From positions 124,001 through 188,000 of the forward strand of contig JAEUIH010000003.1 of NCBI GenBank assembly GCA_016795105.1: DNA of 64,000 bases, in the 5' to 3' direction. This DNA is from Planctomyces sp. (GTDB lineage Bacteria; Planctomycetota; Planctomycetia; Planctomycetales; Planctomycetaceae). Positions 1 through 64,000 of the stretch are shown here, one piece after another; position 1 is the first letter of the stretch; each line of letters opens with the position of its first letter. A model generated the notes under the pieces. That model saw only the letters and a program-made list of their open reading frames with translations. It did not search any database and had not been told where the DNA came from. A program made the translations under genes and the position numbers.

Positions 1-1564
1 CTACCACTATGCCGTATATGACTGGCTGAAAGGCGACAGCAACATGCCGCCGCTGCCAAAGTCGCGAAAATCAATTCGGAACGGTGACTGGCCTCATTTG
101 TTCAATCGAGACATCGTATCGATGCCTGACAAGTGGGAATATCCGTGGTATGCGGCCTGGGACCTCGCATTTCATATGGTGCCATTCGCCGATCTGGATA
201 ACCACTTTGCTCGAGAGCAGCTGTTGTTGTTTCTTCGAGAGTGGTATATGCATCCGAACGGGCAGATTCCTGCCTACGAATGGAATTTCAGTGATGTCAA
301 TCCGCCGGTTCATGCATGGGCATGCTGGCGAGTCTACAAAAAGACGGGGCCCCCTGGTCAGCGGGATCGGATGTTTCTGGCAAGGACATTTCAGAAACTG
401 CTGTTGAATTTTACATGGTGGGTGAACCGCAAAGACCTGCTGGGAAAACACATCTTTGCCGGCGGATTTCTGGGGCTGGATAACATTGGTGTCTTTGATC
501 GTTCAAAGCCGCTGCCCACCGGTGGCCACCTGCACCAGGCTGACGGTACAGCCTGGATGGCATTCTTCTGTGCTCGAATGCTGACCATGGCGCTGGAGCT
601 TGCCAGCGAGAACCCGGCATACTCGGATATGGCTTCAAAGTTCTTTGAACACTATATCGAGATCGCCGATGCGATGAATTCTCTTGGAGATACCGGGCTC
701 TGGGACGAGCAGGATGGATTCTACTATGACCATCTCTACAACAACGGCCAGCATATTCCCCTGCGAGTTCGTTCAATGGTGGGAGTGATTCCGCTGTTTA
801 CTTCGGTATTGCTGGACGATGCAGTGATCGGGCGTCTGTCCGGGTTTCGCCGTCGAATGGAGTGGTTTGTTGAACATCGGCGCGACCAGATTCGCAATAT
901 CACGTTTATGGAGCGGGGATGTAACTGGGAAGACGGGACAAGCAAACAGTTGCTGCTGGCGATCCCAACTCGCGAACGCATGGAACGTTTGTTGAAGTAT
1001 ATTCTTGATGAGAACGAATTCCTGTCACCACATGGTGTGCGCTCTCTTTCAAGGATTCACGCCGACAAACCATTCGTGTTCCACTCGAACGGGCAGGAAC
1101 ATCGCGTTGCTTATGTTCCCGGAGATTCAGATTCGTGGATGTTTGGAGGAAACAGCAATTGGCGAGGCCCCGTCTGGTTTCCTCTGAACTATCTGTTGAT
1201 TGAATCTCTTGAACGATACCATGAGTTCTACGGTGACTCATTTAAGGTGGAATGCCCCACTGGTTCCGGCGTCATGATGAACCTCGAAGAAGTCGCACAG
1301 GAGTTGATGCGTCGTCAGGTGTCTCTCTTTGTTCCGGATGCGAGCGGTGATCGTCCATGCCATGGAGGAGATAAGAGGTATCGAGACGATCCACACTGGA
1401 AGGATCTGATTCTGTTCTACGAGTATTTCCACGGCGAGAATGGTCGCGGGCTCGGTGCCAGCCATCAAACCGGGTGGACTGCTCTGGCCGCCAAGCTGAT
1501 CAAGAAGATGAAGAAACGCGGTGCGGAAAAGTCTCCGCGGGACAATGATGCGGTTCCAGGGTAG
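1..1564 (+). CDS. GH63-type glycoside hydrolase, C-terminal part (cut by window edge)
   Basis: The frame is open from the first bases of the window to a TAG at 1562-1564, so the N-terminus lies outside. The visible 520 residues resemble the (alpha/alpha)6 barrel of GH63/MGH1-like glucosidases: [14 protein letters not shown], an [19 protein letters not shown] stretch, and late [15 protein letters not shown]-like and [13 protein letters not shown] motifs, with the acidic residues of WDLAFH and EWNFSD as possible catalytic or substrate-binding sites. Family members act on alpha-glucosides or mannosylglycerate-like substrates; the substrate here cannot be read. An internal ATG at 44 is not the real start, since homologous-looking sequence precedes it. 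The next gene converges from the other strand 22 bases later. Confidence 0.8.
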
Positions 1565-1586
1565 TTGGCTGAGTCCCTGAACAGCC

Positions 1587-2129
1587 TCAGGCAACTTCCC
1601 GGACAAGATAGATCAGACTTCCCATCAGCACGGTTTCTCCGATTCGCTGAATCATCCCACGGACGGATTTTTGTGGAAGCGCGGTCAAAGCCACAGCGGT
1701 GCCGAAGACCACAAGACCCGCCGGGCGGAAATATGAATGGATGGTTTCGCCGCACGAGAACAAAGCGGCAGCACCACCAAGATATTCAATCGCGCCACCC
1801 AGGTTATGCATATCCTGGCGCATCGTCCCTCGAACGGGTGACCCCACATCGCACGGGAAGAATGCGGCGACGAGATAGCCCGTTCCAATAGCCGCTGCCA
1901 GACCGGCGACTGATCGGGAGTGGTCGCTGAGCATAAAACTCAGCCCCACGAGAACCGCTCCCACGGGAAGAAAAACAGCAAACGCAGCAAGAGATTGGTC
2001 AGGAGTTGAGACTTCACCCAGCTCACTGATCGTATGCACAAGGTGACTATAACCAGGCTTGCGATGAGCCAGAACAAGGATCGATACGGTGAGCCATAAA
2101 ACCGTGGCAACAGTCAGGAACAGCAGCAT
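1587..2129 (-). CDS. DUF998 family integral membrane protein
   Basis: A 180-residue protein made almost entirely of hydrophobic helices (about five or six). It carries DUF998-like marks: HLVHTISELGEVSTPD near residue 30 and FFPCDVGSPVRGTMRQDMHNLGG near residue 95. The family has no settled biochemical function. It lies just upstream of the protease gene on the same strand map but ends 22 bases from the convergent hydrolase gene. The GH63-DUF998 pairing is not obviously functional. Confidence 0.75.
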   Translation of the reverse strand: MLLFLTVATVLWLTVSILVLAHRKPGYSHLVHTISELGEVSTPDQSLAAFAVFLPVGAVLVGLSFMLSDHSRSVAGLAAAIGTGYLVAAFFPCDVGSPVRGTMRQDMHNLGGAIEYLGGAAALFSCGETIHSYFRPAGLVVFGTAVALTALPQKSVRGMIQRIGETVLMGSLIYLVREVA

Positions 2130-2157
2130 CAGAAGCTCGGTTTAGCTGTTGAGCAAA

Positions 2158-3117
2158 TCATGGTGCAACTTCGTAGGGTTGTTTGGGATTTGATCGGCGC
2201 GGTGGCTGAAGGTAGTGATAGCCGGTGTTGGGATTGGTCTTGTCGAATGCGAATGCGTCACGGTTTCTCAGGAAATGCTTCAGATAGGAAATCGGGATTG
2301 CAAATCCAAGTCCTTCACCAAACGTGAGCTTCATATTGATGACACCGACAACCTGCCCTTTCGAGTTGAAGAGCGGGCCTCCGCTGTTACCAGGATTAAT
2401 CTGAGCTGTTGTCTGGATGTAGACAATTCCATCCATGTTTCGATTGCGAGTGCTGACAATTCCTTCGGAGACAGAACGTTCAAGCCCAAGGGGGCTGCCG
2501 ATCGCAAAGACGGTATCGCCTTCACGGTGAGTATCGTCGTCAGCGATAAATACGGGGCGAAACGCCAGACCTTCCTGTGCAGGGATTTCGAGGAGTGCCA
2601 GATCGAAATACGGATTCAAAGCCAGGATCTTGACATCGCGAATTGCCTTCCGTTCGAAATCCCCGTTTTCGCTGCGATGAAAGATGGTCACCGCAACGCG
2701 GGTTTGTCCTTCGACGACATGGTAATTCGTTACACAGTATCCTCGATCATTGATGATGAATCCGGAGCCGAGCCCATCCGGAGTCTGCACGAGCACGACT
2801 CCTTCTCCGAATGTTGCGACAAGTTCCTTCACAGTTCGTTCGGGCAGCTCAGAGGACAGAAATACTCCGCTTTCACTCCGGCTCTTTTCTTCGACCGCTG
2901 GTTCCTGAGAAATACGTTCCTGGATCTGGTCGACGGGAATCCGGATTACGTCCACTCCGATGTCAACGAACAGCGTGTCTTTTTGAACCTTCAGGACTTC
3001 TCCCTCAACCCGCTGACCCGACTTCAGGACAATTGTATCAGCATGTGCGGGTGCTGCAGCAGCGGCAAGAAAAGTCAACAGGAGGATGTTCAGAAGTTGG
3101 TGGCAGGCAGACTTCAC
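2158..3117 (-). CDS. Exported trypsin-like (HtrA/S1C) serine protease without PDZ domain
   Basis: A secreted serine protease. I start it at GTG 3117, preceded by AAGGA with an 8-base spacer; this gives a clean signal peptide (VKSACHQLL, then a Leu/Ala core ending APAHA). Longer starts at 3156 (ATG) and beyond run into the upstream gene. After the signal is a short beta-rich segment (LKSGQRVEGEVLKV...IPVDQIQ), then the protease domain with the full triad: His in NYHVV (about 133), Asp in YFDLALL (about 172) and Ser in GNSGGP (about 245). No PDZ domain follows, unlike DegP/HtrA, so substrate selection must differ. It follows the cytochrome-like lipoprotein gene closely and may be cotranscribed with it. 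Confidence 0.85.
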   Translation of the reverse strand: MKSACHQLLNILLLTFLAAAAAPAHADTIVLKSGQRVEGEVLKVQKDTLFVDIGVDVIRIPVDQIQERISQEPAVEEKSRSESGVFLSSELPERTVKELVATFGEGVVLVQTPDGLGSGFIINDRGYCVTNYHVVEGQTRVAVTIFHRSENGDFERKAIRDVKILALNPYFDLALLEIPAQEGLAFRPVFIADDDTHREGDTVFAIGSPLGLERSVSEGIVSTRNRNMDGIVYIQTTAQINPGNSGGPLFNSKGQVVGVINMKLTFGEGLGFAIPISYLKHFLRNRDAFAFDKTNPNTGYHYLQPPRRSNPKQPYEVAP

Positions 3118-3148
3118 AGCAGAATTCCTTGAGCAGTCATTTTCGAAT

Positions 3149-4342
3149 TCAGTCATTCTTGAATTCACCATGACAGGCATTGCAGTTGGTCGTAATTTTA
3201 GAGAGCGCGAGTTCATAGGCCGGGAAATCGTCTGCCTCCGCAGCATTCATGATTGCCTTCGCTCCATCAACAACGTTGTTCGCATAGCCGACGAATTTTT
3301 CGTCATCACCATACCCGTAACCCGGCATCGAAACAGTATGAGTCAGGGTCGCAAGTATCGATGCTTCATGCTTGACCATTTCTTTGTTGGTCTGGAACGA
3401 TCCCTGACTGCCGGCTTCCGTTTTCATTCGTTTTTCCGCTTCTTCCATGCGAGCCATGACGAGACCCATTTCGGAAATCTCCGGAAATGAGTCCGCTGAA
3501 TTGGGTTCCGAGAGTCCTGCTGGCCTGGACCGGTTGAGAGTGTCGGAGACTGCTTCAAACAGTGCGAGCAGTCGCTTCTGGTCTTTGGCACCTCGCTGAA
3601 GCGGTGCAGAGTTCATTTGTTTTGCAAGATCGCGAACGTAGATCGCATCTTCTTTCCATGTGACAGCATCGGGATGTTCCATGGCGACTCCGGCCATGAC
3701 ACCCAAAGATGCGGCCTTAGGCGGAAGCATGAGCATTGATGAGTTATAATTTCCTACCGACTGCAGGTTCTCGGTGAAGAAGTTTCGAATACTCTTGACT
3801 TCAGCATCAATCACAGCAACCGAAATCAGGTCTTTCCATTCACTTGAATCTCCGGCGCCCGAAGGTGTTGCAGATTCCGAATTCGGAGTACTGGTCTCGG
3901 CCGAAGTTGTCGATTCGGCTGGTGTTGTTGCTGCGGTGTCTGTTGAGCCGGTTCCAGCCGGATCCTTTGTGGTCTCTGCTGTTCCACTTCCGGAGGTTTC
4001 GGCGTTTGCTGCGGCATTCCCGATTGATGTACTGTCGCGTGCAACTTCGAGAGGTTTGTCAAAGAAAACGTCGTAGGGGACTTTCCCAAACCACTTTTGG
4101 CCCTTTTCGTCTTCGTAAATCTCGTCACGCCCTCTTGGTTTTTGCGACGACGGACTTCCGGACGCGCTGGCGACGCTTCCGGTAACAACGTTGGAGTTTG
4201 CGCCTGCAGGAGTTGTTGGTGACGTTTGTGCACCCCCGCCCCCTTCTCCGCCACAACCGGACAGCACAAACACTCCGCCCGCCAGCACAGCTGTACTCAA
4301 TTGAATTAACTTCTGTGGCAGAACATCAATGTGATGTCGCAT
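3149..4342 (-). CDS. Cytochrome c'-like lipoprotein
   Basis: A 397-residue exported protein. The N-terminus ends in a lipobox (VFVLSGC, Cys30), so it is probably lipid-anchored. A long Gly/Ser/Thr/Ala-rich linker covers roughly residues 31-160. The C-terminal part is helical and carries one haem c motif, CNACH, only six residues from the end, with MEHPDAVTW and other helical stretches before it. A single CxxCH at the extreme C-terminus of a four-helix domain is the cytochrome c' arrangement. Cytochromes c' bind NO and other gases or move electrons; which applies here is not visible. It sits directly upstream of the exported protease. Confidence 0.7.
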   Translation of the reverse strand: MRHHIDVLPQKLIQLSTAVLAGGVFVLSGCGGEGGGGAQTSPTTPAGANSNVVTGSVASASGSPSSQKPRGRDEIYEDEKGQKWFGKVPYDVFFDKPLEVARDSTSIGNAAANAETSGSGTAETTKDPAGTGSTDTAATTPAESTTSAETSTPNSESATPSGAGDSSEWKDLISVAVIDAEVKSIRNFFTENLQSVGNYNSSMLMLPPKAASLGVMAGVAMEHPDAVTWKEDAIYVRDLAKQMNSAPLQRGAKDQKRLLALFEAVSDTLNRSRPAGLSEPNSADSFPEISEMGLVMARMEEAEKRMKTEAGSQGSFQTNKEMVKHEASILATLTHTVSMPGYGYGDDEKFVGYANNVVDGAKAIMNAAEADDFPAYELALSKITTNCNACHGEFKND

Positions 4343-4807
4343 TTTTTGGTCTCTGCTTCAGGCAAAACTCCCGTGCGATCAATCGAAATCATAGCCAGTG
4401 GGCCTTAAACCGAAACAGTGAAAGGGAAAAATACTCTTCCCGAGCCGCACCGCCAAATGTAGCTTGGGCATTCCTGCCCGAGCACGTCCCTGCGCCGTTG
4501 CAGCACCCGAACCAGCGCGTGGACGGGCAAGAATGCCCATCCTACATTTGAGCACAGCCCTGTGCCGCAGCAGTCCTCGAACTAGAGCGGGACGGGCAAG
4601 AATGCCCATCCTACATTTTGGATGGTGGTGTCTTCTTTTGTGTGAAGCCAGGAGAAGTCGTCAAGTGGGGACCTCAAGGGGTGGAGTTGGCTCGTAACCG
4701 CGGAGTTTTCGCTTCAGAATGCCGATTCTGATTGAAGAGCCGTCGATTCGGACAGTTTTGTGCGTGGCTGGCCATTAGGTATTTGAGTAACAGGAAGCAT
4801 TTGCTGC
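4343..4807. other. Intergenic region with dispersed palindromic repeats
   Basis: 465 bases between divergent genes. Besides the repeat copies listed separately, I see no coding frame with protein-like composition; frames giving MGILARP-type peptides are translations of the repeats. Promoters for both flanking genes must lie here but I cannot place them firmly. Confidence 0.6.
4455..4618. repeat. Three copies of a 28-base GGGCATTCTTGCCC-type repeat
   Basis: Two identical 28-base copies (4522-4549 and 4591-4618, beginning gacgggcaagaatgcccatc) lie 69 bases apart in direct orientation. A third, diverged copy lies in inverted orientation at 4455-4482 (aaatgtagcttgggcattcc...). Each contains an imperfect palindrome (GGGCA-AGAA-TGCCC), so each can fold into a small hairpin. 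This looks like a dispersed REP-type element. Confidence 0.75.
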
Positions 4808-6148
4808 ATGAGTCGTTCAACGTTTCTGGAGCAGGTTTCCCGACGAGTAACGGATTCGATTCGTCAGGCAGTTATTGGTCACCACAAGAAGAGTGGTGCC
4901 GTGTTGTTCAGTGACACGACACTTCGAGATGGCGAGCAGATGCCTGGAGCGACGCTCGAGCCTTTTGAGAAACTGCGTATTGCACGTGCTCTGCAGGATG
5001 CCGGAATTCATTCCCTCGATGCTGGCTTTCCGGCATCATCTGAGGCGGATGTTGAAGCGATCCGAATGATGATTGGTGTGATAACTCGACCGGTACTGAC
5101 AGCGCTCTGCAGAACCGTGCGTTCGGACATTGATGCGGCAGACAGGGCGCTTGAAGGGAACCCGCCTCATAAGCGGGGAGTGAGTTTGTTTTGTGGGACG
5201 AGTCCGCTGCATCGAGAATACAAGCTCTGTAAATCAAAAACCGAAGTTTTGGGGATCATCGAGCAGACGGTTGGGTATGCGGCGGAGAAGTTTCGGATTG
5301 TTGCCTTCAGTCCTGAAGATGCGAGTCGGACAGAGGTGGACTTTTTGTGTGAGTGTTATCGGACGGCAATTCGGGCGGGAGCAACGACCATAGGATTTCC
5401 GGACACGGTTGGTTTTTTGACACCGGAGAAGTCTCGCACCTTTATGCGGGCGATTCGAGACGGTGTGCCGGAGCTTGAAAAGGCCTTGTTGGCGGTTCAC
5501 TTTCACAACGACCTGGGACTGGCAGTTGCGAATACACTGGCCTGCATTGAAGAGGGCGCTAACGTTGTGCAGTGTACTGTCAACGGTATTGGCGAGCGGG
5601 CGGGGAATGCTTCGCTCGAAGAAGTTGTCATGGCACTGACACTGCACAAAGATCAATATGGTCGGCACCATCGGATTGACACAACGAAACTGGCACCATT
5701 GTGTCAGCTGGTCGCGGAACTGACAGGCGTGCAGATCCCGCTGATGAAGCCGATTGGAGGCAACAACATTTTTGCTACGGAAGCTGGTATTCACCAGGAT
5801 GGCTTGCTGAAAAACCCGGATACATATCTGCCATTTCGCCCAGAGAAGGTCGGAGCAGGCGGTATATCGCTTGTGCTGGGCCGACACAGTGGTCGCAAAG
5901 CGGTTGCTCATCGCCTTTCGGAGTTGGGACTACCATGTTTTGACGAGGATGTGATCGCGGTAGTGGAGCTGATCAAGCGACAACCGAAGGGAGTTGTCAT
6001 TGATGAAGCATCACTTCGGCGGCTTTCACAGCAGGCTTCAGAAGCGAGGAGGTCATCCGGTGCAAACCAGTACTCGGCGAAAATTTCTGGCCACGGCATC
6101 GGCCACGGCAATGACGGGGCCGTTGCTGGCGGGACAAACGCAGGGTGA
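4808..6148 (+). CDS. 2-isopropylmalate synthase-like enzyme (HMGL family) lacking the regulatory domain
   Basis: A 446-residue acyl-CoA/2-oxoacid Claisen condensing enzyme. The TIM barrel starts with [15 protein letters not shown] (residues about 36-50, with the metal-binding Asp and catalytic Arg). It continues through [13 protein letters not shown] and [14 protein letters not shown], and the LeuA-like [14 protein letters not shown] and [10 protein letters not shown] motifs. GIHQDG points to LeuA rather than NifV. The roughly 130-residue LeuA leucine-sensing dimer domain is missing, so leucine feedback is unlikely; homocitrate or citramalate synthesis remain alternatives. The last ~30 codons overlap the next gene in another frame and look non-conserved (Gly/Ala/His-rich). 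Confidence 0.75.
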
Positions 6149-7451
6149 ACGGCCTCAGCAGGATGCTGCGGTTCAGGTCATCAATCCATCATCACGAGTT
6201 CCGCTTTCTTTTATCATTGACGACTCAACGTGTCTGGTCAATCTTGCGTATTACGCCATGCCACAGTTTTCTGCAGCATGGCCTGACAGAGTCGATTACC
6301 AAAAGTCATGGTGGACATGGCCCCGTGAAATTCCGGACGCTTTTGTGCGGAAGTTTGGAGAGTGGTGTGCAGAGCACGGCGTTCGGGGCAAGTACAGTGT
6401 TGTGCCTCAGCCGGCATGTGTCGGCTGGGTTGACCGAGAGATGCCAGGCTGGTCGTCTCGGCAACTGGACGAGAGCCTTGAGTTAATCCGGACGCTGTTG
6501 CTTCCGGCGTGGGATATTCATCCGGAGATGGCGACTCACACCCGTGTCATCGATACTCGAACTGGCCGTCCCTATCCTGAACGGGGGCCTCGGTGGATGG
6601 AAAACTGGAGCTGGACGGATGGCAAATCTGTTGATGAGCTCACGGATTATCTCAGCTATTCGCTCAGCATTCTGAAAAACGCCGGGCTTCCCTGTGAAGG
6701 AGTGACAACTCCGGGCGGATTCGCAGGCCGGGTTGTACCGGAACTCGCACAAGCAACATTGGCATCTGTTCGAGGTGTCTATGGCGCGGAGATTCCTCAT
6801 TACTTCAAGTTTCTGTACACAGGTGAAGAAAGTGTTGTGCCTCGCGTTGAGTATGCAAAAGGGTTGAGAACGTCAGTACCTGAGTGCGTGGTTTCCGTAA
6901 TTGGCTGCACAGGTGACTGGTTTGGCGGCTGGGACGGGACAGAGCCAGGGCATCCGGATCAATTCATCACAGAAGATCTTCAAGCTGGTCGAATGGTGGA
7001 GGTGATTGACCGAGGCGAGCCGGCGATCATGGTCTGTCACTGGCCGGGCATCTACTACAATGGCACCGAGCATGGATTTCAGGTTTTTAAAACGGTTGTG
7101 GAACGTGTTCATCGACGATACGACAACGTTGTGTGGATGAAGCTCAGCGAAATCGCGCGATACTGGGCTGCTAAAGAGTTGACCACAATCGAACGTCTTC
7201 CGAAGAGTAGCGGGGCAATGCTGCAGATTCGTTTTTCTGCTCCCTTTGCGTGCCCTCAGTTTACGATTCGTATCGACGGCGAGATCAAGTCGGCATGGAT
7301 TGAGTCCACAGAAGGTGGTCGGATGGTTTTCGACGGAGTCAGCTCAAAATTAAAGCTGATTTCACATACCTACGCAGCTTCACGCACAGAATCGATTTGT
7401 TGTTTTGACCTTTCCAAAGGAGAGTCAGTTTTGATGGTGGGGTTTTCGTAG
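6060..7451 (+). CDS. Tat-exported protein with polysaccharide-deacetylase-like features
   Basis: I start at GTG 6060, preceded by GAGGAGG with a 7-base spacer. This gives a Tat signal, [15 protein letters not shown], and a protein of about 463 residues. It overlaps the synthase gene by 89 bases, suggesting translational coupling. The mature part begins [13 protein letters not shown], a DD pattern as in NodB-type deacetylases. It also has [13 protein letters not shown], an [10 protein letters not shown] segment that could provide metal-binding His, and a late [14 protein letters not shown]-terminal beta-rich segment follows from about residue 380. I read it as a (beta/alpha) barrel hydrolase of the carbohydrate esterase 4 superfamily, but the substrate is unknown and the assignment is an inference from fold-level motifs. 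Confidence 0.6.
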
Positions 7452-7456
7452 TGACG

Positions 7457-7496
7457 GGTTTGGGGCACCGTGGCGATAGGTTTGGGGCACCGTGGC
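7457..7496. repeat. 18-base tandem direct repeat
   Basis: GGTTTGGGGCACCGTGGC occurs at 7457-7474 and again at 7479-7496, separated by four bases. It sits in the short gap between convergent genes. There is no palindrome or U-run, so it is not an obvious terminator. Confidence 0.7.
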
Positions 7497-7550
7497 AAGG
7501 AGTTGTGGGGTGTTGGATCGCGGAGCGATCCACGACAATGGAATGTCTGA

Positions 7551-9842
7551 TTAGGATTTCGGTGTGGGAGGTTGTGGGCCCAGCCACGCGAGGAGAGCCG
7601 GAAGCAGGATCATGTCTCCGATGAGTGCGGTACCAATTGTGATTGCGCCCATCGATGCAAAGATGTGGTGGTCTCTGGAGTCGCTGAATGCGACTGTCGA
7701 AAATCCTGCGACCAGCACAGTTGTTGTCATTACCATAGCGATTCCGACATTGCCAAAGGCATGCTGAATAATTTCTGATCTGCTGGATCGCCGAGTTCGT
7801 TCTTCTTCAAAGCGGCTCAGGAAATGGATTGTGTCATCGACGACGATACCCAGGCAGACAGTAAACGAGCAGACGCTTACGAGTTCCAGCGATTCGCCGC
7901 GCCAGACAAGCCACGAACCTGCTACAGCGAGGGGGAGTGTATTTGGAAAGACAGAAATCAGGCCGATTCGAATGGAGCGATATGCGATACTCAAAACGAC
8001 AAAAATAATGAACGCTGCCGTTCCCAGACTTGAGGCGAGATCGACAACAATTTGATAGAGATTTTCCCAGCGCCAGACGGCATCACCCGCCAGTTTCAGC
8101 TTGAAACCCGGATGCGATTCTTCCAGTTCAGTCAGTTTCTGGTGAACTCGCTCAAACACCGGACCAAAGGCAGCGATGCCAAGGTCCTGGACTCGGAACG
8201 TCACATTTGCGGCGCGATTCTCGGGAGTGTAGAAGGCTCGCTTCAGCTGCGGAGGAAGTAGGTCGAGCATCGCCATTCTTTCTTCAGCCCGTCCTTCTCC
8301 TGGCAGTGCATCGACAAGACTGCGAATAGAGAGCGGGCGTCCAAGCATCGATTCCGATCGAATCAGGTCGTCAACATCGGAGATGGTCTTCAGGATTTCT
8401 GGTGATTCTTTTGGAATTGTATGATCCCACGAGACTCGCACTTCAGCGAACTCAAGTCCTCCAAGTGCACGGTCCATTTGTGACAAAGCCTGATAGGCTT
8501 CACTGTGTTCCGGCAGGGAGTTCGAGCGTCGTTCATCGGGACGGAGTGTTAGCGAGATCCCGGTAAGAACGAGCGTGATCACGATGCCCGCGATGCTGAT
8601 TCGGCGAGGGTATTTAAGAACCCATTCGACCAGTCGCCCGATCTTCGTCAGATTTTGGTGGATCAGACTTTTCTCATGGCCAAGGTGTATGTTACGACCA
8701 AGAAACGTCGAGCACACTGCTGGGATTATGGTGATCACGGAGATGAATGTCAGCAACACGCCGAGAACGCTGCACCAGCCAAAGTCCTGAACCCAGACAT
8801 TGTGGGCAAGACCGAGCGATCCGAAACCGATTGCAGTCGTCAGAGATGTCAGCATACATGCGTATCCGACTTCGTGAAGCGCTGTTCTTGCCGCTTCTCG
8901 TTCTGAATTCCCTGCTGCTCGCAGCTTTCGGATCTGAACCATCAAATGGACACCATCAGTCAGTCCAACAAGACTCAGAAGTACCGGGAGAATCACGTCA
9001 TTGAACGGATTGTCACGGAGGTTAAAGAACTTCATAATTCCAAGCGTCCAGAACACACCGGCAGATGGTGCAAGACCAACAATCAGAACTGCACGCAGAC
9101 CTCGGAACAGGACGATCGCCATGACTCCGATCACACCGTAACCAATCAGCTGGTACTTCACCTGATTGGCTTCGTGTGCCTGGAGCGAAGTGATGACCGC
9201 GGGCGTTTGTCCGGTGACCTGAAACTTGAGCGGTACTTCCGGGAAGTCACTTGCTGCCTTTTCGGCTGCCTGCCTGAGTTCCGAAGTGCATTGTTCGTCA
9301 GTTCGAATGAAATCCCAGTCGAAGTTGACTAGCAGGATCATGGTTTCTCCGTCGTCGGAGATCAGCTGTCCTCCGACCAGCGGGTGTTTCATAGCCTTAT
9401 CCCGGGCCGCTTTGAAGCGTTCAGGAGAAGCTTCGGATCGTGGAAACAATGGCTCCGGGAGTCCGAAAATATTCAGCAGCGGAATACGATCCATCCAGAG
9501 AATCGAGTCAATCGTCTCCATGGATTCCAGTTGTTCCACGACATGTCGCATGGCCTTCACACCCTCGGGCGTGAAGAACGACGTGGACTGAACGACAATC
9601 ACGGCGTCGGACTCAGAGAGACTGACCGGATCGACGTCCGGGGCCAATTCCTGGGGACTACTGCTGCCAGTGTCGGAAGACTCCTGCTTTTGCTGTTCGG
9701 CGGAAACAAAAAGTTCCCGGACCCACTGTGGTCTGAGGTAGCCAACGAGTGAAATGGAAGTCAGCAGAATAATCACAAAAATTGTGACTCGTCGATGGTC
9801 GACCGTCCAGAGCATGATCCGGTCAAACGCGTCTTTCAGCAT
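7551..9842 (-). CDS. RND superfamily (MMPL-type) membrane transporter
   Basis: A protein of about 763 residues with the RND two-fold layout: one N-terminal helix (VTIFVIILLTSISLVGYL), a large periplasmic loop, a five-helix bundle beginning VKYQLIGYGVIGVMAIVLF, then a repeat of loop and bundle. TM-associated motifs include GLTDGVHLMVQIRKL in the first half and GIVVDDTIHFLSRFEEE in the second, with the acidic residues expected for proton coupling. Length and the absence of adaptor or outer-membrane partners fit the MMPL/HpnN-like exporters of lipids or hopanoids rather than drug-efflux RNDs. ATG 9842 is used; a TTG six bases upstream has a better-spaced AGGGA. Confidence 0.85.
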   Translation of the reverse strand: MLKDAFDRIMLWTVDHRRVTIFVIILLTSISLVGYLRPQWVRELFVSAEQQKQESSDTGSSSPQELAPDVDPVSLSESDAVIVVQSTSFFTPEGVKAMRHVVEQLESMETIDSILWMDRIPLLNIFGLPEPLFPRSEASPERFKAARDKAMKHPLVGGQLISDDGETMILLVNFDWDFIRTDEQCTSELRQAAEKAASDFPEVPLKFQVTGQTPAVITSLQAHEANQVKYQLIGYGVIGVMAIVLFRGLRAVLIVGLAPSAGVFWTLGIMKFFNLRDNPFNDVILPVLLSLVGLTDGVHLMVQIRKLRAAGNSEREAARTALHEVGYACMLTSLTTAIGFGSLGLAHNVWVQDFGWCSVLGVLLTFISVITIIPAVCSTFLGRNIHLGHEKSLIHQNLTKIGRLVEWVLKYPRRISIAGIVITLVLTGISLTLRPDERRSNSLPEHSEAYQALSQMDRALGGLEFAEVRVSWDHTIPKESPEILKTISDVDDLIRSESMLGRPLSIRSLVDALPGEGRAEERMAMLDLLPPQLKRAFYTPENRAANVTFRVQDLGIAAFGPVFERVHQKLTELEESHPGFKLKLAGDAVWRWENLYQIVVDLASSLGTAAFIIFVVLSIAYRSIRIGLISVFPNTLPLAVAGSWLVWRGESLELVSVCSFTVCLGIVVDDTIHFLSRFEEERTRRSSRSEIIQHAFGNVGIAMVMTTTVLVAGFSTVAFSDSRDHHIFASMGAITIGTALIGDMILLPALLAWLGPQPPTPKS

Positions 9843-9909
9843 GAGCAATGGGTCCCTTTTGGTGATCCTTCATTCAGGAGAATCAATAGCCAGTTCGCTG
9901 CAGATGCGT

Positions 9910-11916
9910 TCAGCGTCTGAATCGACGTTCGGCGATAGCAGTGACCTCAGCCCGGTCCGCGTGTCCGTCACCGTTGTGATCGTATCGCCAGAATTCAGTT
10001 CGGATGGCAATGGGCGCTTCAGATCTCAGCAAAACCTGATCGCCGTTGGCGTCAAGTTGTTCAAAGAATTTGTTCACAAAATCCTCGATCTTCCGATCAA
10101 TCTCGGCGGTTGATGCATCGGTCTTTTGCTCGGAAGGGATCGATTGCCTTTGCAGAGGTTCAGAAACTTCAAGAAAGACGACTGCCATTTCTTCCCAGGT
10201 TTGATCTCCCCAATTCACCCACTGAGTCGGATCGGGATTTGATGGATTCTGTGCAGAGTTATCGAACGTTGCTTTGAAGCGAATCTCATCGATGTGAGCG
10301 AGTTCCTGAGGCTGGCTGAGCACATAGGAGTGTTGCCAGTTGAAGTCATAGTTTGGCACATTCAGGATCGTCGACAACTCTCCACTTCGTTCCACATCCA
10401 GTTGAAACGACTTTCCTCGTACATGCATATGAGGAGCAAACGAAAGAAGTTTTCCCTGTCCTGGTTTCCATCGCACCTTCCCGGAAACCTCATGTCGGGC
10501 TGCATGTGGCGGGATTTCAAAATCCTGATCAATGCCGATCAGCGTGATGACCTCATCGGTCACATCTTCCGGCTTTCCATACAGAAGGCCAATTTTTGTG
10601 AGATCTTCCTGAGGAGAACCGTTGGTGGTGTAGTGCATCTGAAACACAATTTTTGAACCGGCGGGAACCTTTCTTGCGTGGCCCGCTGGAAGTGGAATCA
10701 GTCTCTGACCGGGGACATAAGCCGTGAGCCAGCCAACGCCGCGAAACTCAGAGCCATCCGGAGGGCGAATAAAGGCGATTGCGTGATGAACAACAGATCG
10801 ATTCCCCGGAATGATCTGAGCGGCGGTGACCCACTGGTCTGTTTTGAATCCCGGGTCTGTCACAAAATACTGATACTCAACAGTGCCCTCCGCGGGAACC
10901 TTCCAGGGCTTGTCACGCATCGCGATGACCATGTCAGGTTCTCGTTCAAGTTGCCAGCCACTGGCCAGCTCGGGGATCACGGGTTTGAACGATTCGTCCC
11001 CTCGAGGACTTCCGGCTGCAACCCATTGTCTGAGGATCTCTTTGTCGGACTCGGGCATCACACGAGAGTTCGCCAGCTTTGTGTGTGAATCGTCGGCATG
11101 CCATGGGGGCATTCTGCCATTGTCAACGACCTCCACCATCATCGCAGCCCAGCCCTCAACATCCTCCCATGACTCCAGAGAGAATGGCCCGATTTCGCCC
11201 GTGCGATGGCATTCTACGCAGTGTCTGTCGAGTACCCCCGCAACGTGACTGGAATATGTAATTGCCTTTGCGGGATCAGCGACCGAGTTTTGTTTTCGGA
11301 CTTTTCCAATCAGACAACCCTCGGCTTGTGTTTTCGGGACCGATACCTGTTTTCCCTGAAGAAGTTCTTCGATCGCTTCTTTCAGATCAGCTCGACCAAT
11401 CGCTGTGCGCTGTATGCCAGGGCTGAACTGATCGTCGATCCTGCCGCTGTAAACCAGGCGAAGTTCGCGATCGAGTACAAAGACCTCGGGTGTTCGAATT
11501 GCTCCGAACAGGTCTGCGATCCGATTTCCTGAATCCTGAACGAGTGGAAACGAGAGTTCATGATCGCTGAGGAATTGCCGAATATCGTCCAAAGAGTCCT
11601 GACGATTACTGTTGATGCCAATGAACTGAACATCTCCGCTCTGATACTTGACTGCCATTTCGGAAAGACGTTCTGCGTAGAGCTTCACGAGAGGGCACTC
11701 AGTTCCGAGGAAGCAGACGACCGTCACAGCCGCAGAGTGTTCTTTCGAAACGATGACGGGTTTACCCTGAACGTCGACTGTCTGAATAGAAAAGTCTTTC
11801 TCAGTGTCGGAAGAATTTCCCTGTGCGATGGCATCTGGCATGCAGAAAACAAATGAAATGCAGACGGCAAGACATGAAACGATCAGACCAGTGAAATTGG
11901 ACTTCCGGAGGTACAT
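9910..11916 (-). CDS. Redoxin - c-type haem motif - copper monooxygenase-like - EF-hand fusion protein
   Basis: An exported multidomain protein of about 668 residues. I start at ATG 11916, giving the signal SNFTGLIVSCLAVCISFVFCMPDAIAQ; the longer frame runs 125 bases into the sulfatase gene. Order: an AhpC/TSA-type redoxin domain (about 38-193) with a single Cys in FLGTECPLVK; one CVECH haem-type motif near 233; a beta domain resembling the peptidylglycine/dopamine monooxygenase fold, with candidate copper ligands in VVHHAIAF, FQMHYTTNG and FAPHMHVRG; and two EF-hand loops at the C-terminus (DANGDQVLLRSE and DHNGDGHADRAE). It is 46 bases downstream of the sulfatase gene and may share its transcript. 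The substrate is unknown. Confidence 0.75.
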   Translation of the reverse strand: MYLRKSNFTGLIVSCLAVCISFVFCMPDAIAQGNSSDTEKDFSIQTVDVQGKPVIVSKEHSAAVTVVCFLGTECPLVKLYAERLSEMAVKYQSGDVQFIGINSNRQDSLDDIRQFLSDHELSFPLVQDSGNRIADLFGAIRTPEVFVLDRELRLVYSGRIDDQFSPGIQRTAIGRADLKEAIEELLQGKQVSVPKTQAEGCLIGKVRKQNSVADPAKAITYSSHVAGVLDRHCVECHRTGEIGPFSLESWEDVEGWAAMMVEVVDNGRMPPWHADDSHTKLANSRVMPESDKEILRQWVAAGSPRGDESFKPVIPELASGWQLEREPDMVIAMRDKPWKVPAEGTVEYQYFVTDPGFKTDQWVTAAQIIPGNRSVVHHAIAFIRPPDGSEFRGVGWLTAYVPGQRLIPLPAGHARKVPAGSKIVFQMHYTTNGSPQEDLTKIGLLYGKPEDVTDEVITLIGIDQDFEIPPHAARHEVSGKVRWKPGQGKLLSFAPHMHVRGKSFQLDVERSGELSTILNVPNYDFNWQHSYVLSQPQELAHIDEIRFKATFDNSAQNPSNPDPTQWVNWGDQTWEEMAVVFLEVSEPLQRQSIPSEQKTDASTAEIDRKIEDFVNKFFEQLDANGDQVLLRSEAPIAIRTEFWRYDHNGDGHADRAEVTAIAERRFRR

Positions 11917-11962
11917 AAAGGCAGAGTTTCTTTGCGGCAGCCAGGGGGATTGACTTTGGGTG

Positions 11963-13447
11963 TTATTGATGTGTTCCGGCAGGACGGACTCCGGCACCAC
12001 GTTGTTCTCCATCCCCGAGTTCCCGGCGAGCGGCTTCTGCCAGTTCAGAAAGCCGGGCCACGATTTCAGGGTGTTGGTCTGCGACATTCACGGATTCTGC
12101 CGGATCGGAGACCAAATCGAAAAGCGACATTGGGATTTTTTCGGTTACATAGCGAGCGGGGATACCAGCTTTTCCTCCCGGGGCACCGTTTAAAGTTCTG
12201 TAATCATGAGGGAAGTGCAGTTTCCATCGACCACTGCGAATGGCCTGAAGCTGTTTTCCCCAGTAGAAATAATAGGCATCCTGCGGTGATTTGGCATCTG
12301 GCTGTCCCGAGAGAAGAGGCCAGATATTTCGGCCATCAATCGAATGTTCCGGGAGTGTACTTCCGGTCAGATGGGCTATTGTGGGAAGAAGGTCGATGGT
12401 CATTGCCGGAATATCGCACGACGAGCCGGCAGGAATAGTTTCCGGCCACCATGCGATCATGGGGACGCGACAGCCGCCGTCAAACATGGTGCCTTTGCCT
12501 TCGCGCAGTGGATTGGCTGATCCCGCATGTTCTCCATAGCTGAGCCATGGGCCATTGTCAGAGGTAAAGATGACGAGTGTCTTTCGGTCAAGCTGAAGGT
12601 CTCGCAGAGTGCCAAGAATCTGTCCGACAGACCAGTCCACTTCCATCATGACATCGCCAAATGTTCCCTGGCCACTCTTCCCGACAAACTTGTCGGAGAC
12701 GAACAACGGAACGTGAACCATTGCATGAGGGACATAGAGGAAGAATGGGTTTTGTTTGTTACGTCGAATGAAGTCCACAGCACGTTCAGTGTAGGCTGTT
12801 GTGAGTTGAGTCTGGTCGTGAGCCGTGACCTGACTGTTAATGACTCGGTTGCCTTCGATCAAAGGAAGATGGGGCCATCTCTTGAGACGTTCCTCCATTG
12901 GAAGCTTCAGGACTTCAGGATGATAGGGCCACATATCGTTGCTGTAGGGCAGCCCATAGTATTCATCGAAACCATGCTGCAGCGGGAGAAACTTTTCGTG
13001 GTGTCCGAGATGCCATTTACCATAGCACGCAGTTGCGTACCCCTTTTGACGGCAGACTTCTGCTATGGTGACTTCATTTTCATGAATCCCCTGATTTGAG
13101 CCGGGACCCAGTGCCCCGAGGATGCCAATCCGAATGTTGTAGCAACCCGTTAGCAGGGATGCTCGAGACGCCGAGCAGACGGCCTGTGACACATAAAAGT
13201 CAGTGAACTTTCGTCCCTCTGCGGCCATTCGATCAAGTTCCGGGGTCTTGTAGCCGGATGCTCCGAACGAACCGATGTCTGCATAGCCCATGTCATCCAT
13301 GAAAATGACAACAACATTGGGCTGATTGGAATTGGGTTGATGGCTGATCGGTTGATGTGCAGCAGCAAGGACGTCCGGAGACAGCGAAATCAGCGTTGTG
13401 ACGGCGAGTGCAGCAAAGGTGAATGAGCATGTACGAACGTTAATCAC
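11963..13447 (-). CDS. Exported type I sulfatase (arylsulfatase family)
   Basis: A secreted sulfatase of about 494 residues. The metal-binding pair is in [15 protein letters not shown]. The formylglycine site reads CSASR (Cys about 91 from the chosen start), matching the C-x-(P/A)-S-R pattern needed for maturation by formylglycine-generating enzyme. [25 protein letters not shown] supplies the further DN and K residues of the active site. GTG 13447 is preceded by GGAG at good spacing and gives a compact signal peptide ending DVLAAA; TTG 13474 is the upstream alternative. Planctomycetes carry many such enzymes for sulfated algal polysaccharides; no maturase gene is in the window. Confidence 0.85.
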
Positions 13448-13702
13448 TTCATTGCTCCGGGATTGATTCTCCAAAAGTCAAACTCTCAGAGAGGCAGTTT
13501 AACCGCTGCAAAAATCTTCGAGTAACCAGTGTTCAACGAAATCGTCGTTGAAATCCTGAACAACTTTCAGAACAGAGAGGCATGCAGACTGGCCAGGAAG
13601 GCATGTTGTGCAAAAATCTGAAGGAAAAGGGTCTCGGAATCAATGAGACAGCCCCCAAAGCGGCTTTGGCGTCAGTGATTGAAGAACAGCCTTGGAGTAT
13701 CA

Positions 13703-14494
13703 ATGCAGCCCCCGGAGAATCAGGGCATCCGTATCAAGGGCGTGACACACCGTTTTCGAGCGGATGAGCGGCTGATTGTCGAAGCGATATCGCTGGACGT
13801 GCGGGAGGGCGAATTTGTTTCGATTGTTGGTCCATCTGGTTGCGGTAAATCGACGCTGCTTAGGATGGTTGCGGGTCTGTTGAAGCCTTCAGAGGGTGAG
13901 ATTGTGGTCGGCTGTGGGTCGGAACGATCTCCAGCAGGTGCTCGGATCGGCTTTGTGTTTCAGCAGGCGGCACTTCTTCCATGGAGAACAGCCTGGCAGA
14001 ATCTGGTGTTGCCTTTTGAACTGGGTCCGACTGACGTGCGGCAGGGTATTCCGTCGGAAAGTCAGATCTTTGAAGTCATACGTCGAGTTGGGCTTCGGCG
14101 GGAAGATGTTCATAAACGCCCACGTGAGCTTTCCGGTGGAATGCGGATGAGGCTTTCGCTGGCACGGGCGATCCTTCAGAACCCTGCGATTTTGTTACTG
14201 GATGAGCCATTGGCCGCGGTGGACGACATCCTGAGAGTACAGCTTCAGGAGGATCTTGCCGGACTGCATTTTGAAAGACGGCTCACTTCGATGCTGGTCA
14301 CACATCACCTGCACGAGGCCATATTTCTGAGTGATCGCGTGATCGTGCTCTCGGGTTCACCGGGGCGTCAACTGGGAGAATTGCGGGTGGACGAACCGCA
14401 TCCGCGACGTTCAGAATTTCGCCGATCAGAGGCCTTCTTTCGACTCACCAACGAATTGTCTTCGATCCTGCAGGATGGGGGTGCTGAGAGATGA
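13703..14494 (+). CDS. ABC transporter ATP-binding protein, nitrate/sulfonate/taurine type
   Basis: A 263-residue ATPase. ATG 13703 has GGAG five bases upstream and is preferred over TTG 13679. Walker A is GPSGCGKST, the signature is LSGGMRMRLSLARA (LSGGM instead of LSGGQ, common in this subfamily), Walker B is LLLDEPLAAVDD, and the switch His is in LVTHHLHEA. Similarity in layout is to SsuB/TauB/NrtD-like importers. Its stop overlaps the permease start by four bases (ATGA), so the two are translationally coupled. Confidence 0.88.
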   Translation: MQPPENQGIRIKGVTHRFRADERLIVEAISLDVREGEFVSIVGPSGCGKSTLLRMVAGLLKPSEGEIVVGCGSERSPAGARIGFVFQQAALLPWRTAWQNLVLPFELGPTDVRQGIPSESQIFEVIRRVGLRREDVHKRPRELSGGMRMRLSLARAILQNPAILLLDEPLAAVDDILRVQLQEDLAGLHFERRLTSMLVTHHLHEAIFLSDRVIVLSGSPGRQLGELRVDEPHPRRSEFRRSEAFFRLTNELSSILQDGGAER

Positions 14495-15276
14495 CATTCG
14501 TTCGGTTGTATCTTCGTCAGTGGGTCGCGCCGATCTTGTTTTTTGCAGGATTCCTTTTTCTGTGGGAGTCAATGATTCGGATCTTTGAGATCCCACGAGT
14601 CGTATTGCCTTCACCAGCGGCGATCGGGTCGGCTCTTATTCGGATGCGACATGAATTGGTCCTCGGGCTGATGAGAACATTGTCGGCATCGATGTCGGGT
14701 TTATTTGCAAGTACCACGATTGGCATTCTGACGGCATGTGTATTCTCGCAGTCTCGACTGATTCGAGTGACGCTCTACCCGTATGCGGTGCTGCTGCAGA
14801 CGATCCCAATCGTTGCGATCGCACCAATCATCCTTGTGAGTCTTGGTCGAGGATTCTTCAGCATCGCGCTGATTGCCTGTTTGATCTGTCTGTTTCCAGT
14901 GATTACGAATACGACCACCGGTCTGATGCAGGTGGATCCTGAGTTGCTGGATTTGTTTCGTCTTTACCGGGCGACACGATGGCAGGTGTTGACTCGACTG
15001 CAGATTCCGACAGCGATGCCATACCTGATCAGTGGGATTCGAATTGCGGCCGGGGCTTCTATTGTCGGGGCAATCGTTGGCGAGTTTTTTGTGGGATCGA
15101 GTCAGCCGGGGCTGGGTGCGATTATCCAGCAGAAGGACACGTTCACGCTTCCTGATTTGTATGCCGCTGTGTTTGTGTCGGCACTTCTGGGGACATCAAT
15201 GTTTGGGGTAATCAGTGTGTTGGGCGAGTTTGTGTTGAGACGATGGTTTGGGATGAGTCTGATTCAGCAGAAATAG
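14491..15276 (+). CDS. ABC transporter permease, TauC/SsuC type
   Basis: A 261-residue inner-membrane permease with about six helices. The EAA-type cytoplasmic loop is ELLDLFRLYRATRWQVLTRLQIPTAMPYLISGIRIAAG, the BPD-type motif that contacts the ATPase. The helix IVGAIVGEFFVGSSQPGLGAIIQ after it matches nitrate/sulfonate/thiamine-precursor permeases. No substrate-binding protein gene is adjacent, so the ligand cannot be inferred from context. Confidence 0.87.
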   Translation: MTFVRLYLRQWVAPILFFAGFLFLWESMIRIFEIPRVVLPSPAAIGSALIRMRHELVLGLMRTLSASMSGLFASTTIGILTACVFSQSRLIRVTLYPYAVLLQTIPIVAIAPIILVSLGRGFFSIALIACLICLFPVITNTTTGLMQVDPELLDLFRLYRATRWQVLTRLQIPTAMPYLISGIRIAAGASIVGAIVGEFFVGSSQPGLGAIIQQKDTFTLPDLYAAVFVSALLGTSMFGVISVLGEFVLRRWFGMSLIQQK

Positions 15277-15310
15277 TTGTTTGGGGAGAGTGGTACATTT
15301 TGAGAGCAAT

Positions 15311-15343
15311 AAAAAAAGGTGGCCGAACAAGTTCGGCCACCTT
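15311..15343 (-). terminator. Rho-independent terminator of the RRM protein gene
   Basis: Perfect 13-base arms (15316-15328 and 15331-15343, AAGGTGGCCGAAC type) around a two-base centre. On the minus strand the hairpin is followed directly by seven T (15311-15317). It stands 32 bases after the minus-strand RRM gene. The plus-strand permease gene could also use the hairpin but lacks a good U-run on that side. Confidence 0.9.
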
Positions 15344-15374
15344 ATGAGCTTCTTATTTGGAAACTCGCTCAGGA

Positions 15375-15695
15375 TCAGTAACGGCCGCCGCCGCCACCGT
15401 AACCGCCGCGGCCTCCACGACCGCCGCCACCACCACCACCTCCGCCGCCCCCTTCACGAGGACGAGCTTCGTTTACGACAATCTGACGGCCATCGAGATC
15501 AGAGCCGTTGAGGGCACGGATGGCTTCATCACCACCAGTTTCCATTTCAACGAATCCAAAACCCTTTGAACGGCCGGTGTCTCGGTCAGTAATGACCTTT
15601 GCCGAAGTCACAATGCCGTACTGGCCGAATGCCTGTTCGAGGCCTTCGGATGTGGTTGCCCACGCGAGGCTACCTACAAAAATATTCTTACTCAT
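15375..15695 (-). CDS. Glycine-rich RRM RNA-binding protein
   Basis: A 106-residue protein with one RNA-recognition motif. RNP2 is NIFVGSLAW at residue 4, and RNP1 is SKGFGFVEM near residue 45, with the usual aromatic residues. The C-terminal tail is almost pure Gly/Arg/Tyr (GGGGGGGRGGRGGYGGGGGRY). This matches the cyanobacterial/planctomycete Rbp family of small single-RRM proteins, several of which are cold-induced. ATG 15695 is chosen because it begins MSKNIFVG and has AGGG upstream; the longer frame adds a non-conserved leader. Confidence 0.9.
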   Translation of the reverse strand: MSKNIFVGSLAWATTSEGLEQAFGQYGIVTSAKVITDRDTGRSKGFGFVEMETGGDEAIRALNGSDLDGRQIVVNEARPREGGGGGGGGGGGRGGRGGYGGGGGRY

Positions 15696-16165
15696 CACAA
15701 AACCCTGAGCCTTGCAGCTCCCCAAACACATTATCGCTGCCCCAACGGCAGCTGTTAGAACACACATCAGGGAATCCCGCGGCTAACGGGATTCCGCCCA
15801 AATCAGGCGGATGCTGCAGAGGAACTCAACGACACAGAGACCGAAACACAAAAGATCGGAACCGCAATCAGAGAACACTGTCGCTCACACCAACCTTCAA
15901 GTCGTCGACATATTCTGACAACAACTTGAATCAGACTTTAGAAATCTATTCACCAGAAACGAGAATAGCAATCCGGAACGGCCAGAACCTTGAAGTCTTC
16001 TGAATTCTTCTTTAGCCGTTTGGATTTTGTTCCGGAAGGACTTGACGCCCCCTGGAACCTTTGTTCAGCAGCCTGGTGGAGGAAATTTCAGCAAATTTCT
16101 GCTGATGCGGCCACTGAGCAGCAGCGGCGGGACTGTCGAGAGGTTGCGGGCTTTCGCGACGGAAC
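15696..16165. other. Long leader/intergenic region of the RRM gene with a hairpin
   Basis: 470 bases with no convincing gene. A hairpin with perfect 9-base arms (GGAATCCCG at 15771-15779, CGGGATTCC at 15787-15795, seven-base loop) lies about 75 bases upstream of the RRM start and would be in its transcript leader. Whether it regulates that gene is inference. Confidence 0.5.
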
Positions 16166-17809
16166 TCAGTGGTTCGACTGTTCTGTCTGGCCATTGTCGG
16201 TGACGGCAACTTCAATTGGGCCGTCATTCCAGGGCATCTCAATGTACTGGCCGGAAGCCGCAACACTGACTATGGCAATGGAAGCCATCAGCATCGGGAG
16301 GCAGAGCATAACTGCGAAAGGTACAAAAATCAGTTTCTTTAGCCTGCCGCCGCTTCGACAACTCCGGACACAAATTGCACCAATCACAATTGCCACCCAA
16401 ACCATTGCCAGCGAAAGCAGAACCACTTCCACACGATTCATCTGAACCGCATTCCGGACCTGCTGAACAGCGTCTTCCCGCACGTTGTCCGGAATTGAAA
16501 TCAGTGCGTGAATTCGTTTCATGTTGAGTATACCGTCCGAGGTTTCGACGGGTTCATGCTCCTCGTAGGTTTCAGAGACGCACGCCTGAACGGCTTTGTC
16601 GTCGACCCGGATTGAGACCAGATAGGGCACAAACTCGGGGCGAAGATAGGTGCGATCAATCGCTGTCAGCTCTTTCTGAAGTGATGTGCGAATGATGTCT
16701 TTCAACTCAGCATCTCCGCTTTCCCCTTCCGGAAAGAATGCGGTCTTAACGACGAGCTGATTGGGAGGAGTTGTCTTCAGCCATGTTGGCGGTCCCTGCG
16801 TCGTGGATCCAGCAACTTGCGATGCGACAGACTCTGGAGATACATCCGCTGTTTGCGACTCCGGAGCTGACTGTGCTGACGGTGCGTCACTGGGTGCTGG
16901 CGATTCAGCCGCCGCCGCCGATTCAGCAACAGCCGCCGATTCAGCAACAGCCGGTGATTCAGCAACAGCCGGTGATTCAGCAACAGCCGGTGATTCAGCG
17001 GCTGCTGATTTCTCTTCAGCAACCACATCTGCAACGGAGACCGCGAGGTTGGTGAGCTTTTCTGCGACGACGAAAGGCGTTATGCCTGGAGCCGCAGTTT
17101 CGGAACCGGGCGCTGACAGCTGAATTAATGCAAAGGTATGTTTATGGCCATCCGGGAGCCTGTCGCGAAGAGCGTTCAGCAGCTCTGTGCGGCGTTCGCC
17201 AACGAGTTCAGCGAGGGCCGCGGGTGAGATTTTGAGAATGACAAAATCCTGATTCTCACCAGCGACTGTAGAAGCGGTATCCGTGGAAGTGGCAGTTGTG
17301 GAAGTTGTTTTCGATTGATCGGCGGCCGGCAATACGTCTGTGGGCGTTGCAGGCTTGCCAGTAATGGCCTCGTGAATTTCTCGTCGAGCTTCTTCAATGT
17401 CCGCCATGGCATCGCGAAGATCTGCGCGAACTTCACTCTTCGCATCAGCGATATCCTGTTGAGCGGTATTCAGGGCGTCGGAGAGAGCGTCGGAATGTTC
17501 AAGGTGATCGAGCGGTGAAGAGTCGAGGTGAATTGCAAGTGCAGGGCGTTCATGAACATCAATCCGTGTTCGATACAGCATCAGTGATACTCCGGCGATG
17601 ATCCCGAAGACCATCAGATACGGAAACCGGCTGGAGCTGCGAGGACGCTGTACGGGAACGACGGCTTCTGAACGGCGTCCGACCACAGCGTTGCCGATCA
17701 GAGACAGCAGTTTGATGACACCAACTCCCAGACCGAGAAAGATCAGGGTCAGAAAGAAGACGCCAGCGAAAGAAATTGAGACCTGCACGGTATCGCTCCA
17801 CCAGAACAC
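16166..17809 (-). CDS. Membrane protein with coiled coil and Ala-Glu-Ser-Pro repeats, unknown function
   Basis: I do not recognise a family. The 547 residues contain an N-terminal helix (SFAGVFFLTLIFLGLGVGVIKLL), a second around residue 70, and a charged Ala/Glu/Asp heptad-like stretch (about 110-160). A low-complexity middle holds SPAVAE repeats (about 270-305). A folded-looking region starts near TAFFPEGESGDAELKD, and two C-terminal helices follow (VVLLSLAMVWVAIVIGAICV and FVPFAVMLCLPMLMASIAIVSV). The central part is probably extracytoplasmic. It follows the kinase gene by 52 bases, so it is a candidate substrate or partner of that kinase. Confidence 0.65.
   Translation of the reverse strand: MFWWSDTVQVSISFAGVFFLTLIFLGLGVGVIKLLSLIGNAVVGRRSEAVVPVQRPRSSSRFPYLMVFGIIAGVSLMLYRTRIDVHERPALAIHLDSSPLDHLEHSDALSDALNTAQQDIADAKSEVRADLRDAMADIEEARREIHEAITGKPATPTDVLPAADQSKTTSTTATSTDTASTVAGENQDFVILKISPAALAELVGERRTELLNALRDRLPDGHKHTFALIQLSAPGSETAAPGITPFVVAEKLTNLAVSVADVVAEEKSAAAESPAVAESPAVAESPAVAESAAVAESAAAAESPAPSDAPSAQSAPESQTADVSPESVASQVAGSTTQGPPTWLKTTPPNQLVVKTAFFPEGESGDAELKDIIRTSLQKELTAIDRTYLRPEFVPYLVSIRVDDKAVQACVSETYEEHEPVETSDGILNMKRIHALISIPDNVREDAVQQVRNAVQMNRVEVVLLSLAMVWVAIVIGAICVRSCRSGGRLKKLIFVPFAVMLCLPMLMASIAIVSVAASGQYIEMPWNDGPIEVAVTDNGQTEQSNH
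16902..16991. repeat. 18-base in-frame tandem repeat, five units
   Basis: Units start at 16902, 16920, 16938, 16956 and 16974. The last three are identical (GATTCAGCAACAGCCGGT) and the first two differ at a few bases. On the minus strand each encodes one SPAVAE-like hexapeptide, so copy-number change would alter the protein in whole hexapeptides without frameshift. Confidence 0.85.
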
Positions 17810-17861
17810 ATGCGAGAGAAAGTTCAGTCGTAGTGTTTCGTTTGTTTCCAGAGATTATTAA

Positions 17862-19910
17862 TCAGGCATGTGTCATCGGCGCGGGTGGCGCGGCAACAAC
17901 AGGATGTTTCACCTGAGCCAGAACGGGAGCGGCCTGAGACGATGCAGGTGCTGGCTCAAGGTAGCGATCTTCTTTAGGCGTCCAGCCTGCCGAGAGCTGA
18001 ACAACCGCAGAGATCGCGAGTGCCCAGGTTGTTCCAAGGGATTCCGGAAAGCTGATGATGGCTGTGAGGATGGCTCCGAGTACGAAAGTGACCAGTGTTG
18101 AAGAGATACGGAACCGTGACTTGCGGAAACTGTCGATTTGCCACCACCAGCGTCGCGACAGGAACAACAGTCCAAAGAACAGCATAAAGCCGGCCATTGT
18201 TGGTGTTCCGTTTGCATCAGAGATTTGCAGCTTTCCAAGTTGAAGAACCATGTCCGGGTGTCCGCTCTGTGATCTCAGGAGTGAATTCTCAGAGAGCATC
18301 AGGAAGTTGCTGAGAAGCCATGCAGCACCACCCACGCCGATCCCGAGACCTCCCTGAGTGATTCTGCGAATGACGGTGTCGCCCGCATTTCCTTCCCAGA
18401 GCTTCGCCGGAATGATCAGCGACCAGGCGGCAATCAGGGTGACTGTTCCGAAGTAGACGACGGTCGCTGTTTCCGGCAGGATGCCAGTCGCAAAATGAAT
18501 TGCGGTTGTTACAAGTGCTACGGCGAACATCGCCATGACGAGTGACGAAACGAGATCACTGGCCCGCTGTCCTCGGGGGATCTGCCTTGCTGTCGCAGGA
18601 GTATAACTTGGGGGGACGACAACAGCTGCAGGTCGAGGCGGCTGGTAAACAGCCTGAGGCCTTCCGTGAGGATTTGGCGAGACAGGATGAACTGCAGGTC
18701 GGGGAACTGCCGGGATGAAGTCCGAATCGGCCGGTGTTTCAATTCCAGTCCCTGGAGCCCCGAACAGCCTGCACCATGCCTTCCATGCGACAAACGCGAA
18801 GCCGCCAACAACAGCGCCTGCTCCGACTGAACGGATGGCGCCGAGTTCAAGAATCATGATGAAGGCGGTTCCGCCCAGGATCCATTTGATGGGGGTCGGA
18901 ACGCGATCATTCCAGAACTGCGATAGTGGCTGCCACGAACCTTTGACTCCGGCAAGCGAACGTTCTCTTGCATCGCGTCCGCGTTCGAGTGATGCCTTCA
19001 GTGGGTGGGGTGCTGGCGCTGCACCACGAGGAGCAGGCGCAGCGGCTCGCGGTGCTGTTCGGACAGGTTCAGGTTTTCGCTGCGGTGCAGCATCAACTAC
19101 TGCGCCAGTCATCCCGCCCGCAGCTTCGCGGAAGCGGCGTTCAAGCTCATCCACATCACCGATACGTTTCGTCGGGTCTTTTTCAAGAGCAGCTGCGATG
19201 ACTGAACGCAGTTCTACCGGAAGAACGGTGAGATCAGGTTCTGCGGTGAGATGCTTCATCAGGATTTCGGCCGTTGTTTCCCCATCAAAGGGAACTCGAC
19301 CTGTCAGCATCTCGTAAAGCATCACACCCATGGCATAAATGTCGACCTCGCGACCATATCGACCGCGGGCAACTTCCGGAGCCATGTAATAGACGGTTCC
19401 GACACTCTGAGTTTGAGCGCTGCGGCGACTTTCCGAAATGTATTTGGAAAGTCCCACGTCGCCGATTTTGACAACACCATCATCAGAAAAGACGTTTGCC
19501 GGTTTCAGGTCACGATGCACGATTCCTCGATCATGCAGAAAACTCAGGCCAGCCGCCATTCCGGACAGCCAGAAGAGCAGTTCCCTGATGGGCATGCCGG
19601 CCGGATGATCCTGCATTACATCATACAGTCCGCGTCCACCGACATACTCCATGACAATCCAGTGGTCCTTGTCGGAGTCCTGGCGGATGTCAAAGATAGT
19701 GACGAGGTTCGGGTGCTTAAGATTCAGGCACTGTGAAACGCCTCGGAGTTCCACATCGAGATTATTATTCAGCAGCTTAAGGGCAACTTCTTTGCCCGCA
19801 TCGCTCAGCGCATAGTACACCTCGCCAAATCCACCCCGATGAATGGCACGCTTAATCGTGTAGCCATCCAGTGGTCTCGTTTCCGGTGCAAAGGTGAACT
19901 TCATGATCAT
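17862..19910 (-). CDS. Membrane-anchored Ser/Thr protein kinase
   Basis: A 682-residue Hanks-type kinase. The N-terminal domain (about 15-270) shows the Gly loop HRGGFGEVYYA, VALKLL with the ATP-binding Lys, the catalytic loop HRDLKPANV, and VGTVYYMAPEV. The DFG magnesium motif reads DVG (KIGDVGLSKY). A Pro/Ala linker follows (about 275-330), then several hydrophobic helices, so the kinase domain is cytoplasmic and tethered. No PASTA or other recognisable sensor domain follows. It is 64 bases downstream of the FHA gene on the same strand, a natural writer-reader pair. ATG 19910 is used; another in-frame ATG lies two codons on. Confidence 0.9.
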   Translation of the reverse strand: MIMKFTFAPETRPLDGYTIKRAIHRGGFGEVYYALSDAGKEVALKLLNNNLDVELRGVSQCLNLKHPNLVTIFDIRQDSDKDHWIVMEYVGGRGLYDVMQDHPAGMPIRELLFWLSGMAAGLSFLHDRGIVHRDLKPANVFSDDGVVKIGDVGLSKYISESRRSAQTQSVGTVYYMAPEVARGRYGREVDIYAMGVMLYEMLTGRVPFDGETTAEILMKHLTAEPDLTVLPVELRSVIAAALEKDPTKRIGDVDELERRFREAAGGMTGAVVDAAPQRKPEPVRTAPRAAAPAPRGAAPAPHPLKASLERGRDARERSLAGVKGSWQPLSQFWNDRVPTPIKWILGGTAFIMILELGAIRSVGAGAVVGGFAFVAWKAWCRLFGAPGTGIETPADSDFIPAVPRPAVHPVSPNPHGRPQAVYQPPRPAAVVVPPSYTPATARQIPRGQRASDLVSSLVMAMFAVALVTTAIHFATGILPETATVVYFGTVTLIAAWSLIIPAKLWEGNAGDTVIRRITQGGLGIGVGGAAWLLSNFLMLSENSLLRSQSGHPDMVLQLGKLQISDANGTPTMAGFMLFFGLLFLSRRWWWQIDSFRKSRFRISSTLVTFVLGAILTAIISFPESLGTTWALAISAVVQLSAGWTPKEDRYLEPAPASSQAAPVLAQVKHPVVAAPPAPMTHA

Positions 19911-19974
19911 CAATCCAATACAGTGACTTCAAACCGAATATACATGATGGCAGGAGGCCGCGATTCTGTCTGCC

Positions 19975-20682
19975 CTATTTCTTCAATCGCTCGATCCGAA
20001 ATCGAAATTCTTCTCCGCTGACAATATCCCCGTCCTGAAGCTCGGCTGTCTCCCGAACTCGATTTTCATTCACCCGAAATGCCATCTTGGAACGACATCG
20101 GAGTTTTCCGTCCTGCCAGAACAGTACCATGAGTTCCGGCCATTCCGGACAGCAAATATGGTGGTCTCGCCGGGGCCCCAGTAAACAGTTGTCCGTCATC
20201 AGGATGATACCATTCACGGACTGGGCAGGGCGATGGGGGCTTTCAAAATCGAGGATTGCTGATCCGCTCAGGACATTTGGCACCCGAAATCCCAGTCGAA
20301 CTCGCTCTCCGAGTCGAATTTCGTCACCAGTCTTCAGGAGTCCTCGTTCTCCAATTGTCTTTCCGGAAACAACGACCGGGGCGTGAGGCTGGATGAACCA
20401 ATCTTCGGCCTGGCGAAGGATTGTGGCATGTCGCCGGGAGATATTTGCCATCAGGCAGACATCAGCGGATGGATGTTCGAGAGTCGGACCGCCAACAAGG
20501 AAGCTGTTACCAATGCACAGCTGCCACGCGCCGACGCCGTCTATCCACAACATATAGCGTTCGCACTGGCTGGTCCAGGTGGTCATCTCATTGCCTGTTT
20601 TTGTTTCTTGCAGAAGCTGAGCATCCGGAATGCAGGTTTCGCACAGCCATGAATTTAAGACTCTGCCCGACATGCTCGTCAT
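19975..20682 (-). CDS. FHA-domain protein
   Basis: A 235-residue protein. Residues about 55-140 match the forkhead-associated fold that binds phosphothreonine: IGNSFLVGGP, then DVCLMANISRRHATILRQAEDW, then the GKTIGERGLLKTGDEIRLGERV turn. The SRRHA pattern supplies the usual Ser/Arg/His ligand contacts. A second half (about 145-235) repeats a weaker beta pattern (CLLGPRRDHHICC ... LQDGDIVSGEEFRFRIERL) that may be a degenerate second FHA domain. It sits between the coiled-coil gene and the kinase gene, all on the minus strand. Confidence 0.8.
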   Translation of the reverse strand: MTSMSGRVLNSWLCETCIPDAQLLQETKTGNEMTTWTSQCERYMLWIDGVGAWQLCIGNSFLVGGPTLEHPSADVCLMANISRRHATILRQAEDWFIQPHAPVVVSGKTIGERGLLKTGDEIRLGERVRLGFRVPNVLSGSAILDFESPHRPAQSVNGIILMTDNCLLGPRRDHHICCPEWPELMVLFWQDGKLRCRSKMAFRVNENRVRETAELQDGDIVSGEEFRFRIERLKK

Positions 20683-20751
20683 ACCTCATGATTCTCGTGA
20701 ACCGTATCCACTATTCACAACCGGTTGCCAGGCTGATCCTGGACAGGACAC

Positions 20752-20792
20752 CAAAAAAATGCTCCGAGCCCAAGCTAACTCGAGCCCGGAGC
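20752..20792 (-). terminator. Probable terminator downstream of the coiled-coil gene
   Basis: GCTCCG (20761-20766) pairs with CGGAGC (20787-20792), with further pairing inside. On the minus strand it is followed by seven T (20753-20759). It stands about 75 bases after the stop of the coiled-coil protein and before the FHA gene. Confidence 0.7.
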
Positions 20793-20865
20793 CACGTGTG
20801 TCCCGGTTGTCGCAGGCGTCCTCCCTGCGTTGTTCTGGTTTCAGCGGGTCTGTTGAACAGACCTC

Positions 20866-21684
20866 TCAGATTGATGAATCGGTGGAAGATTCAGCAACTG
20901 CATCGCCGGTTTCGATTCCGAAGTGAGAGTCAATCTCTCCGAGGATATTGCCGGTTTCAGCAGGCGTCTCTTCGTCTACTGGAATTCGTCCCAGGACCTG
21001 GCCTTCTGTCTCGAGGACAGACTGGCGTACGTCCAGAGAATGTTCGAGGTCGCGAATCATCTTCTCTACATGGGCCAGCTTCGAATCATCAAGCTCGATC
21101 GAGTTGATGGTTTCAGCAGCCTGAACCTGCTTCAGCTTGGCTTCAAGCTGAGCAACCTTGACGACCAGATCCTGCTTGCGTGAAAGCATAGTGTCCAGTC
21201 GCTTCTGGTTGGCTCGAAGAGTATCCTTCTGAGCCTGCAGAATCTGATGATCTCGCTTCACTGTTTCTTCCAGAGCTCTGTAAGAATCGAATCGTTGTGA
21301 CAGATCCGATTCCACTTCACCGCGGGTATAGGACACAGCCTTGTAGGTGTACATGTCTTTGCCACTGTCGAGATCCGTTCGCAGTGCGAGGATCGCATCC
21401 TTCTGGCGATTCAGGTTCGTTTCTTTTTCCGCGATCTCTCGTTCCATGTCGCGGATGTCGACAGACTGTTCTGCGACAATTGTCAGATGCCGTCGAATCT
21501 CAGGCATCAGATTTGTGACTTCGCCACGAATTCGGCCAAGCTCGAATTCCGGTGCAATCTCGGATTTCACTGCCTGTCGAACATTTGAACCGAACGTTCG
21601 AAGGTAGCTCAGCGAGTCTGACCCAAAAATCATGCCTGCCGCAATTCCAGCGACCAGCGTTCCTGCAACAATCTTCTTCAACAT
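20866..21684 (-). CDS. Coiled-coil protein with N-terminal membrane anchor, unknown function
   Basis: A 272-residue protein. ATG 21684 follows GAGGAG at suitable spacing and begins with an anchor (MLKKIVAGTLVAGIAAGMIFG). Residues about 45-225 are long charged helices with heptad spacing (for example DMEREIAEKETNLNRQKDAI and KQDLVVKVAQLEAKLKQV), followed by an acidic tail. I recognise no family. It is the first gene of the kinase/FHA strand run, although the terminator after it implies partly separate expression. Confidence 0.65.
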   Translation of the reverse strand: MLKKIVAGTLVAGIAAGMIFGSDSLSYLRTFGSNVRQAVKSEIAPEFELGRIRGEVTNLMPEIRRHLTIVAEQSVDIRDMEREIAEKETNLNRQKDAILALRTDLDSGKDMYTYKAVSYTRGEVESDLSQRFDSYRALEETVKRDHQILQAQKDTLRANQKRLDTMLSRKQDLVVKVAQLEAKLKQVQAAETINSIELDDSKLAHVEKMIRDLEHSLDVRQSVLETEGQVLGRIPVDEETPAETGNILGEIDSHFGIETGDAVAESSTDSSI

Positions 21685-21883
21685 CTCTCTATTCTCCTCA
21701 CCGGGGGACCACACATGTGATTTTGCGAGTCCACTCCTCGCATCACGGGGACGTTGTTCGCGGCCTGTTTGGGAATCCTGGATGGTTTCTGTCGATTTTC
21801 TTCCGATTTTTTAAACCGACCTCCGCAAGTCCTCGTTTCAGTACTCCATAGTCCGATGTGACTGATCTGAAAGGATTTACGCT

Positions 21884-22219
21884 GTGAACACTCTCATGAA
21901 ATCTGAAACAGAAAGCCCTAAAACCCTGGAGATTGTCGAAAAAACCAATTCCGGACGTCGGCCAATTCGAGTTCGCCGATTTCTTGTTGGCCTGCTGCTG
22001 TCCGTCACCGGAATCGCAGCCATTCTGATTGTCGCATCGAGCACATTACGACTTCATCAGCTGGGAAAGGAAATCGCCCTGCCCATCGTGGCATCTGGCA
22101 TTCTGCTGGGAATTTTGCTGCTTGGTGGTGGTTTCGGTGTGATGGCTGCCGCTGCTGGCAGTGGTGATGAGTCTGAATTCGATCGACTGATGAATGCAGA
22201 TGGGAATAAAACTGCCTGA
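21884..22219 (+). CDS. Small two-helix membrane protein, unknown function
   Basis: A 111-residue protein. GTG 21884 is preceded by AAGGA with an 8-base spacer; ATG 21896 is the alternative. An Arg-rich segment (RRPIRVRRF) leads into two helices (LVGLLLSVTGIAAILIV and IVASGILLGILLLGGGFGVMAAAA). No family recognised. It diverges from the coiled-coil gene. Confidence 0.6.
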   Translation: MNTLMKSETESPKTLEIVEKTNSGRRPIRVRRFLVGLLLSVTGIAAILIVASSTLRLHQLGKEIALPIVASGILLGILLLGGGFGVMAAAAGSGDESEFDRLMNADGNKTA

Positions 22220-22312
22220 CAGGACATACGCTGTTTCCCGTCCTACAATCCTCGTTTCCAGGCATCCGATTTTGTGATCAGCCGGGTCAGGAACAGGACG
22301 GGAGACAGAATA

Positions 22313-22786
22313 ATGAACGTAAATGATCGGCAGATGCCTGATGAGATTGAACGGTCGGTCGCTCGAGAAATCGTGAAGAGCGTTGATCGGCTTGTACTGG
22401 AGGCCATCGCAGCAACTCGACCAATCGAGGTTGACCCATGGCGTTCGAGGCTGTTCGAGCTCTTTGTAACAGCGGACGGCGCAGGTCTGGTTCGAGATGA
22501 CCGTGAAACTCCGGTCGATTTCGATGAAGACGACCCCGATGAAACGGATCTTTCCTCAGACAGCTTATGTCGGTTGCTGGCCGGCCGATGGGGTCTTGAT
22601 CTCGCAGCCCGCGAATCCGCAGCCACCCAGAAACGTCTCCCTCAGGATCAACTCGACCGCATGAGAGCTCTCTGGTCGGTGATGCGAATGTGGATGGAAT
22701 GGTCCTACGCGTGGAAACGCTGGGCCGAATTCCACAGGGCGCCCGAAGGTGACGACAGAAGTTCTGGCGTAGTGGGTCTGCCGTAA
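22313..22786 (+). CDS. Hypothetical acidic protein
   Basis: A 157-residue soluble protein with no family I recognise. ATG 22313 has GGGAGA at good spacing and is preferred over the upstream GTG at 22274. The middle is acidic (VDFDEDDPDETDLSSD) and the end is rich in Trp (LWSVMRMWMEWSYAWKRWAEF). It follows the small membrane gene by 93 bases. Confidence 0.55.
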   Translation: MNVNDRQMPDEIERSVAREIVKSVDRLVLEAIAATRPIEVDPWRSRLFELFVTADGAGLVRDDRETPVDFDEDDPDETDLSSDSLCRLLAGRWGLDLAARESAATQKRLPQDQLDRMRALWSVMRMWMEWSYAWKRWAEFHRAPEGDDRSSGVVGLP

Positions 22787-23206
22787 ATTGCCCAGCGCGG
22801 CTTCGCTTCGCTCAGCCGCAACCAAGTTCAGTCGAGGGAATCGAGCAGTTGCCTGAATTCGAATCGCAGGCAGGGTTGGCGTTTTTGACCACGAAAGACG
22901 CGAAAGGGGCGGACCGGGGGACTCGTCATCACGGCGGAGCGTGATGAGTACTTTTGTCTGTCTTTCGTGGTTACCAATCAGGCTGGCTACACGCAGGATG
23001 CAGTCGGAATCAGCGCACTGCAATCCCCGGTGCGCAAAATGCCAGCACCAAACAAACTACGCAACTCACCGTTTAAAAGTCTTTGCGGCTCGAAAAGAAT
23101 TCAACTGTTAGTAGTACAACATGCGATCGGTCCTGTACTCTGTTCACTCGTCAGGAATTCTTTGTCTGAGGATTCCCGCTTCACAAAAACGCACAGGAGT
23201 TTCCAG
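22787..23206. repeat. Intergenic region with nested inverted repeat
   Basis: 420 bases without a gene. Outer arms ACCACGAAAGA (22888-22898) and TCTTTCGTGGT (22961-22971) are perfect. Inside them a second pair, TCATCACG (22926-22933) and CGTGATGA (22940-22947), forms its own hairpin. The nested structure resembles dispersed repeat elements rather than a terminator, as no U-run follows. Confidence 0.6.
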
Positions 23207-24385
23207 ATGGGACCATCCGCAGAAGTCACACGTCGAGATTTCTTCAAGACATCAACGGTTGCTGGAATTGCTGCTGCGGGAGTGATTCGGGAAACTCTTG
23301 CAGCGGAGGCTGTGATCCGATCCGCACCCGTCATTCGAGTTGGCTTGATTGGATGCGGGAGTGTTTCCGGTGTGTATCTTCCGCAGCTCGCAAAGAGCTC
23401 ATACGCTAAAGTCGTAAGTGTTTGTGATCGAATCTTTGAACGCGCAGAACAGCGAGCAACTGAACACGGTGTGGCGAACAAGTATCGAGACATCGATTCA
23501 ATGCTTGCCGGCGCTGAATTCGATTTGCTGATCAACACTACGGATATGCAGGAACATGAGGCCATTAATCGTAAGGCGGTCGCTGCAGGAAAGCACATCT
23601 GGAGCGAGAAGCCGATTGCGAATACTCTGGAGGCCGGCCAGCAGATTGTCGCCGATGCGAAGAAGAAAGAGTTGCGTATTTGGGGGGCACCAGTCGTTGT
23701 GTTGAGTCCGCAGTTTGAGTTCATGGCGAAAACCCTTGCCTCCGGGAAATTAGGTCGGATCGCCGCCGCTCATGCTCACTACGGTCATGAAGGCCCGGGC
23801 TGGTCCGCGTTCTTCTATCAGGAACGAGGCGGCAGTATGCCGGATCTGGGTGTGTACAACCTCACAAGTCTCACTGGTTTGCTGGGACCAGTTCGAGCAG
23901 TCACCGCTATGACCAGCATCGTGACACCGACACGCAACATTGACCGCGTTGGGGAAATTAAAGTCACTGAAGAAGACAATGCCATGGTTCTGATGGACCA
24001 TGGAAACGGAGTGATTTCGCACATGCAGTGTGGCTTCAACTATTTCAACCCGCATGGTCATGGCGGTGCGGGTGAAAGTCGTCACACAATTGAGATTGTG
24101 GGATCACAGGGCTACATGGGGCTCGTGGGCTACGACTGGGAACCTCTTGGCGTCGACGTTGCCACAATGGATGAGCCCAAACTCCAGCGTTCTGCTACAG
24201 ATGCTGACGGCTATGTCTGGCAGATGGGGGCGAACGTTGTCTGCGAATGTCTTGCGACAGGGAAAGAGCCTCAGTTTACGGCAGAGCACGCTCTTCATGT
24301 CGTTGAGATCATTACAGCGGCCCGTGAGTCTCAGCGTACAGGGCGACGTGTTGAGCTCAAATCCACTTTCAAATGGCCATTGTAA
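23207..24385 (+). CDS. Gfo/Idh/MocA family oxidoreductase with Tat signal
   Basis: A 392-residue NAD(P)-dependent oxidoreductase. ATG 23207 follows AGGAG with a 7-base spacer; the upstream 80 codons of open frame are not protein-like. The N-terminus is a Tat signal (VTRRDFFKTSTVAGIAAAGVI), so it is exported folded with its cofactor. The Rossmann motif is VGLIGCGSVSGVY, and SEKPIANTLEAG carries the conserved EKP Lys. The C-terminal alpha/beta domain includes GGSMPDLGVYNL. Sugar or inositol derivatives are the usual substrates; the specific one cannot be told. Confidence 0.88.
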   Translation: MGPSAEVTRRDFFKTSTVAGIAAAGVIRETLAAEAVIRSAPVIRVGLIGCGSVSGVYLPQLAKSSYAKVVSVCDRIFERAEQRATEHGVANKYRDIDSMLAGAEFDLLINTTDMQEHEAINRKAVAAGKHIWSEKPIANTLEAGQQIVADAKKKELRIWGAPVVVLSPQFEFMAKTLASGKLGRIAAAHAHYGHEGPGWSAFFYQERGGSMPDLGVYNLTSLTGLLGPVRAVTAMTSIVTPTRNIDRVGEIKVTEEDNAMVLMDHGNGVISHMQCGFNYFNPHGHGGAGESRHTIEIVGSQGYMGLVGYDWEPLGVDVATMDEPKLQRSATDADGYVWQMGANVVCECLATGKEPQFTAEHALHVVEIITAARESQRTGRRVELKSTFKWPL

Positions 24386-24495
24386 GGTGACTTGTCTGCA
24401 ATCTCATCAGGGACGTCAGAGCAGATTCACAGCCACTTTATTATTAACCCAGCCACCTTATCATCAACGATGAACTCAGCTTCTCAATGGTGGGC

Positions 24496-25965
24496 TCAGT
24501 GAGCATCACTGGTTTCCGCCAGACCTGTCAGACGAGTCACCAATTCTGCGAGGAACGCTTCAGAGTCGGCGGATGTCATTACGGTGCCGTCGGTTCGAAG
24601 GTGAACCGTCATCTGTCCGCCATACTCCCCAATCGTGACTGCTGCTCGGGTGTTTGGTCGAACGGGAGCCACGCCCCAGATGTCTTCCACGACTACATCT
24701 CCAGCGACCCACTGGCCTGATTCCAGCGGAAACCGGCCGCTGAATCGGCGGCGGATATCACCAACGTTTGCTAATACAACGGTACAAAAGCAGGACTTCA
24801 GACCGAGCAGTAGTCGCAGAGCGCCGGGGAGTTTTCGGAGTACGCGAATGCACTTCAGGAAGACGATACCTTCGCGATTGTAAAGCACATCGCCTGTCTG
24901 TTCGTGGATGGATTTGGCGAGTGCTTCAGGATCGCTGCATTCGGAAACGCGACGTGTTATAAACGCATAGCTGACCAGATTTGTAGCCGGCATTCGGTCA
25001 TGTTCAGCAGAACGCATACTGATTGGAACCGCCACTCGAATCCAGTCATTATTCCGAATCCCGCCGAATTTTTTGTTCCAGTCACGAATCAGCAGCATCA
25101 TTTCGCGAATGCACAGGTCATTGACTGATACGCCTGCTCCGTTTGCGGTGGCGCGCAGGGCTCTGAACACGGATCGCGGAATGACTCGAGTTCGGATCGC
25201 AACCGGGGCATTCGTGTTACTGCCTGACCCCGAAGAACCTGCCTGATTGGATCTCGTTTGCGGCGGAGCCTGAATAGGGACTGGTTTTCGGAAGATCAGT
25301 CGGGCAGCTTTGGCGAGACTCTTCCTGAGAGATCGTTTTTGTCGCTCTGCTCCGGCAGCACCGCATTCAAAACGTTCGCGGAGACGAAGCTGCTTTGGAT
25401 CGGGAAGCTGGAAGTCAGCTGATCGACCGCCGTCGGGAGTCGTCCGTCGACTGTAGAAAGCAAACACTTCGCCGATGAACTGAAGACCTCCAAGCCCATC
25501 GCAGCAGGCATGGTGGAGATAGAAGACAACCCGACTTTTCAATTCGGACTGTTGAACAAGTATTTGAATTCCGCATTCCCGCGTGAGGTCAATCGCTCGA
25601 ATTGGAAGCAGTTCGTCAAATTCTTCAGCGGCTGCCGAATATTGACCGTGAGTCGATTGAATCGTTTGCCATTCGACAGGCCACGTCGTTTGCTGTGAAA
25701 GCACCCAGCAGGCACCCTTGCCAGGCAAAGTCCGTATGTGTGAACGGAAGAGCGGATTTGCAGAAATGGCAGCGTCGATAGACTGTTGGAAGTCGCTTCT
25801 TTGCAGAGTGCCTGCAACTGTGACGACCATCACAAACACCATCGGGTGTGATGGTCGGTCATCAACGTGCATGTAATATTCAAAATCAGAGAGTGGCAGC
25901 GGGAACACCGGGAGCGAATCAGTGCGCCCAGCCTGCATGTCTTGCTCAACCAATGTGCTGGACAT
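24496..25965 (-). CDS. WS/DGAT-like (condensation-fold) acyltransferase
   Basis: A 489-residue protein of the chloramphenicol-acetyltransferase/condensation superfamily. The catalytic HHxxxDG motif is present as HHACCDG near residue 151. The N-terminus (SDFEYYMHVDDRPSHPMVFVMVVTVAG) has the D-rich opening of wax ester synthase/diacylglycerol acyltransferases, and VPISMRSAEHDRMPATNLVSYAF the second conserved block. It lacks strong similarity to classical WS/DGAT in the middle, where a Ser/Gly/Asn-rich linker lies. Activity on acyl-CoA and an alcohol acceptor is the family expectation, not shown here. Confidence 0.75.
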   Translation of the reverse strand: MSSTLVEQDMQAGRTDSLPVFPLPLSDFEYYMHVDDRPSHPMVFVMVVTVAGTLQRSDFQQSIDAAISANPLFRSHIRTLPGKGACWVLSQQTTWPVEWQTIQSTHGQYSAAAEEFDELLPIRAIDLTRECGIQILVQQSELKSRVVFYLHHACCDGLGGLQFIGEVFAFYSRRTTPDGGRSADFQLPDPKQLRLRERFECGAAGAERQKRSLRKSLAKAARLIFRKPVPIQAPPQTRSNQAGSSGSGSNTNAPVAIRTRVIPRSVFRALRATANGAGVSVNDLCIREMMLLIRDWNKKFGGIRNNDWIRVAVPISMRSAEHDRMPATNLVSYAFITRRVSECSDPEALAKSIHEQTGDVLYNREGIVFLKCIRVLRKLPGALRLLLGLKSCFCTVVLANVGDIRRRFSGRFPLESGQWVAGDVVVEDIWGVAPVRPNTRAAVTIGEYGGQMTVHLRTDGTVMTSADSEAFLAELVTRLTGLAETSDAH

Positions 25966-26149
25966 GTTTTGCCACCCCGCTACGTGCTGCGACCCGTTGA
26001 GTGCTGCGACCGGTTTTGTAACTGCTGTGTTGACTGCCTGCTCACAGCAGAGTCACACACAGGCAATTTCGGCCGTTCCCCGTTGCCGACGATAGTCTAA
26101 GCTGACGGGAGATCCATCGGAACAGTTTTTCAGGAAACGGTTTCGAGTT

Positions 26150-26653
26150 TCATCCGGCTGTTAACGGTTTTGGGACGGCATTTTCGAGCTGTAGCAGTGT
26201 CATTTTGTTATGAAGGCCACCACCGTAACCAACCAGTTGACCGTTTGTACCGATGATGCGGTGGCAGGGGACAATAATGGAAATAGGGTTTTTGCCGTTT
26301 GCCATGCCGACTGCCCGGCTTGCTGTAGGTTGCCCGATCGCCTTTGCAATCTCACCATAACTGGCTGTGACTCCGTATGGAACTTTCAGCAGAGCCCGCC
26401 AGACCTTCTTCTGGAAATCCGTTCCATCGGCATCGAGGCGGACTGTGAAGGATGTGAGTTTCTTTTTGAAATATGCTTTGAGCTGGTCTGCAATTTCCCG
26501 AAAAGCCCGATCATTCTGCTGCCAGTCAGGCGCCGGTTGAATCGCTTCTGCGGAGTTGTCGCTGCTGCAGAAACGGAGGTGTTTCAGGCCATTTTCTGTG
26601 CCTGCGAGGAGGATCGGGCCAACCGGGGTGTCCGGGATGATAGTGAAGTTCAA
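26150..26653 (-). CDS. ogt: Methylated-DNA-[protein]-cysteine S-methyltransferase
   Basis: A suicide DNA-repair protein that takes the alkyl group from O6-alkylguanine. The acceptor Cys is in IIVPCHRIIG (about residue 130), preceded by the helix-turn-helix TASYGEIAKAIGQPTASRAVGMANGKNP with the Arg finger, and followed by VGYGGGLHNKMTLLQLE. TTG 26653, with CGGAG seven bases upstream, gives 167 residues, the usual family length; ATG 26707 would add 18 residues. There is no Ada-type AraC domain, so it is of the Ogt kind. It diverges from thyX. Confidence 0.9.
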   Translation of the reverse strand: MNFTIIPDTPVGPILLAGTENGLKHLRFCSSDNSAEAIQPAPDWQQNDRAFREIADQLKAYFKKKLTSFTVRLDADGTDFQKKVWRALLKVPYGVTASYGEIAKAIGQPTASRAVGMANGKNPISIIVPCHRIIGTNGQLVGYGGGLHNKMTLLQLENAVPKPLTAG

Positions 26654-26811
26654 AGTAATTCTCCGACCGAATTCCGCGGTACGTGTGATCGTCGACACGG
26701 GCCGCATTTCAAAAAGCTCACGTCATTGGAATCCGAGAGGCGAAGATCCTACAGTTCGCCACCATCTTTCACTTTTCTGATTTTGACAATACTTGCGAAG
26801 TTCTTCCAGCT

Positions 26812-27747
<936 letters not shown>

Positions 27748-27793
27748 TCGGAAACACAGCGACGAATCGAGACAGTAGTGAAGCACAACAGCG

Positions 27794-29011
27794 ATGAAGC
27801 CAGGACTTAGTACAGGACATTCTGCTGAACTCATCTGGATCGTTGATCCGTCCATGACAATCACTCTGGGCGGTGATGCTCGGGCAACCGTCTTTTCAAC
27901 GCCAAACATGATTTTGCTGATGGAGCGAGCCGCCCGCGAAGCGCTTCGGCCATATCTTGCTGATGGTGAAGAATCCGTCGGGACAGAAGTCAGTATTGAG
28001 CATCTTGGTCCTGCGGGACTCGGAGACACCGTACGCGGAACGGCTCGCGTAACAATGATCGATGGCCGGCGGGTGCATTTCGATGTGCAGGCCTGGTGTG
28101 GCAGTCGTGAAATTGGACGGGGTCGGCATTCTCGGGCAGTCGTTCCGGTGGATCGGTTGATTGAGAATCTTGGCAAGGTCAGCGGAGATGGAGGACAGGT
28201 CATGAATTTGATGCCACAGACCGGCCCACTCCCGCAGCTGCAGACGATTCGTGTTGAGATGACAGATCGAGTGGCGACGGTGACTCTGAACCGGCCGGAT
28301 TCTCTGAATGCCGTCAATCTGCAGATGACGGCGGAATTCGAGCAGATCGTCGCATGGCTGGCTGGGCATCCGAAAGACGTTCGAGTCGTGCTGTTGACGG
28401 GAGCCGGGGAAGCGTTTTGTGCGGGCGATGATGTCAAGGAGTTGCCGCTGCTAACAACTGAACAGGCAAGGCAATTGAGCCTGCGACAGGCAAACATGTA
28501 TCTGGCCCTTGAACGACTGCCGCAGCCGGTGATTTCGCTGGTCAATGGTGTTGCATTTGGCGGAGGTTGTGTTGCGGCATATTCGACTGATCTGCGACTT
28601 GCCGCATTTAATGCACGATTTGCAATGCCGGAAATCCGACTGGGCTGGCCGCCTGGTTATGGGATTGCCCAGCTGACCGCATTGGTTGGAAAATCACGTG
28701 CTCTGGAAATGTGTTTGATGGGTGAATCGGTTTCAGCTCAACAGGCGCTGGAGTGGGGGCTGGTGAATGAAGTTGTACCGGCAGGGATGTTAGTGCGTCG
28801 AGGTCGACAGATTGCGGATCGAATGCTGGCAATGCCGGCGGAAGCTTTGCGTCGCACCAAACAATTGATTCATCAGGATGAAGGAAGTCTCCCGAAAGTG
28901 ACTCATCGAGCAGACACCGAAGCTTACCTTCGCTGTCTGGAGCTGCCGGATGCACAGGAGGGCATTTCAGCGTTCGTACAAAAGCGGGCGGCGCGGTTTA
29001 CGGGGCAGTAG
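27794..29011 (+). CDS. Fusion of FlK-like hotdog thioesterase and crotonase-family enzyme
   Basis: A 405-residue two-domain protein. Residues 1-135 are a hotdog thioesterase: Thr36 (STPNM), Glu44 (LLMERAA) and His70 (SIEHLGP) keep exactly the spacing of the fluoroacetyl-CoA thioesterase triad Thr42/Glu50/His76. From about 145 on is an enoyl-CoA hydratase/isomerase fold with NRPDSLNAVN, AFCAGDDVKEL and AFGGGCVAAYS. The first catalytic Glu of hydratases (GGGCE) is Val here, while the second (MPEIRLG) is kept, which suggests isomerase or other crotonase chemistry rather than hydration. It follows thyX by 46 bases. Confidence 0.85.
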   Translation: MKPGLSTGHSAELIWIVDPSMTITLGGDARATVFSTPNMILLMERAAREALRPYLADGEESVGTEVSIEHLGPAGLGDTVRGTARVTMIDGRRVHFDVQAWCGSREIGRGRHSRAVVPVDRLIENLGKVSGDGGQVMNLMPQTGPLPQLQTIRVEMTDRVATVTLNRPDSLNAVNLQMTAEFEQIVAWLAGHPKDVRVVLLTGAGEAFCAGDDVKELPLLTTEQARQLSLRQANMYLALERLPQPVISLVNGVAFGGGCVAAYSTDLRLAAFNARFAMPEIRLGWPPGYGIAQLTALVGKSRALEMCLMGESVSAQQALEWGLVNEVVPAGMLVRRGRQIADRMLAMPAEALRRTKQLIHQDEGSLPKVTHRADTEAYLRCLELPDAQEGISAFVQKRAARFTGQ

Positions 29012-29080
29012 CGGTTTCTCGCGTTCACAATGAACGCGATGCAGATTTCTGTGGTGTGGGGTGCTGAGTTGGGGGTGGAG

Positions 29081-30283
29081 TTACTTGCCGGCGGCCGGGG
29101 GGGTATGATCGTCGAAGATCAGTGGTGTAGAAGATCCTGCCGGAGAGACTCGAAAACTAACGCGACCATCGAGTACCTTGCGAAGGAGTCCACCACAAAC
29201 TTCGCCGCGCCAGCCGGACAGCATTCGAGTGTCTGCATCTTCGTCGTTGTTTCGAACTGCGCGGACCAGTTCGTTCAGGTCTCGATTGGTACCAACGAGA
29301 CTTTGAGCGATTTCCAGTTCGGCACAGCGGTTTGCGAGGGCCAGGGACAGGAGTTTTGAGAGCACTTGTTCGTCGGCAGACGTTTCATCTCGCTGAGAAC
29401 GAATTCGCTTTGGAAGCTGATCTTCGGGTATACGATTTGCTTCGTCGATGACGGCCAGCATGTCATCGATTCGTTTTCGGTATTCGGGTCGATTCAGATC
29501 GCGGGTTGCCAGTGCCTGCTGAACCGTTTTGGGACGGCGCTTTGCCAGATCGATCAGCAAGTCGTCTCGTAAGATTCTGCGTGCAGGGCGATTGCGGAAA
29601 GCGGCTTCTTCTTCACGCCACTGAGCAAGTTTCTGGGCTGCAGCGAGGTCACGTCGTGGAAGTCGATGAATTCCGGAGATGCGTTCCCATGGGGGCGTAC
29701 GTTCATCATCCTGAATGTCGGTAATCATCCGATCGAATTCCGAAGTGGCCCAGCCGAGTCTGTTCTTTGATTCGAGCCATTTCTTTTGAGTCTGCCAGAT
29801 CTGGAGCACATGAGAGACGTCTTCCAGAGCGTAGACGATCTGCTCCTGCGAAAGTGGACGACGCAGCCAGTCAGTTCGAGTCTGATTGCTGTCGACGCGG
29901 ATACCCAGAACTCGTTCAACGATGGCGGAATAGGAGAGAGGGTAACTACGGCAGCGAAGCCCTTCTGCGATCTGAATGTCGATGAGTTGTCGGGGTGCAA
30001 GCCCGGACTGCTGAATACAGAACCGAATCTCTGCCTGGCCGCCATGAACAACGACCGTTGTCTGGTCGTCTGCCATGATCTCCCACCATGCAGAGAGGCT
30101 GGTGACCTGCAAAGGATCAACGGCAACGCATCGGTCGGGGGTGGCAAACTGCAGGAGTCCAAGTTCGGAACGATAGCCGGCATCAGAAACGAACTCAGTG
30201 TCAAACGCCACCACGCCGGTTTGGCGAATGTGTTGACAGAGTTCCAGGAAATCTTCCTGATAGGTGATGATGGGCGACCGCAT
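29081..30283 (-). CDS. rnd: Ribonuclease D-like 3'-5' exonuclease
   Basis: A 400-residue DEDD-type exoribonuclease with a C-terminal HRDC region. The catalytic DE is in VAFDTEF (Asp28, Glu30). The third motif is YALEDVSHV (Tyr and Asp, DEDDy type). The second motif reads VVVHGGQAEIRF, where the usual Asp is Glu85. HRDC-like helices start near LAAAQKLAQWREEEA and VQQALATRDLNRPEYRKRI. The family trims tRNA 3' ends. The tail (APAGSSTPLIFDDHTP) looks disordered. Confidence 0.87.
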   Translation of the reverse strand: MRSPIITYQEDFLELCQHIRQTGVVAFDTEFVSDAGYRSELGLLQFATPDRCVAVDPLQVTSLSAWWEIMADDQTTVVVHGGQAEIRFCIQQSGLAPRQLIDIQIAEGLRCRSYPLSYSAIVERVLGIRVDSNQTRTDWLRRPLSQEQIVYALEDVSHVLQIWQTQKKWLESKNRLGWATSEFDRMITDIQDDERTPPWERISGIHRLPRRDLAAAQKLAQWREEEAAFRNRPARRILRDDLLIDLAKRRPKTVQQALATRDLNRPEYRKRIDDMLAVIDEANRIPEDQLPKRIRSQRDETSADEQVLSKLLSLALANRCAELEIAQSLVGTNRDLNELVRAVRNNDEDADTRMLSGWRGEVCGGLLRKVLDGRVSFRVSPAGSSTPLIFDDHTPPAAGK

Positions 30284-30397
30284 GAATCCGTGAATGAATA
30301 AATTTCAGGCAGTGGAACTGACGGACCCGCATCGTATAACGATGCAGCGGTCTTCGAGAAGTCTGCTCCACGGATTCTGTCCCCGGAATTTCAGGAA

Positions 30398-30422
30398 CAT
30401 CCCCCTGTGGGGCAGGGGGATG
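30398..30422. repeat. Perfect 10-base stem-loop
   Basis: CATCCCCCTG (30398-30407), loop TGGGG, CAGGGGGATG (30413-30422). It lies just after the lipoprotein gene and before the RNase D gene, both on the minus strand. No U-run follows, so it may stabilise the 3' end or block read-through rather than be a classical terminator. Confidence 0.6.
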
Positions 30423-30442
30423 GATGAGAGGGCGTGTAAGGA

Positions 30443-30793
30443 TTAGTCCATCGAGAAATTCAGGTCCTGGCCGGGCTGAATATCAATAATTCGGGCCATC
30501 GAGCCTTCGAGAAACTCGACCGAAATCCCCTCCACCGTCTTTTCTGAGGAACCCTGAGTGACGTACCAGGTGTATTTTCCTGGTGTGAGTTTCCACTCAA
30601 ACTTGCCTTCGTTCACTGGAACAACTGCAGGCAGTCCGATCTCTGTTGGTTGAAAATTGATTTTTACATCAGAGATTGGTTTACCGTTCAGCGTCAGCGT
30701 TCCCTTGAAATCGACTGGTTCGGGGTTTGGAGTCACGGAAACTCCACAACCGACCACCATCGCAAATATCATCACTAATGCTGCATATCGCAT
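30443..30793 (-). CDS. Small lipoprotein, carboxypeptidase-regulatory-like
   Basis: A 116-residue exported lipoprotein. ATG 30793 begins MRYAALVMIFAMVVGCG, with a lipobox ending at Cys15; a TTG five codons upstream lies beside the terminator of the preceding gene and is unlikely. The mature part is one beta-sandwich of the type seen in planctomycete carboxypeptidase-regulatory-like lipoproteins (GTLTLNGKPISDVKINFQP, then GKYTWYV). Such genes are typically downstream of a DUF1559 gene, as here. Confidence 0.75.
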   Translation of the reverse strand: MRYAALVMIFAMVVGCGVSVTPNPEPVDFKGTLTLNGKPISDVKINFQPTEIGLPAVVPVNEGKFEWKLTPGKYTWYVTQGSSEKTVEGISVEFLEGSMARIIDIQPGQDLNFSMD

Positions 30794-30806
30794 GAGAAAC
30801 TCTTTC

Positions 30807-30853
30807 AAAAAAAACGAGCCGTCCTGCTGAATTGAATTCGACAGGCCAGCTCG
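30807..30853 (-). terminator. Terminator or attenuator between the DUF1559 gene and the lipoprotein gene
   Basis: CGAGC (30815-30819) pairs with GCTCG (30849-30853), and CCTG with CAGG inside. On the minus strand eight T follow (30807-30814). It stands in the 100-base gap after DUF1559 and 14 bases before the lipoprotein start, so it would set a ratio between the two products. Confidence 0.75.
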
Positions 30854-30897
30854 AAATTTGTTTCATAAACTTAGGCTTGGCAGCCTGAGCCAAATGC

Positions 30898-32037
30898 CTA
30901 TTCGATGTTGCCGATCACGCGACCGTCCTGAGAACCGGCCATCCACTTCAATGTCAGAGTATCCATATTCTCGCTGAGGAACTTCACAGAGCCGTCGCTC
31001 ATGACAGCCTGGCAGCCGCCGGTGTGCCAACTGAATGGTTCATCGTTTGGACCACAGTTGTTGTTGACCCAGCGGCACTGTGGTGGACCACCCATTGGAG
31101 ATTTGTAATTGTTGATGGACATCAGACGGGAAGCTGGGGAAAGGGCGTTGCTTGGACCTGACAGACCATTGGCTCCTGCATCCGGGTCTGCCCATGCATA
31201 CATGCGTCGGCCACCCGATGCACCACCGGACCATGCCGGACCTTCACCGTTTGGAGACGGGCGAGAAGAGAGTGAGCCGAATACACCGGCAGAGGGATGT
31301 GCTCGGCCAGTGTCTTCAATGCACAAAATGGTGTTTGATGTACCATCTGTGATATGGCCGAAGCCCCAGCGAGTGTCACAGCTCAGAGCGCCCTGAACTG
31401 TCATAGCGACTCGACGTGCTGACGTGGTCGGACGTGTGCCGATGGGATCAACAGCGCCTGCTGAACCATCTTCGACGTCAGAAACGGCAATGAACATATA
31501 GTCCCAAACGCCATACCCATCAGGTGCACGGTTTGATGCATCGACCGGTGTGCTTGGGCAAATGAACGACGGGATGTTGTTCTTTGCTGCTGCAACGGTG
31601 TTTGGGAAATTTGCGTCATTGTAAATGGCGCCGAGAGAATTCGGGTTGAGGGCCGCAATGTTGTAACCGGCTGCTGCCATATCCACGTACTTCAGGTTGT
31701 GGTCCATCAGGTTGTAGATGTTGGCCTGCTCAATGTACGGCAGCAACAGCGTCGGTGTTGACTGACTCATGTAGGTTGTGCTTCCGCCACCGGTACTGTC
31801 GCACTGTCCTGGATGAGGCAGTTTTCGATAGGTGCTTTCGAAGTTGTGGACGGCAAGTCCAATTTGCTTCAGGTTGTTCTTGCACTGCGTGCGTCGAGCT
31901 GCTTCGCGAGCCTGTTGTACAGCTGGCAGCAGCAGGGCGATCAGGATTGCGATGATGGCGATGACCACCAGCAGCTCGATCAGGGTGAAGCCACTGCGAC
32001 GAACGGGCAGTGCAGGCTTCAGGGAGACTTTTTTCAT
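30898..32037 (-). CDS. DUF1559 pseudopilin-like protein
   Basis: A 379-residue planctomycete protein with a type IV prepilin/pseudopilin N-terminus: [20 protein letters not shown], cleaved after Gly before Phe, then [17 protein letters not shown] 32037 follows GGAAGGAAAG at good spacing; a GTG/TTG-type start nine codons upstream is less likely. The C-terminal motif [23 protein letters not shown] is the DUF1559 H-x(n)-DG signature. Members are abundant in planctomycete genomes; their role is unsettled, and membership in a type II-like secretion or surface structure is inferred from the prepilin signal. Confidence 0.93.
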
Positions 32038-32496
32038 GGACAAACTTTCCTTCCACAAGAGCAAAAACTGTTACGAAGGCACTGTGACATTCGTCGGTCA
32101 GGACGAATTGACGAGCCACTCAACTCGGAAACTGGAAACGCCTGTTTCCACTCACTGCATGCTTCCGAGTGCGATAGTGCCGAGCATTGACCTCAGTCAA
32201 TGCTGCGTTTCGTGAATGAAATGCATCACTTCAGCAGAATTATTCCAGACACTGTGAAGTTGCCGTGAAGCTGTTGTGAGGAATATGTGAAAACGAAAAA
32301 TCTGAATCGAGCGCAGGGCTTAACGAAAGCGGGCTCACTGTGAGAATCGTATTCAGATCGTGTTAATGTCGCATGGCGCTGGCACTTTCGGAGAGGGAGG
32401 AATCTGTGATTCCTTCAACCTCCGCCGAATTTTGCGACCAGTTAAGTCGAGGACGGGAGCGGTCGAGCCGACATGTTAACCCAGGCCTGGAGACCT
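32038..32496. other. Intergenic region upstream of DUF1559 with a hairpin
   Basis: About 460 bases without a convincing gene. A hairpin AGCATTGA (32183-32190) / TCAATGCT (32197-32204) with a six-base loop lies about 150 bases upstream of DUF1559. The rest is unremarkable. Confidence 0.5.
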
Positions 32497-32766
32497 TTAG
32501 ATCTCGACGGTCGACAAGTCCAGCAGTTCGGACTTTGGGTCGGTCTTCGGAACGGTCTGGGACGGCATCGTCGGCTGATATTCCTCGGTAATCGGTCCAC
32601 TCGTCATGGCGTGGCGCAACGCAACAGCGACCAGAATGAAGGCGGCAACCTTCATGAGATTAACAATCTGCTCAGCCGACTGATGGATATTCGCCGGGTC
32701 CGGAGTAGTGGACGCTTCGAGATCGACGGAAAGTCGCTGTTTGTTGCGGACGATCGAAGACGACAT
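32497..32766 (-). CDS. Small single-helix membrane protein next to SulP
   Basis: An 89-residue protein starting at ATG 32766, 13 bases after the SulP stop on the same strand. It has one membrane helix (IVNLMKVAAFILVAVALRHAM, about 34-54) flanked by polar sequence. I recognise no family. The close coupling suggests a small partner of the transporter; it could also be a chance frame, as no homology can be checked. Confidence 0.5.
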   Translation of the reverse strand: MSSSIVRNKQRLSVDLEASTTPDPANIHQSAEQIVNLMKVAAFILVAVALRHAMTSGPITEEYQPTMPSQTVPKTDPKSELLDLSTVEI

Positions 32767-32779
32767 TTTGCAATGACTT

Positions 32780-34507
32780 TCAGTTTACAGCTTCAGTGAG
32801 ACTGGTTGCGGAATTGCCAGCAGACTTCCGGGCTGCGAACGGGTGGTCGGACAGTGGGACATGACGGTCGAGCCCCGTAATGATGAGGGTCTTGTTCTGA
32901 TCTGAGAGGTACCGTATGAGGTCGTGAAGTTTCATTTGCACGCTGTGGTCGACGAATGCAGCCGACTCAAAGTTGATCACAACTTCATCAAAGTTGTGAG
33001 ACTCTCGTATGATCAGGGTTCTCAATGAAAGCCAGTTGGTAAATACACACGCTCGCTGAACGTGAAGCACAATTCGTCCGGAGTTCTCGGCAGACTCAAT
33101 GTCTACCTGCGACCGCATCAGGCCCCGGATCGGTGTGCCATGCCACAGATGGAAGCCAATTTCCAGAAAGATCCCGACTGCAATTCCGATCAATAAATCT
33201 GTGGCCAGTGTTGCCAGGATCGTTCCGATGAAGACAATCAGTTGCTCAACCCCGACTTTGTACGTGTGGACAAATTCCTTTGGCGAAGCAAGCCGAAATC
33301 CCGTATAGATGAGCATTGCTCCAAGGGCGGCCAGAGGAATTCTGTGGATGAGATTCGGGAAGAGCAGTACGAACGTCAGCAAAAATATGCCATGAGCAAA
33401 GTTCGACATCTTTGAACGGGCGCCGGCGTCAATGTTGGCCTTGCTGCGAACAATCTCCGAGATCATTGGAAGCCCACCCACAAACGACGACACCATATTT
33501 GCGAGGCCCACAGCAGCCAGGTCACGGTTGAAGTTCGTTTGACGGCGTTGAGGATCAAGCAGTTCAATCGCCTTCGCACTCAACAGCGATTCAAGGCTTC
33601 CTATTGCACTGAACAGGAACAGGAACTTAATGCCGGTCAGCGTCAGAAGTCCGCGAAAGTCGGGAAAAGCAAATGCTGACCATGGGTCTTTCAGCACTTC
33701 CGGCATAGAGACCAGAAACTTAGGACCAACCTCGTATTCATGCGTTCCGGAACTTCCAAACAGATGCTCTGGAAACAGGTATGTGTGCCGATGTTCGAGG
33801 TCAAAGGCAACCCCAAGGAAGATTGCAACCGCGATCACAACCAGTTGGACGGGTACGAGACGAACCCATCGAAATGGTAGTGCCGGGATTCCAAACAACA
33901 GCAGTAACGAAATCCCTCCGATACACGCAATTTCAGGGTTGAGCGTCTGAAACGCTGAAGGAAGGCCAGCAAGCAGAGAGAGGGGGCCGGCTCCTTTCTC
34001 CGGTGCCACTCCAATCAATTCATACATCTGCTTGGAAATGATGATGATCCCAATCGATGCCAGCATTCCGTGAATCGGTGTCAGTGGAAAGAAGTCGGCA
34101 AGCTTACCTCCACGAAACAGGCCAAGCAGCAGTTGCACGGCTCCCGCGGCAACACCAATACCTAATGCAAGCTTGTACCCAAGCATTGCTTTATCAGCAT
34201 CTCCGAGTCCACTGCCGAATTCGGCACCGAGTTCCTGAACGGCACCGAGTACGATCACAATCAGGCCGGCCGCGGGGCCTTTGATCGTAAGTTGAGAATT
34301 ACTGATGGCAGAGCACACAATTCCGCCGATAACAGCTGTCCAGATTCCAGCGATCGGGGGGAATCCACTGGCCCTTGCGATTGCAAGACACAATGGCATT
34401 GCGATCAGAAACACCATAAAACCGGCGAACCAGTCGCGACCCCGGGAAGTGCCCCCGGATGACGTTTCAAGAGTCGCTGACCCACCAGACTCGGAACTCT
34501 GCTGCAT
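32780..34507 (-). CDS. SulP family anion transporter with STAS domain
   Basis: A 575-residue inner-membrane transporter for sulfate, bicarbonate or similar anions. ATG 34507 has GGAG five bases upstream and starts MQQSSESGG; GTG 34531 is the longer option but lacks a ribosome site. The membrane part opens DWFAGFMVFLIAMPLCLAIARASG and has NSQLTIKGPAAGLIVIV, the SulP signature. The STAS domain occupies roughly the last 120 residues (GRIVLHVQRACVFTNW ... FVDHSVQMKLHDL). A consensus sigma-54 promoter lies 54 bases upstream, and an NtrC-type activator gene follows farther up on the same strand. Confidence 0.9.
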   Translation of the reverse strand: MQQSSESGGSATLETSSGGTSRGRDWFAGFMVFLIAMPLCLAIARASGFPPIAGIWTAVIGGIVCSAISNSQLTIKGPAAGLIVIVLGAVQELGAEFGSGLGDADKAMLGYKLALGIGVAAGAVQLLLGLFRGGKLADFFPLTPIHGMLASIGIIIISKQMYELIGVAPEKGAGPLSLLAGLPSAFQTLNPEIACIGGISLLLLFGIPALPFRWVRLVPVQLVVIAVAIFLGVAFDLEHRHTYLFPEHLFGSSGTHEYEVGPKFLVSMPEVLKDPWSAFAFPDFRGLLTLTGIKFLFLFSAIGSLESLLSAKAIELLDPQRRQTNFNRDLAAVGLANMVSSFVGGLPMISEIVRSKANIDAGARSKMSNFAHGIFLLTFVLLFPNLIHRIPLAALGAMLIYTGFRLASPKEFVHTYKVGVEQLIVFIGTILATLATDLLIGIAVGIFLEIGFHLWHGTPIRGLMRSQVDIESAENSGRIVLHVQRACVFTNWLSLRTLIIRESHNFDEVVINFESAAFVDHSVQMKLHDLIRYLSDQNKTLIITGLDRHVPLSDHPFAARKSAGNSATSLTEAVN

Positions 34508-34560
34508 CTCTGTGCTCCAAAAGTTGCTCACAAACTGTGAACATGTCTTGAAGCAGCTAA

Positions 34561-34576
34561 GGCAAAGTACGTGCCA
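34561..34576 (-). promoter_or_regulatory. Sigma-54 promoter upstream of SulP (consensus match)
   Basis: On the minus strand the sequence reads TGGCACG-TACT-TTGCC, which matches TGGCACG-N4-TTGC at every core base. The -24 GG and -12 GC have the required 10-base gap. Transcription would start near 34550, leaving a leader of about 43 bases before ATG 34507. Confidence 0.85.
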
Positions 34577-34598
34577 GTAACGGAGTCAGCCTCCAGAT

Positions 34599-34682
34599 TG
34601 CCAACTGTGTCCTGAAATCTGCCGATTTTCTTTCGGTGGCAGTCCCGGGAGTGGTCGGATCTTCAGCGATTCATGCCAACTG
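34599..34682. promoter_or_regulatory. Candidate upstream activator sites
   Basis: TGCCAACTG occurs at 34599-34607 and 34674-34682, 75 bases apart (about seven helical turns), upstream of the sigma-54 promoter. Direct repeats on one helical face are what an NtrC-type activator could use. This is inference from position; the repeat is only nine bases. Confidence 0.35.
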
Positions 34683-34692
34683 AAATGGTCAG

Positions 34693-36150
34693 CTACGAAT
34701 CAGGCTGGTCATCCTCTGACCAGACGCTGCGGCCGAAGTTGATGCCCAGCGATCGAATTTTTGATCTCAGGCTGCCTCGTGAGATACCGAGAATTCTCGC
34801 TGCCTGGACCTGATTGCCTTCTGTATGAGTCAGGACTTTCATCAGAAGTTCGCGTTCGACAATTTCAATGATTTCAGCGTGGAGGTTTTCTGTTCCACTG
34901 GAAATACGTGTCTGAATTTCTTCGCACAACAGTGGAGCGGGGCCCGAGGGACCATTCGATGAAGCGGATTGTTCCGGACGAAAATCACGAATGGCGTTAG
35001 GAAGAAACTCCGGCAGCAGCACTGCTGCCTGCATGTTGAGGATCGCCTGCTTGAGCACACTTTGCAGTTCTCGGACGTTTCCCGGCCAGTGCCACGCGAC
35101 GAGCATTTCCATCGCAGCGGGTGCGATGCTCAGCACAGGTTTCCGAAGTTCGTTCGAGAATCGCTTTACAAAATATTGCACCAGAATTTGAATGTCGTTG
35201 CCGCGTTCTCTGAGAGGTGGAAGGAGCAGGCTGCAGACGTTCAGCCGAAAGTAGAGATCGCGTCGAAATCTGCCTGCTTCAACCAGAGCTTCGAGATCCG
35301 CATTGGTCGCAGCAATCAGCCTGACATTCGTTTGGATGGTTTCAGTGCCGCCAACTCTTTCAAACTGTTGTTCCTGAATGAGCCTCAGAATCTTTGCCTG
35401 GATGATCGGAGACATTTCCCCGACTTCGTCAAGGAAAATCGTGCCTCCATCGCACTGTTCAAACTTGCCGATTCGCTTTCGGTCAGCGCCTGAGAATGCA
35501 CCTTTTTCGTGGCCAAACAACTCACTTTCAAGAAGCTGTTCCGGAATGGCAGCACAGTTGATGGCAAGAAACGGAGAGTTTGCCCGAGTGCTGTGCTGAT
35601 AGATTGCCCGAGCAACCAGTTCTTTGCCGGTACCGGATTCACCAAGGATCAGCACAGTGACACTCTGGCCCGCAACACGCCCAATACCCTTATAAAGTTC
35701 CTGCATCGCCGGACAACGACCGATGAGTGGATCTCCCTTGCCTGAGTACTCCTCAACTTCGGGCATTGCCGCCGGAGTTCGCATCATTAGGCTGGATCGA
35801 ATTGCGCGATCCAGGAGTTCTCGAAGAGCCGGGAGTTCCAGGGGCTTGAGCAGGTAGTCGAAGGCGCCTTGCTTGATGGCTTCGATTGCAAGGTCTGTTG
35901 TACCGTGCCCAGTGATGAAAATCACCGGAATTCTCGCATCCCGCTCATGCATCCGGCGGAAGACTTCAAACCCCCCGAAGTCAGGAAGATGCAAATCCAG
36001 AACAACGACGTCCGGCGTCTCTTCGTGAAAGAGCCTGAGTCCCTCGGCGGCTGTATGCGCGGAGCGAACGTCCAGATCTCCCGTGCGAAATGCTCGCTGG
36101 AATGCATGATGAATTGAAGGTTCGTCGTCGATGATCAGCAACGAAGGCAT
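34693..36150 (-). CDS. NtrC-type sigma-54 response regulator
   Basis: A 485-residue activator: receiver domain (1-120, phospho-Asp52 in VVVLDLHLP, Lys in YLLKPLE), AAA+ domain (about 145-385) and Fis-type HTH at the end (HTEGNQVQAARILGISRGSLRSKIRSLGI). Walker A is GESGTGKE, Walker B FLDEVGEM, and the Arg fingers lie near FRRDLYFRLNV. The sigma-54 contact loop reads GAFSGA instead of GAFTGA (Ser near residue 220). It is 47 bases downstream of its histidine kinase, and its end abuts the intergenic region carrying the sigma-54 promoter for SulP, which is its most likely target. Confidence 0.92.
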   Translation of the reverse strand: MPSLLIIDDEPSIHHAFQRAFRTGDLDVRSAHTAAEGLRLFHEETPDVVVLDLHLPDFGGFEVFRRMHERDARIPVIFITGHGTTDLAIEAIKQGAFDYLLKPLELPALRELLDRAIRSSLMMRTPAAMPEVEEYSGKGDPLIGRCPAMQELYKGIGRVAGQSVTVLILGESGTGKELVARAIYQHSTRANSPFLAINCAAIPEQLLESELFGHEKGAFSGADRKRIGKFEQCDGGTIFLDEVGEMSPIIQAKILRLIQEQQFERVGGTETIQTNVRLIAATNADLEALVEAGRFRRDLYFRLNVCSLLLPPLRERGNDIQILVQYFVKRFSNELRKPVLSIAPAAMEMLVAWHWPGNVRELQSVLKQAILNMQAAVLLPEFLPNAIRDFRPEQSASSNGPSGPAPLLCEEIQTRISSGTENLHAEIIEIVERELLMKVLTHTEGNQVQAARILGISRGSLRSKIRSLGINFGRSVWSEDDQPDS

Positions 36151-36196
36151 GATAGGCTTTCAGTGTTCCTGTTTGATCAGATTGTGTGAAAACAAT

Positions 36197-37732
36197 TCAG
36201 CTGGATGGAATTGACAGTCGAAACTGAGCACCACCTTCAGGCCGGTTCTCCACCGTTAGACTACCCCCGTGGTCTTCCATGATTCTCCGGGAGATCACGA
36301 GACCCAGTCCGAGTCCTGTTTCCTTGTTTGTGGCAAATGGCTGAAACATTCTTGGCATCATATTCGGAGCAATTCCAGGGCCGCGGTCCGTCACGATAAG
36401 TTCTGCACCAGGAGACGTCCGGCGAAGTTCCAGTTGAATGCTGCCTCCGTGTGGCTGAGCATCGATACCGTTCAGCAGCAGATTCACGAGTACCTGTCGG
36501 ATTTGTTCACGGTCCACCGTCAGCTCCAGCGGGTCATCCGAAGTGATAATATTGATTGTCACATGCTGTCGGGCAGCTTTTCCCCGGACGAGTCCGGTGG
36601 CGTCCTGTAGAAGTGAACGTAAATCTACAGAACTTCGCTGAAGCTGCGGAGGTCTTGTGAAGTCCAGAAACATCTTCAGCGAAGACTCCATGCGGCGAAT
36701 CTCCGACTCAATCACCACAAGGTCTTCCCTCGGAATTCTGCCGCCAGCCTGTTCATCTTCCAGGCCAGCCTGGATCAGCATTTTGATTGAAGTGAGTGGG
36801 TTGCGGATTTCATGTGCTACACCTGCGGCAAGATGGCCAACAGCTGCCAGCTGCTCAGATCTAAGGACTTCAAGTTCCTTTTGTTTCAGGTCTTTCAGAA
36901 CGCCTTCGATCCGTTCGGTGAGTTGATGCAAATCCGCCCGCAGCCCGGAAAACTGCCCCTCTTCGGTGACAATTACCGAGGTGTCTTCACCACCGAGCTT
37001 GCCGGTCACATCACGAATCTGCACCTGCAGCCGTCGAATTGACTGAGTCAGTCCTCGCGTCAGGCCGTAGCCGACAAAGATGCCGGCAACAGCACTCATC
37101 GCACCCATCCCCGCCATTCCCCAGGCCAGTTCTCCAAGGATACGTTCGTGGTTGTTTGTCGTTTCTTCAATCAGTCGGCCGTTGTAGAGGCGAAACTCTC
37201 TGCAGGGGGCAATCATCTCCGACTCAAGAAACCGGATCGATCGCTGCAGCTGTTGTTCATCCACATCCGGATTACCGGTCCGCAGAGTATTCCATGTTCG
37301 CTGATACGCGACAAAAGCCTGTTCAAGTCGCTGAGAAAGCTCCTTTTCCATGGGTTGATCAGCAACTTCAGCAAGTCTGAATAAGTGTTGTTCAAGGCGA
37401 TTGTGAAGTGCAGAGACATCATCGACATGGTCTTTGAGCAGTACGGTGATGTCCACCAGGCATTCTTCGAGATCCACTGAAGCTCGGCGACTGTTGACGT
37501 TTTCCTTGAGGATGTCAGTAATCTCGGACTGTTGCTGAAACAGGAAGACTGCTGTAATGACACACAATGCTGTCAGACAGGAAATCACCATTACGAGTGG
37601 TAGTTGCAGTCGCATTTCTGTTCCGCTTCCGGAAGAATCATTCGGAGATCGTTCTTTGCGTGCCTGGTCGGTTTCGATATCCTGCGTTCCGTTCTGGAAA
37701 GAAAGGAACGATCTCGTCGTTTTGATTTCCAT
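36197..37732 (-). CDS. Membrane sensor histidine kinase, partner of the NtrC-type regulator
   Basis: A 511-residue NtrB-like kinase. Helix one (VMVISCLTALCVITAVFLF, about 47-65) and helix two (GMAGMGAMSAVAGIFVGYG, about 205) bracket a helical periplasmic sensor of about 135 residues. A linker/HAMP-like region leads to the H-box AAGVAHEIRNPLTSI, then the N-box VNLLLNGIDAQPHGG, DRGPGIA and TGLGLGLVISRRI. All catalytic elements are intact. It is the first gene of the two-gene operon and diverges from the glycosyltransferase gene 31 bases away. Confidence 0.92.
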   Translation of the reverse strand: MEIKTTRSFLSFQNGTQDIETDQARKERSPNDSSGSGTEMRLQLPLVMVISCLTALCVITAVFLFQQQSEITDILKENVNSRRASVDLEECLVDITVLLKDHVDDVSALHNRLEQHLFRLAEVADQPMEKELSQRLEQAFVAYQRTWNTLRTGNPDVDEQQLQRSIRFLESEMIAPCREFRLYNGRLIEETTNNHERILGELAWGMAGMGAMSAVAGIFVGYGLTRGLTQSIRRLQVQIRDVTGKLGGEDTSVIVTEEGQFSGLRADLHQLTERIEGVLKDLKQKELEVLRSEQLAAVGHLAAGVAHEIRNPLTSIKMLIQAGLEDEQAGGRIPREDLVVIESEIRRMESSLKMFLDFTRPPQLQRSSVDLRSLLQDATGLVRGKAARQHVTINIITSDDPLELTVDREQIRQVLVNLLLNGIDAQPHGGSIQLELRRTSPGAELIVTDRGPGIAPNMMPRMFQPFATNKETGLGLGLVISRRIMEDHGGSLTVENRPEGGAQFRLSIPSS

Positions 37733-37763
37733 TTTTCTGTCGCATGCCTAACTGAGTATTCTG

Positions 37764-38882
37764 TTGATTCGCATCGCGTTTGTCATTCCGACTCTGGATC
37801 AGTCTGGCGCAGAACGTCAGCTGATGATGCTGGCAACTCGACTGCCGAAAGATCGCTTTCAGGCAAAAGTGTTTGCCCTGAATCGCGGCGGTTTTTACGC
37901 TGATGCAATTCAGGCTGCGGGAGTCGAAGTGGAAGTCCTGCAAAAACAGTTCCGATTTGATCCGCTGACGTATATTCGGCTCAAAGGACGACTGAGTCAT
38001 TTTCGACCACAAATCGTCCAGTCGTGGTTGTTCGCCGCGAATTCCTATGTCCGATTTCCGGGCGTCTGTCCGGCAGGAACTCGAGTGATTATTTCGGAAC
38101 GCTGCGTGGATTCGTGGAAAAGTCGCTGGCAGCTGATACTTGACCGCTGGTTGTCTCAGAGAATGCTGCTGATGACGGCAAACTCCCGGAGTGTTGCTGC
38201 ATTTTACGAGAAGGCAGGCGTTCCCTCAGGACGAATTGCTGTTATCCCGAATGGAATTGACGTGCCTCAGGAAGCGGTTGATAAGTCCGCATTGAGGCAG
38301 GAATTTGGAATTCGCAGTGATGAACGTGTGCTTGGCTTTGTCGGCCGGCTTGCACCGCAAAAAAGACTGAAAGACCTCATCTGGGCGTTTCAGTTGCTGC
38401 ATCAGGCCGTCGATAATACTCGACTGGTCATCATTGGCGACGGGCCCGAACGTCAGACTCTCGTTCAACTGGCTCAGCATTTTGGATGCTATGACAAAAT
38501 TGTATTCACAGGGCACCGTTCAGATGCGTACAAACTCATGCAGGGGCTGGATGTGTTTTGTCTCGCCAGTGAGTTTGAAGGAATGTCAAACAGCCTGATG
38601 GAAGCTATGTCACTGGGGATTCCGGTTATTGCCAGCGGGATTGATGCCAACCGTGAGCTCGTTCAGCATGAACAGACAGGACTCATCTTCGCGACGGGAA
38701 GTTCACCGGAAATTGCCAAAAGTGCGAAGCGACTGTTTGAGAATCCGGAACTTGCAAAAAAGCTGGGTCAGGCAGGTCGCGAATGGATTCGTCAGCATCA
38801 CAGTATTGATCGGATGGTACAGGCTCATGTTGCACTCTACGACCGTTTCCTTCTGAAAGATTCTTCATTGTGTGCGGGATAA
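37764..38882 (+). CDS. Glycosyltransferase family 4
   Basis: A 372-residue GT-B enzyme starting at TTG 37764. The N-terminal half opens IAFVIPTLDQSGAERQL, the sugar-acceptor side typical of GT4. The donor half has GFVGRLAPQKRLKDLI, VIIGDGPERQTL, and the E-x7-E motif EFEGMSNSLMEAMSLGIPVIAS. It most likely builds a cell-surface polysaccharide. The gene overlaps the asparagine synthase gene by 13 bases, so the two are coupled. Confidence 0.88.
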   Translation: MIRIAFVIPTLDQSGAERQLMMLATRLPKDRFQAKVFALNRGGFYADAIQAAGVEVEVLQKQFRFDPLTYIRLKGRLSHFRPQIVQSWLFAANSYVRFPGVCPAGTRVIISERCVDSWKSRWQLILDRWLSQRMLLMTANSRSVAAFYEKAGVPSGRIAVIPNGIDVPQEAVDKSALRQEFGIRSDERVLGFVGRLAPQKRLKDLIWAFQLLHQAVDNTRLVIIGDGPERQTLVQLAQHFGCYDKIVFTGHRSDAYKLMQGLDVFCLASEFEGMSNSLMEAMSLGIPVIASGIDANRELVQHEQTGLIFATGSSPEIAKSAKRLFENPELAKKLGQAGREWIRQHHSIDRMVQAHVALYDRFLLKDSSLCAG

Positions 38883-40819
38883 CAGGAGCCGTCTGGTGGC
38901 AGCCCGACAAAGCCATCACATCAGAGACCCTTCAGAGAATGACAGACAGCATTCGACATCGCGGGCCGGATGCGGATGGTCATTATTTTGGTGAATCGGG
39001 TGGTGGCAGTCAGAAACTGAGCGTAGCGCTGGGGCATCGCCGACTGAGCATTATCGATGTGGCTGGAAGCGCGCAGCCGCTGGGTAATGAAGATGGCAGT
39101 ATTCAGATCATTTTTAACGGTGAGATCTACAATTATCGCGAGTTGAGACCGGATCTGATTCGTCGAGGCCATCAGTTTCGGACAGATGGCGACACCGAAG
39201 TGATCGTTCATCTTTACGAAGAGTATGGTCTTGAGTTCGTCCAGCATCTGCGAGGCATGTTTGCGATCGCGATCTGGGATTCCGGTCGACAGCGATTGAT
39301 TCTTGTTCGGGATCGACTTGGTCAGAAGCCGGTTTTCTATCGGCTTGAAGAAGGGCGTCTGGCGTTTGCCAGTGAATTAAAGTCGCTGCTCCAGATTCCC
39401 GGTATGCCTCGAAATGTATCGCAACCGTCTGTACTCCGTTTTCTGACACTGCAGTATGTTCCTCATCCATACTCGATTCTCGAAGGATTTCAGCGACTTG
39501 CGCCCGCTACGATTGCAGTCCTCGAAAACGGACAACTGCAGTCCCGAATTTACTGGACTCCGCCGTATGATGATCCTCAGGAACATCGAGGTACTGTTGC
39601 GGACTGGCAGGAAGAACTGCGTGCAACGTTAACCGAAGCCGTCCGGCTGCGGCTTCGAAGCGATGTACCGCTGGGAGCATTTCTCTCGGGAGGCATAGAC
39701 TCGACGATCATATCTGGTCTCATGCAGACACAGCTTGACCGACCGGTTCAGACATTCTCGATCGGATTCCCGATTGCAGCGTTTGATGAACGGGCGTTTG
39801 CCAGACAGGCCTCACAGCATCTGGGGACAGATCATCACGAAGCGGTCGTTCATCCGGATGCCATCAGCATTCTGCCGCAGCTGATCTGGCACTACGATGA
39901 ACCTTTCGGAGACAGTTCAGCAATCCCAACCATGTACCTTTCAAGAATGACTCGGGAACATGTCACAGTCGCGCTGACTGGCGACGCCGGGGATGAACTG
40001 TTCTGCGGTTACGAACGATATCGCGCGGTTCGAATTGCCAGTCTGATGGATCGTGCTCCGCGGTGGCTCCGGTCCTTCTGGAACCAGCGACTCGTGTCGT
40101 TACTTCCGACATCCGTCAAACAGAAATCATTCCGTCGCAGATTAAAGCGATTGCTGGAAACGATCGGAGAAGAGCCTGAAAGACGATACCTCAACTGGAT
40201 TACGATCTTTAATGCAGCAAAACTCCGCTGGCTTGTGACGGATGATCTCTGGCAGCAGACGAAGACGGAAGACCCCGCGGAGTGCATCTTTTCTGCATAC
40301 CGCAGATTTCCGAAACGGGACTTTATTACTCGCACGATGGCCACCGACGTCTTCACCTATCTACCCTGCGATATCCTTACAAAGGTTGATATCGCCAGTA
40401 TGTCTGTTGGGCTCGAGTGCCGCAGTCCAATGCTCGATCATAAGGTTGTTGAACTTGCGGCTCGAATGCCACTGCAGGTGAAGCAGACTATGAAGCAGAG
40501 CAAGAAAGTGCTGATTGAAACGTTTGCCGACCTGATCCCGGCGGAGATCCAGACCCGAAAAAAGATGGGCTTTGGAGTCCCGATCGATCACTGGTTCCGA
40601 GATCAGCTAAAGCCCCTTCTGCACGATGTACTTCTTTCGCCTCGCTGTCTGGAACGAGGCATTCTGAATCCTTCGTCGGTAAAGCAACTGGTTCAGGAAC
40701 ACACGAGTTCCCAGGTGGATCACGCGTATCGCCTGTGGAATCTGCTGTGTCTTGAACTCTGGCACCGTATGTACATCGATGCTCCGCCGCCGATCTCGGC
40801 CCCCTCAACTCTGCCTTAG
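38870..40819 (+). CDS. asnB: Asparagine synthase (glutamine-hydrolysing)
   Basis: A 649-residue AsnB-type enzyme. GTG 38870 is the start because the next codon is the nucleophile Cys of the class II amidotransferase domain (CGITGAVWW). ALGHRRLSIID and NGEIYNYRELR follow, and DGDTEVIVHLYEEYG completes the glutaminase half. The synthetase half has the pyrophosphate loop FLSGGIDST near residue 275 and LTGDAGDELFCGY. Such genes beside GT4 genes occur in surface-polysaccharide loci, where the enzyme can amidate sugar acids; plain asparagine synthesis is equally possible. Confidence 0.9.
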   Translation: MCGITGAVWWQPDKAITSETLQRMTDSIRHRGPDADGHYFGESGGGSQKLSVALGHRRLSIIDVAGSAQPLGNEDGSIQIIFNGEIYNYRELRPDLIRRGHQFRTDGDTEVIVHLYEEYGLEFVQHLRGMFAIAIWDSGRQRLILVRDRLGQKPVFYRLEEGRLAFASELKSLLQIPGMPRNVSQPSVLRFLTLQYVPHPYSILEGFQRLAPATIAVLENGQLQSRIYWTPPYDDPQEHRGTVADWQEELRATLTEAVRLRLRSDVPLGAFLSGGIDSTIISGLMQTQLDRPVQTFSIGFPIAAFDERAFARQASQHLGTDHHEAVVHPDAISILPQLIWHYDEPFGDSSAIPTMYLSRMTREHVTVALTGDAGDELFCGYERYRAVRIASLMDRAPRWLRSFWNQRLVSLLPTSVKQKSFRRRLKRLLETIGEEPERRYLNWITIFNAAKLRWLVTDDLWQQTKTEDPAECIFSAYRRFPKRDFITRTMATDVFTYLPCDILTKVDIASMSVGLECRSPMLDHKVVELAARMPLQVKQTMKQSKKVLIETFADLIPAEIQTRKKMGFGVPIDHWFRDQLKPLLHDVLLSPRCLERGILNPSSVKQLVQEHTSSQVDHAYRLWNLLCLELWHRMYIDAPPPISAPSTLP

Positions 40820-40851
40820 TACGCTCCATTGCGGCAAGTGGGGCCGATGGG

Positions 40852-41032
40852 GGACAGCGGACAGCGGACAGCGGACGGCAGATGGCAGATGGCAGATGGC
40901 AGATGGCAGATGGCAGATGGCAGATGGCAGGCGGCAGGCGGCAGATGGCAGGCGGCAGATGGCAGGCGGCAGGCGGCAGGCGGCAGGCGGCGGACGGCGG
41001 ATGGCAGATGGCAGGCGGCGGACGGCAGACGG
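40852..41032. repeat. Heptanucleotide tandem repeat array
   Basis: About 26 copies of a 7-base unit between convergent genes. The variants are GGACAGC at the left, GGCAGAT in the centre, and mixed GGCAGGC and GGCGGAC at the right. The unit length is not a multiple of three and the array codes for nothing convincing. Its open frames in several registers are a consequence of the composition. Confidence 0.95.
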
Positions 41033-41066
41033 AGTCTGCCTGCTACTTTGGCGAGCGGAGTTCCGA

Positions 41067-42467
41067 CTACAGCAGTTCGTGAATGGGGGTTCCATCTGAG
41101 ACAAGGACCGGACGACCATCGTTCATGTGGTAGTTGATCTGGTCAGCGTGATAGCCCAGTGCTGCAAATACGGTTGCGTGGATGTCAGCGGGCGTTACAG
41201 GGCGATTCTTTGGACTGGCCCCTGTGAAGTCAGATTCGCCAATGACCTGTCCTGGCCGGATTCCGCCGCCGGCAAGTACGACGGAATAACATTGCGGCCA
41301 GTGATCACGTCCGGCGTCTTTATTGATCATCGGAGTGCGTCCGAAATCGCCCATCCAGATGACAAGTGTCTCGTCGAGCAGCCGACGTTCGGCGAGATCA
41401 TCCAGGAGTGCTGCAAAGGCCTGTTCCATCGGCGGTACAAGGCGATTCTTCAGCTGATTGAAGTTGTCCTTGTGTGTATCCCAGGTAATACTCGGACCGT
41501 TGACCGTCGTTACAAACCGCGTGCCTGCTTCCACAAGGCGGCGTGCCAGCAGATGAGATTGTCCCCAGCTGTGTCTTCCGTAGCGGTTTCGAGTCTCTTC
41601 AGGCTCCTGGTTCAGATCAAACGCCTGACTGGCTACTTTTGACTCAATCAGACTGAATGCCTTTTCTCTCTGGACTGTGATTTCACGAGCCAGCGGTGAG
41701 TGGATTCGAGTACCGCGTTCTTCGAGGTTCAGCAGCAGATCGCTTCTTTCGTGAAGCCGATCAATGCTGATGGCTGCATCTCGCTGCAGACCCGGAACCT
41801 GAAAGCCTTTGGCGTTGGGATCCGAGTTCAGCACGAAGGGATCAAAACGCGCTCCCAGGCAACCGCCAAACTGCCCAGGAGTCAGGTATTGAAAACTATC
41901 ACAGTGCGGGAATGGCGTGATGACATAAGGCGGCACTGATGCTGTGTATCCGGCCTGTTGTGCCAGCCATCCCACCAGCGTTCCAAAACAGGGTATATCA
42001 GCTCGACTGGGGTTAATCAGTGTACTGTCGAGTCGGTATGGTTTCCCTACGATTGACCAGTGCATGCCGGAGTTGTGTCCGCCATGAGAATGATGAACGG
42101 TCCTGACAATCGCCAGACGGTCCATCCGTGTGGCCAACTGAGGAAGAAGTTCGGAAATCTGAATCCCTGGGACATTGGTTTCGACAGGGTTGAAGCTTCC
42201 TCGAACGCTGTCGGGGGCCAGAGGCTTCATGTCCCACAAGTCAGTGTGGCTGGGTGCGCCACAATTGAAGATCAGGATTACAGATTTCGCTTTTGCTGTT
42301 GCTGCCGGGCGAATCACTGGCTCACCCGGTCTGCCGGGCGAATCCGACGTTGCGGCCATCAGCTGGCCCCAGAACTGCTGAATCGAACCAGCACCAGCAC
42401 CAAACCCGAGCTTCGCGAGGACGTCCCGGCGATTAAGACCGTGTACCGCAGAGCAGTCCGTCAGCAT
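41067..42467 (-). CDS. DUF1501 protein, Tat-type export signal
   Basis: A 466-residue planctomycete exported protein of the alkaline-phosphatase-like superfamily. ATG 42467 follows GGGAGA and begins with a twin-Arg segment, HGLNRRDVLAKLGFGAGA. Characteristic blocks are ILIFNCGAPSHTDLWDMKPLAPDSVRG, VRTVHHSHGGHNSGMHW and VIWMGDFGRTPMINKDAGRDHWP. DUF1501 genes usually neighbour DUF1549/DUF1553 cytochrome genes; none is adjacent here. Function is not established. Confidence 0.92.
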   Translation of the reverse strand: MLTDCSAVHGLNRRDVLAKLGFGAGAGSIQQFWGQLMAATSDSPGRPGEPVIRPAATAKAKSVILIFNCGAPSHTDLWDMKPLAPDSVRGSFNPVETNVPGIQISELLPQLATRMDRLAIVRTVHHSHGGHNSGMHWSIVGKPYRLDSTLINPSRADIPCFGTLVGWLAQQAGYTASVPPYVITPFPHCDSFQYLTPGQFGGCLGARFDPFVLNSDPNAKGFQVPGLQRDAAISIDRLHERSDLLLNLEERGTRIHSPLAREITVQREKAFSLIESKVASQAFDLNQEPEETRNRYGRHSWGQSHLLARRLVEAGTRFVTTVNGPSITWDTHKDNFNQLKNRLVPPMEQAFAALLDDLAERRLLDETLVIWMGDFGRTPMINKDAGRDHWPQCYSVVLAGGGIRPGQVIGESDFTGASPKNRPVTPADIHATVFAALGYHADQINYHMNDGRPVLVSDGTPIHELL

Positions 42468-42516
42468 GGATTTCTCCCGACAGTGTTCAGTTCGAGTAGC
42501 CTGTCCGGTTCGTAGT

Positions 42517-44949
42517 CTACAGTTCTTCCTCAAAGAGTTCCAGAATTCTTCGGTATTCGTCATACCAGCTGGATGGTTGACGGAATCCATGTGGTTCTAC
42601 GGGATACATGGCAACGTTCCACCGATCCTTCTTCAGTTCAATCAGCCGTTGCGTCAGCCGAACCGTGTCTTTGAAAAAGACATTGTCGTCAACCATCCCA
42701 TGGCAGATGAGCAGGGGCTTCTGCAGTCCATCTGCAAAATAGATCGGTGAGCTGTTTTGATACGCTTCGGGGTCTGTTTCCGGCGTGTTCAGAATGTTGC
42801 TTGTGTAGCCGTGGTTGTAATGAGCCCAGTCAGTTACCGGGCGAAGGGCTGCCCCGCAGGCGAAAAGATCCGGTTTGCGGAAGAGTGCCATCAGTGTGAG
42901 AAAGCCGCCGTACGATCCTCCGTAGACCCCGACTCGACCCCGATCAACATTCTGATTTGCTGCCAGCCACTCCACACCGTCTTCGAGGTCTTCGAGTTCG
43001 GGAGTTCCCATCTGTCGATAAATCGCAGTTCGCCAGTCCCGGCCATAACCTGCGGATGCTCGGTAATCCATATCAAGCACCACAAATCCACGTTGTGTCA
43101 GCAGAGTATGAAACATGAACTCGCGAAAGTACTGGGACCATCCCTTATGAGCATTCTGGAGATATCCAGCGCCGTGAACGAAGAGGACTGCCGGCCGAGG
43201 CTCTTCGGATGGCTCGGCTGGCTGATAGAGCCTCGCATGAATTGTCAGCCCATGTCTCGATGGGATTTCTACAAACTCAGGGGTGGCCCATGGGATCTTC
43301 CGAAACGCAGGGGTTGTCGTTCGAGTCAGTTGTTTGGGTTCGGCATCTTCCTGCAGGGGAACCAGCCACAGTTCCGGAGGATGCAGTGCTGTTGAATGCA
43401 GAGCGATGGCGTGAGTTTCATCCGGTGAAACCTCGAAGTCATTCAGTCCTCCAAGAGACGTGTGCACACTGCGTTCGCCGCTTCGGACTTCAACAGACTG
43501 AAGTTCATACTCACCAGGATGCGATTCGTTCGCTGTAAAGTAAATCCTCGCATCGTTGTGGGAGATCGAGACGTTCGAAACTTCCCATGCACCTTCTGTC
43601 AGCTGTCGAATGGTGCCTTTCGAAGGATTTGCAAGGTAAAGATGTGAATAGCCGGACTCTTCGCTCAAAAAACAGGCACTGGATGTACGGCCGAGGAAGA
43701 CTGCGAATCGATCCGACCCGTTGATCCACGCCTCATCGTAACGATGATGCAGAACTTTGATGGCTTCAGGCTTGCCAAACTGTGCCATCGAAACTGCAAC
43801 AATCCATCGATCCTTGTTGTCGTGTGAGAAACACTGGAACAGCAGCCACTTTGAGTCTTTTGAAAAGTTCAGAGACGATACAGACACCGGCCTTGGCTTC
43901 TGCGGCTGTTCGACCTCCTTGCCGGGTTCAGATTCACTGGTTGAGGTGCCTTCCTTCACGGAGATTCTTGCCGTGGAGATTTCCGGCAGCTGATCAAACG
44001 GAATCGGAAATTCTTTACGTGTGCGAGTGTCAAACACGACAACATTTTCCGGCGACTCGTGTTCCGTACCAACAAGCTCGCGGACTTCGCGGTTTTCTAC
44101 ATACGCATCTTCGCGTACCCAGACGGGCATTCGATCGTTGCGGCCATCTGAAGCAGGTTTAGCTGCGGTAACAACAATTGCTGCATAACGTTCATTGGCA
44201 GAGATTTCGGTATCGACGATGCGACGATCTTTGCCGGCATAAAAGGCCTCCGGGACATCCGTTGTCAGGAGCTTCTCACGTTTCTTGTTTTCTTCGTCCG
44301 AAAGAGTTCGCTGCGTTCGCTGCTGACGCAGGTAGTCAAAGAGCTCCAGTTCACTTTCAGTGAGGAATCCCTTCAGTGGTTGATCGCCTTTGTCTTCCGG
44401 CTTCGGGGCATCCTCAGTCAGGATGCGGACTGGTTCTGTTTCCAGACCCGTCGTAAGGTCTCTGATCAGAAGAGATTGTTCTCGGCGAAACAGTATCCGA
44501 TCTTCACCAGCAAGAAACACCGGTGAGGACTCAACAGCCGAAGTCCGTGTGAGTTGAGTTGTTTCGCCAGTCTCGTGGTTGAACAGGAACAGGTCGCCAT
44601 GACGAGTTGTGACTTCCCGCGTGCGATCTGCAGTGAGATTGCCACGCGACGGAATGGCGGTCACAGCCTCTTTCGGAGAAACTCTGCGGGACTTCAGATC
44701 ATCAAGTGAGATCCTGTACCAATCGCGGATTTCGTTGCCTTCTCGCTTTCGCTGGTAGAAGATGGTCCGGCTGTCACGGCTCCAGACAGGTGATTCCGGA
44801 CTTCGAGCAATCCAGTCCGGGTCAGACATGATCTGTTCGAGCGACAACGCTTCCTGAGCTATTGCCGTTGCTGAGAATCCGGATCGGAAATCAGAGGACA
44901 GGGAAGACAGGGTCATCAGCCCGGCAAGGAGAGAGGTTCTGAGATTCAT
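42517..44949 (-). CDS. S9 family serine peptidase (prolyl oligopeptidase/DPP-like)
   Basis: An 810-residue exported peptidase. A signal peptide (LRTSLLAGLMTLSSL...SATAIAQ) precedes a beta-propeller (about 35-520) and an alpha/beta hydrolase domain. The nucleophile Ser is in GVYGGSYGGFLTLM near 680, Asp in CHGMVDDNVFF, and His in YPVEPHGFRQ near 790. The propeller includes the WD40-like PD40 repeats DPDWIARSPESPVWSRDSRTIFY and SGYSHLYLANPSKGTIRQLTE. It is 49 bases from the DUF1501 gene on the same strand. Confidence 0.9.
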   Translation of the reverse strand: MNLRTSLLAGLMTLSSLSSDFRSGFSATAIAQEALSLEQIMSDPDWIARSPESPVWSRDSRTIFYQRKREGNEIRDWYRISLDDLKSRRVSPKEAVTAIPSRGNLTADRTREVTTRHGDLFLFNHETGETTQLTRTSAVESSPVFLAGEDRILFRREQSLLIRDLTTGLETEPVRILTEDAPKPEDKGDQPLKGFLTESELELFDYLRQQRTQRTLSDEENKKREKLLTTDVPEAFYAGKDRRIVDTEISANERYAAIVVTAAKPASDGRNDRMPVWVREDAYVENREVRELVGTEHESPENVVVFDTRTRKEFPIPFDQLPEISTARISVKEGTSTSESEPGKEVEQPQKPRPVSVSSLNFSKDSKWLLFQCFSHDNKDRWIVAVSMAQFGKPEAIKVLHHRYDEAWINGSDRFAVFLGRTSSACFLSEESGYSHLYLANPSKGTIRQLTEGAWEVSNVSISHNDARIYFTANESHPGEYELQSVEVRSGERSVHTSLGGLNDFEVSPDETHAIALHSTALHPPELWLVPLQEDAEPKQLTRTTTPAFRKIPWATPEFVEIPSRHGLTIHARLYQPAEPSEEPRPAVLFVHGAGYLQNAHKGWSQYFREFMFHTLLTQRGFVVLDMDYRASAGYGRDWRTAIYRQMGTPELEDLEDGVEWLAANQNVDRGRVGVYGGSYGGFLTLMALFRKPDLFACGAALRPVTDWAHYNHGYTSNILNTPETDPEAYQNSSPIYFADGLQKPLLICHGMVDDNVFFKDTVRLTQRLIELKKDRWNVAMYPVEPHGFRQPSSWYDEYRRILELFEEEL

Positions 44950-45000
44950 CGATTGCTTTCAGCCACTGAGATCCGGATTTGATTGGTACCGCAGAGTAGA

Positions 45001-45044
45001 AAAAATAAAGGCCGACAACCTTTCCACGCAAAGGTCGACGGCCT
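45001..45044 (-). terminator. Rho-independent terminator
   Basis: AGGCCG (45009-45014) pairs with CGGCCT (45039-45044). Inside, ACCTTT pairs with AAAGGT across a small internal loop. An A/T-rich run (TTTATTTTT on the minus strand) follows. It stands about 50 bases after the next gene on the minus strand. Confidence 0.8.
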
Positions 45045-45093
45045 ATCCTGAATCACCGTGTGATTCGGCCTGAAGTCTGGATTCCCCTGAAGA

Positions 45094-45582
45094 TCAAAAG
45101 TCCAGATAGACAATACGACCTGGAATCAGCCGGACGAATCTCGTGGCATGTGGCTCCACATCATTGGAAGTGTGTCGAGCTTCTACACGGACGATTTGGC
45201 TAACGCCTGGTTCCAGAGGTCGGTCTGATTCAAACAGCCAGACGCCGCTCTTCATTCGAAAGCCACCCATCTTTTCAACGGACATAAACTTTGCAGCATT
45301 GTTGTCACGCACCGCCAGCATGCCGGTGCGAGGATGCTTGTCAACAGGGATTCGATGTGAAGTGCGAGTGTAGGTTTCGCCGATGGTGCCTGGCGGGATA
45401 TAAAGTCGAGCATCATGAAAGCCATTGTAGATCGGTTGTGATCCCATAAATCCACCGGTCGACGGCAGACTCATCACCACAGCATGCGTTTCCATGCAGT
45501 CACAGGCGAAGTTCTCTGATGCTGACGAGGCGGCTGAGAACACGTTGAGTACGGTAAGGATCAGCACGAAGCGGGACAACAT
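45094..45582 (-). CDS. Exported protein of unknown function
   Basis: A 162-residue protein with a signal peptide (MLSRFVLILTVLNVFSAASSASE). ATG 45582 follows GAGGT at 7 bases; GTG 45603 is the upstream option. The mature part has a Cys pair (FACDCMETHAVVMS) near its N-terminus and beta-rich sequence ending GRIVYLDF. No family recognised. Confidence 0.6.
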   Translation of the reverse strand: MLSRFVLILTVLNVFSAASSASENFACDCMETHAVVMSLPSTGGFMGSQPIYNGFHDARLYIPPGTIGETYTRTSHRIPVDKHPRTGMLAVRDNNAAKFMSVEKMGGFRMKSGVWLFESDRPLEPGVSQIVRVEARHTSNDVEPHATRFVRLIPGRIVYLDF

Positions 45583-45756
45583 GAGATTTACCTCTGAATT
45601 CACGAAGTTCGGGGCAGACAGGTCGCCGCAAACTTATCACCTGCTGTCAGGAGGAACTCAGCAATTTTGGCCCACGGCGATCATTTCATGCCGAGCAACG
45701 TTTCGAACATACCTGTTCGGGAACGCTGGCAAGAAATTCCGACGGGGGTAACAGCC

Positions 45757-46875
45757 CTATGAGGCATCCGGTGCCGGTGCCGACGGTGAGTTTGGCGGTA
45801 ACGCCGATGGCGTGTTTTGTGCCGGAGTCGCTGCTTCGGTGGTGGAAGCTGGAGTCACATCTTTTCGCTCACTGCAGCCGATACTGCTGCCTGACAGAGC
45901 TGCAACAAACAGAAGCACGGCAGTTTTCTCGGCTGTGCGGAAAAGCCTCGGCCGAATGTACCGATTCCAAACAGCTCGGATGGGGACCGAGAATGCAAAA
46001 TAGCAGAAGATGACGGGGACCGTCATTTCTGCCACGACATAAACCAGCAGCAGAGTAAACACAATTTGAAGTAATTGAATTCGACTGCGGTGTCCTCGAA
46101 TCAACTGATTGAAGACATGAGGATATCGAACTCGGGAGACCATCAGGATTGCGGTTGCCAGGGCAATGACGGGCAACAGAATGGAGAGCGCCGGGAGCAT
46201 GTAATCGAGTACGGATTCATTCCACGCAACGCCACGGGACGATACCTGTCGACTGGTCCCTTCAACAACTGTTGATGTGGAATCAGTCAATGGGCCTGTG
46301 GGAGAAGAGCCGATGTTCTTCAGCCCCTGGAGACCAATCGGAAACGACGCGATGATGCCGGCAGCGGCGGGTGAGGGAAGTCCACTGAAGCAGTCGTGTG
46401 AATCGTCGTCATCGGTTTCCACATTAAATCGGGCAAGTCGCAGGATCGCACAGACCATAAACAGCACGGCAATTGCCCAGAGCAGCCTCGGCGAATACTC
46501 AAACGGTGGAGGCACATCCAGTGATGCCATCAGATGATGTTCCGGATGAGTGAGTTTCAGCATCATAAATGCCGGGGCCACACCAAAGCTGATGGCGTCA
46601 CACAAGCTGTCGAGCTGTGCGCCAAAGTCGCTGGTTTGGTTCGCCAGTCGCGCTGCGCTGCCGTCGAGCATGTCGAACAGCATCGCCAGAAAGATCAACT
46701 GTGAAGCCAGGAACAGTTCGTTCCCGGAAAAGTTGTCGGGGCCGACCTTGGCCGTAATGGTAATCGCACCAAATCCGCAGACCGCATTTCCGAGCGTCAG
46801 CAGGGTGGGGATTACGGCGAAGACTTTTTGGCGGCGAGTCTTTCGTTGAGGATTACTGGCTGGACTGCTGCTCAT
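45757..46875 (-). CDS. pssA: CDP-diacylglycerol-serine O-phosphatidyltransferase
   Basis: A 372-residue inner-membrane enzyme that makes phosphatidylserine, the precursor of phosphatidylethanolamine. The CDP-alcohol phosphotransferase motif is complete: DGSAARLANQTSDFGAQLDSLCD near residue 72. About eight membrane helices follow. A short C-terminal extension is lipoprotein-like in composition (SSIGCSERKDVTP, then Pro/Ala/Ser), and it is atypical. Members are often paired with psd; no psd is seen here. Confidence 0.85.
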   Translation of the reverse strand: MSSSPASNPQRKTRRQKVFAVIPTLLTLGNAVCGFGAITITAKVGPDNFSGNELFLASQLIFLAMLFDMLDGSAARLANQTSDFGAQLDSLCDAISFGVAPAFMMLKLTHPEHHLMASLDVPPPFEYSPRLLWAIAVLFMVCAILRLARFNVETDDDDSHDCFSGLPSPAAAGIIASFPIGLQGLKNIGSSPTGPLTDSTSTVVEGTSRQVSSRGVAWNESVLDYMLPALSILLPVIALATAILMVSRVRYPHVFNQLIRGHRSRIQLLQIVFTLLLVYVVAEMTVPVIFCYFAFSVPIRAVWNRYIRPRLFRTAEKTAVLLFVAALSGSSIGCSERKDVTPASTTEAATPAQNTPSALPPNSPSAPAPDAS

Positions 46876-47187
46876 TACGACTTTCCTTCGCAGCGATCTG
46901 CGGTCGAGACGCCCGGCTGCTCATTTCTGCGGACTGATTCCGAATCGTGGGTTTGCAGAAAACCTGCCGGTTGATACTCCAGCCCAATATTCCGTCGAAC
47001 AATCGACGGGTCACATTTTTGCGATGAAGTCAACGACATTAGAACCAGATCTTCTCGAAAGAACGGTAATTTCACAATCCAAACCATCATCGTGGTCTTG
47101 CGGCTTCGTCTTTTCCAGCGTCTGGAATCAATCGAATGAAGTTTCCCGGAAAGTAGCGATTTTCAAGTCAATAAACCATTCGGAAGA
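46876..47187. other. Intergenic region, no supported gene
   Basis: 312 bases. A 71-codon frame on the minus strand ends with a TAATG overlap of pssA, but its composition does not look like a protein and it has no ribosome site. I see no hairpin or clear promoter. Confidence 0.5.
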
Positions 47188-48180
47188 CTAGCGGGTGACC
47201 TCCGCAAGCTCCGAATTTCGCTCCGCCAGGATTCGGCCAATTGCATTGATTGAGTCCGGATTCAGCACGCGATCCCCGGCGGTCACAGTCTCTTCAATCT
47301 GTTTCGCGCTGCGAGCACCCACAATAGCAGATGTGACTTCGGGGCGACGAAGCGTCCATGCAATGGCCAGTTCCGCAACTGTCCAGCCCAGGGCGTCGGA
47401 AATCGCCTGCAGCGATGACACAAATCGAAGATTGATGTCCAGTTGCGGTGGATTGAAACGAGGGTCACGAGAACGATGGTCCTTTGCAGATAACGCCTGA
47501 ACCCGATCACGTGAGAAACTGCCAGTCAGCAACCCCTTTCCCATTGGACTGTAGCAGAGGACTGAAACGTCGTTCGCCCCGCACCACGGCAGTATTTCCG
47601 ACTCGATCTCAGGGGCAATCATACTGTACGGCGGCTGAAGCGAAACAATTGGGTGGATCGATTGCAGACGCTGCATCTGCTGCACCGAATGATTCGATAC
47701 ACCAATGTAGCGGACTTTGCCCTGTTGTTTGAGGTCTGTCAGCGTTTGCCACGCTTCCTCAATGTCCTCGTCCGGTTCTGGCCAGTGCAGTTGATAGAGA
47801 TCAATACAGTCGACGCCAAGTCTCTTTAAGCTGCCTTCACACTCGGCGATTACACTGCCCCGTTTGAGCTTCTTTTCAATTTCCCCATTCCCAGCCGGCA
47901 CACGCCCGCACTTTGTTGCAATCAGCGGCCGTTGAGCAACAGGAATCTGCCTGAGTGCTTTTCCAACCAGCTCTTCACTTCGCCCCTCTCCATAGATCGC
48001 GGCAGTGTCTATCCAGTTGATGCCCTTCTCGACAGCAGCCGTGATCGCACCAATCGCATCACTCTCGTCCTGATCTCCCCACCCAAATTTCCAGTCACCC
48101 CCGCCAATTGCCCACGTACCCAAACCAACAACGCTGAGGGACAACCCAGTATTCGAAAACGGGCGGAACAACATAGCCAA
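47188..48180 (-). CDS. Aldo/keto reductase
   Basis: A 330-residue NADPH-dependent oxidoreductase with the AKR (beta/alpha)8 fold. The catalytic tetrad is complete: Asp58 and Tyr63 in WIDTAAIYGEGRSEE, Lys90 in LIATKCG, and His132 in LYQLHWPEPDED. Pyridine-nucleotide contacts include GVSNHSVQQM and the C-terminal AIVGARSAKQIEE. The TTG at 48180 has AGGGA five bases upstream; ATG 48174 is two codons in. Substrate not deducible. Confidence 0.9.
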   Translation of the reverse strand: MAMLFRPFSNTGLSLSVVGLGTWAIGGGDWKFGWGDQDESDAIGAITAAVEKGINWIDTAAIYGEGRSEELVGKALRQIPVAQRPLIATKCGRVPAGNGEIEKKLKRGSVIAECEGSLKRLGVDCIDLYQLHWPEPDEDIEEAWQTLTDLKQQGKVRYIGVSNHSVQQMQRLQSIHPIVSLQPPYSMIAPEIESEILPWCGANDVSVLCYSPMGKGLLTGSFSRDRVQALSAKDHRSRDPRFNPPQLDINLRFVSSLQAISDALGWTVAELAIAWTLRRPEVTSAIVGARSAKQIEETVTAGDRVLNPDSINAIGRILAERNSELAEVTR

Positions 48181-48612
48181 TGAATTCCCTGAAGAAGATC
48201 ACCGAACATCAGATCACAGATCAACAGAAACGAAGTGTACCACCCCATCACCCCCACATTCGACCCCACCAGCTTCATCACCACAATGGACATATATATG
48301 TGTTCACTCATTAAAGGGGTCAGGACTCGTTTTAATGAGTCCTGACCCCTTTAATGAGGATGAATGAGATGAGTAGGGTGTTTGGGGTGGCCTTGAGAAG
48401 GTGCAGAATCGGGCAGAGTCAGCTGTGTTGTGGATGGAGTTGATCGGTAAAAACTGGTGTTCCAGAAATTGGGTAACATTTGCTAAAGTTTGACTCGGAC
48501 ACGTTGGATGCCGCGCTTGGTTCGGATGGGCGGAGGGGGCATCACTGGAGGATCAGGAGTCGCGAACTGACAACAGGTAACTGGTCAGTTTCTACAGGGA
48601 AAGGAACCCGCA
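48181..48612. other. Intergenic region holding a long palindrome
   Basis: About 430 bases with no gene; the only notable element is the palindrome at 48307-48358, listed separately. Confidence 0.6.
48307..48358. repeat. Perfect 22-base inverted repeat (REP-like element)
   Basis: Perfect 22-base arms at 48307-48328 (starting ctcattaaaggggtcagg) and 48337-48358, separated by eight bases (gttttaat). It is much longer than a terminator stem and is not followed by a U-run on either side. The sequence type is reminiscent of the REP elements mobilised by RAYT-type tyrosine transposases; no transposase gene is in the window. Confidence 0.9.
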
Positions 48613-50229
48613 ATGCTGTACAGCAAATGGAAGGAAGCGTGCCGTTCACTAGGAGTGGCCATTCTGACAGTCGCATTCAGTGCATCGTTATTTGCACAGC
48701 CTGCGACGCGAGTTGGGCGGACGGATTCAGATATTGATAATTTGAACCGGATGTTGATGGACGGCGACCTTCAGAGCCGGGATCCGTCAATTCGCAGCAA
48801 TTCGCTTTTGGACATCAATCCCAACATAGATTATTCGAAGGTCAACCAGCAGGTTCTGACAAACCTTGTGAAAGAGGCTGTGGACGAGTCGACTCGCTTG
48901 TATCAGTCTTTGGATGCTGATTATCGTCGCAATCCGACGTCACCGCTTCGTCCGCTGCTGAGTCAGCTTCTGCAGTTGAGAGCTCAGGCTTCCCGTCTGA
49001 ACCAGGCGCTGATTGACCGGGTGCCGTTGCAGCAGATTGTGGTTGACTTTCGTAAGCTGGATAGTGAATGGCGGCTCTTGTCGCACCGATTGGCTCAGAC
49101 GCCTCAGGTCGGCACTGCAAGTCGTGACAGCGTGGATCGCATTGATCGTATTGACCGGGAAATTGGCAAGCTGTTTCAGGTTGAACCAACTCTGGACCGG
49201 AAGAGTCTGCTTCAGCAACTCGCCTCAATGGAGAGTGCGTTCCGGGTTCTGGTGGACGAGCTGCGGTTTGATACAACGGGCGGCAGCAAAGTCATGCAGA
49301 TGGAATCAGATGCTCGCAAGATTCAGTCTCAGGTGATTCGTATCGAAGATGCAATTTATGCTCAGGCCCGTTACGACCAGATCGTCAACGAATACGGTAA
49401 GTTCTCCCGGATGTGGGTCGTGTTGCTGGATCAGCTTCGGACGATGGACAATCGTCAGATTGAGCGACAGGTTCGATATATTGCGGACAGCAATAATTCG
49501 GTCCAGGATCTGCTGTGGATGGAGACATCAGCCGATCGCACACAGTTGAAGCAGGTGACATCGGTACTGATGCGGGATGTCAACGAATTCTATACTCGCA
49601 CAAATCTATCATTGTTGCTGTCCTTCAAGGATCGCACATCTGTTCTGACGGTTGCCGATGATTTCTTTGGCACGGTCCAGAACTTCAAGGACTTGCTGGA
49701 TCGAAATGAATCGGATGCTCAGCTGGTTGAAGCATATCAGTCGGTGGAGGAGTACGGAAATCGGTTTCAGCAGACATTCAGCCGCATGAACAGTTCGGTT
49801 GCCCGCATTGTTCTGGGGCGAATTGAAGATGGGATCGCTTCGCTGCGAGGTGAGCTGAATATTTCGGGAACTGTCACCGACATTGATACACGAGATCTGC
49901 TGACCTATGCGGCGTCACTCGAGAATCTGGCAGAACAGCTGGACTTTGATGTCCGTCACTGGCTGAACTCAGATCGCCAGAGTTTCCGCAACGAAGCTCT
50001 GCAGGCATCCAGTGCATTCGTTCAGCGATCGCGTCGAATTCACCAGGTACTTCAGGGGCGGCCAACGCGTCAGGAACTGATTCGGGAAACGCAGTCGCTC
50101 TACGAAGATTTCCGCAAGATCTACGGTTACCTCGGATATTGCCGCACCAGTGATCGAGCCAACCTGGCCCAGATGGCTGGTGAAATTCGACAGACGATTG
50201 TCGACATCAGTGCTCCCCTGCAGTTCTGA
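48613..50229 (+). CDS. Exported helical protein of unknown function
   Basis: A 538-residue protein beginning at ATG 48613 with AAGGA ten bases upstream. A signal peptide (SLGVAILTVAFSASLFAQ) is followed by long alpha-helical stretches throughout. The only feature I can name is the absence of Cys-rich or metal motifs; SDIDNLNRMLMDGDLQS and FDVRHWLNSDRQSFRNEA are typical of its helices. It may be a structural or scaffold protein of the planctomycete periplasm, but this is a guess. Confidence 0.65.
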   Translation: MLYSKWKEACRSLGVAILTVAFSASLFAQPATRVGRTDSDIDNLNRMLMDGDLQSRDPSIRSNSLLDINPNIDYSKVNQQVLTNLVKEAVDESTRLYQSLDADYRRNPTSPLRPLLSQLLQLRAQASRLNQALIDRVPLQQIVVDFRKLDSEWRLLSHRLAQTPQVGTASRDSVDRIDRIDREIGKLFQVEPTLDRKSLLQQLASMESAFRVLVDELRFDTTGGSKVMQMESDARKIQSQVIRIEDAIYAQARYDQIVNEYGKFSRMWVVLLDQLRTMDNRQIERQVRYIADSNNSVQDLLWMETSADRTQLKQVTSVLMRDVNEFYTRTNLSLLLSFKDRTSVLTVADDFFGTVQNFKDLLDRNESDAQLVEAYQSVEEYGNRFQQTFSRMNSSVARIVLGRIEDGIASLRGELNISGTVTDIDTRDLLTYAASLENLAEQLDFDVRHWLNSDRQSFRNEALQASSAFVQRSRRIHQVLQGRPTRQELIRETQSLYEDFRKIYGYLGYCRTSDRANLAQMAGEIRQTIVDISAPLQF

Positions 50230-50278
50230 AGATCGTAGTCCCCCGGCGGCAAGAGTCGTCGTTGTTCAGGCTTGCCAG

Positions 50279-50311
50279 ACAACCTTCTCTTCGGAGAAGG
50301 TTGTTTCATTT
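50279..50311 (+). terminator. Terminator with UUCG tetraloop
   Basis: Perfect 11-base arms (ACAACCTTCTC and GAGAAGGTTGT, 50279-50289 and 50294-50304) close a TTCG loop, an exceptionally stable tetraloop. TTCATTT follows. It stands 49 bases after the exported helical protein gene. Confidence 0.85.
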
Positions 50312-50318
50312 CCACTCT

Positions 50319-50358
50319 GTTCAAAATCTTGATTCAGGGTTCAAAATCTTGATTCAGG
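50319..50358. repeat. Perfect 20-base tandem duplication
   Basis: The unit gttcaaaatcttgattcagg occurs at 50319-50338 and 50339-50358. The second copy contains the stop codon of the exonuclease gene on the minus strand. Confidence 0.9.
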
Positions 50359-51169
50359 CTTCGGCCACGACTCTGGTCTTATGTTCCCATGCTTTGAGAT
50401 AGTGTTGATAGGCTGGATGTCCGGAGGCCTGTTCTTCGAGCATCTGGCGAGTGATGGCGAGAAGTCGCCGTTCATCGTCCAGCGTCAGTCTGCCCGTCAG
50501 AACTCGACTTCGAAGGAAGACAAAGTACGTATCGAGCACATCACATCGGCAGTAGTCATTAATCAGTTCGGTTTGGCCATCATAAAACAGGTCCTGAACC
50601 TGTGACCCATCAATGAGCGACTTGCCGGGTTTGTCGATCAGATTGGCCAGCAGATTCAGTCCGCCACTGATACGGACAGCGCTGTAGTTTGAGAAGAAGT
50701 CCTGCAGGTCAAGATGAGCGTCGATGTTATAGCGATTTCGTGCCTGCTCATAGGATCGTGATTCAACATTGAACCACGCTGGCACGCTGATGCCATATCG
50801 AAATGCGCCAAATTCCATGACGGGAAGGTCATAGCCTCGGCCGTTAAAGGTGACCAGAGTAGGGCGGCCATAGTGCTGCCATCCCTGCCAGAAGCGTCTC
50901 ACAATTTCGTGAGGCCGAAACTCGGGGGGATCGAGAACCGCCAGGTCAATCATCCTGAAGTCGGCTGCTACCTTAGCCACTGCGACTGAGATCGGCACAA
51001 CAAATGTTGGCGGAAGAACGTCGCGCCCTGTCTCCTCAAGCAGTTCTTTGCGGTATCGATCAGTAGCTTCACGTCCGCTGAGGGGTTCATCCGGATAGCG
51101 GACTCGCTGAATCAGCTCACCATCACCGACGGTTTCCACGTCAAAGATCAGATACTTGACTTCACTCAC
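50354..51169 (-). CDS. PolB-like predicted 3'-5' exonuclease
   Basis: A 271-residue protein of the DNA polymerase B-like exonuclease family. GTG 51169 follows GGGAG at 7 bases. The RNase H-fold acidic residues are in [12 protein letters not shown] (Asp, Glu), [12 protein letters not shown] and [11 protein letters not shown]. These are the DEDD positions for two-metal catalysis. It is a stand-alone nuclease, probably of DNA repair or processing. Confidence 0.85.
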
Positions 51170-51375
51170 GATGAAACTCCCTGCGGACAGAAGTCGGTCT
51201 GGCAAACACGCATCGTGACGAGAAAGAAGTCATCAGGCAAATCAGCTTCACACAAAAATTGTGCCGGTATCTAAGGGCTGGCCTCTATATCCATCAGCAA
51301 GGCGGAATTCTAAAGTCACTCAACTTGATCCTGGTCAACTGGAAGTTGTGATTTGAACCGCGAAACGGGAGTCCC

Positions 51376-53487
51376 ATGGCAAAATCGCGAAAGAAGCCAT
51401 CAAAATCGTCAGTGGATGGCGATGGCGTTGAGTCTCGTGGAAAAAGGCAGGCAAAGGCTGACGGCACAGAATGCTTCCTGACAACCAATCAGGGGCTTCC
51501 TGTATCCGACAATCAGAACTCCCTCCACACATCGCAAAACGGCCCCGTACTCCTGGAGGATTTTATACTCAGGGAGAAGATTACTCACTTTGATCATGAG
51601 CGAATTCCGGAACGCATTGTTCATGCGCGTGGAACAGGAGCGCATGGTTACTTTGAACTGACAGAATCACTGGCTGATTACACGACGGCTCGCGTCCTGA
51701 CGGAAGTCGGAATGCGGACTCCTGTATTCGCGCGATTTTCAACCGTTGCCGGTGGTGCAGGCTCCGCCGATACTCCGCGTGATGTTCGCGGTTTTGCGGT
51801 CAAGTTCTATACATCTGAAGGAAACTGAGATCTCGTCGGAAACAACGTCCCAGTGTTCTTTATTCAGGATGCCATCAAGTTTCCGGACCTTGTCCATGCT
51901 CTGAAAATGGAGCCAGATCGGGGATTTCCACAGGCCGCAAGTGCTCATGATACGTTCTGGGACTTTATCTCCCTGATGCCGGAATCCATGCATATGGTGA
52001 TGTGGGCCATGAGTGACAGAACTCTTCCACGATCTCTTCGCATGATGGATGGTTTTGGCGTGCATTCGTTTCGCATGGTGAATGCCAGCGGCGAATCCAC
52101 GTTCGTGAAGTTTCACTGGCGTGCGGCACTTGGCGTTCAGTCAATGGTCTGGGATGAAGCGGTCAGGACAGCCGGAGCCGATCCCGATTTTCACAGAAGG
52201 GACCTCTGGGATGCGATTCAGTCCGGTGATTTCCCTGAGTGGGAACTTTCTGTGCAGCTGTTTACTGAAGAGGAGGCTCAGGAGTTTCCGTTCGACCACC
52301 TCGACCCAACCAAACTGATTCCGGAAGAGCTCGTTCCTCTGCTGCCAATTGGTCGGATGGTACTGGATCGAATGCCGGATAATTTCTTCGCTGAGACCGA
52401 GCAGGTTGCATTCTGTCCTGCCAATATTGTGCCTGGTATCGACTTCAGCAATGACCCATTGCTGCAGGGGCGGCTGTTCTCTTATCAGGATACACAGCTG
52501 CTTCGTCTGGGGTCCCCCAACTTTCATCAGTTGCCGATCAATCTGGCTCGTTGTCCAGTCAACAACAATCAGCGAGATGGACGCATGCAGATGCAGGTAC
52601 CAACGGGTCGGGTGAATTACGAGCCAAACAGTCTTGGCGGTCGCAGTCCAAAAGAAATGGCAGCAGGGTTTCGGACCTTTCCTGAGGCACAGCCGTACTC
52701 TTCGTCGAACAGCAAGGGGCGAATTCGGTCGGAGAGCTTTGCAGATCATTTCAGTCAGGCGACGATGTTCTATCGCAGTCAGTCAGCGACAGAGCAGTCA
52801 CACATTGTCTCTGCATTGATCTTTGAGCTCTCAAAGGTGGAAACGCCGGAGATTCGCTGCCGGGTCGTGGGATGCCTGCATCAAATCGACGAAGATCTGG
52901 CCGTGAGAGTGTCCAACGGTCTTGGCTTAACGGGAGTTCCTCAGACTCTGGAATCACCGGCAGGCATTATTGAGTATCCGACATTCTGTTCGCTTCAGCT
53001 GATCAATGAACGGCAGAGGACTCTGCGGGGACGGTGTGTTGGGATCATGATCAGCGATGGATCGGATGCTTTACTACTCGATACGGTTCGTTCAGAGATT
53101 CAGCATGCCGGAGCGAGTACTCGAATTGTGGCGCCTCGCATCGGGGAAACAAAACTGAGCAACGGCGTGCAGATTGTGACTGACGGACAACTCGCCGGTC
53201 ATCCGTCAGTATTCTTCGACGCCATTGTTGTTTTGCTCACCGTCGAGGCTGCCACTTTTCTTACTCGGGATGCCTCAGCGACGAGCTTTGTGCGAGACGC
53301 TTACACGCACCTCAAGGCGATCGCGGTTGACATCGGTGGTCAAATTCTGATGGATGCAGCTGGTTGTGAAGTCGACGAATCCGTGGTCAAACTCTGTGAA
53401 GCGGACGCCGATTCCATCCGACAGTTCCTGTCTGCTGCGGAAACACGCCTATGGTCAAGAGAGCCAGCGATCCGCAGCATGCCCTAA
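51376..53487 (+). pseudogene. katE: Large-subunit (HPII-type) catalase interrupted by a TGA codon
   Basis: Two reading frames, 51376-51828 and the rest to 53487, are in the same frame and together form one catalase of about 703 codons. They are separated only by TGA at 51826-51828. The first part has the distal His83 in [13 protein letters not shown]. The second has GNNVPVFFIQDA with the catalytic Asn, RLFSYQDTQ with the proximal Tyr, and a C-terminal flavodoxin/DJ-1-like domain (VGIMISDGSDALLL...). The stop falls where catalases have Trp in EGNWDLVGNN, so a TGG to TGA change is the simplest reading. GGGAG precedes ATG 51376. Alternatives are sequencing error or read-through. Confidence 0.85.
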
Positions 53488-53534
53488 GTATTGAGGCAAT
53501 TCCCCGTTTTGTTTTTGAAGAGGAGTTAAATTCG

Positions 53535-54047
53535 ATGGCAGCGTCAGATACCGTAACCGAATTGCATGAACTTTTTGTTGGTCAGCTGCGAGATATTCTA
53601 TGGGCTGAAAAGCAATTGCTGAAGGCAATTCCGAAGAAGGTCAAGCTTGCTAAGTCTGCGGCTTTGAAAACCGCATTCGGAGCTCATCTTGCTGAAACCG
53701 AGGAACAGGTTGCAAGACTTATACGCATCTTTGAAGACCTCGGTCTGGCTCCTCGAGCAAAGAAATGCGATGCAATGGAGGGGCTTCTGACCGAAGGCGA
53801 TGAGCTTGCTGAAGAGTATTCGGATTCCGCTGCACTGGACGCCGCGCTGATCTGTGCTGCTCAGAAGATCGAACACTACGAGATAGCAACGTACGGAACA
53901 TTGCGGGCCTTTGCATCTCAGCTGGGACTTCATGATTCTGAAAAGCTGATTGCTCTGACCCTGAAAGAGGAAACGGGTGCAGATCAGAAGTTAAGTCAAA
54001 TCGCCATGAAGACCGTCAATGTCAATGCGAATTCTGAAGACCAGTGA
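53535..54047 (+). CDS. DUF892 ferritin-like protein (YciE/YciF family)
   Basis: A 170-residue four-helix protein. ATG 53535 follows GAGGAG and begins MAASDTVTELHELFVGQLRDILWAEKQL, a DUF892 opening. Glu/His residues in HLAETEEQVARL and AAQKIEHYEIATYGTL would bind a di-metal site as in rubrerythrin-like proteins. The family is associated with stress and oxidative damage. It begins 48 bases after the catalase stop, and the two probably form one transcription unit. Confidence 0.85.
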   Translation: MAASDTVTELHELFVGQLRDILWAEKQLLKAIPKKVKLAKSAALKTAFGAHLAETEEQVARLIRIFEDLGLAPRAKKCDAMEGLLTEGDELAEEYSDSAALDAALICAAQKIEHYEIATYGTLRAFASQLGLHDSEKLIALTLKEETGADQKLSQIAMKTVNVNANSEDQ

Positions 54048-54121
54048 TCTATGTTTGGTTACTAATTTAAGCAAGCCGGCAGTTGCAGCACCTTCGATGC
54101 GTTTGCGTCGCAGATGCTGAA

Positions 54122-57100
54122 CTATCCGGCGCTGTGTGGCGGTTCAATTTCGCCCAATGCAATCGCGTCGACGACGGCCTGAATTGTGTTGACAGCATTC
54201 AGTTTCAGTTTTGAATTGCGAACATGCTGTTCAACAGTTCGTTCGGAGATGTTCAGCAGGATTGCCGTTTCGGCCTGTGACTTTCCGGCAGCAATCCATT
54301 GGAGTACCTCTTTTTCCCGGGTGGTGAGCAGCGATCGCTGTATTGAGCGAGAGGTCCGGTTTTTGAAGGCTTCGCTGAGACTTTGTTCAAGGTCCTTCGA
54401 AGAGAACGGCTTTTCCAGCACCACCCAGTTCAGGGGTAAACTTTGGTGGACCTGTTCGAGTAGTCCGGACCCGGTCATTACAATGACCTGAAGGTCCGGG
54501 ATGAGTTCTGTCATGCGACGCGCCAGGCTCATTCCGTCCAGCCCGTTTCGCAACGGGAGATCAGTAATGAGAATCCGGACGCCATGCTCTGCAATCACCT
54601 GAAGAGCGGAGTCTGCATCGGGAGCAGTGAGTACTCGATGTCCGAATCGTTCAAGCAGCAGTCGAGTCGACGATCGCACCGACTCATCACTATCCACGAT
54701 CAGGATCGATGTCTGAGGGTCGTTTCTGACGGCAGCGACTGTCACAGACGTCTGAGGTATAAATCGTGGTACTCTGAGTCGAACTGTGGTGCCTGCTCCG
54801 GGAGTACTCTGAATTCGCAGATGTCCACCGCTTTGCGAAACGAATCCGTGAACCATGCTGAGACCGAGTCCATATCGGTCAGAAGAACTGGCTGTTGTAA
54901 AGAATGGCTCAATGGCTCTTTCAAGGACATCAGCCGTCATTCCTACCCCATGATCTTTGACAGAGATTTCAACCCAGTCGCCGAGAAATCCGGCTTCATC
55001 GGCAATCAGTTGGTGTCCGTCAACATTTGACGTGGCCAGCTGTACGGTACCGCCGGAGGGCATGGCGTTCCCGGCATTTTCGCAGAGGTGACTGATTGCG
55101 GCGATGAGATGATCGGGGTCGAGGCAGACGTCCCAGAGGTTTGCTGCGAGATTCATTTCGAGGTGAACAAGTGGGCCGCACTGCAGTTGTAGGGCCATGA
55201 ATGCAGCATTGAGGGCATCATTTACTCGGATCGTCCGGGATCTCAGAAACTGTCCCCTCGCAAAGTGTTTGACCTGACAGAGGATTTTTGCAGCCCGCTG
55301 AGCAGCCCGCTGAGCTTCAATCAGGAATGGGCTGTGGACAGGCCGTTTTCCGGATACTGCGGCATTGCTGTCCATTTCAAGTTCTACATTTGCGCTGATT
55401 ACCGTCAGAGAGTTGTTGATAATATTCATCATTCCGGCAGCAACATCTTCAAGTGCCACCAGCCTTAACAGTTCGGAGTGTCTCTCTCTCGTAATGTCCG
55501 TCGTGACAGCTGCTATGATGAGTTGTGAGTTGCGTGATGTGCGTGTCAGGTGGCTGCGTACCCAGATTTCCCGACCATCGGCCCTCAACATGCGATATTC
55601 GCAGACACCCTGAGTTCCTGTTGAAAGGGCTGCGCAATTGACTTCAAACCGCTTGCGATCGCTGGGCAGAATGCACTGTTGCCATCCTCCGGATCGTCCG
55701 AGAAAGTAAATGTCGCGATATCCCAGCAGATCGATTGTCGGATGGGAGATTGACAGCATCGTCTGCGTTTCCCAATCCATTTCCCAGAGTACTCCGGAAA
55801 CAGCGTTGGTAAGCCGTTTGTATTGCTGAGAATCGAGTTCGATATCTTCTGACAGTTGGACGATGTCACCGACGTCATCAAACACGATGGCCGTAGAGCT
55901 GTGTTCAGTGGCTGAAGATTCCTGCAGCCGCACCATCGTGACTCTAAAGAGCCGCTCTGACCAGCTTTGCATACATTCAGCCCGTTGAGCACCGGCCGAT
56001 CGCTTCGAACGAAGTGTTCTGAGGATGTCATTTGAGGGCAGGACTCCGCTCAGTTCCATCATGTACAACAGCGACGGCTCAATTCCGGTCAGTTCCAGAA
56101 AGGACTCATTTGCATACAGGACTCTTTCGTGCTGATTCACAATCACGACAGCCGAGGTGAGGCCGGACATCAGTTGTTCGGCATAGCCATGAGTCTGCAG
56201 AAGCGTGGCTGCTCGGGCTTCCATATAAGCATCGACAATAAATGTCATGTCAAAGTAGATTCTTCGGAACAGAGCCTTCAGTGGTTGCTGAAGGCTCCCG
56301 GGGCTCGCTCGAAGGTTCTTCAGGATTCCGCTGACCTGCCTGCCAAGTCCGACAAGATACCACTGCAGCTTCAGCCCTATCGACTCGTGGATCACTCCGA
56401 TCCTCATTCGAGATGCCGCATATCGACTGTCATGTTCGCCGAGAAGAAACTCTTTCCAGTAGGCACTGACCTGGCTGATAAGTCTGTCGATCTGATTTTC
56501 GGGAACGATGTCGGCGAGTTCGGGGCTGGATCGAACATACTGGTAAAACTCACTCAGTATGGATGGCAAAGCGGACTCGATTTGCGGCTGGATTGTAGTT
56601 AGATGCAGGTGCGTCTTTTCATCGATCCCGATGAAATCCCGTCGAGATGTCGTATCCGATTCGCTGATCCGGATTCGAGTGATTCCATATCCAGTGTTGA
56701 TTGATAACGATGGCTTGTGCGTGACGCTGCGTGCCAGACTATTAACACTCGTTTCTGCGGCGATCGTGCTGAACCGCGTTCCAACGCTCTCGGAATCTGC
56801 GACATGTCCATACGCATCAAGCACCAGTGATGCGTCGAAGAAGATAGATTTGTGCAGGGAGTCCAGAAGATCCAGAATTGTTTTTTCCGGCAGGTTGCAT
56901 TCATAGAAAGCATCAACGTACTCGCAAAAGAAGTGCGCATAGGTGGCAAGGTACCATTGCGGTGTGACACGAATTCGATGATGAATCATTCCGATTCCGA
57001 GTCGCTGCAAAACGTATTCACGACCTATATCCTGCTGGAACAATTGCAGGATATACTGATGCTGGAGCGCAACAAGACGTTCGATTCGTGATTCCTGCTT

Positions 57101-57331
57101 AAGCATTTCTGCCAGTTGCGGAGTTTCTCGAAATTTTGCATACAGCTTTCTTACGAAACCACCTGCTCGTTCGGCGACTGTTTCCCAGATTTCCCTGAGA
57201 CGCTGTCTGTCGGTGGAAGTAAGTGCGAGAGCAGCCAGTCGCTCCTCCGTGATGAGATTGGTGATTCCGAGAGATTCCGCCAGTGTCTCAGCGTCCGGAA
57301 GCACTTTGCCAAATGTTTCGAATTGGTTCAT
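54122..57331 (-). CDS. Tandem protoglobin - PAS - histidine-kinase-like - receiver - LuxR-type HTH protein
   Basis: A 1069-residue single-chain signalling protein. Two globin-coupled sensor domains (about 35-190 and 240-390) keep the proximal His in IGMIHHRI (His117) and IGVIHESIGL (His315). PAS regions follow (about 395-505, 505-625). The dimerisation helix reads ALEDVAAGMMNIINNSLTVI, with Asn636 where the phosphoacceptor His is expected. The ATPase core is intact (HLCENAGNAMPSGG, DHGVGMTADVL, YGLGLSMVHGF). A receiver (about 875-990) has Asp924 in ILITDLPLRNG. A FixJ/LuxR-type HTH ends the protein (LTTREKEVLQWIAAGKSQAETAILL...). Haem binding and gas sensing (O2, NO, CO) follow from the family; DNA-binding output is inferred. 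Confidence 0.88.
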   Translation of the reverse strand: MNQFETFGKVLPDAETLAESLGITNLITEERLAALALTSTDRQRLREIWETVAERAGGFVRKLYAKFRETPQLAEMLKQESRIERLVALQHQYILQLFQQDIGREYVLQRLGIGMIHHRIRVTPQWYLATYAHFFCEYVDAFYECNLPEKTILDLLDSLHKSIFFDASLVLDAYGHVADSESVGTRFSTIAAETSVNSLARSVTHKPSLSINTGYGITRIRISESDTTSRRDFIGIDEKTHLHLTTIQPQIESALPSILSEFYQYVRSSPELADIVPENQIDRLISQVSAYWKEFLLGEHDSRYAASRMRIGVIHESIGLKLQWYLVGLGRQVSGILKNLRASPGSLQQPLKALFRRIYFDMTFIVDAYMEARAATLLQTHGYAEQLMSGLTSAVVIVNQHERVLYANESFLELTGIEPSLLYMMELSGVLPSNDILRTLRSKRSAGAQRAECMQSWSERLFRVTMVRLQESSATEHSSTAIVFDDVGDIVQLSEDIELDSQQYKRLTNAVSGVLWEMDWETQTMLSISHPTIDLLGYRDIYFLGRSGGWQQCILPSDRKRFEVNCAALSTGTQGVCEYRMLRADGREIWVRSHLTRTSRNSQLIIAAVTTDITRERHSELLRLVALEDVAAGMMNIINNSLTVISANVELEMDSNAAVSGKRPVHSPFLIEAQRAAQRAAKILCQVKHFARGQFLRSRTIRVNDALNAAFMALQLQCGPLVHLEMNLAANLWDVCLDPDHLIAAISHLCENAGNAMPSGGTVQLATSNVDGHQLIADEAGFLGDWVEISVKDHGVGMTADVLERAIEPFFTTASSSDRYGLGLSMVHGFVSQSGGHLRIQSTPGAGTTVRLRVPRFIPQTSVTVAAVRNDPQTSILIVDSDESVRSSTRLLLERFGHRVLTAPDADSALQVIAEHGVRILITDLPLRNGLDGMSLARRMTELIPDLQVIVMTGSGLLEQVHQSLPLNWVVLEKPFSSKDLEQSLSEAFKNRTSRSIQRSLLTTREKEVLQWIAAGKSQAETAILLNISERTVEQHVRNSKLKLNAVNTIQAVVDAIALGEIEPPHSAG

Positions 57332-57455
57332 CGAATAGTTTCCCGTTGCGTTTCCGCGTACCAGGTACTTAAGCGAACGAACAGTAATGAGATGGCCTTT
57401 ATGGCGATACCATGACGGTAATTGTATATCGGCGAAATCGTTCAGCGATGAAGGC

Positions 57456-57474
57456 GATCGAACTGTTTTCGATC
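57456..57474. promoter_or_regulatory. Candidate operator: 7-5-7 inverted repeat
   Basis: GATCGAA (57456-57462), five bases, TTCGATC (57468-57474), lying about 125 bases upstream of the globin-sensor gene and after the sigma-54 activator gene. Its symmetry would suit the dimeric HTH of the sensor protein itself. No promoter was identified nearby. Confidence 0.3.
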
Positions 57475-57589
57475 GTTTTCATGCATGAGTTTTGCAGAGT
57501 GAATTTGCGGAAACCCCGTATCCGGCCGGCCAGCCGATGTCCGCCAGTGTGGTTGAGTGAAGCGGCTATCCCGTAGCTAATACGACAGA

Positions 57590-59002
57590 TTACAGTCCGA
57601 ATTGTCGAATCCGGTCCCGAACCTTTCCTCGAGTAATCCCCAGTATCTCGGCGGCATGCGTCTGGTTCCATTCGGTGTGTTGCAAAACGTGTGCCAACAA
57701 CATTCGCTCCATTTGCTCAAGCGACTCTGCATACAGGTCCTTAGAGTTCTCCTGTATTCGCTGATCGATAAAGTTTCTGAGATTGCCGTTCAAGACTCCG
57801 GGCACTATTTTTGAAGGATCCTGAAGGTGTCGTGATGGGTCACTGCACGCAAGTTCATCCGGGAGTGCCGAAGGGATGATTATAGGGCCGACGGAGTTCA
57901 TCACGGCGTGTCGAACAGTATTCTGCAGCTGACGGACGTTGCCTGGCCAGTCGTATTGCTGAAGAATTCTTAGAGCGTCAGCCGAGAACCCTTCAAAGCC
58001 TGTGCGGCGCATTTCAAGCAGGCATGTCCGAAGGAAGTACTGTAATAACAGAGGTATGTCTTCGATACGATCGCGGAGTGGTGGGATTCGAATCAGCAGT
58101 CCGTTCAGTCGGTACAGGAGCTCCTCTCGGAATTCTCCGTTTTGTACCTTTTCTGGCAGATTGAGATTGGTTGCGGCAATGATTCGCACGTTTGTTGAAA
58201 TTGTCGTATTTCCGCCGATGCGATGAAATTCCTGCTTTTGCAACAGTCGCAGGACTTTGGCCTGCACAATCAGAGACATGTCACCAATCTCATCCAGAAA
58301 AATCGAACCTCCGTCGCAGGCTTCGAACTTTCCGATTCGCATCCGATCGGCACCGGTGAACGCCCCCCTTTCGTGGCCAAACAATTCACTCTCGAGCAGC
58401 GTATCAGAGAGTGCAGCGCAGTTGACTGCCATAAACTGTTGCCGACTGCGTGGGCTGCTCTGGTGTATGGCTCGGGCCACAAGCTCCTTCCCGGTTCCGC
58501 TCTCCCCGATTATCAGAACCGGGACGCTCCACGTGGCCACGCGTCCTATCCTCTTGAAGACTTCCAGCATTGCGTGGCTCCGGCCAAGAAATGCATCGGG
58601 GGTGTTGGGCACGGAATCGTCAATGGTTAATACTGCAGGCGTCTCCATGATTCTGCGAGCGGCAACGGCCTTTGTCACGGTGTGAATCAACAGGTTGAGA
58701 TCGAAGGGCTTAACGAGGTAGTCATAGCCCCCAAGCTGGCTTGCTCGAATGGCAGTATTTGTGTCGAGGCGGTTTGTAATGAAGATCACAGGGATTCGAT
58801 GATCCAGGTCCCGGATCCTTGTAAGAATCTCAAAGCCTGAAGAGGTGTGAATCTGAGTATCGAGCAGGACGCAATCAATATCACCCGCCTGAAGTCGCAA
58901 AATACCGTCTGTTTCGTTCTCGGCGATACAAACCCTGTAGCGAGCAGTTTCGAGTCCGCGACTGACGAAATCATGAAATCGCGGGTCATTGTCAATCAGC
59001 AA
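57590..59002 (-). CDS. NtrC-type sigma-54 activator
   Basis: A 470-residue activator with a receiver (phospho-Asp48 in DCVLLDTQIH, Lys in YLVKPFD), AAA+ domain and Fis-like HTH (HTEWNQTHAAEILGITRGKVRDRIRQFGL). Walker A is GESGTGKE and the sigma-54 contact loop is canonical GAFTGA. The start is a TTG at 59002 (MLIDNDPRFH) with no good ribosome site; an ATT one codon up is possible. No ordinary kinase gene is adjacent; the neighbour is the globin protein. Its likely targets are the two sigma-54-like promoters near 61 kb. Confidence 0.9.
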   Translation of the reverse strand: MLIDNDPRFHDFVSRGLETARYRVCIAENETDGILRLQAGDIDCVLLDTQIHTSSGFEILTRIRDLDHRIPVIFITNRLDTNTAIRASQLGGYDYLVKPFDLNLLIHTVTKAVAARRIMETPAVLTIDDSVPNTPDAFLGRSHAMLEVFKRIGRVATWSVPVLIIGESGTGKELVARAIHQSSPRSRQQFMAVNCAALSDTLLESELFGHERGAFTGADRMRIGKFEACDGGSIFLDEIGDMSLIVQAKVLRLLQKQEFHRIGGNTTISTNVRIIAATNLNLPEKVQNGEFREELLYRLNGLLIRIPPLRDRIEDIPLLLQYFLRTCLLEMRRTGFEGFSADALRILQQYDWPGNVRQLQNTVRHAVMNSVGPIIIPSALPDELACSDPSRHLQDPSKIVPGVLNGNLRNFIDQRIQENSKDLYAESLEQMERMLLAHVLQHTEWNQTHAAEILGITRGKVRDRIRQFGL

Positions 59003-59303
59003 AATCTAAGAAAAGGCATTGCTTTTCAGGCCGTCGGTCTGATTGCCGCCGTTCATGGTATTTGCCAAAGTGCCGATAGCCTTTTGTATGCAGTTTGACG
59101 AGTGAGTCCGACACAGTGCGATCGATATTAATGGTGAGAGTTGTCTTCATGATTAATATTGCTGTTACTGTGTATCGGATGCGAGTCGCGAACTGCAGAT
59201 TTGATCTGACGTTTGCGGGATATCCCGCAATTCGAGGTTTGCCACAACTCCGGGCGGACTCAAATGCCCCCAGGGAAAGTCGTGGCGCAGGCGTCGTAAA
59301 GGC
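59003..59303. other. Intergenic region upstream of the sigma-54 activator
   Basis: 300 bases without a gene. The only structure I see is an 18-base perfect palindrome at 59213-59230. I found no sigma-54 motif here. Confidence 0.5.
59213..59230. promoter_or_regulatory. Perfect 18-base palindrome, candidate operator
   Basis: TTGCGGGATATCCCGCAA reads the same on both strands. It lies about 210-230 bases upstream of the sigma-54 activator gene and about 75 bases past the small membrane gene. It has no loop, so a DNA-binding dimer rather than an RNA hairpin is the natural reader. Confidence 0.5.
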
Positions 59304-59492
59304 CTACCAGGGCTTGAGCTTCCATCCAAGTACGAAACCAACGACCAGGCATCCAATCGCGCAAACCTCCGGTTTCTCTTTCGCGTATTGGACAAACTGC
59401 TTCTGGAGTTCAGCGAGAGGCTGCGTTCCGTCAGGATTTCGTTGATCTGAAGACGTTGAAGCGAGTGGCTGAGTTCGGGTACGTGATGACAT
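59304..59492 (-). CDS. Small membrane protein, last gene of the envelope operon
   Basis: A 62-residue protein starting at ATG 59492, with AAGGA nine bases upstream. A polar part (ELQKQFVQYAKEKPEVC) leads into one helix (AIGCLVVGFVLGWKLKPW) with a DUF883-like GxxxG and basic end. It fits the small membrane-anchored partner type of YqjD-like proteins; family assignment is tentative. Confidence 0.6.
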   Translation of the reverse strand: MSSRTRTQPLASTSSDQRNPDGTQPLAELQKQFVQYAKEKPEVCAIGCLVVGFVLGWKLKPW

Positions 59493-59527
59493 CCCGCGAA
59501 GTCCTTGTAGTAAAGAGTTCACAAAAA

Positions 59528-59998
59528 TTAGTCTCGGTGCAGGACACCCCGCACCCATTCAAGGTTTTTCGTCAATTCCATCTGGCTACGCCGAAGCGAA
59601 GCCGATGCAGTAATCAGTTGACGAACTGCATGCCAGAGCATGCCAAGTCCTGTCACACTGACGAACACTCCGACCAGCAGCCATGAATATTCAATTGCAA
59701 GTCCAGAGATTCTGTGCAGTACTCCTGCAAGACCAAGCATCAATACTGGAAGAGCCCCTAACAGGAGGCAAAGGGCAACTAGTATCAGAAATGCGCTGCG
59801 TTTGACACCGCCTCCAAAATCGCGAAGATCAACGGTCAACAGCTGTAACTGAAGATCGCCCATTCTGAGCAGGTCTCGTATGAAGCGAGCGAGGGAATCT
59901 GGAAAGGACGAAGGCGACATGTGTTCAACCGAATTCAGGCAGGCAGTACGGTCTCGACCGAGGCCGAAAACAGCGGAAATGAAATTCGAGCAAATCAT
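59528..59998 (-). CDS. Phage-holin-superfamily-like (YqjE-type) membrane protein
   Basis: 156 residues from ATG 59998; an internal ATG at 59920 (MSPSSFPDSLARFIRDLL) would give 130, closer to the family. A cytoplasmic helical part (LRMGDLQLQLLTVDLRDFGGGVKR) precedes two helices (AFLILVALCLLLGALPVLMLGLAGVL and YSWLLVGVFVSVTGLGMLWHAV). The layout matches Holin-X/YqjE proteins, which are not lysis proteins in bacteria. It starts three bases after the previous stop. Confidence 0.7.
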   Translation of the reverse strand: MICSNFISAVFGLGRDRTACLNSVEHMSPSSFPDSLARFIRDLLRMGDLQLQLLTVDLRDFGGGVKRSAFLILVALCLLLGALPVLMLGLAGVLHRISGLAIEYSWLLVGVFVSVTGLGMLWHAVRQLITASASLRRSQMELTKNLEWVRGVLHRD

Positions 59999-60001
59999 GA
60001 A

Positions 60002-60424
60002 TCAGTCGACCCGATCGGATTGTCGCTGTTGATCGAAGTATGAACTCCGAGCTGGCGACTTTGTAAAGTCATGGACAATCTCATTCAGCTTTTTGAATGC
60101 GAAGTCTTTTAGATATCTGGCGACTGTGCTCCTGACGACCGGCATCAGTGTTGACCTGATGTTTACGGATGAAGTCGATTGCGACAGAGCAATAGGTTTC
60201 TCCCGCTTCGCCGGTGTCAAAAATACTCCGGCTGCAACTCCGATCGCGAGAATGCCAAGCGGATAGCGCCGGACATAAGTTCGCCAGTTCAGCATTTCCT
60301 GAGTAGAAACAGCAAGGCGATCAGCACGAACATCCAGTGTTGATCTCAGTAAATCCATTTGCCGGCGAATGGAATCGGCGTCTTCACTGACGATCGTTTT
60401 TTTCACGTTCCCCAAGCCCCGCAC
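60002..60424 (-). CDS. Membrane-associated protein of the YqjD/DUF3618 kind
   Basis: A 140-residue protein from GTG 60424; GTG 60406 is an alternative. A polar helix (ADSIRRQMDLLRSTLDVRADRL) precedes a short hydrophobic segment (YPLGILAIGVAAGVFLTP) and a C-terminal helix-rich tail (VARYLKDFAFKKLNEIVHDF). This resembles the YqjK/DUF3618 proteins found with CsbD-like and holin-like genes. Function unknown; membrane tethering is the inference. Confidence 0.6.
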   Translation of the reverse strand: MRGLGNVKKTIVSEDADSIRRQMDLLRSTLDVRADRLAVSTQEMLNWRTYVRRYPLGILAIGVAAGVFLTPAKREKPIALSQSTSSVNIRSTLMPVVRSTVARYLKDFAFKKLNEIVHDFTKSPARSSYFDQQRQSDRVD

Positions 60425-60465
60425 AATTTTCCGGTGAAATGAGTGAGTCCGGCCAGAAACCTCAA

Positions 60466-60909
60466 CTATCGGGATGGACGGAGCAGAAGCCCGATGATGG
60501 CTCCTCCAACAAGCCCCGCGGCAAAAGCCACTCCGACTGAAACACCAGGCTGGTTTCTGACAAGTTCCTGAGCATCGTCGTATGTTTCACTGACTCGTTC
60601 GGAAATTCGGCCGTATTGTTCACGAGCTGCTGACCCAATCCTTGCGGCTGCTTCTGCTGCCTTTGATGTGAGTTGTCGTCCGTCTTCGAGAGCATCTGAA
60701 ACGGTGGACTCGGCACCTTTTAGGACTCCGTTCAGAAACTTCTCCACATCCTGACGAGCGGCTCCCGTTTTCTTCTGAATGACACCAATCAATTGATCAG
60801 AGTTTCCCTGCATCTGAAGGAATTCATTGTCAGTGAATTCGCCCCAGCGTTCCCGGATTAGCCCTTTCAGTTGATTCCAATTCCCTTTGATTTCTGACGC
60901 AGAAACCAT
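60466..60909 (-). CDS. CsbD-like stress protein fused to a DUF883-like membrane tail
   Basis: A 147-residue protein. ATG 60909 has GGGAGA six bases upstream. Residues 1-55 match CsbD (SASEIKGNWNQLKGLIRERWGEFTDNE), a general-stress protein of sigma-B and related regulons. The rest has a coiled helix (ESTVSDALEDGRQLTSKAAE...) and a final helix (PGVSVGVAFAAGLVGGAIIGLLLRPSR), which is the DUF883/YqjD membrane end. It is the first gene of the four-gene minus-strand operon. Confidence 0.85.
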   Translation of the reverse strand: MVSASEIKGNWNQLKGLIRERWGEFTDNEFLQMQGNSDQLIGVIQKKTGAARQDVEKFLNGVLKGAESTVSDALEDGRQLTSKAAEAAARIGSAAREQYGRISERVSETYDDAQELVRNQPGVSVGVAFAAGLVGGAIIGLLLRPSR

Positions 60910-60985
60910 CTGAATTCTCCCGTCCTGAATATGTAGATGTTGAATTGAATTCGATTCAGCGAGTCCTTCCCGCAAATTCATGTTC

Positions 60986-61001
60986 TGCGAATTGCGTGCC
61001 T
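60986..61001 (-). promoter_or_regulatory. Sigma-54-like promoter of the CsbD-like operon
   Basis: On the minus strand AGGCACG-CAAT-TCGCA. The -24 GG and -12 GC are present with the correct 10-base gap; two of the eleven core bases differ. Transcription would start near 60975, about 66 bases before the CsbD-like ATG. Confidence 0.6.
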
Positions 61002-61232
61002 GTTGTCTCCTTTGCTCAGTTGAGCCGCATTTTTCAGTGATTGGATACCTGAGGTTTATCTGCGAGTTCAGCGTTCAGGTGTTGATGGTGGCTGCTGATC
61101 TTCCGACAGTGGTCGCTTATCGACCGGCAGATGCTCTTCATCAGGCTGTGCAGCGGCCAATCGGGACTCGCTGGTTTACTGATGTTCGGGAATACAGACA
61201 GAATTGCGGGGAGTCCGGGATTTGAGATCAAT

Positions 61233-61248
61233 TGGCATAGAGCCTGCT
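61233..61248 (+). promoter_or_regulatory. Sigma-54-like promoter of the AI-2E-like transporter
   Basis: TGGCATA-GAGC-CTGCT has the -24 GG and -12 GC at the required spacing and three mismatches to the core. Transcription would start near 61259, about 75 bases before ATG 61335. Confidence 0.5.
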
Positions 61249-61334
61249 GAGAATTGTTGTACCACATTGAATGATGTTTGGTGTGTGGATGATGGTGTAG
61301 CCAATTCCCGAACTAATGCTGAGATGCCCGCCTC

Positions 61335-63194
61335 ATGTCCAACAGTCAGCAACTCTCGTTCGACTATTTGCGATCGATCTACATTTTGCTTTTCACCTGT
61401 GTGGTGTTTGCCGTGCTGTTTTTTGCGAGAGAAGTACTGATTCCCATTATGCTCTCAGTCCTCATCGCTTTTGTTGTTTCACCATTGATGTTTCGTCTGG
61501 AACGCATGGGCATGAATCGAATGTGGGCGATGCTTTGTACTTCAGGACTGGTGTTTCTGTTCCTGGGAGGTTTGACCTGGATTTCTGCCAATCAACTGTG
61601 GGTGCTTGTTGGAGAAATTCCTGCTTACAAGCAGAATCTGATGACGCGAGTTGCTGCCCTGCGGCCGTCCGGACAGGGGAAATTATCACAGGCGCTCGCA
61701 ACGATTGATCAGGTAGAGAATTCTCTGGAGAGTGGACCTTCACCGACAGATTTGCCCGTTGAAACTCGGTCAGGGGCGAGTTCTTTGTCGGAAGCCGGAG
61801 GTAAGCCGTCTCCGGTGCCGATTGATGTCCGAGTGGTCGAGACGGCTCAATCCGCGGTGGAGCAGCTTGGGGTCTGGGTCAATCCGCTGCTGGGGCCGAT
61901 CGGAACGGCTGGGCTTGTTGTTGTATTGGTGATGTTCATTCTGCTGGACATTGAAGATCTGCATGATCGATTTGTTCGACTCACGGGGGATGCGGCCCTT
62001 CCACGCAGCAACATCGCGATTGATGACGCTATCGCTCGAGTCAGCGGCTATATTCAGATGACATTTCTGATCAATGCGATTTACGGTGTCACGATTTCGA
62101 TTGGTCTTGCCCTGATTGGAATTCCGAACGCCGTACTCTGGGGTGTGCTTGGAACCGTTCTCCGATTTGTTCCCTATCTTGGGCCGATGCTGATTTTTCT
62201 GATGCCGCTCGCCTTGTCGTTGGCGGCGACTTCAACCTGGCTGGCTCCGGGATTAACACTCCTCTTATTTGTCGTGCTCGAACTGGTCCTGAACAATATC
62301 ATAGAGCCATGGTTGTATGGTCGAAGTACCGGCGTGTCGTCTATGGGGATCATTCTTGCATCGATCTTCTGGGCGTGGGTCTGGGGACCAGTCGGTTTGA
62401 TTCTTGCAACACCACTTACAGTCATTCTGGTTGTAATTGGAAGACACTTTCCTCAGCTTCAGTTTATGACGACTTTGTTCGCAGAGAAGGACGCGTTTCT
62501 TCCGCATGATGAACTGTTTCAGCGACTTCTGATTGATGACTCAGCTGAAGCAGAGAACATTTCAACTCGGTTTGGCGCTGGACGAACGCTTCAGGAAGTC
62601 TGCGATGAGCTTTATCTTCCGGTTTTGACACTTGTCGAAAACCATCGAAAGATGAAGCGAGTGACAGACAACTCTGCTGAGTCGATGTGTCGCGCTGTTG
62701 TTCAGCTTGCAAAGACATGCGAGACGTCAGACTTCCAGATCAATTCATCGACGCCGGTTGTGCGGAACGAACAACCTGTCGTGCTCGTTCCAGAGAGACA
62801 CACCGAGGATCTTGCTGCATCCGAGTTGATTCAGCATGTGTTGCAGTACCGGGGGTATGAGTGCCAGATCACAGGGGCCGGGATTCTGACAGGAGAACTG
62901 TCGGAAATGCTTGTATCCAGCAGGACAGAAATTGTAGTCCTCTCGTCGATCGGCGGTGGTCGTTCGGCTTTGTTTATGAGTATCGCCAGGAGGTTGTCTC
63001 GCGCTGGCCACACTGTCGCCCTGATCTGTGGACTGTGGAATTGCATCGAGATCCGTGAGAAGGAGAGCGAATTCTTTCGTTCGGCAGGAATCACCAAAAC
63101 TGTGTCAAACGCAAAACAGCTGCTGATGGAACTGGAAGTGATCCATCAGCAGCTGAAAGCGGAGCATCGGAGACCGGTAGTTTCGGCAACCTGA
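61335..63194 (+). CDS. AI-2E family transporter with an extra C-terminal domain
   Basis: A 619-residue protein. Residues 1-390 are an AI-2E/PerM-type membrane domain of about eight helices (FVVFAVLFFAREVLIPIMLSV, a long periplasmic-loop-like region, and GLLGTVLRFVPYLGPML with GPVGLILATPLTVILVVIG). The remaining ~230 residues are not in typical members (about 350). They form alternating beta/alpha segments (VVLVPERHTEDLAASELIQ and EIVVLSSIGGGRSALFMSIA), resembling a cobalamin- or nucleotide-binding fold, without a full DxHxxG motif. Transport of AI-2 itself is not supported; the family includes Na+/H+ antiport and unknown transporters. Confidence 0.8.
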   Translation: MSNSQQLSFDYLRSIYILLFTCVVFAVLFFAREVLIPIMLSVLIAFVVSPLMFRLERMGMNRMWAMLCTSGLVFLFLGGLTWISANQLWVLVGEIPAYKQNLMTRVAALRPSGQGKLSQALATIDQVENSLESGPSPTDLPVETRSGASSLSEAGGKPSPVPIDVRVVETAQSAVEQLGVWVNPLLGPIGTAGLVVVLVMFILLDIEDLHDRFVRLTGDAALPRSNIAIDDAIARVSGYIQMTFLINAIYGVTISIGLALIGIPNAVLWGVLGTVLRFVPYLGPMLIFLMPLALSLAATSTWLAPGLTLLLFVVLELVLNNIIEPWLYGRSTGVSSMGIILASIFWAWVWGPVGLILATPLTVILVVIGRHFPQLQFMTTLFAEKDAFLPHDELFQRLLIDDSAEAENISTRFGAGRTLQEVCDELYLPVLTLVENHRKMKRVTDNSAESMCRAVVQLAKTCETSDFQINSSTPVVRNEQPVVLVPERHTEDLAASELIQHVLQYRGYECQITGAGILTGELSEMLVSSRTEIVVLSSIGGGRSALFMSIARRLSRAGHTVALICGLWNCIEIREKESEFFRSAGITKTVSNAKQLLMELEVIHQQLKAEHRRPVVSAT

Positions 63195-63239
63195 TCAGCG
63201 GCGGTGAATGCCACTGATCCAGAGTTCTGCCGATTCAGA

Positions 63240-64000
63240 TCAGAGTTGCTCCAGTCGACCGAAGAAGCCGGCATCTGCGAACATCTCGTCAACGAGTTGA
63301 GTATCCTCCGGCATGTCGGACGCCATTACCACGTGATTGTCTGATGTGGTTTGGAAGCCGTTCTTCAGCAGATCAGGCTTTCGTTCTGATCGAGTTCGGG
63401 AAACAGAAGATGCCGCAGACTGCCGATCCTTCGAAGTACTGGTCAGCGACGGGTCGCCCATCGTTGGCGATGCTTTAAGACTATCAGAATGCAGGCGATT
63501 TCCCGTTGATCCCGGCATCGGGATTTGCATGCCCGGGTCGATGGTTCCCTGGCTGACTTGAGCCGGAGCTTCCTCCGTGTGTTCGCCAGCGGCCAGAGGA
63601 TCCGCGATTCCCTGTGGGTTTGTATTGCCTGGTGCAAGGACAAACGTAGTGCCCGGTTCCTGGCTGCCTGAGAGTCGTGTTGTGCCGGCATCATACTGGT
63701 AGATGCGATCTGTGCTGGCATCCACGACCCAAAGATGGTTCACATTGTTTGGGTCCAGCGTAATTCCGGTTGGACTTGGATTTGAAGTCGAGACGGACCA
63801 GCTGCCTTCCAGTGTCCCGGTAGTTGTGTATCTGAAGATCCGGTCAGAAGCGAGAGTATCATTAACGACCCAGATGTGTGCTCCGTCACTAACGAGGTCT
63901 GTCGAATCCAGGTTCCCTGAGTTGAGTGCAAAGCTTGACGTTGCGGCTGCTCTTCCACTGCGACGAGTTGCTCCACCAGCGAAGTAGAAGACTCGGTCCT
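63240..64000 (-). CDS. Beta-propeller-like repeat protein, C-terminal part (cut by window edge)
   Basis: The frame is open to the right edge. Visible sequence (254 residues) holds repeats of the kind DRVFYFAGGATRR, DGAHIWVVNDTLASDRIFRY and PTGITLDPNNVNHLWVVDASTDRIYQY. These are NHL/SMP-30-like propeller blades of a probably exported protein. After residue ~130 from the end the sequence is low-complexity (Pro/Thr/Ser), ending FADAGFFGRLEQL. The real start is outside the window; a GTG at 63743 is internal. Confidence 0.7.
   Translation of the reverse strand, partial: DRVFYFAGGATRRSGRAAATSSFALNSGNLDSTDLVSDGAHIWVVNDTLASDRIFRYTTTGTLEGSWSVSTSNPSPTGITLDPNNVNHLWVVDASTDRIYQYDAGTTRLSGSQEPGTTFVLAPGNTNPQGIADPLAAGEHTEEAPAQVSQGTIDPGMQIPMPGSTGNRLHSDSLKASPTMGDPSLTSTSKDRQSAASSVSRTRSERKPDLLKNGFQTTSDNHVVMASDMPEDTQLVDEMFADAGFFGRLEQL

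Follow-up and report, generated by a model that had tools for sequence, protein, structure and literature searches.

FixL/FixJ and NarX/NarL are each made up of two proteins with active phosphotransfer, and the hybrid two-component systems of Bacteroides carry sensor, kinase, receiver and helix-turn-helix (HTH) in one chain, with a periplasmic sensor, an AraC-type HTH and intact phosphotransfer. Among globin-coupled sensors, AfGcHK of Anaeromyxobacter and NmpU of Myxococcus xanthus use a protoglobin-family sensor to drive a HATPase-type kinase core that autophosphorylates and works with separate partner proteins, and the NmpU pathway ends in an NtrC-like regulator (PMC11841059). ChiS of Vibrio cholerae, a chitin sensor, is a hybrid histidine kinase that controls a promoter directly through a C-terminal helix-sheet-helix domain, described as not homologous to known DNA-binding domains (PMC8092284). 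FG214 of Fimbriimonas unites a haem sensor and an HTH in one protein; its haem sits in a PAS domain, and no globin, kinase or receiver is named for it (preprint, PMC13060918). A 2025 review calls the switching of bacterial pseudo-receivers a mystery, puts the frequency of HisKA domains without the His at 0.9%, finds the second acidic position non-acidic in about 80% of pseudo-receivers and counts 18 of 20 atypical regulators as orphans with no obvious kinase (PMC12632262).

The regulator described here lies in a 64-kb window (the whole stretch of DNA that was analysed) and resembles each of these in part. Like AfGcHK and NmpU it joins protoglobin-family sensing to a HATPase-type core, but it has two globins, no acceptor His and an HTH within the chain, and an NtrC-like gene is its neighbour. 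Its DNA-binding domain, C-terminal as in ChiS, is of the GerE type, and its receiver-GerE output is related to FixJ but fused to the sensor and without the acceptor His. GerE, globins and N636 set it apart from the Bacteroides type, with its AraC-type HTH and intact His. As in pseudo-histidine kinases and pseudo-receiver regulators, the His is absent and the second acidic residue is non-acidic; unlike the orphans, sensor, pseudo-kinase, pseudo-receiver and HTH share one chain. The initial annotation knew of no described system with this order, and none was found among the listed open-licence literature, outside which lie most subscription journals. From sequence comparison, we consider it probable that the protein is a globin-coupled, phosphate-independent transcription factor that derives from, or arose with, a double-globin hybrid kinase and controls a local regulon. 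The regulator is read as one open frame on the minus strand from an ATG at 57331 to 54122, with frame 1 of the forward reading interrupted by stops, and comprises the following features:

54122..57331, minus strand: coding sequence of the twin-globin pseudo-hybrid-kinase/DNA-binding protein, 1069 aa
56804..57247, minus strand: protoglobin domain 1, proximal H117 and B10-type Y64 (Pfam and alignment)
56216..56662, minus strand: protoglobin domain 2, proximal H315 and B10-type Y263 (Pfam and alignment)
55847..56179, minus strand: first PAS region, aa 385-495 (Pfam match weak, at 385-445; extent judged by eye from the alignment)
55490..55753, minus strand: second PAS domain, aa 527-614 (Pfam)
55232..55489, minus strand: degenerate dimerisation/phosphotransfer (DHp) helices, aa 615-700 (limits by eye)
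55424-55426, minus strand: codon for N636, where His is expected (alignment)
54764..55120, minus strand: HATPase_c catalytic domain, aa 738-856, N, G1 and G2 box residues kept (Pfam and alignment)
54377..54706, minus strand: receiver, aa 876-985, metal site damaged (S881), D924, T953 and K974 kept (Pfam and alignment)
54170..54331, minus strand: GerE/LuxR-type HTH, aa 1001-1054 (Pfam)

Protoglobin (PF11563) was matched twice by Pfam (4.3e-56 for the whole protein), and each globin alone exceeded the curated cut-off, the first at 101.7 bits and the second at 97.7 bits, which bears out the initial annotation's proposal of a double protoglobin sensor. The proximal His residues that it had placed at 117 and 315 are both present and, together with Y64 and Y263, invariant in all five related proteins. 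A known globin-coupled sensor has Tyr49/His103 (PMC10882959), and the regulator likewise has a protoglobin-family sensor with proximal His and distal Tyr. The output fused downstream of the globins reads PAS-HATPase-receiver-GerE in Pfam, with HATPase_c at 738-856, Response_reg at 876-985 and GerE (PF00196, 1e-14) at 1001-1054. Every predicted domain was thus matched, but the order needs amending to two PAS regions rather than one: PAS_3/PAS_9 matches fall within 527-614, and a weak match at 385-445 lies under its cut-off. The lost phospho-acceptor His of the kinase-like core went unnoticed in the initial annotation, as did the damaged receiver, the relation between HTH and His, and the operators. 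The protein is probably soluble, and O2 would be the likeliest ligand of its globins; structure predictions from the single sequence (pLDDT 39.6 and 40.9) were too poor for use.

Four further double-globin proteins were found in the class, bringing the total to five. Full-length matches are rare and scattered (5 of 397 genomes), with only one double-globin match in the regulator's own genome. A scan of genome contigs with the whole protein gave six loci, with frames of 212-389 aa at the matches and no whole-chain relative. Since the sensor-kinase-receiver order recurs in the four further genomes, at 37-39% identity, it is not due to chance. Three of the five proteins carry the HTH (the window protein, G684 and G766) and two do not (G691 and the congener G011). 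In the tree, grouping of the window protein with its congener was not rejected (AU 0.071, with a warning of too few replicates), and both globin subtrees placed it with the HTH-less proteins, at weak support (0.32 and 0.59). Two other origins were considered and rejected. A recent internal globin duplication does not fit a tree with 17 other globins, in which first and second globins form separate clades (1.000 and 0.986). As for plasmids, the sensor part has matches in 43 plasmid records, but in each of the ten listed the match covers <760 bp, which places the two query globins on a single globin.

The presence of the HTH coincides with loss of the phosphotransfer residues. The H-box of the regulator reads AAGMMNIINN, with N636 at the position of the phospho-acceptor His that an active hybrid kinase requires, and HisKA gave no Pfam match up to E=1; the double-globin protein of the congener matched HisKA at 1.4e-5, with 25.5 bits where the cut-off is 26.9. 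Position 636 is N, G and D in the three HTH-bearing proteins, whereas the two HTH-less proteins keep the His and an intact receiver. The His is also kept in 29 of 29 hybrid kinases of the class (best match per genome, scored for His only). Among the matches listed in a search for intact kinase-receiver-GerE chains (148 genomes), only the window's own reached the profile end. In the ATPase domain, N752, D793, G795, G797, G821 and G823 of the N, G1 and G2 boxes are invariant in all five double-globin proteins. As the HTH-type proteins may be one lineage among the five proteins known, the link between His loss and HTH may represent a single event. Because the acceptor His is absent, phosphotransfer through the regulator's own kinase core is not expected, and, with the ATP site intact, the conformation of the core is probably governed by ATP binding.

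The receivers of the HTH-type proteins have degenerated too. In the regulator, only the second acidic residue of the complete phosphorylation set (two acidic residues, Asp, Thr/Ser and Lys) has changed, to S881. G684 has S at this position plus an Asp-to-Glu change, and G766 has GG for the acidic pair and Val for Thr/Ser. The direct metal ligand is therefore lost in all three HTH-type receivers, suggesting a pseudo-receiver role. Another kinase or a small phosphodonor such as acetyl phosphate could instead phosphorylate D924 in trans, with the globin-kinase part tuning the outcome, for example by dephosphorylating or sequestering the receiver; the window protein still has D924, T953 and K974, and phosphorylation can survive changes at the acidic, Thr or Lys positions (PMC12632262). 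We regard this as unlikely, given that none of the three HTH-type receivers keeps the second acidic residue, that Glu replaces the phospho-Asp in G684 and that G766 lacks both acidic residues and Thr/Ser; the three thus share no complete phosphorylation site.

Divergence is uneven along the chain. The two HTH-type proteins that are closest to each other are 76% identical in the HTH, 48-60% in the globins and PAS regions and 54% in the ATPase domain, but only 40% in the DHp helices and 34% in the receiver, the most diverged domains; in the recognition helix, all three HTH-type proteins have the same stretch, ISERTVEQHVR. In the HTH-less pair, DHp identity is 47%, second only to globin 2 (48%), and receiver identity is 35%, so the low receiver value is not special to the HTH type. 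These figures bear on the improbable case of mixed dimers, in which the intact ATPase domain would phosphorylate the His of a partner kinase. The invariant ATP-binding box residues and the capacity of pseudo-histidine kinases to join two-component networks (PMC12632262) would accommodate it, but the dimer-forming helices are, with the receiver, the parts that have diverged most, and this genome offers no second double-globin match. That the protein is a decaying hybrid kinase without function is more doubtful still, despite the catalytic residues gone from DHp and receiver and the rare, scattered occurrence, as the frames are still 1053-1069 codons long in three species, which retain the proximal His and the Tyr of each globin, the ATP box residues, a well-conserved HTH and an upstream palindromic site.

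This site, a 16-bp palindrome of 7-2-7 geometry, lies upstream of all three HTH-type genes. It was spotted by eye among promoter 14-mers of G684 and G766 and thereafter tested separately; the seven 14-mers shared by these promoters did not exceed shuffles (up to seven in five). A matrix built from the G684 and G766 sites only was then run on the 64-kb window, where its first-, second- and third-ranked sites were those at 59214, 51272 and 57560. The predicted operators and their neighbouring genes are as follows:

59214..59229, unstranded: best predicted operator, perfect palindrome TGCGGGATATCCCGCA, 19.7 bits, 212 bp upstream of the NtrC-like frame
51272..51287, unstranded: predicted operator 104 bp upstream of the catalase start, 14.2 bits
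57560..57575, unstranded: predicted operator upstream of the regulator gene, 12.6 bits
57505..57520, unstranded: possible weak second operator, 5.7 bits, 55 bp from the 57560 site
57590..59002, minus strand: NtrC-like regulator (receiver, sigma-54 AAA+ domain and Fis-type HTH), predicted target
51376..53487, plus strand: long-type catalase, predicted target, in-frame TGA at 51826-51828
53451..54047, plus strand: DUF892 protein, frame overlapping the catalase end

None of 5000 column-permuted matrices put its top three sites in at least two of the three flanking intergenic regions, and in 390,507 bp of other DNA from the same genome, used as a control, one site reached 12.6 bits and none 14.2. 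With a matrix from G684 alone, the G766 and window promoters gave P 0.0005 and P 0.005, with the window's own-promoter and catalase sites ranking 6th and 7th; conversely, with a matrix from the window sites, the two promoter sites came first in both other loci. The HTH-less G691 promoter gave P 0.60 in one test and 0.08 and 0.0435 in another. A test for site pairs 50-70 bp apart was defined after the spacing had already been seen. As a strict palindrome with at most one mismatch, the 59214 site is the only occurrence in the 8.9-Mb genome. Genome-wide, the strict pattern is no commoner than its backward reading (7 versus 6 strand matches in G684), and thus no wide regulon is visible.

The strongest site in the window precedes the NtrC-like gene, and in the congener, which lacks the HTH, a 13.0-bit site lies 326 bp past the end of the NtrC orthologue. 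Both observations would suit a palindrome that belongs to another factor, such as the NtrC-like regulator, with the HTH of the twin-globin protein binding elsewhere. We think this doubtful: in the congener, the 800 bp ahead of the NtrC orthologue (54% identity) contain no site (best 5.3 bits), none of the six regulator-flanking proteins of G684 and G766 put to Pfam was NtrC-like, the regulator is the one gene seen to be common to all three loci, and 7-2-7 is the geometry of NarL operators (PMC7419079). Loss of the His in all three HTH-bearing relatives and a conserved palindrome at their promoters fit direct sensor-to-DNA signalling within one protein. Domains, missing His and NarL-type promoter palindromes together thus favour the initial annotation's idea of a gas signal carried to DNA in a single chain.

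On the preferred reading, a globin-coupled regulator that acts without phosphate would have evolved from, or alongside, a double-globin hybrid histidine kinase. Its two globins, by homology haem sensors of O2, redox state or NO, would signal to the receiver and HTH by a conformational change relayed along both PAS regions and the helical DHp stalk, and an HTH dimer would bind the 16-bp 7-2-7 palindrome, predicted in silico to be TRCGGGMTANCCCGYA-like. Candidate targets in the window are the regulator gene itself, the NtrC-like sigma-54 activator next to it and the catalase-DUF892 unit, whose two genes we infer to be co-transcribed; they may form a local circuit for oxygen and oxidative stress, although the stop inside the catalase frame means that one proposed target may be inactive. 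A single chain without the acceptor His would place the regulator among one-component types, if it is independent of phosphate as we suppose. We also lean towards a fuller account in which a hybrid kinase turned into a phosphate-free, gas-responsive transcription factor, its DNA-binding domain going with phosphotransfer loss, its ATP core serving as a switch and one operator family defining a local regulon of itself, the NtrC-like activator and catalase.

If correct, this would add direct DNA binding to the enzyme and chemoreceptor outputs of globin-coupled sensors, with the regulator as the first of them to act on DNA itself within the open-licence literature covered, and would provide a complete natural example of the control of a pseudo-receiver regulator. 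Sensor, pseudo-kinase, pseudo-receiver, HTH, predicted operator and predicted targets form a single testable set, for which the relatives with phosphotransfer residues serve as natural controls, and the presence of two globins prompts the question whether the sensor responds to two thresholds or to two gases.

Synteny was set aside as a guide to targets, as a comparison of ten genes of the window to the NtrC locus of the congener matched only NtrC. A divergent gene was likewise rejected as a candidate partner: a search of the window's genome and five others did not find it, so it is not a general partner of the regulator. In both G684 and G766, this gene, of no known family, adjoins the regulator, and the two copies share 35% identity.

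The regulator lies in a 64-kb window of a genome of 8.9 Mb (391 contigs), probably planctomycete by its gene content, and forms a single long open frame:

54122-57331, minus strand, regulator, 1069 aa

Pfam searches returned two protoglobins, two PAS domains (the first weak), an ATP-binding HATPase_c domain, a receiver and a GerE helix-turn-helix (HTH). The initial annotation had proposed two protoglobins with proximal His at 117 and 315, and both stand: each globin separately exceeded the curated Pfam cut-off and kept its His. The PAS, ATPase core, receiver and HTH it had placed downstream of the globins, in a gene whose strand it did not give, were likewise all matched. Both globins also carry a B10-type Tyr (64 and 263); proximal His and B10-type Tyr are conserved residues of globin-coupled sensors (PMC10882959). 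By homology, both domains would bind haem and a ligand. The first PAS region (aa 385-495; 55847-56179), weak in the window protein, is clearer in a congener (PAS_8, 1.2e-8).

The ATP-binding boxes are intact, and the H-box reads AAGMMNIINN, with Asn (N636) at the position of the phospho-acceptor His. No Pfam match to HisKA was found in the regulator up to E=1; in the double-globin protein of congener G011, HisKA was matched at 1.4e-5 with 25.5 bits, slightly under the curated cut-off of 26.9. The receiver retains D924, T953 and K974, with Ser (S881) at the second acidic position, the direct metal ligand in receivers (PMC12632262). We infer that the regulator is not phosphorylated.

Relatives were sought with the two-globin region in overlapping sets, all within one phylum (the window's own family, 170 genomes; class, 397; phylum, 294; the family of G691, 95; the order to which G684 belongs, 246; and its family, 43). 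All sets combined, the full double-globin protein occurs in five genomes: the window's, G011, G691, G684 and G766. Of the three congeners searched, G011 alone has it, and one of the other two genomes is only 66% complete. Pairwise identity across the whole chain is 33-49%. With a single protoglobin profile, the window pair was the only same-strand tandem among the matches listed from 392 genomes of the phylum.

Among these five proteins, HTH and phosphotransfer residues follow opposite patterns. The three with an HTH (window, G684 and G766) all lack the His (N, G and D, with no alternative acceptor common to them at position 636), and the two HTH-less proteins, of G011 and G691, both have it (AGIAH and GGLAH) and an intact receiver. 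Receiver changes differ among the HTH-type proteins: S881 in the window, S881 plus Glu for the phospho-Asp in G684, and in G766 GG for the acidic pair and Val for Thr/Ser. As background, a kinase-receiver profile search of 148 genomes gave, among the matches listed and at one per genome, 29 loci besides the window's, which were aligned to a profile built from the five double-globin proteins and scored for the His. All 29 scored hybrid-kinase loci have it; an extra partial match does not span that position, and six loci from a scan of contigs did not match the five-protein profile. According to published figures, the His is missing from 0.9% of HisKA (PMC12632262).

Conservation in the two closest HTH-type proteins is highest in the HTH (76% identity) and, among domains, lowest in the dimerisation/phosphotransfer (DHp) helices (40%) and receiver (34%), with the linker at 21%; in the HTH-less pair, DHp (47%) is among the best-conserved parts. 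Such a shift in DHp is expected if phosphotransfer no longer matters. The receiver is also low in the HTH-less pair (35%), and the receiver argument therefore rests on active-site residues rather than identity over the domain. As five proteins are compared, the link between HTH and His loss may stem from a single evolutionary event: a tree excluding the HTH favoured grouping the three HTH-type proteins (RELL 0.944), the alternative was not rejected (AU 0.071), and globin subtrees tend weakly to the opposite grouping.

Comparing DNA upstream of the three HTH-type genes, we noticed a palindrome whose arms of 7 bases each flank a 2-base centre (TGCGGGC-TA-GCCCGTA in G684), present upstream of the regulator in two copies each in G684 (59 bp apart) and G766 (63 bp apart). 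This geometry is that of NarL sites, which have a 7-2-7 form and are used in tandem at the ogt promoter (PMC7419079). A matrix was trained solely on the four copies from G684 and G766 and then scanned over the window; its three best sites there are predicted operators:

59214, predicted operator, rank 1, 19.7 bits, perfect palindrome, 212 bp ahead of the NtrC-like frame
51272, predicted operator, rank 2, 14.2 bits, 104 bp ahead of the catalase
57560, predicted operator, rank 3, 12.6 bits, before the regulator gene itself
51376-53487, plus strand, catalase, with one in-frame TGA at 51826-51828 (EGN*DLVGNN)

A second site before the regulator, at 57505, scores just 5.7 bits. In 20 Markov shuffles the top three sites had means of 11.6, 10.5 and 9.8 bits and maxima of 15.0, 12.2 and 11.7. 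None of 5,000 column-permuted palindromic matrices put top-three sites in at least two of the three intergenic regions, and 202 did so in one. Hand-chosen control DNA from the same genome (390,507 bp; 20 stretches of five contigs) held one site of at least 12.6 bits (L120:9663, 12.9 bits) and none of at least 14.2. In reverse training on the window's three sites, the two promoter sites ranked as the best two in each of the 18-kb regulator loci L055 and L057 of G684 and G766.

Several results count against the operators, the low score at 57505 among them. Training on G684 only lowered the own-promoter and catalase sites to 6th and 7th; the promoter of HTH-less G691 gave P values of 0.60, 0.08 and 0.0435; and HTH-less G011 has a 13.0-bit site (L092:9534) 326 bp past the end of its NtrC orthologue. 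The test for pairs 50-70 bp apart was, likewise, defined only once the spacing was known. In favour of the operators, the G011 regulator promoter had no site (P 0.80, 0.95 and 0.91), and the best site in the 800 bp upstream of the G011 NtrC orthologue reached only 5.3 bits; the site thus tracks the regulator and not NtrC.

Whole genomes were scanned with a strict pattern allowing at most one mismatch. Site 59214 was the sole match in the window's genome. G684 had its only exact match in the regulator promoter and, at one mismatch, another promoter site and three places elsewhere; in G766 its own promoter sites fell below threshold and five places elsewhere matched. G011 had none, the other congener G012 four, G691 two, and the further genomes G572 and G592 three and one. 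Counted as strand matches, the pattern read backwards versus strict gave 6 versus 7 in G684, 2 versus 6 in G766, 5 versus 3 in G572, 8 versus 1 in G592 and none versus 2 in the window's genome. As the backwards pattern is about equally frequent, the operator signal is local and not genome-wide.

A gas or redox change at both globins (by homology, O2 being likeliest) would alter the dimer, and the change would be transmitted along the PAS and DHp helices; the ATP-bound core would keep the pseudo-receiver and HTH either able or unable to bind DNA. Putative targets, under its presumed control in whichever direction, would be its own gene, the catalase-DUF892 unit and the NtrC-like sigma-54 activator, through which the signal would spread further. 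Related systems are known: NmpU is a globin-coupled histidine kinase with an NtrC-like regulator downstream (PMC11841059), NmpU/NmpT-type homologues are recorded in planctomycetes (PMC6211767), ChiS is a DNA-binding hybrid kinase (PMC8092284), and pseudo-receivers, like pseudo-kinases, form an established class (PMC12632262). A chain that begins with two globins in succession is mentioned for a eukaryotic algal sequence set including Chlamydomonas (PMC1457004). Among the matches listed from the open-licence literature there was neither a bacterial sensor with tandem sensor globins nor a globin-coupled sensor that itself carries a DNA-binding domain.

The catalase halves on either side of the TGA match catalase positions 1-115 and 125-382, and the codon is either a true nonsense mutation or an assembly error. 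In G684 and G766 the paired palindromes sit between the regulator and a divergent gene of unassigned family (L055:11988-12638, plus strand; L057:6488-7111, minus strand; ~210 aa, 35% identity), which was absent from six other genomes searched, including a congener of each. Near the window regulator, 59528-63194 holds stress-type genes: a holin-superfamily-like membrane protein, a CsbD-like protein and an AI-2E family transporter. Elsewhere in the window's genome (contig C363), a single-domain protoglobin (L042:218-802) adjoins a gene (L042:920-2206) that we take, by its N-terminal cysteine motif, to resemble a hybrid-cluster protein, a possible nitrosative-stress pair.
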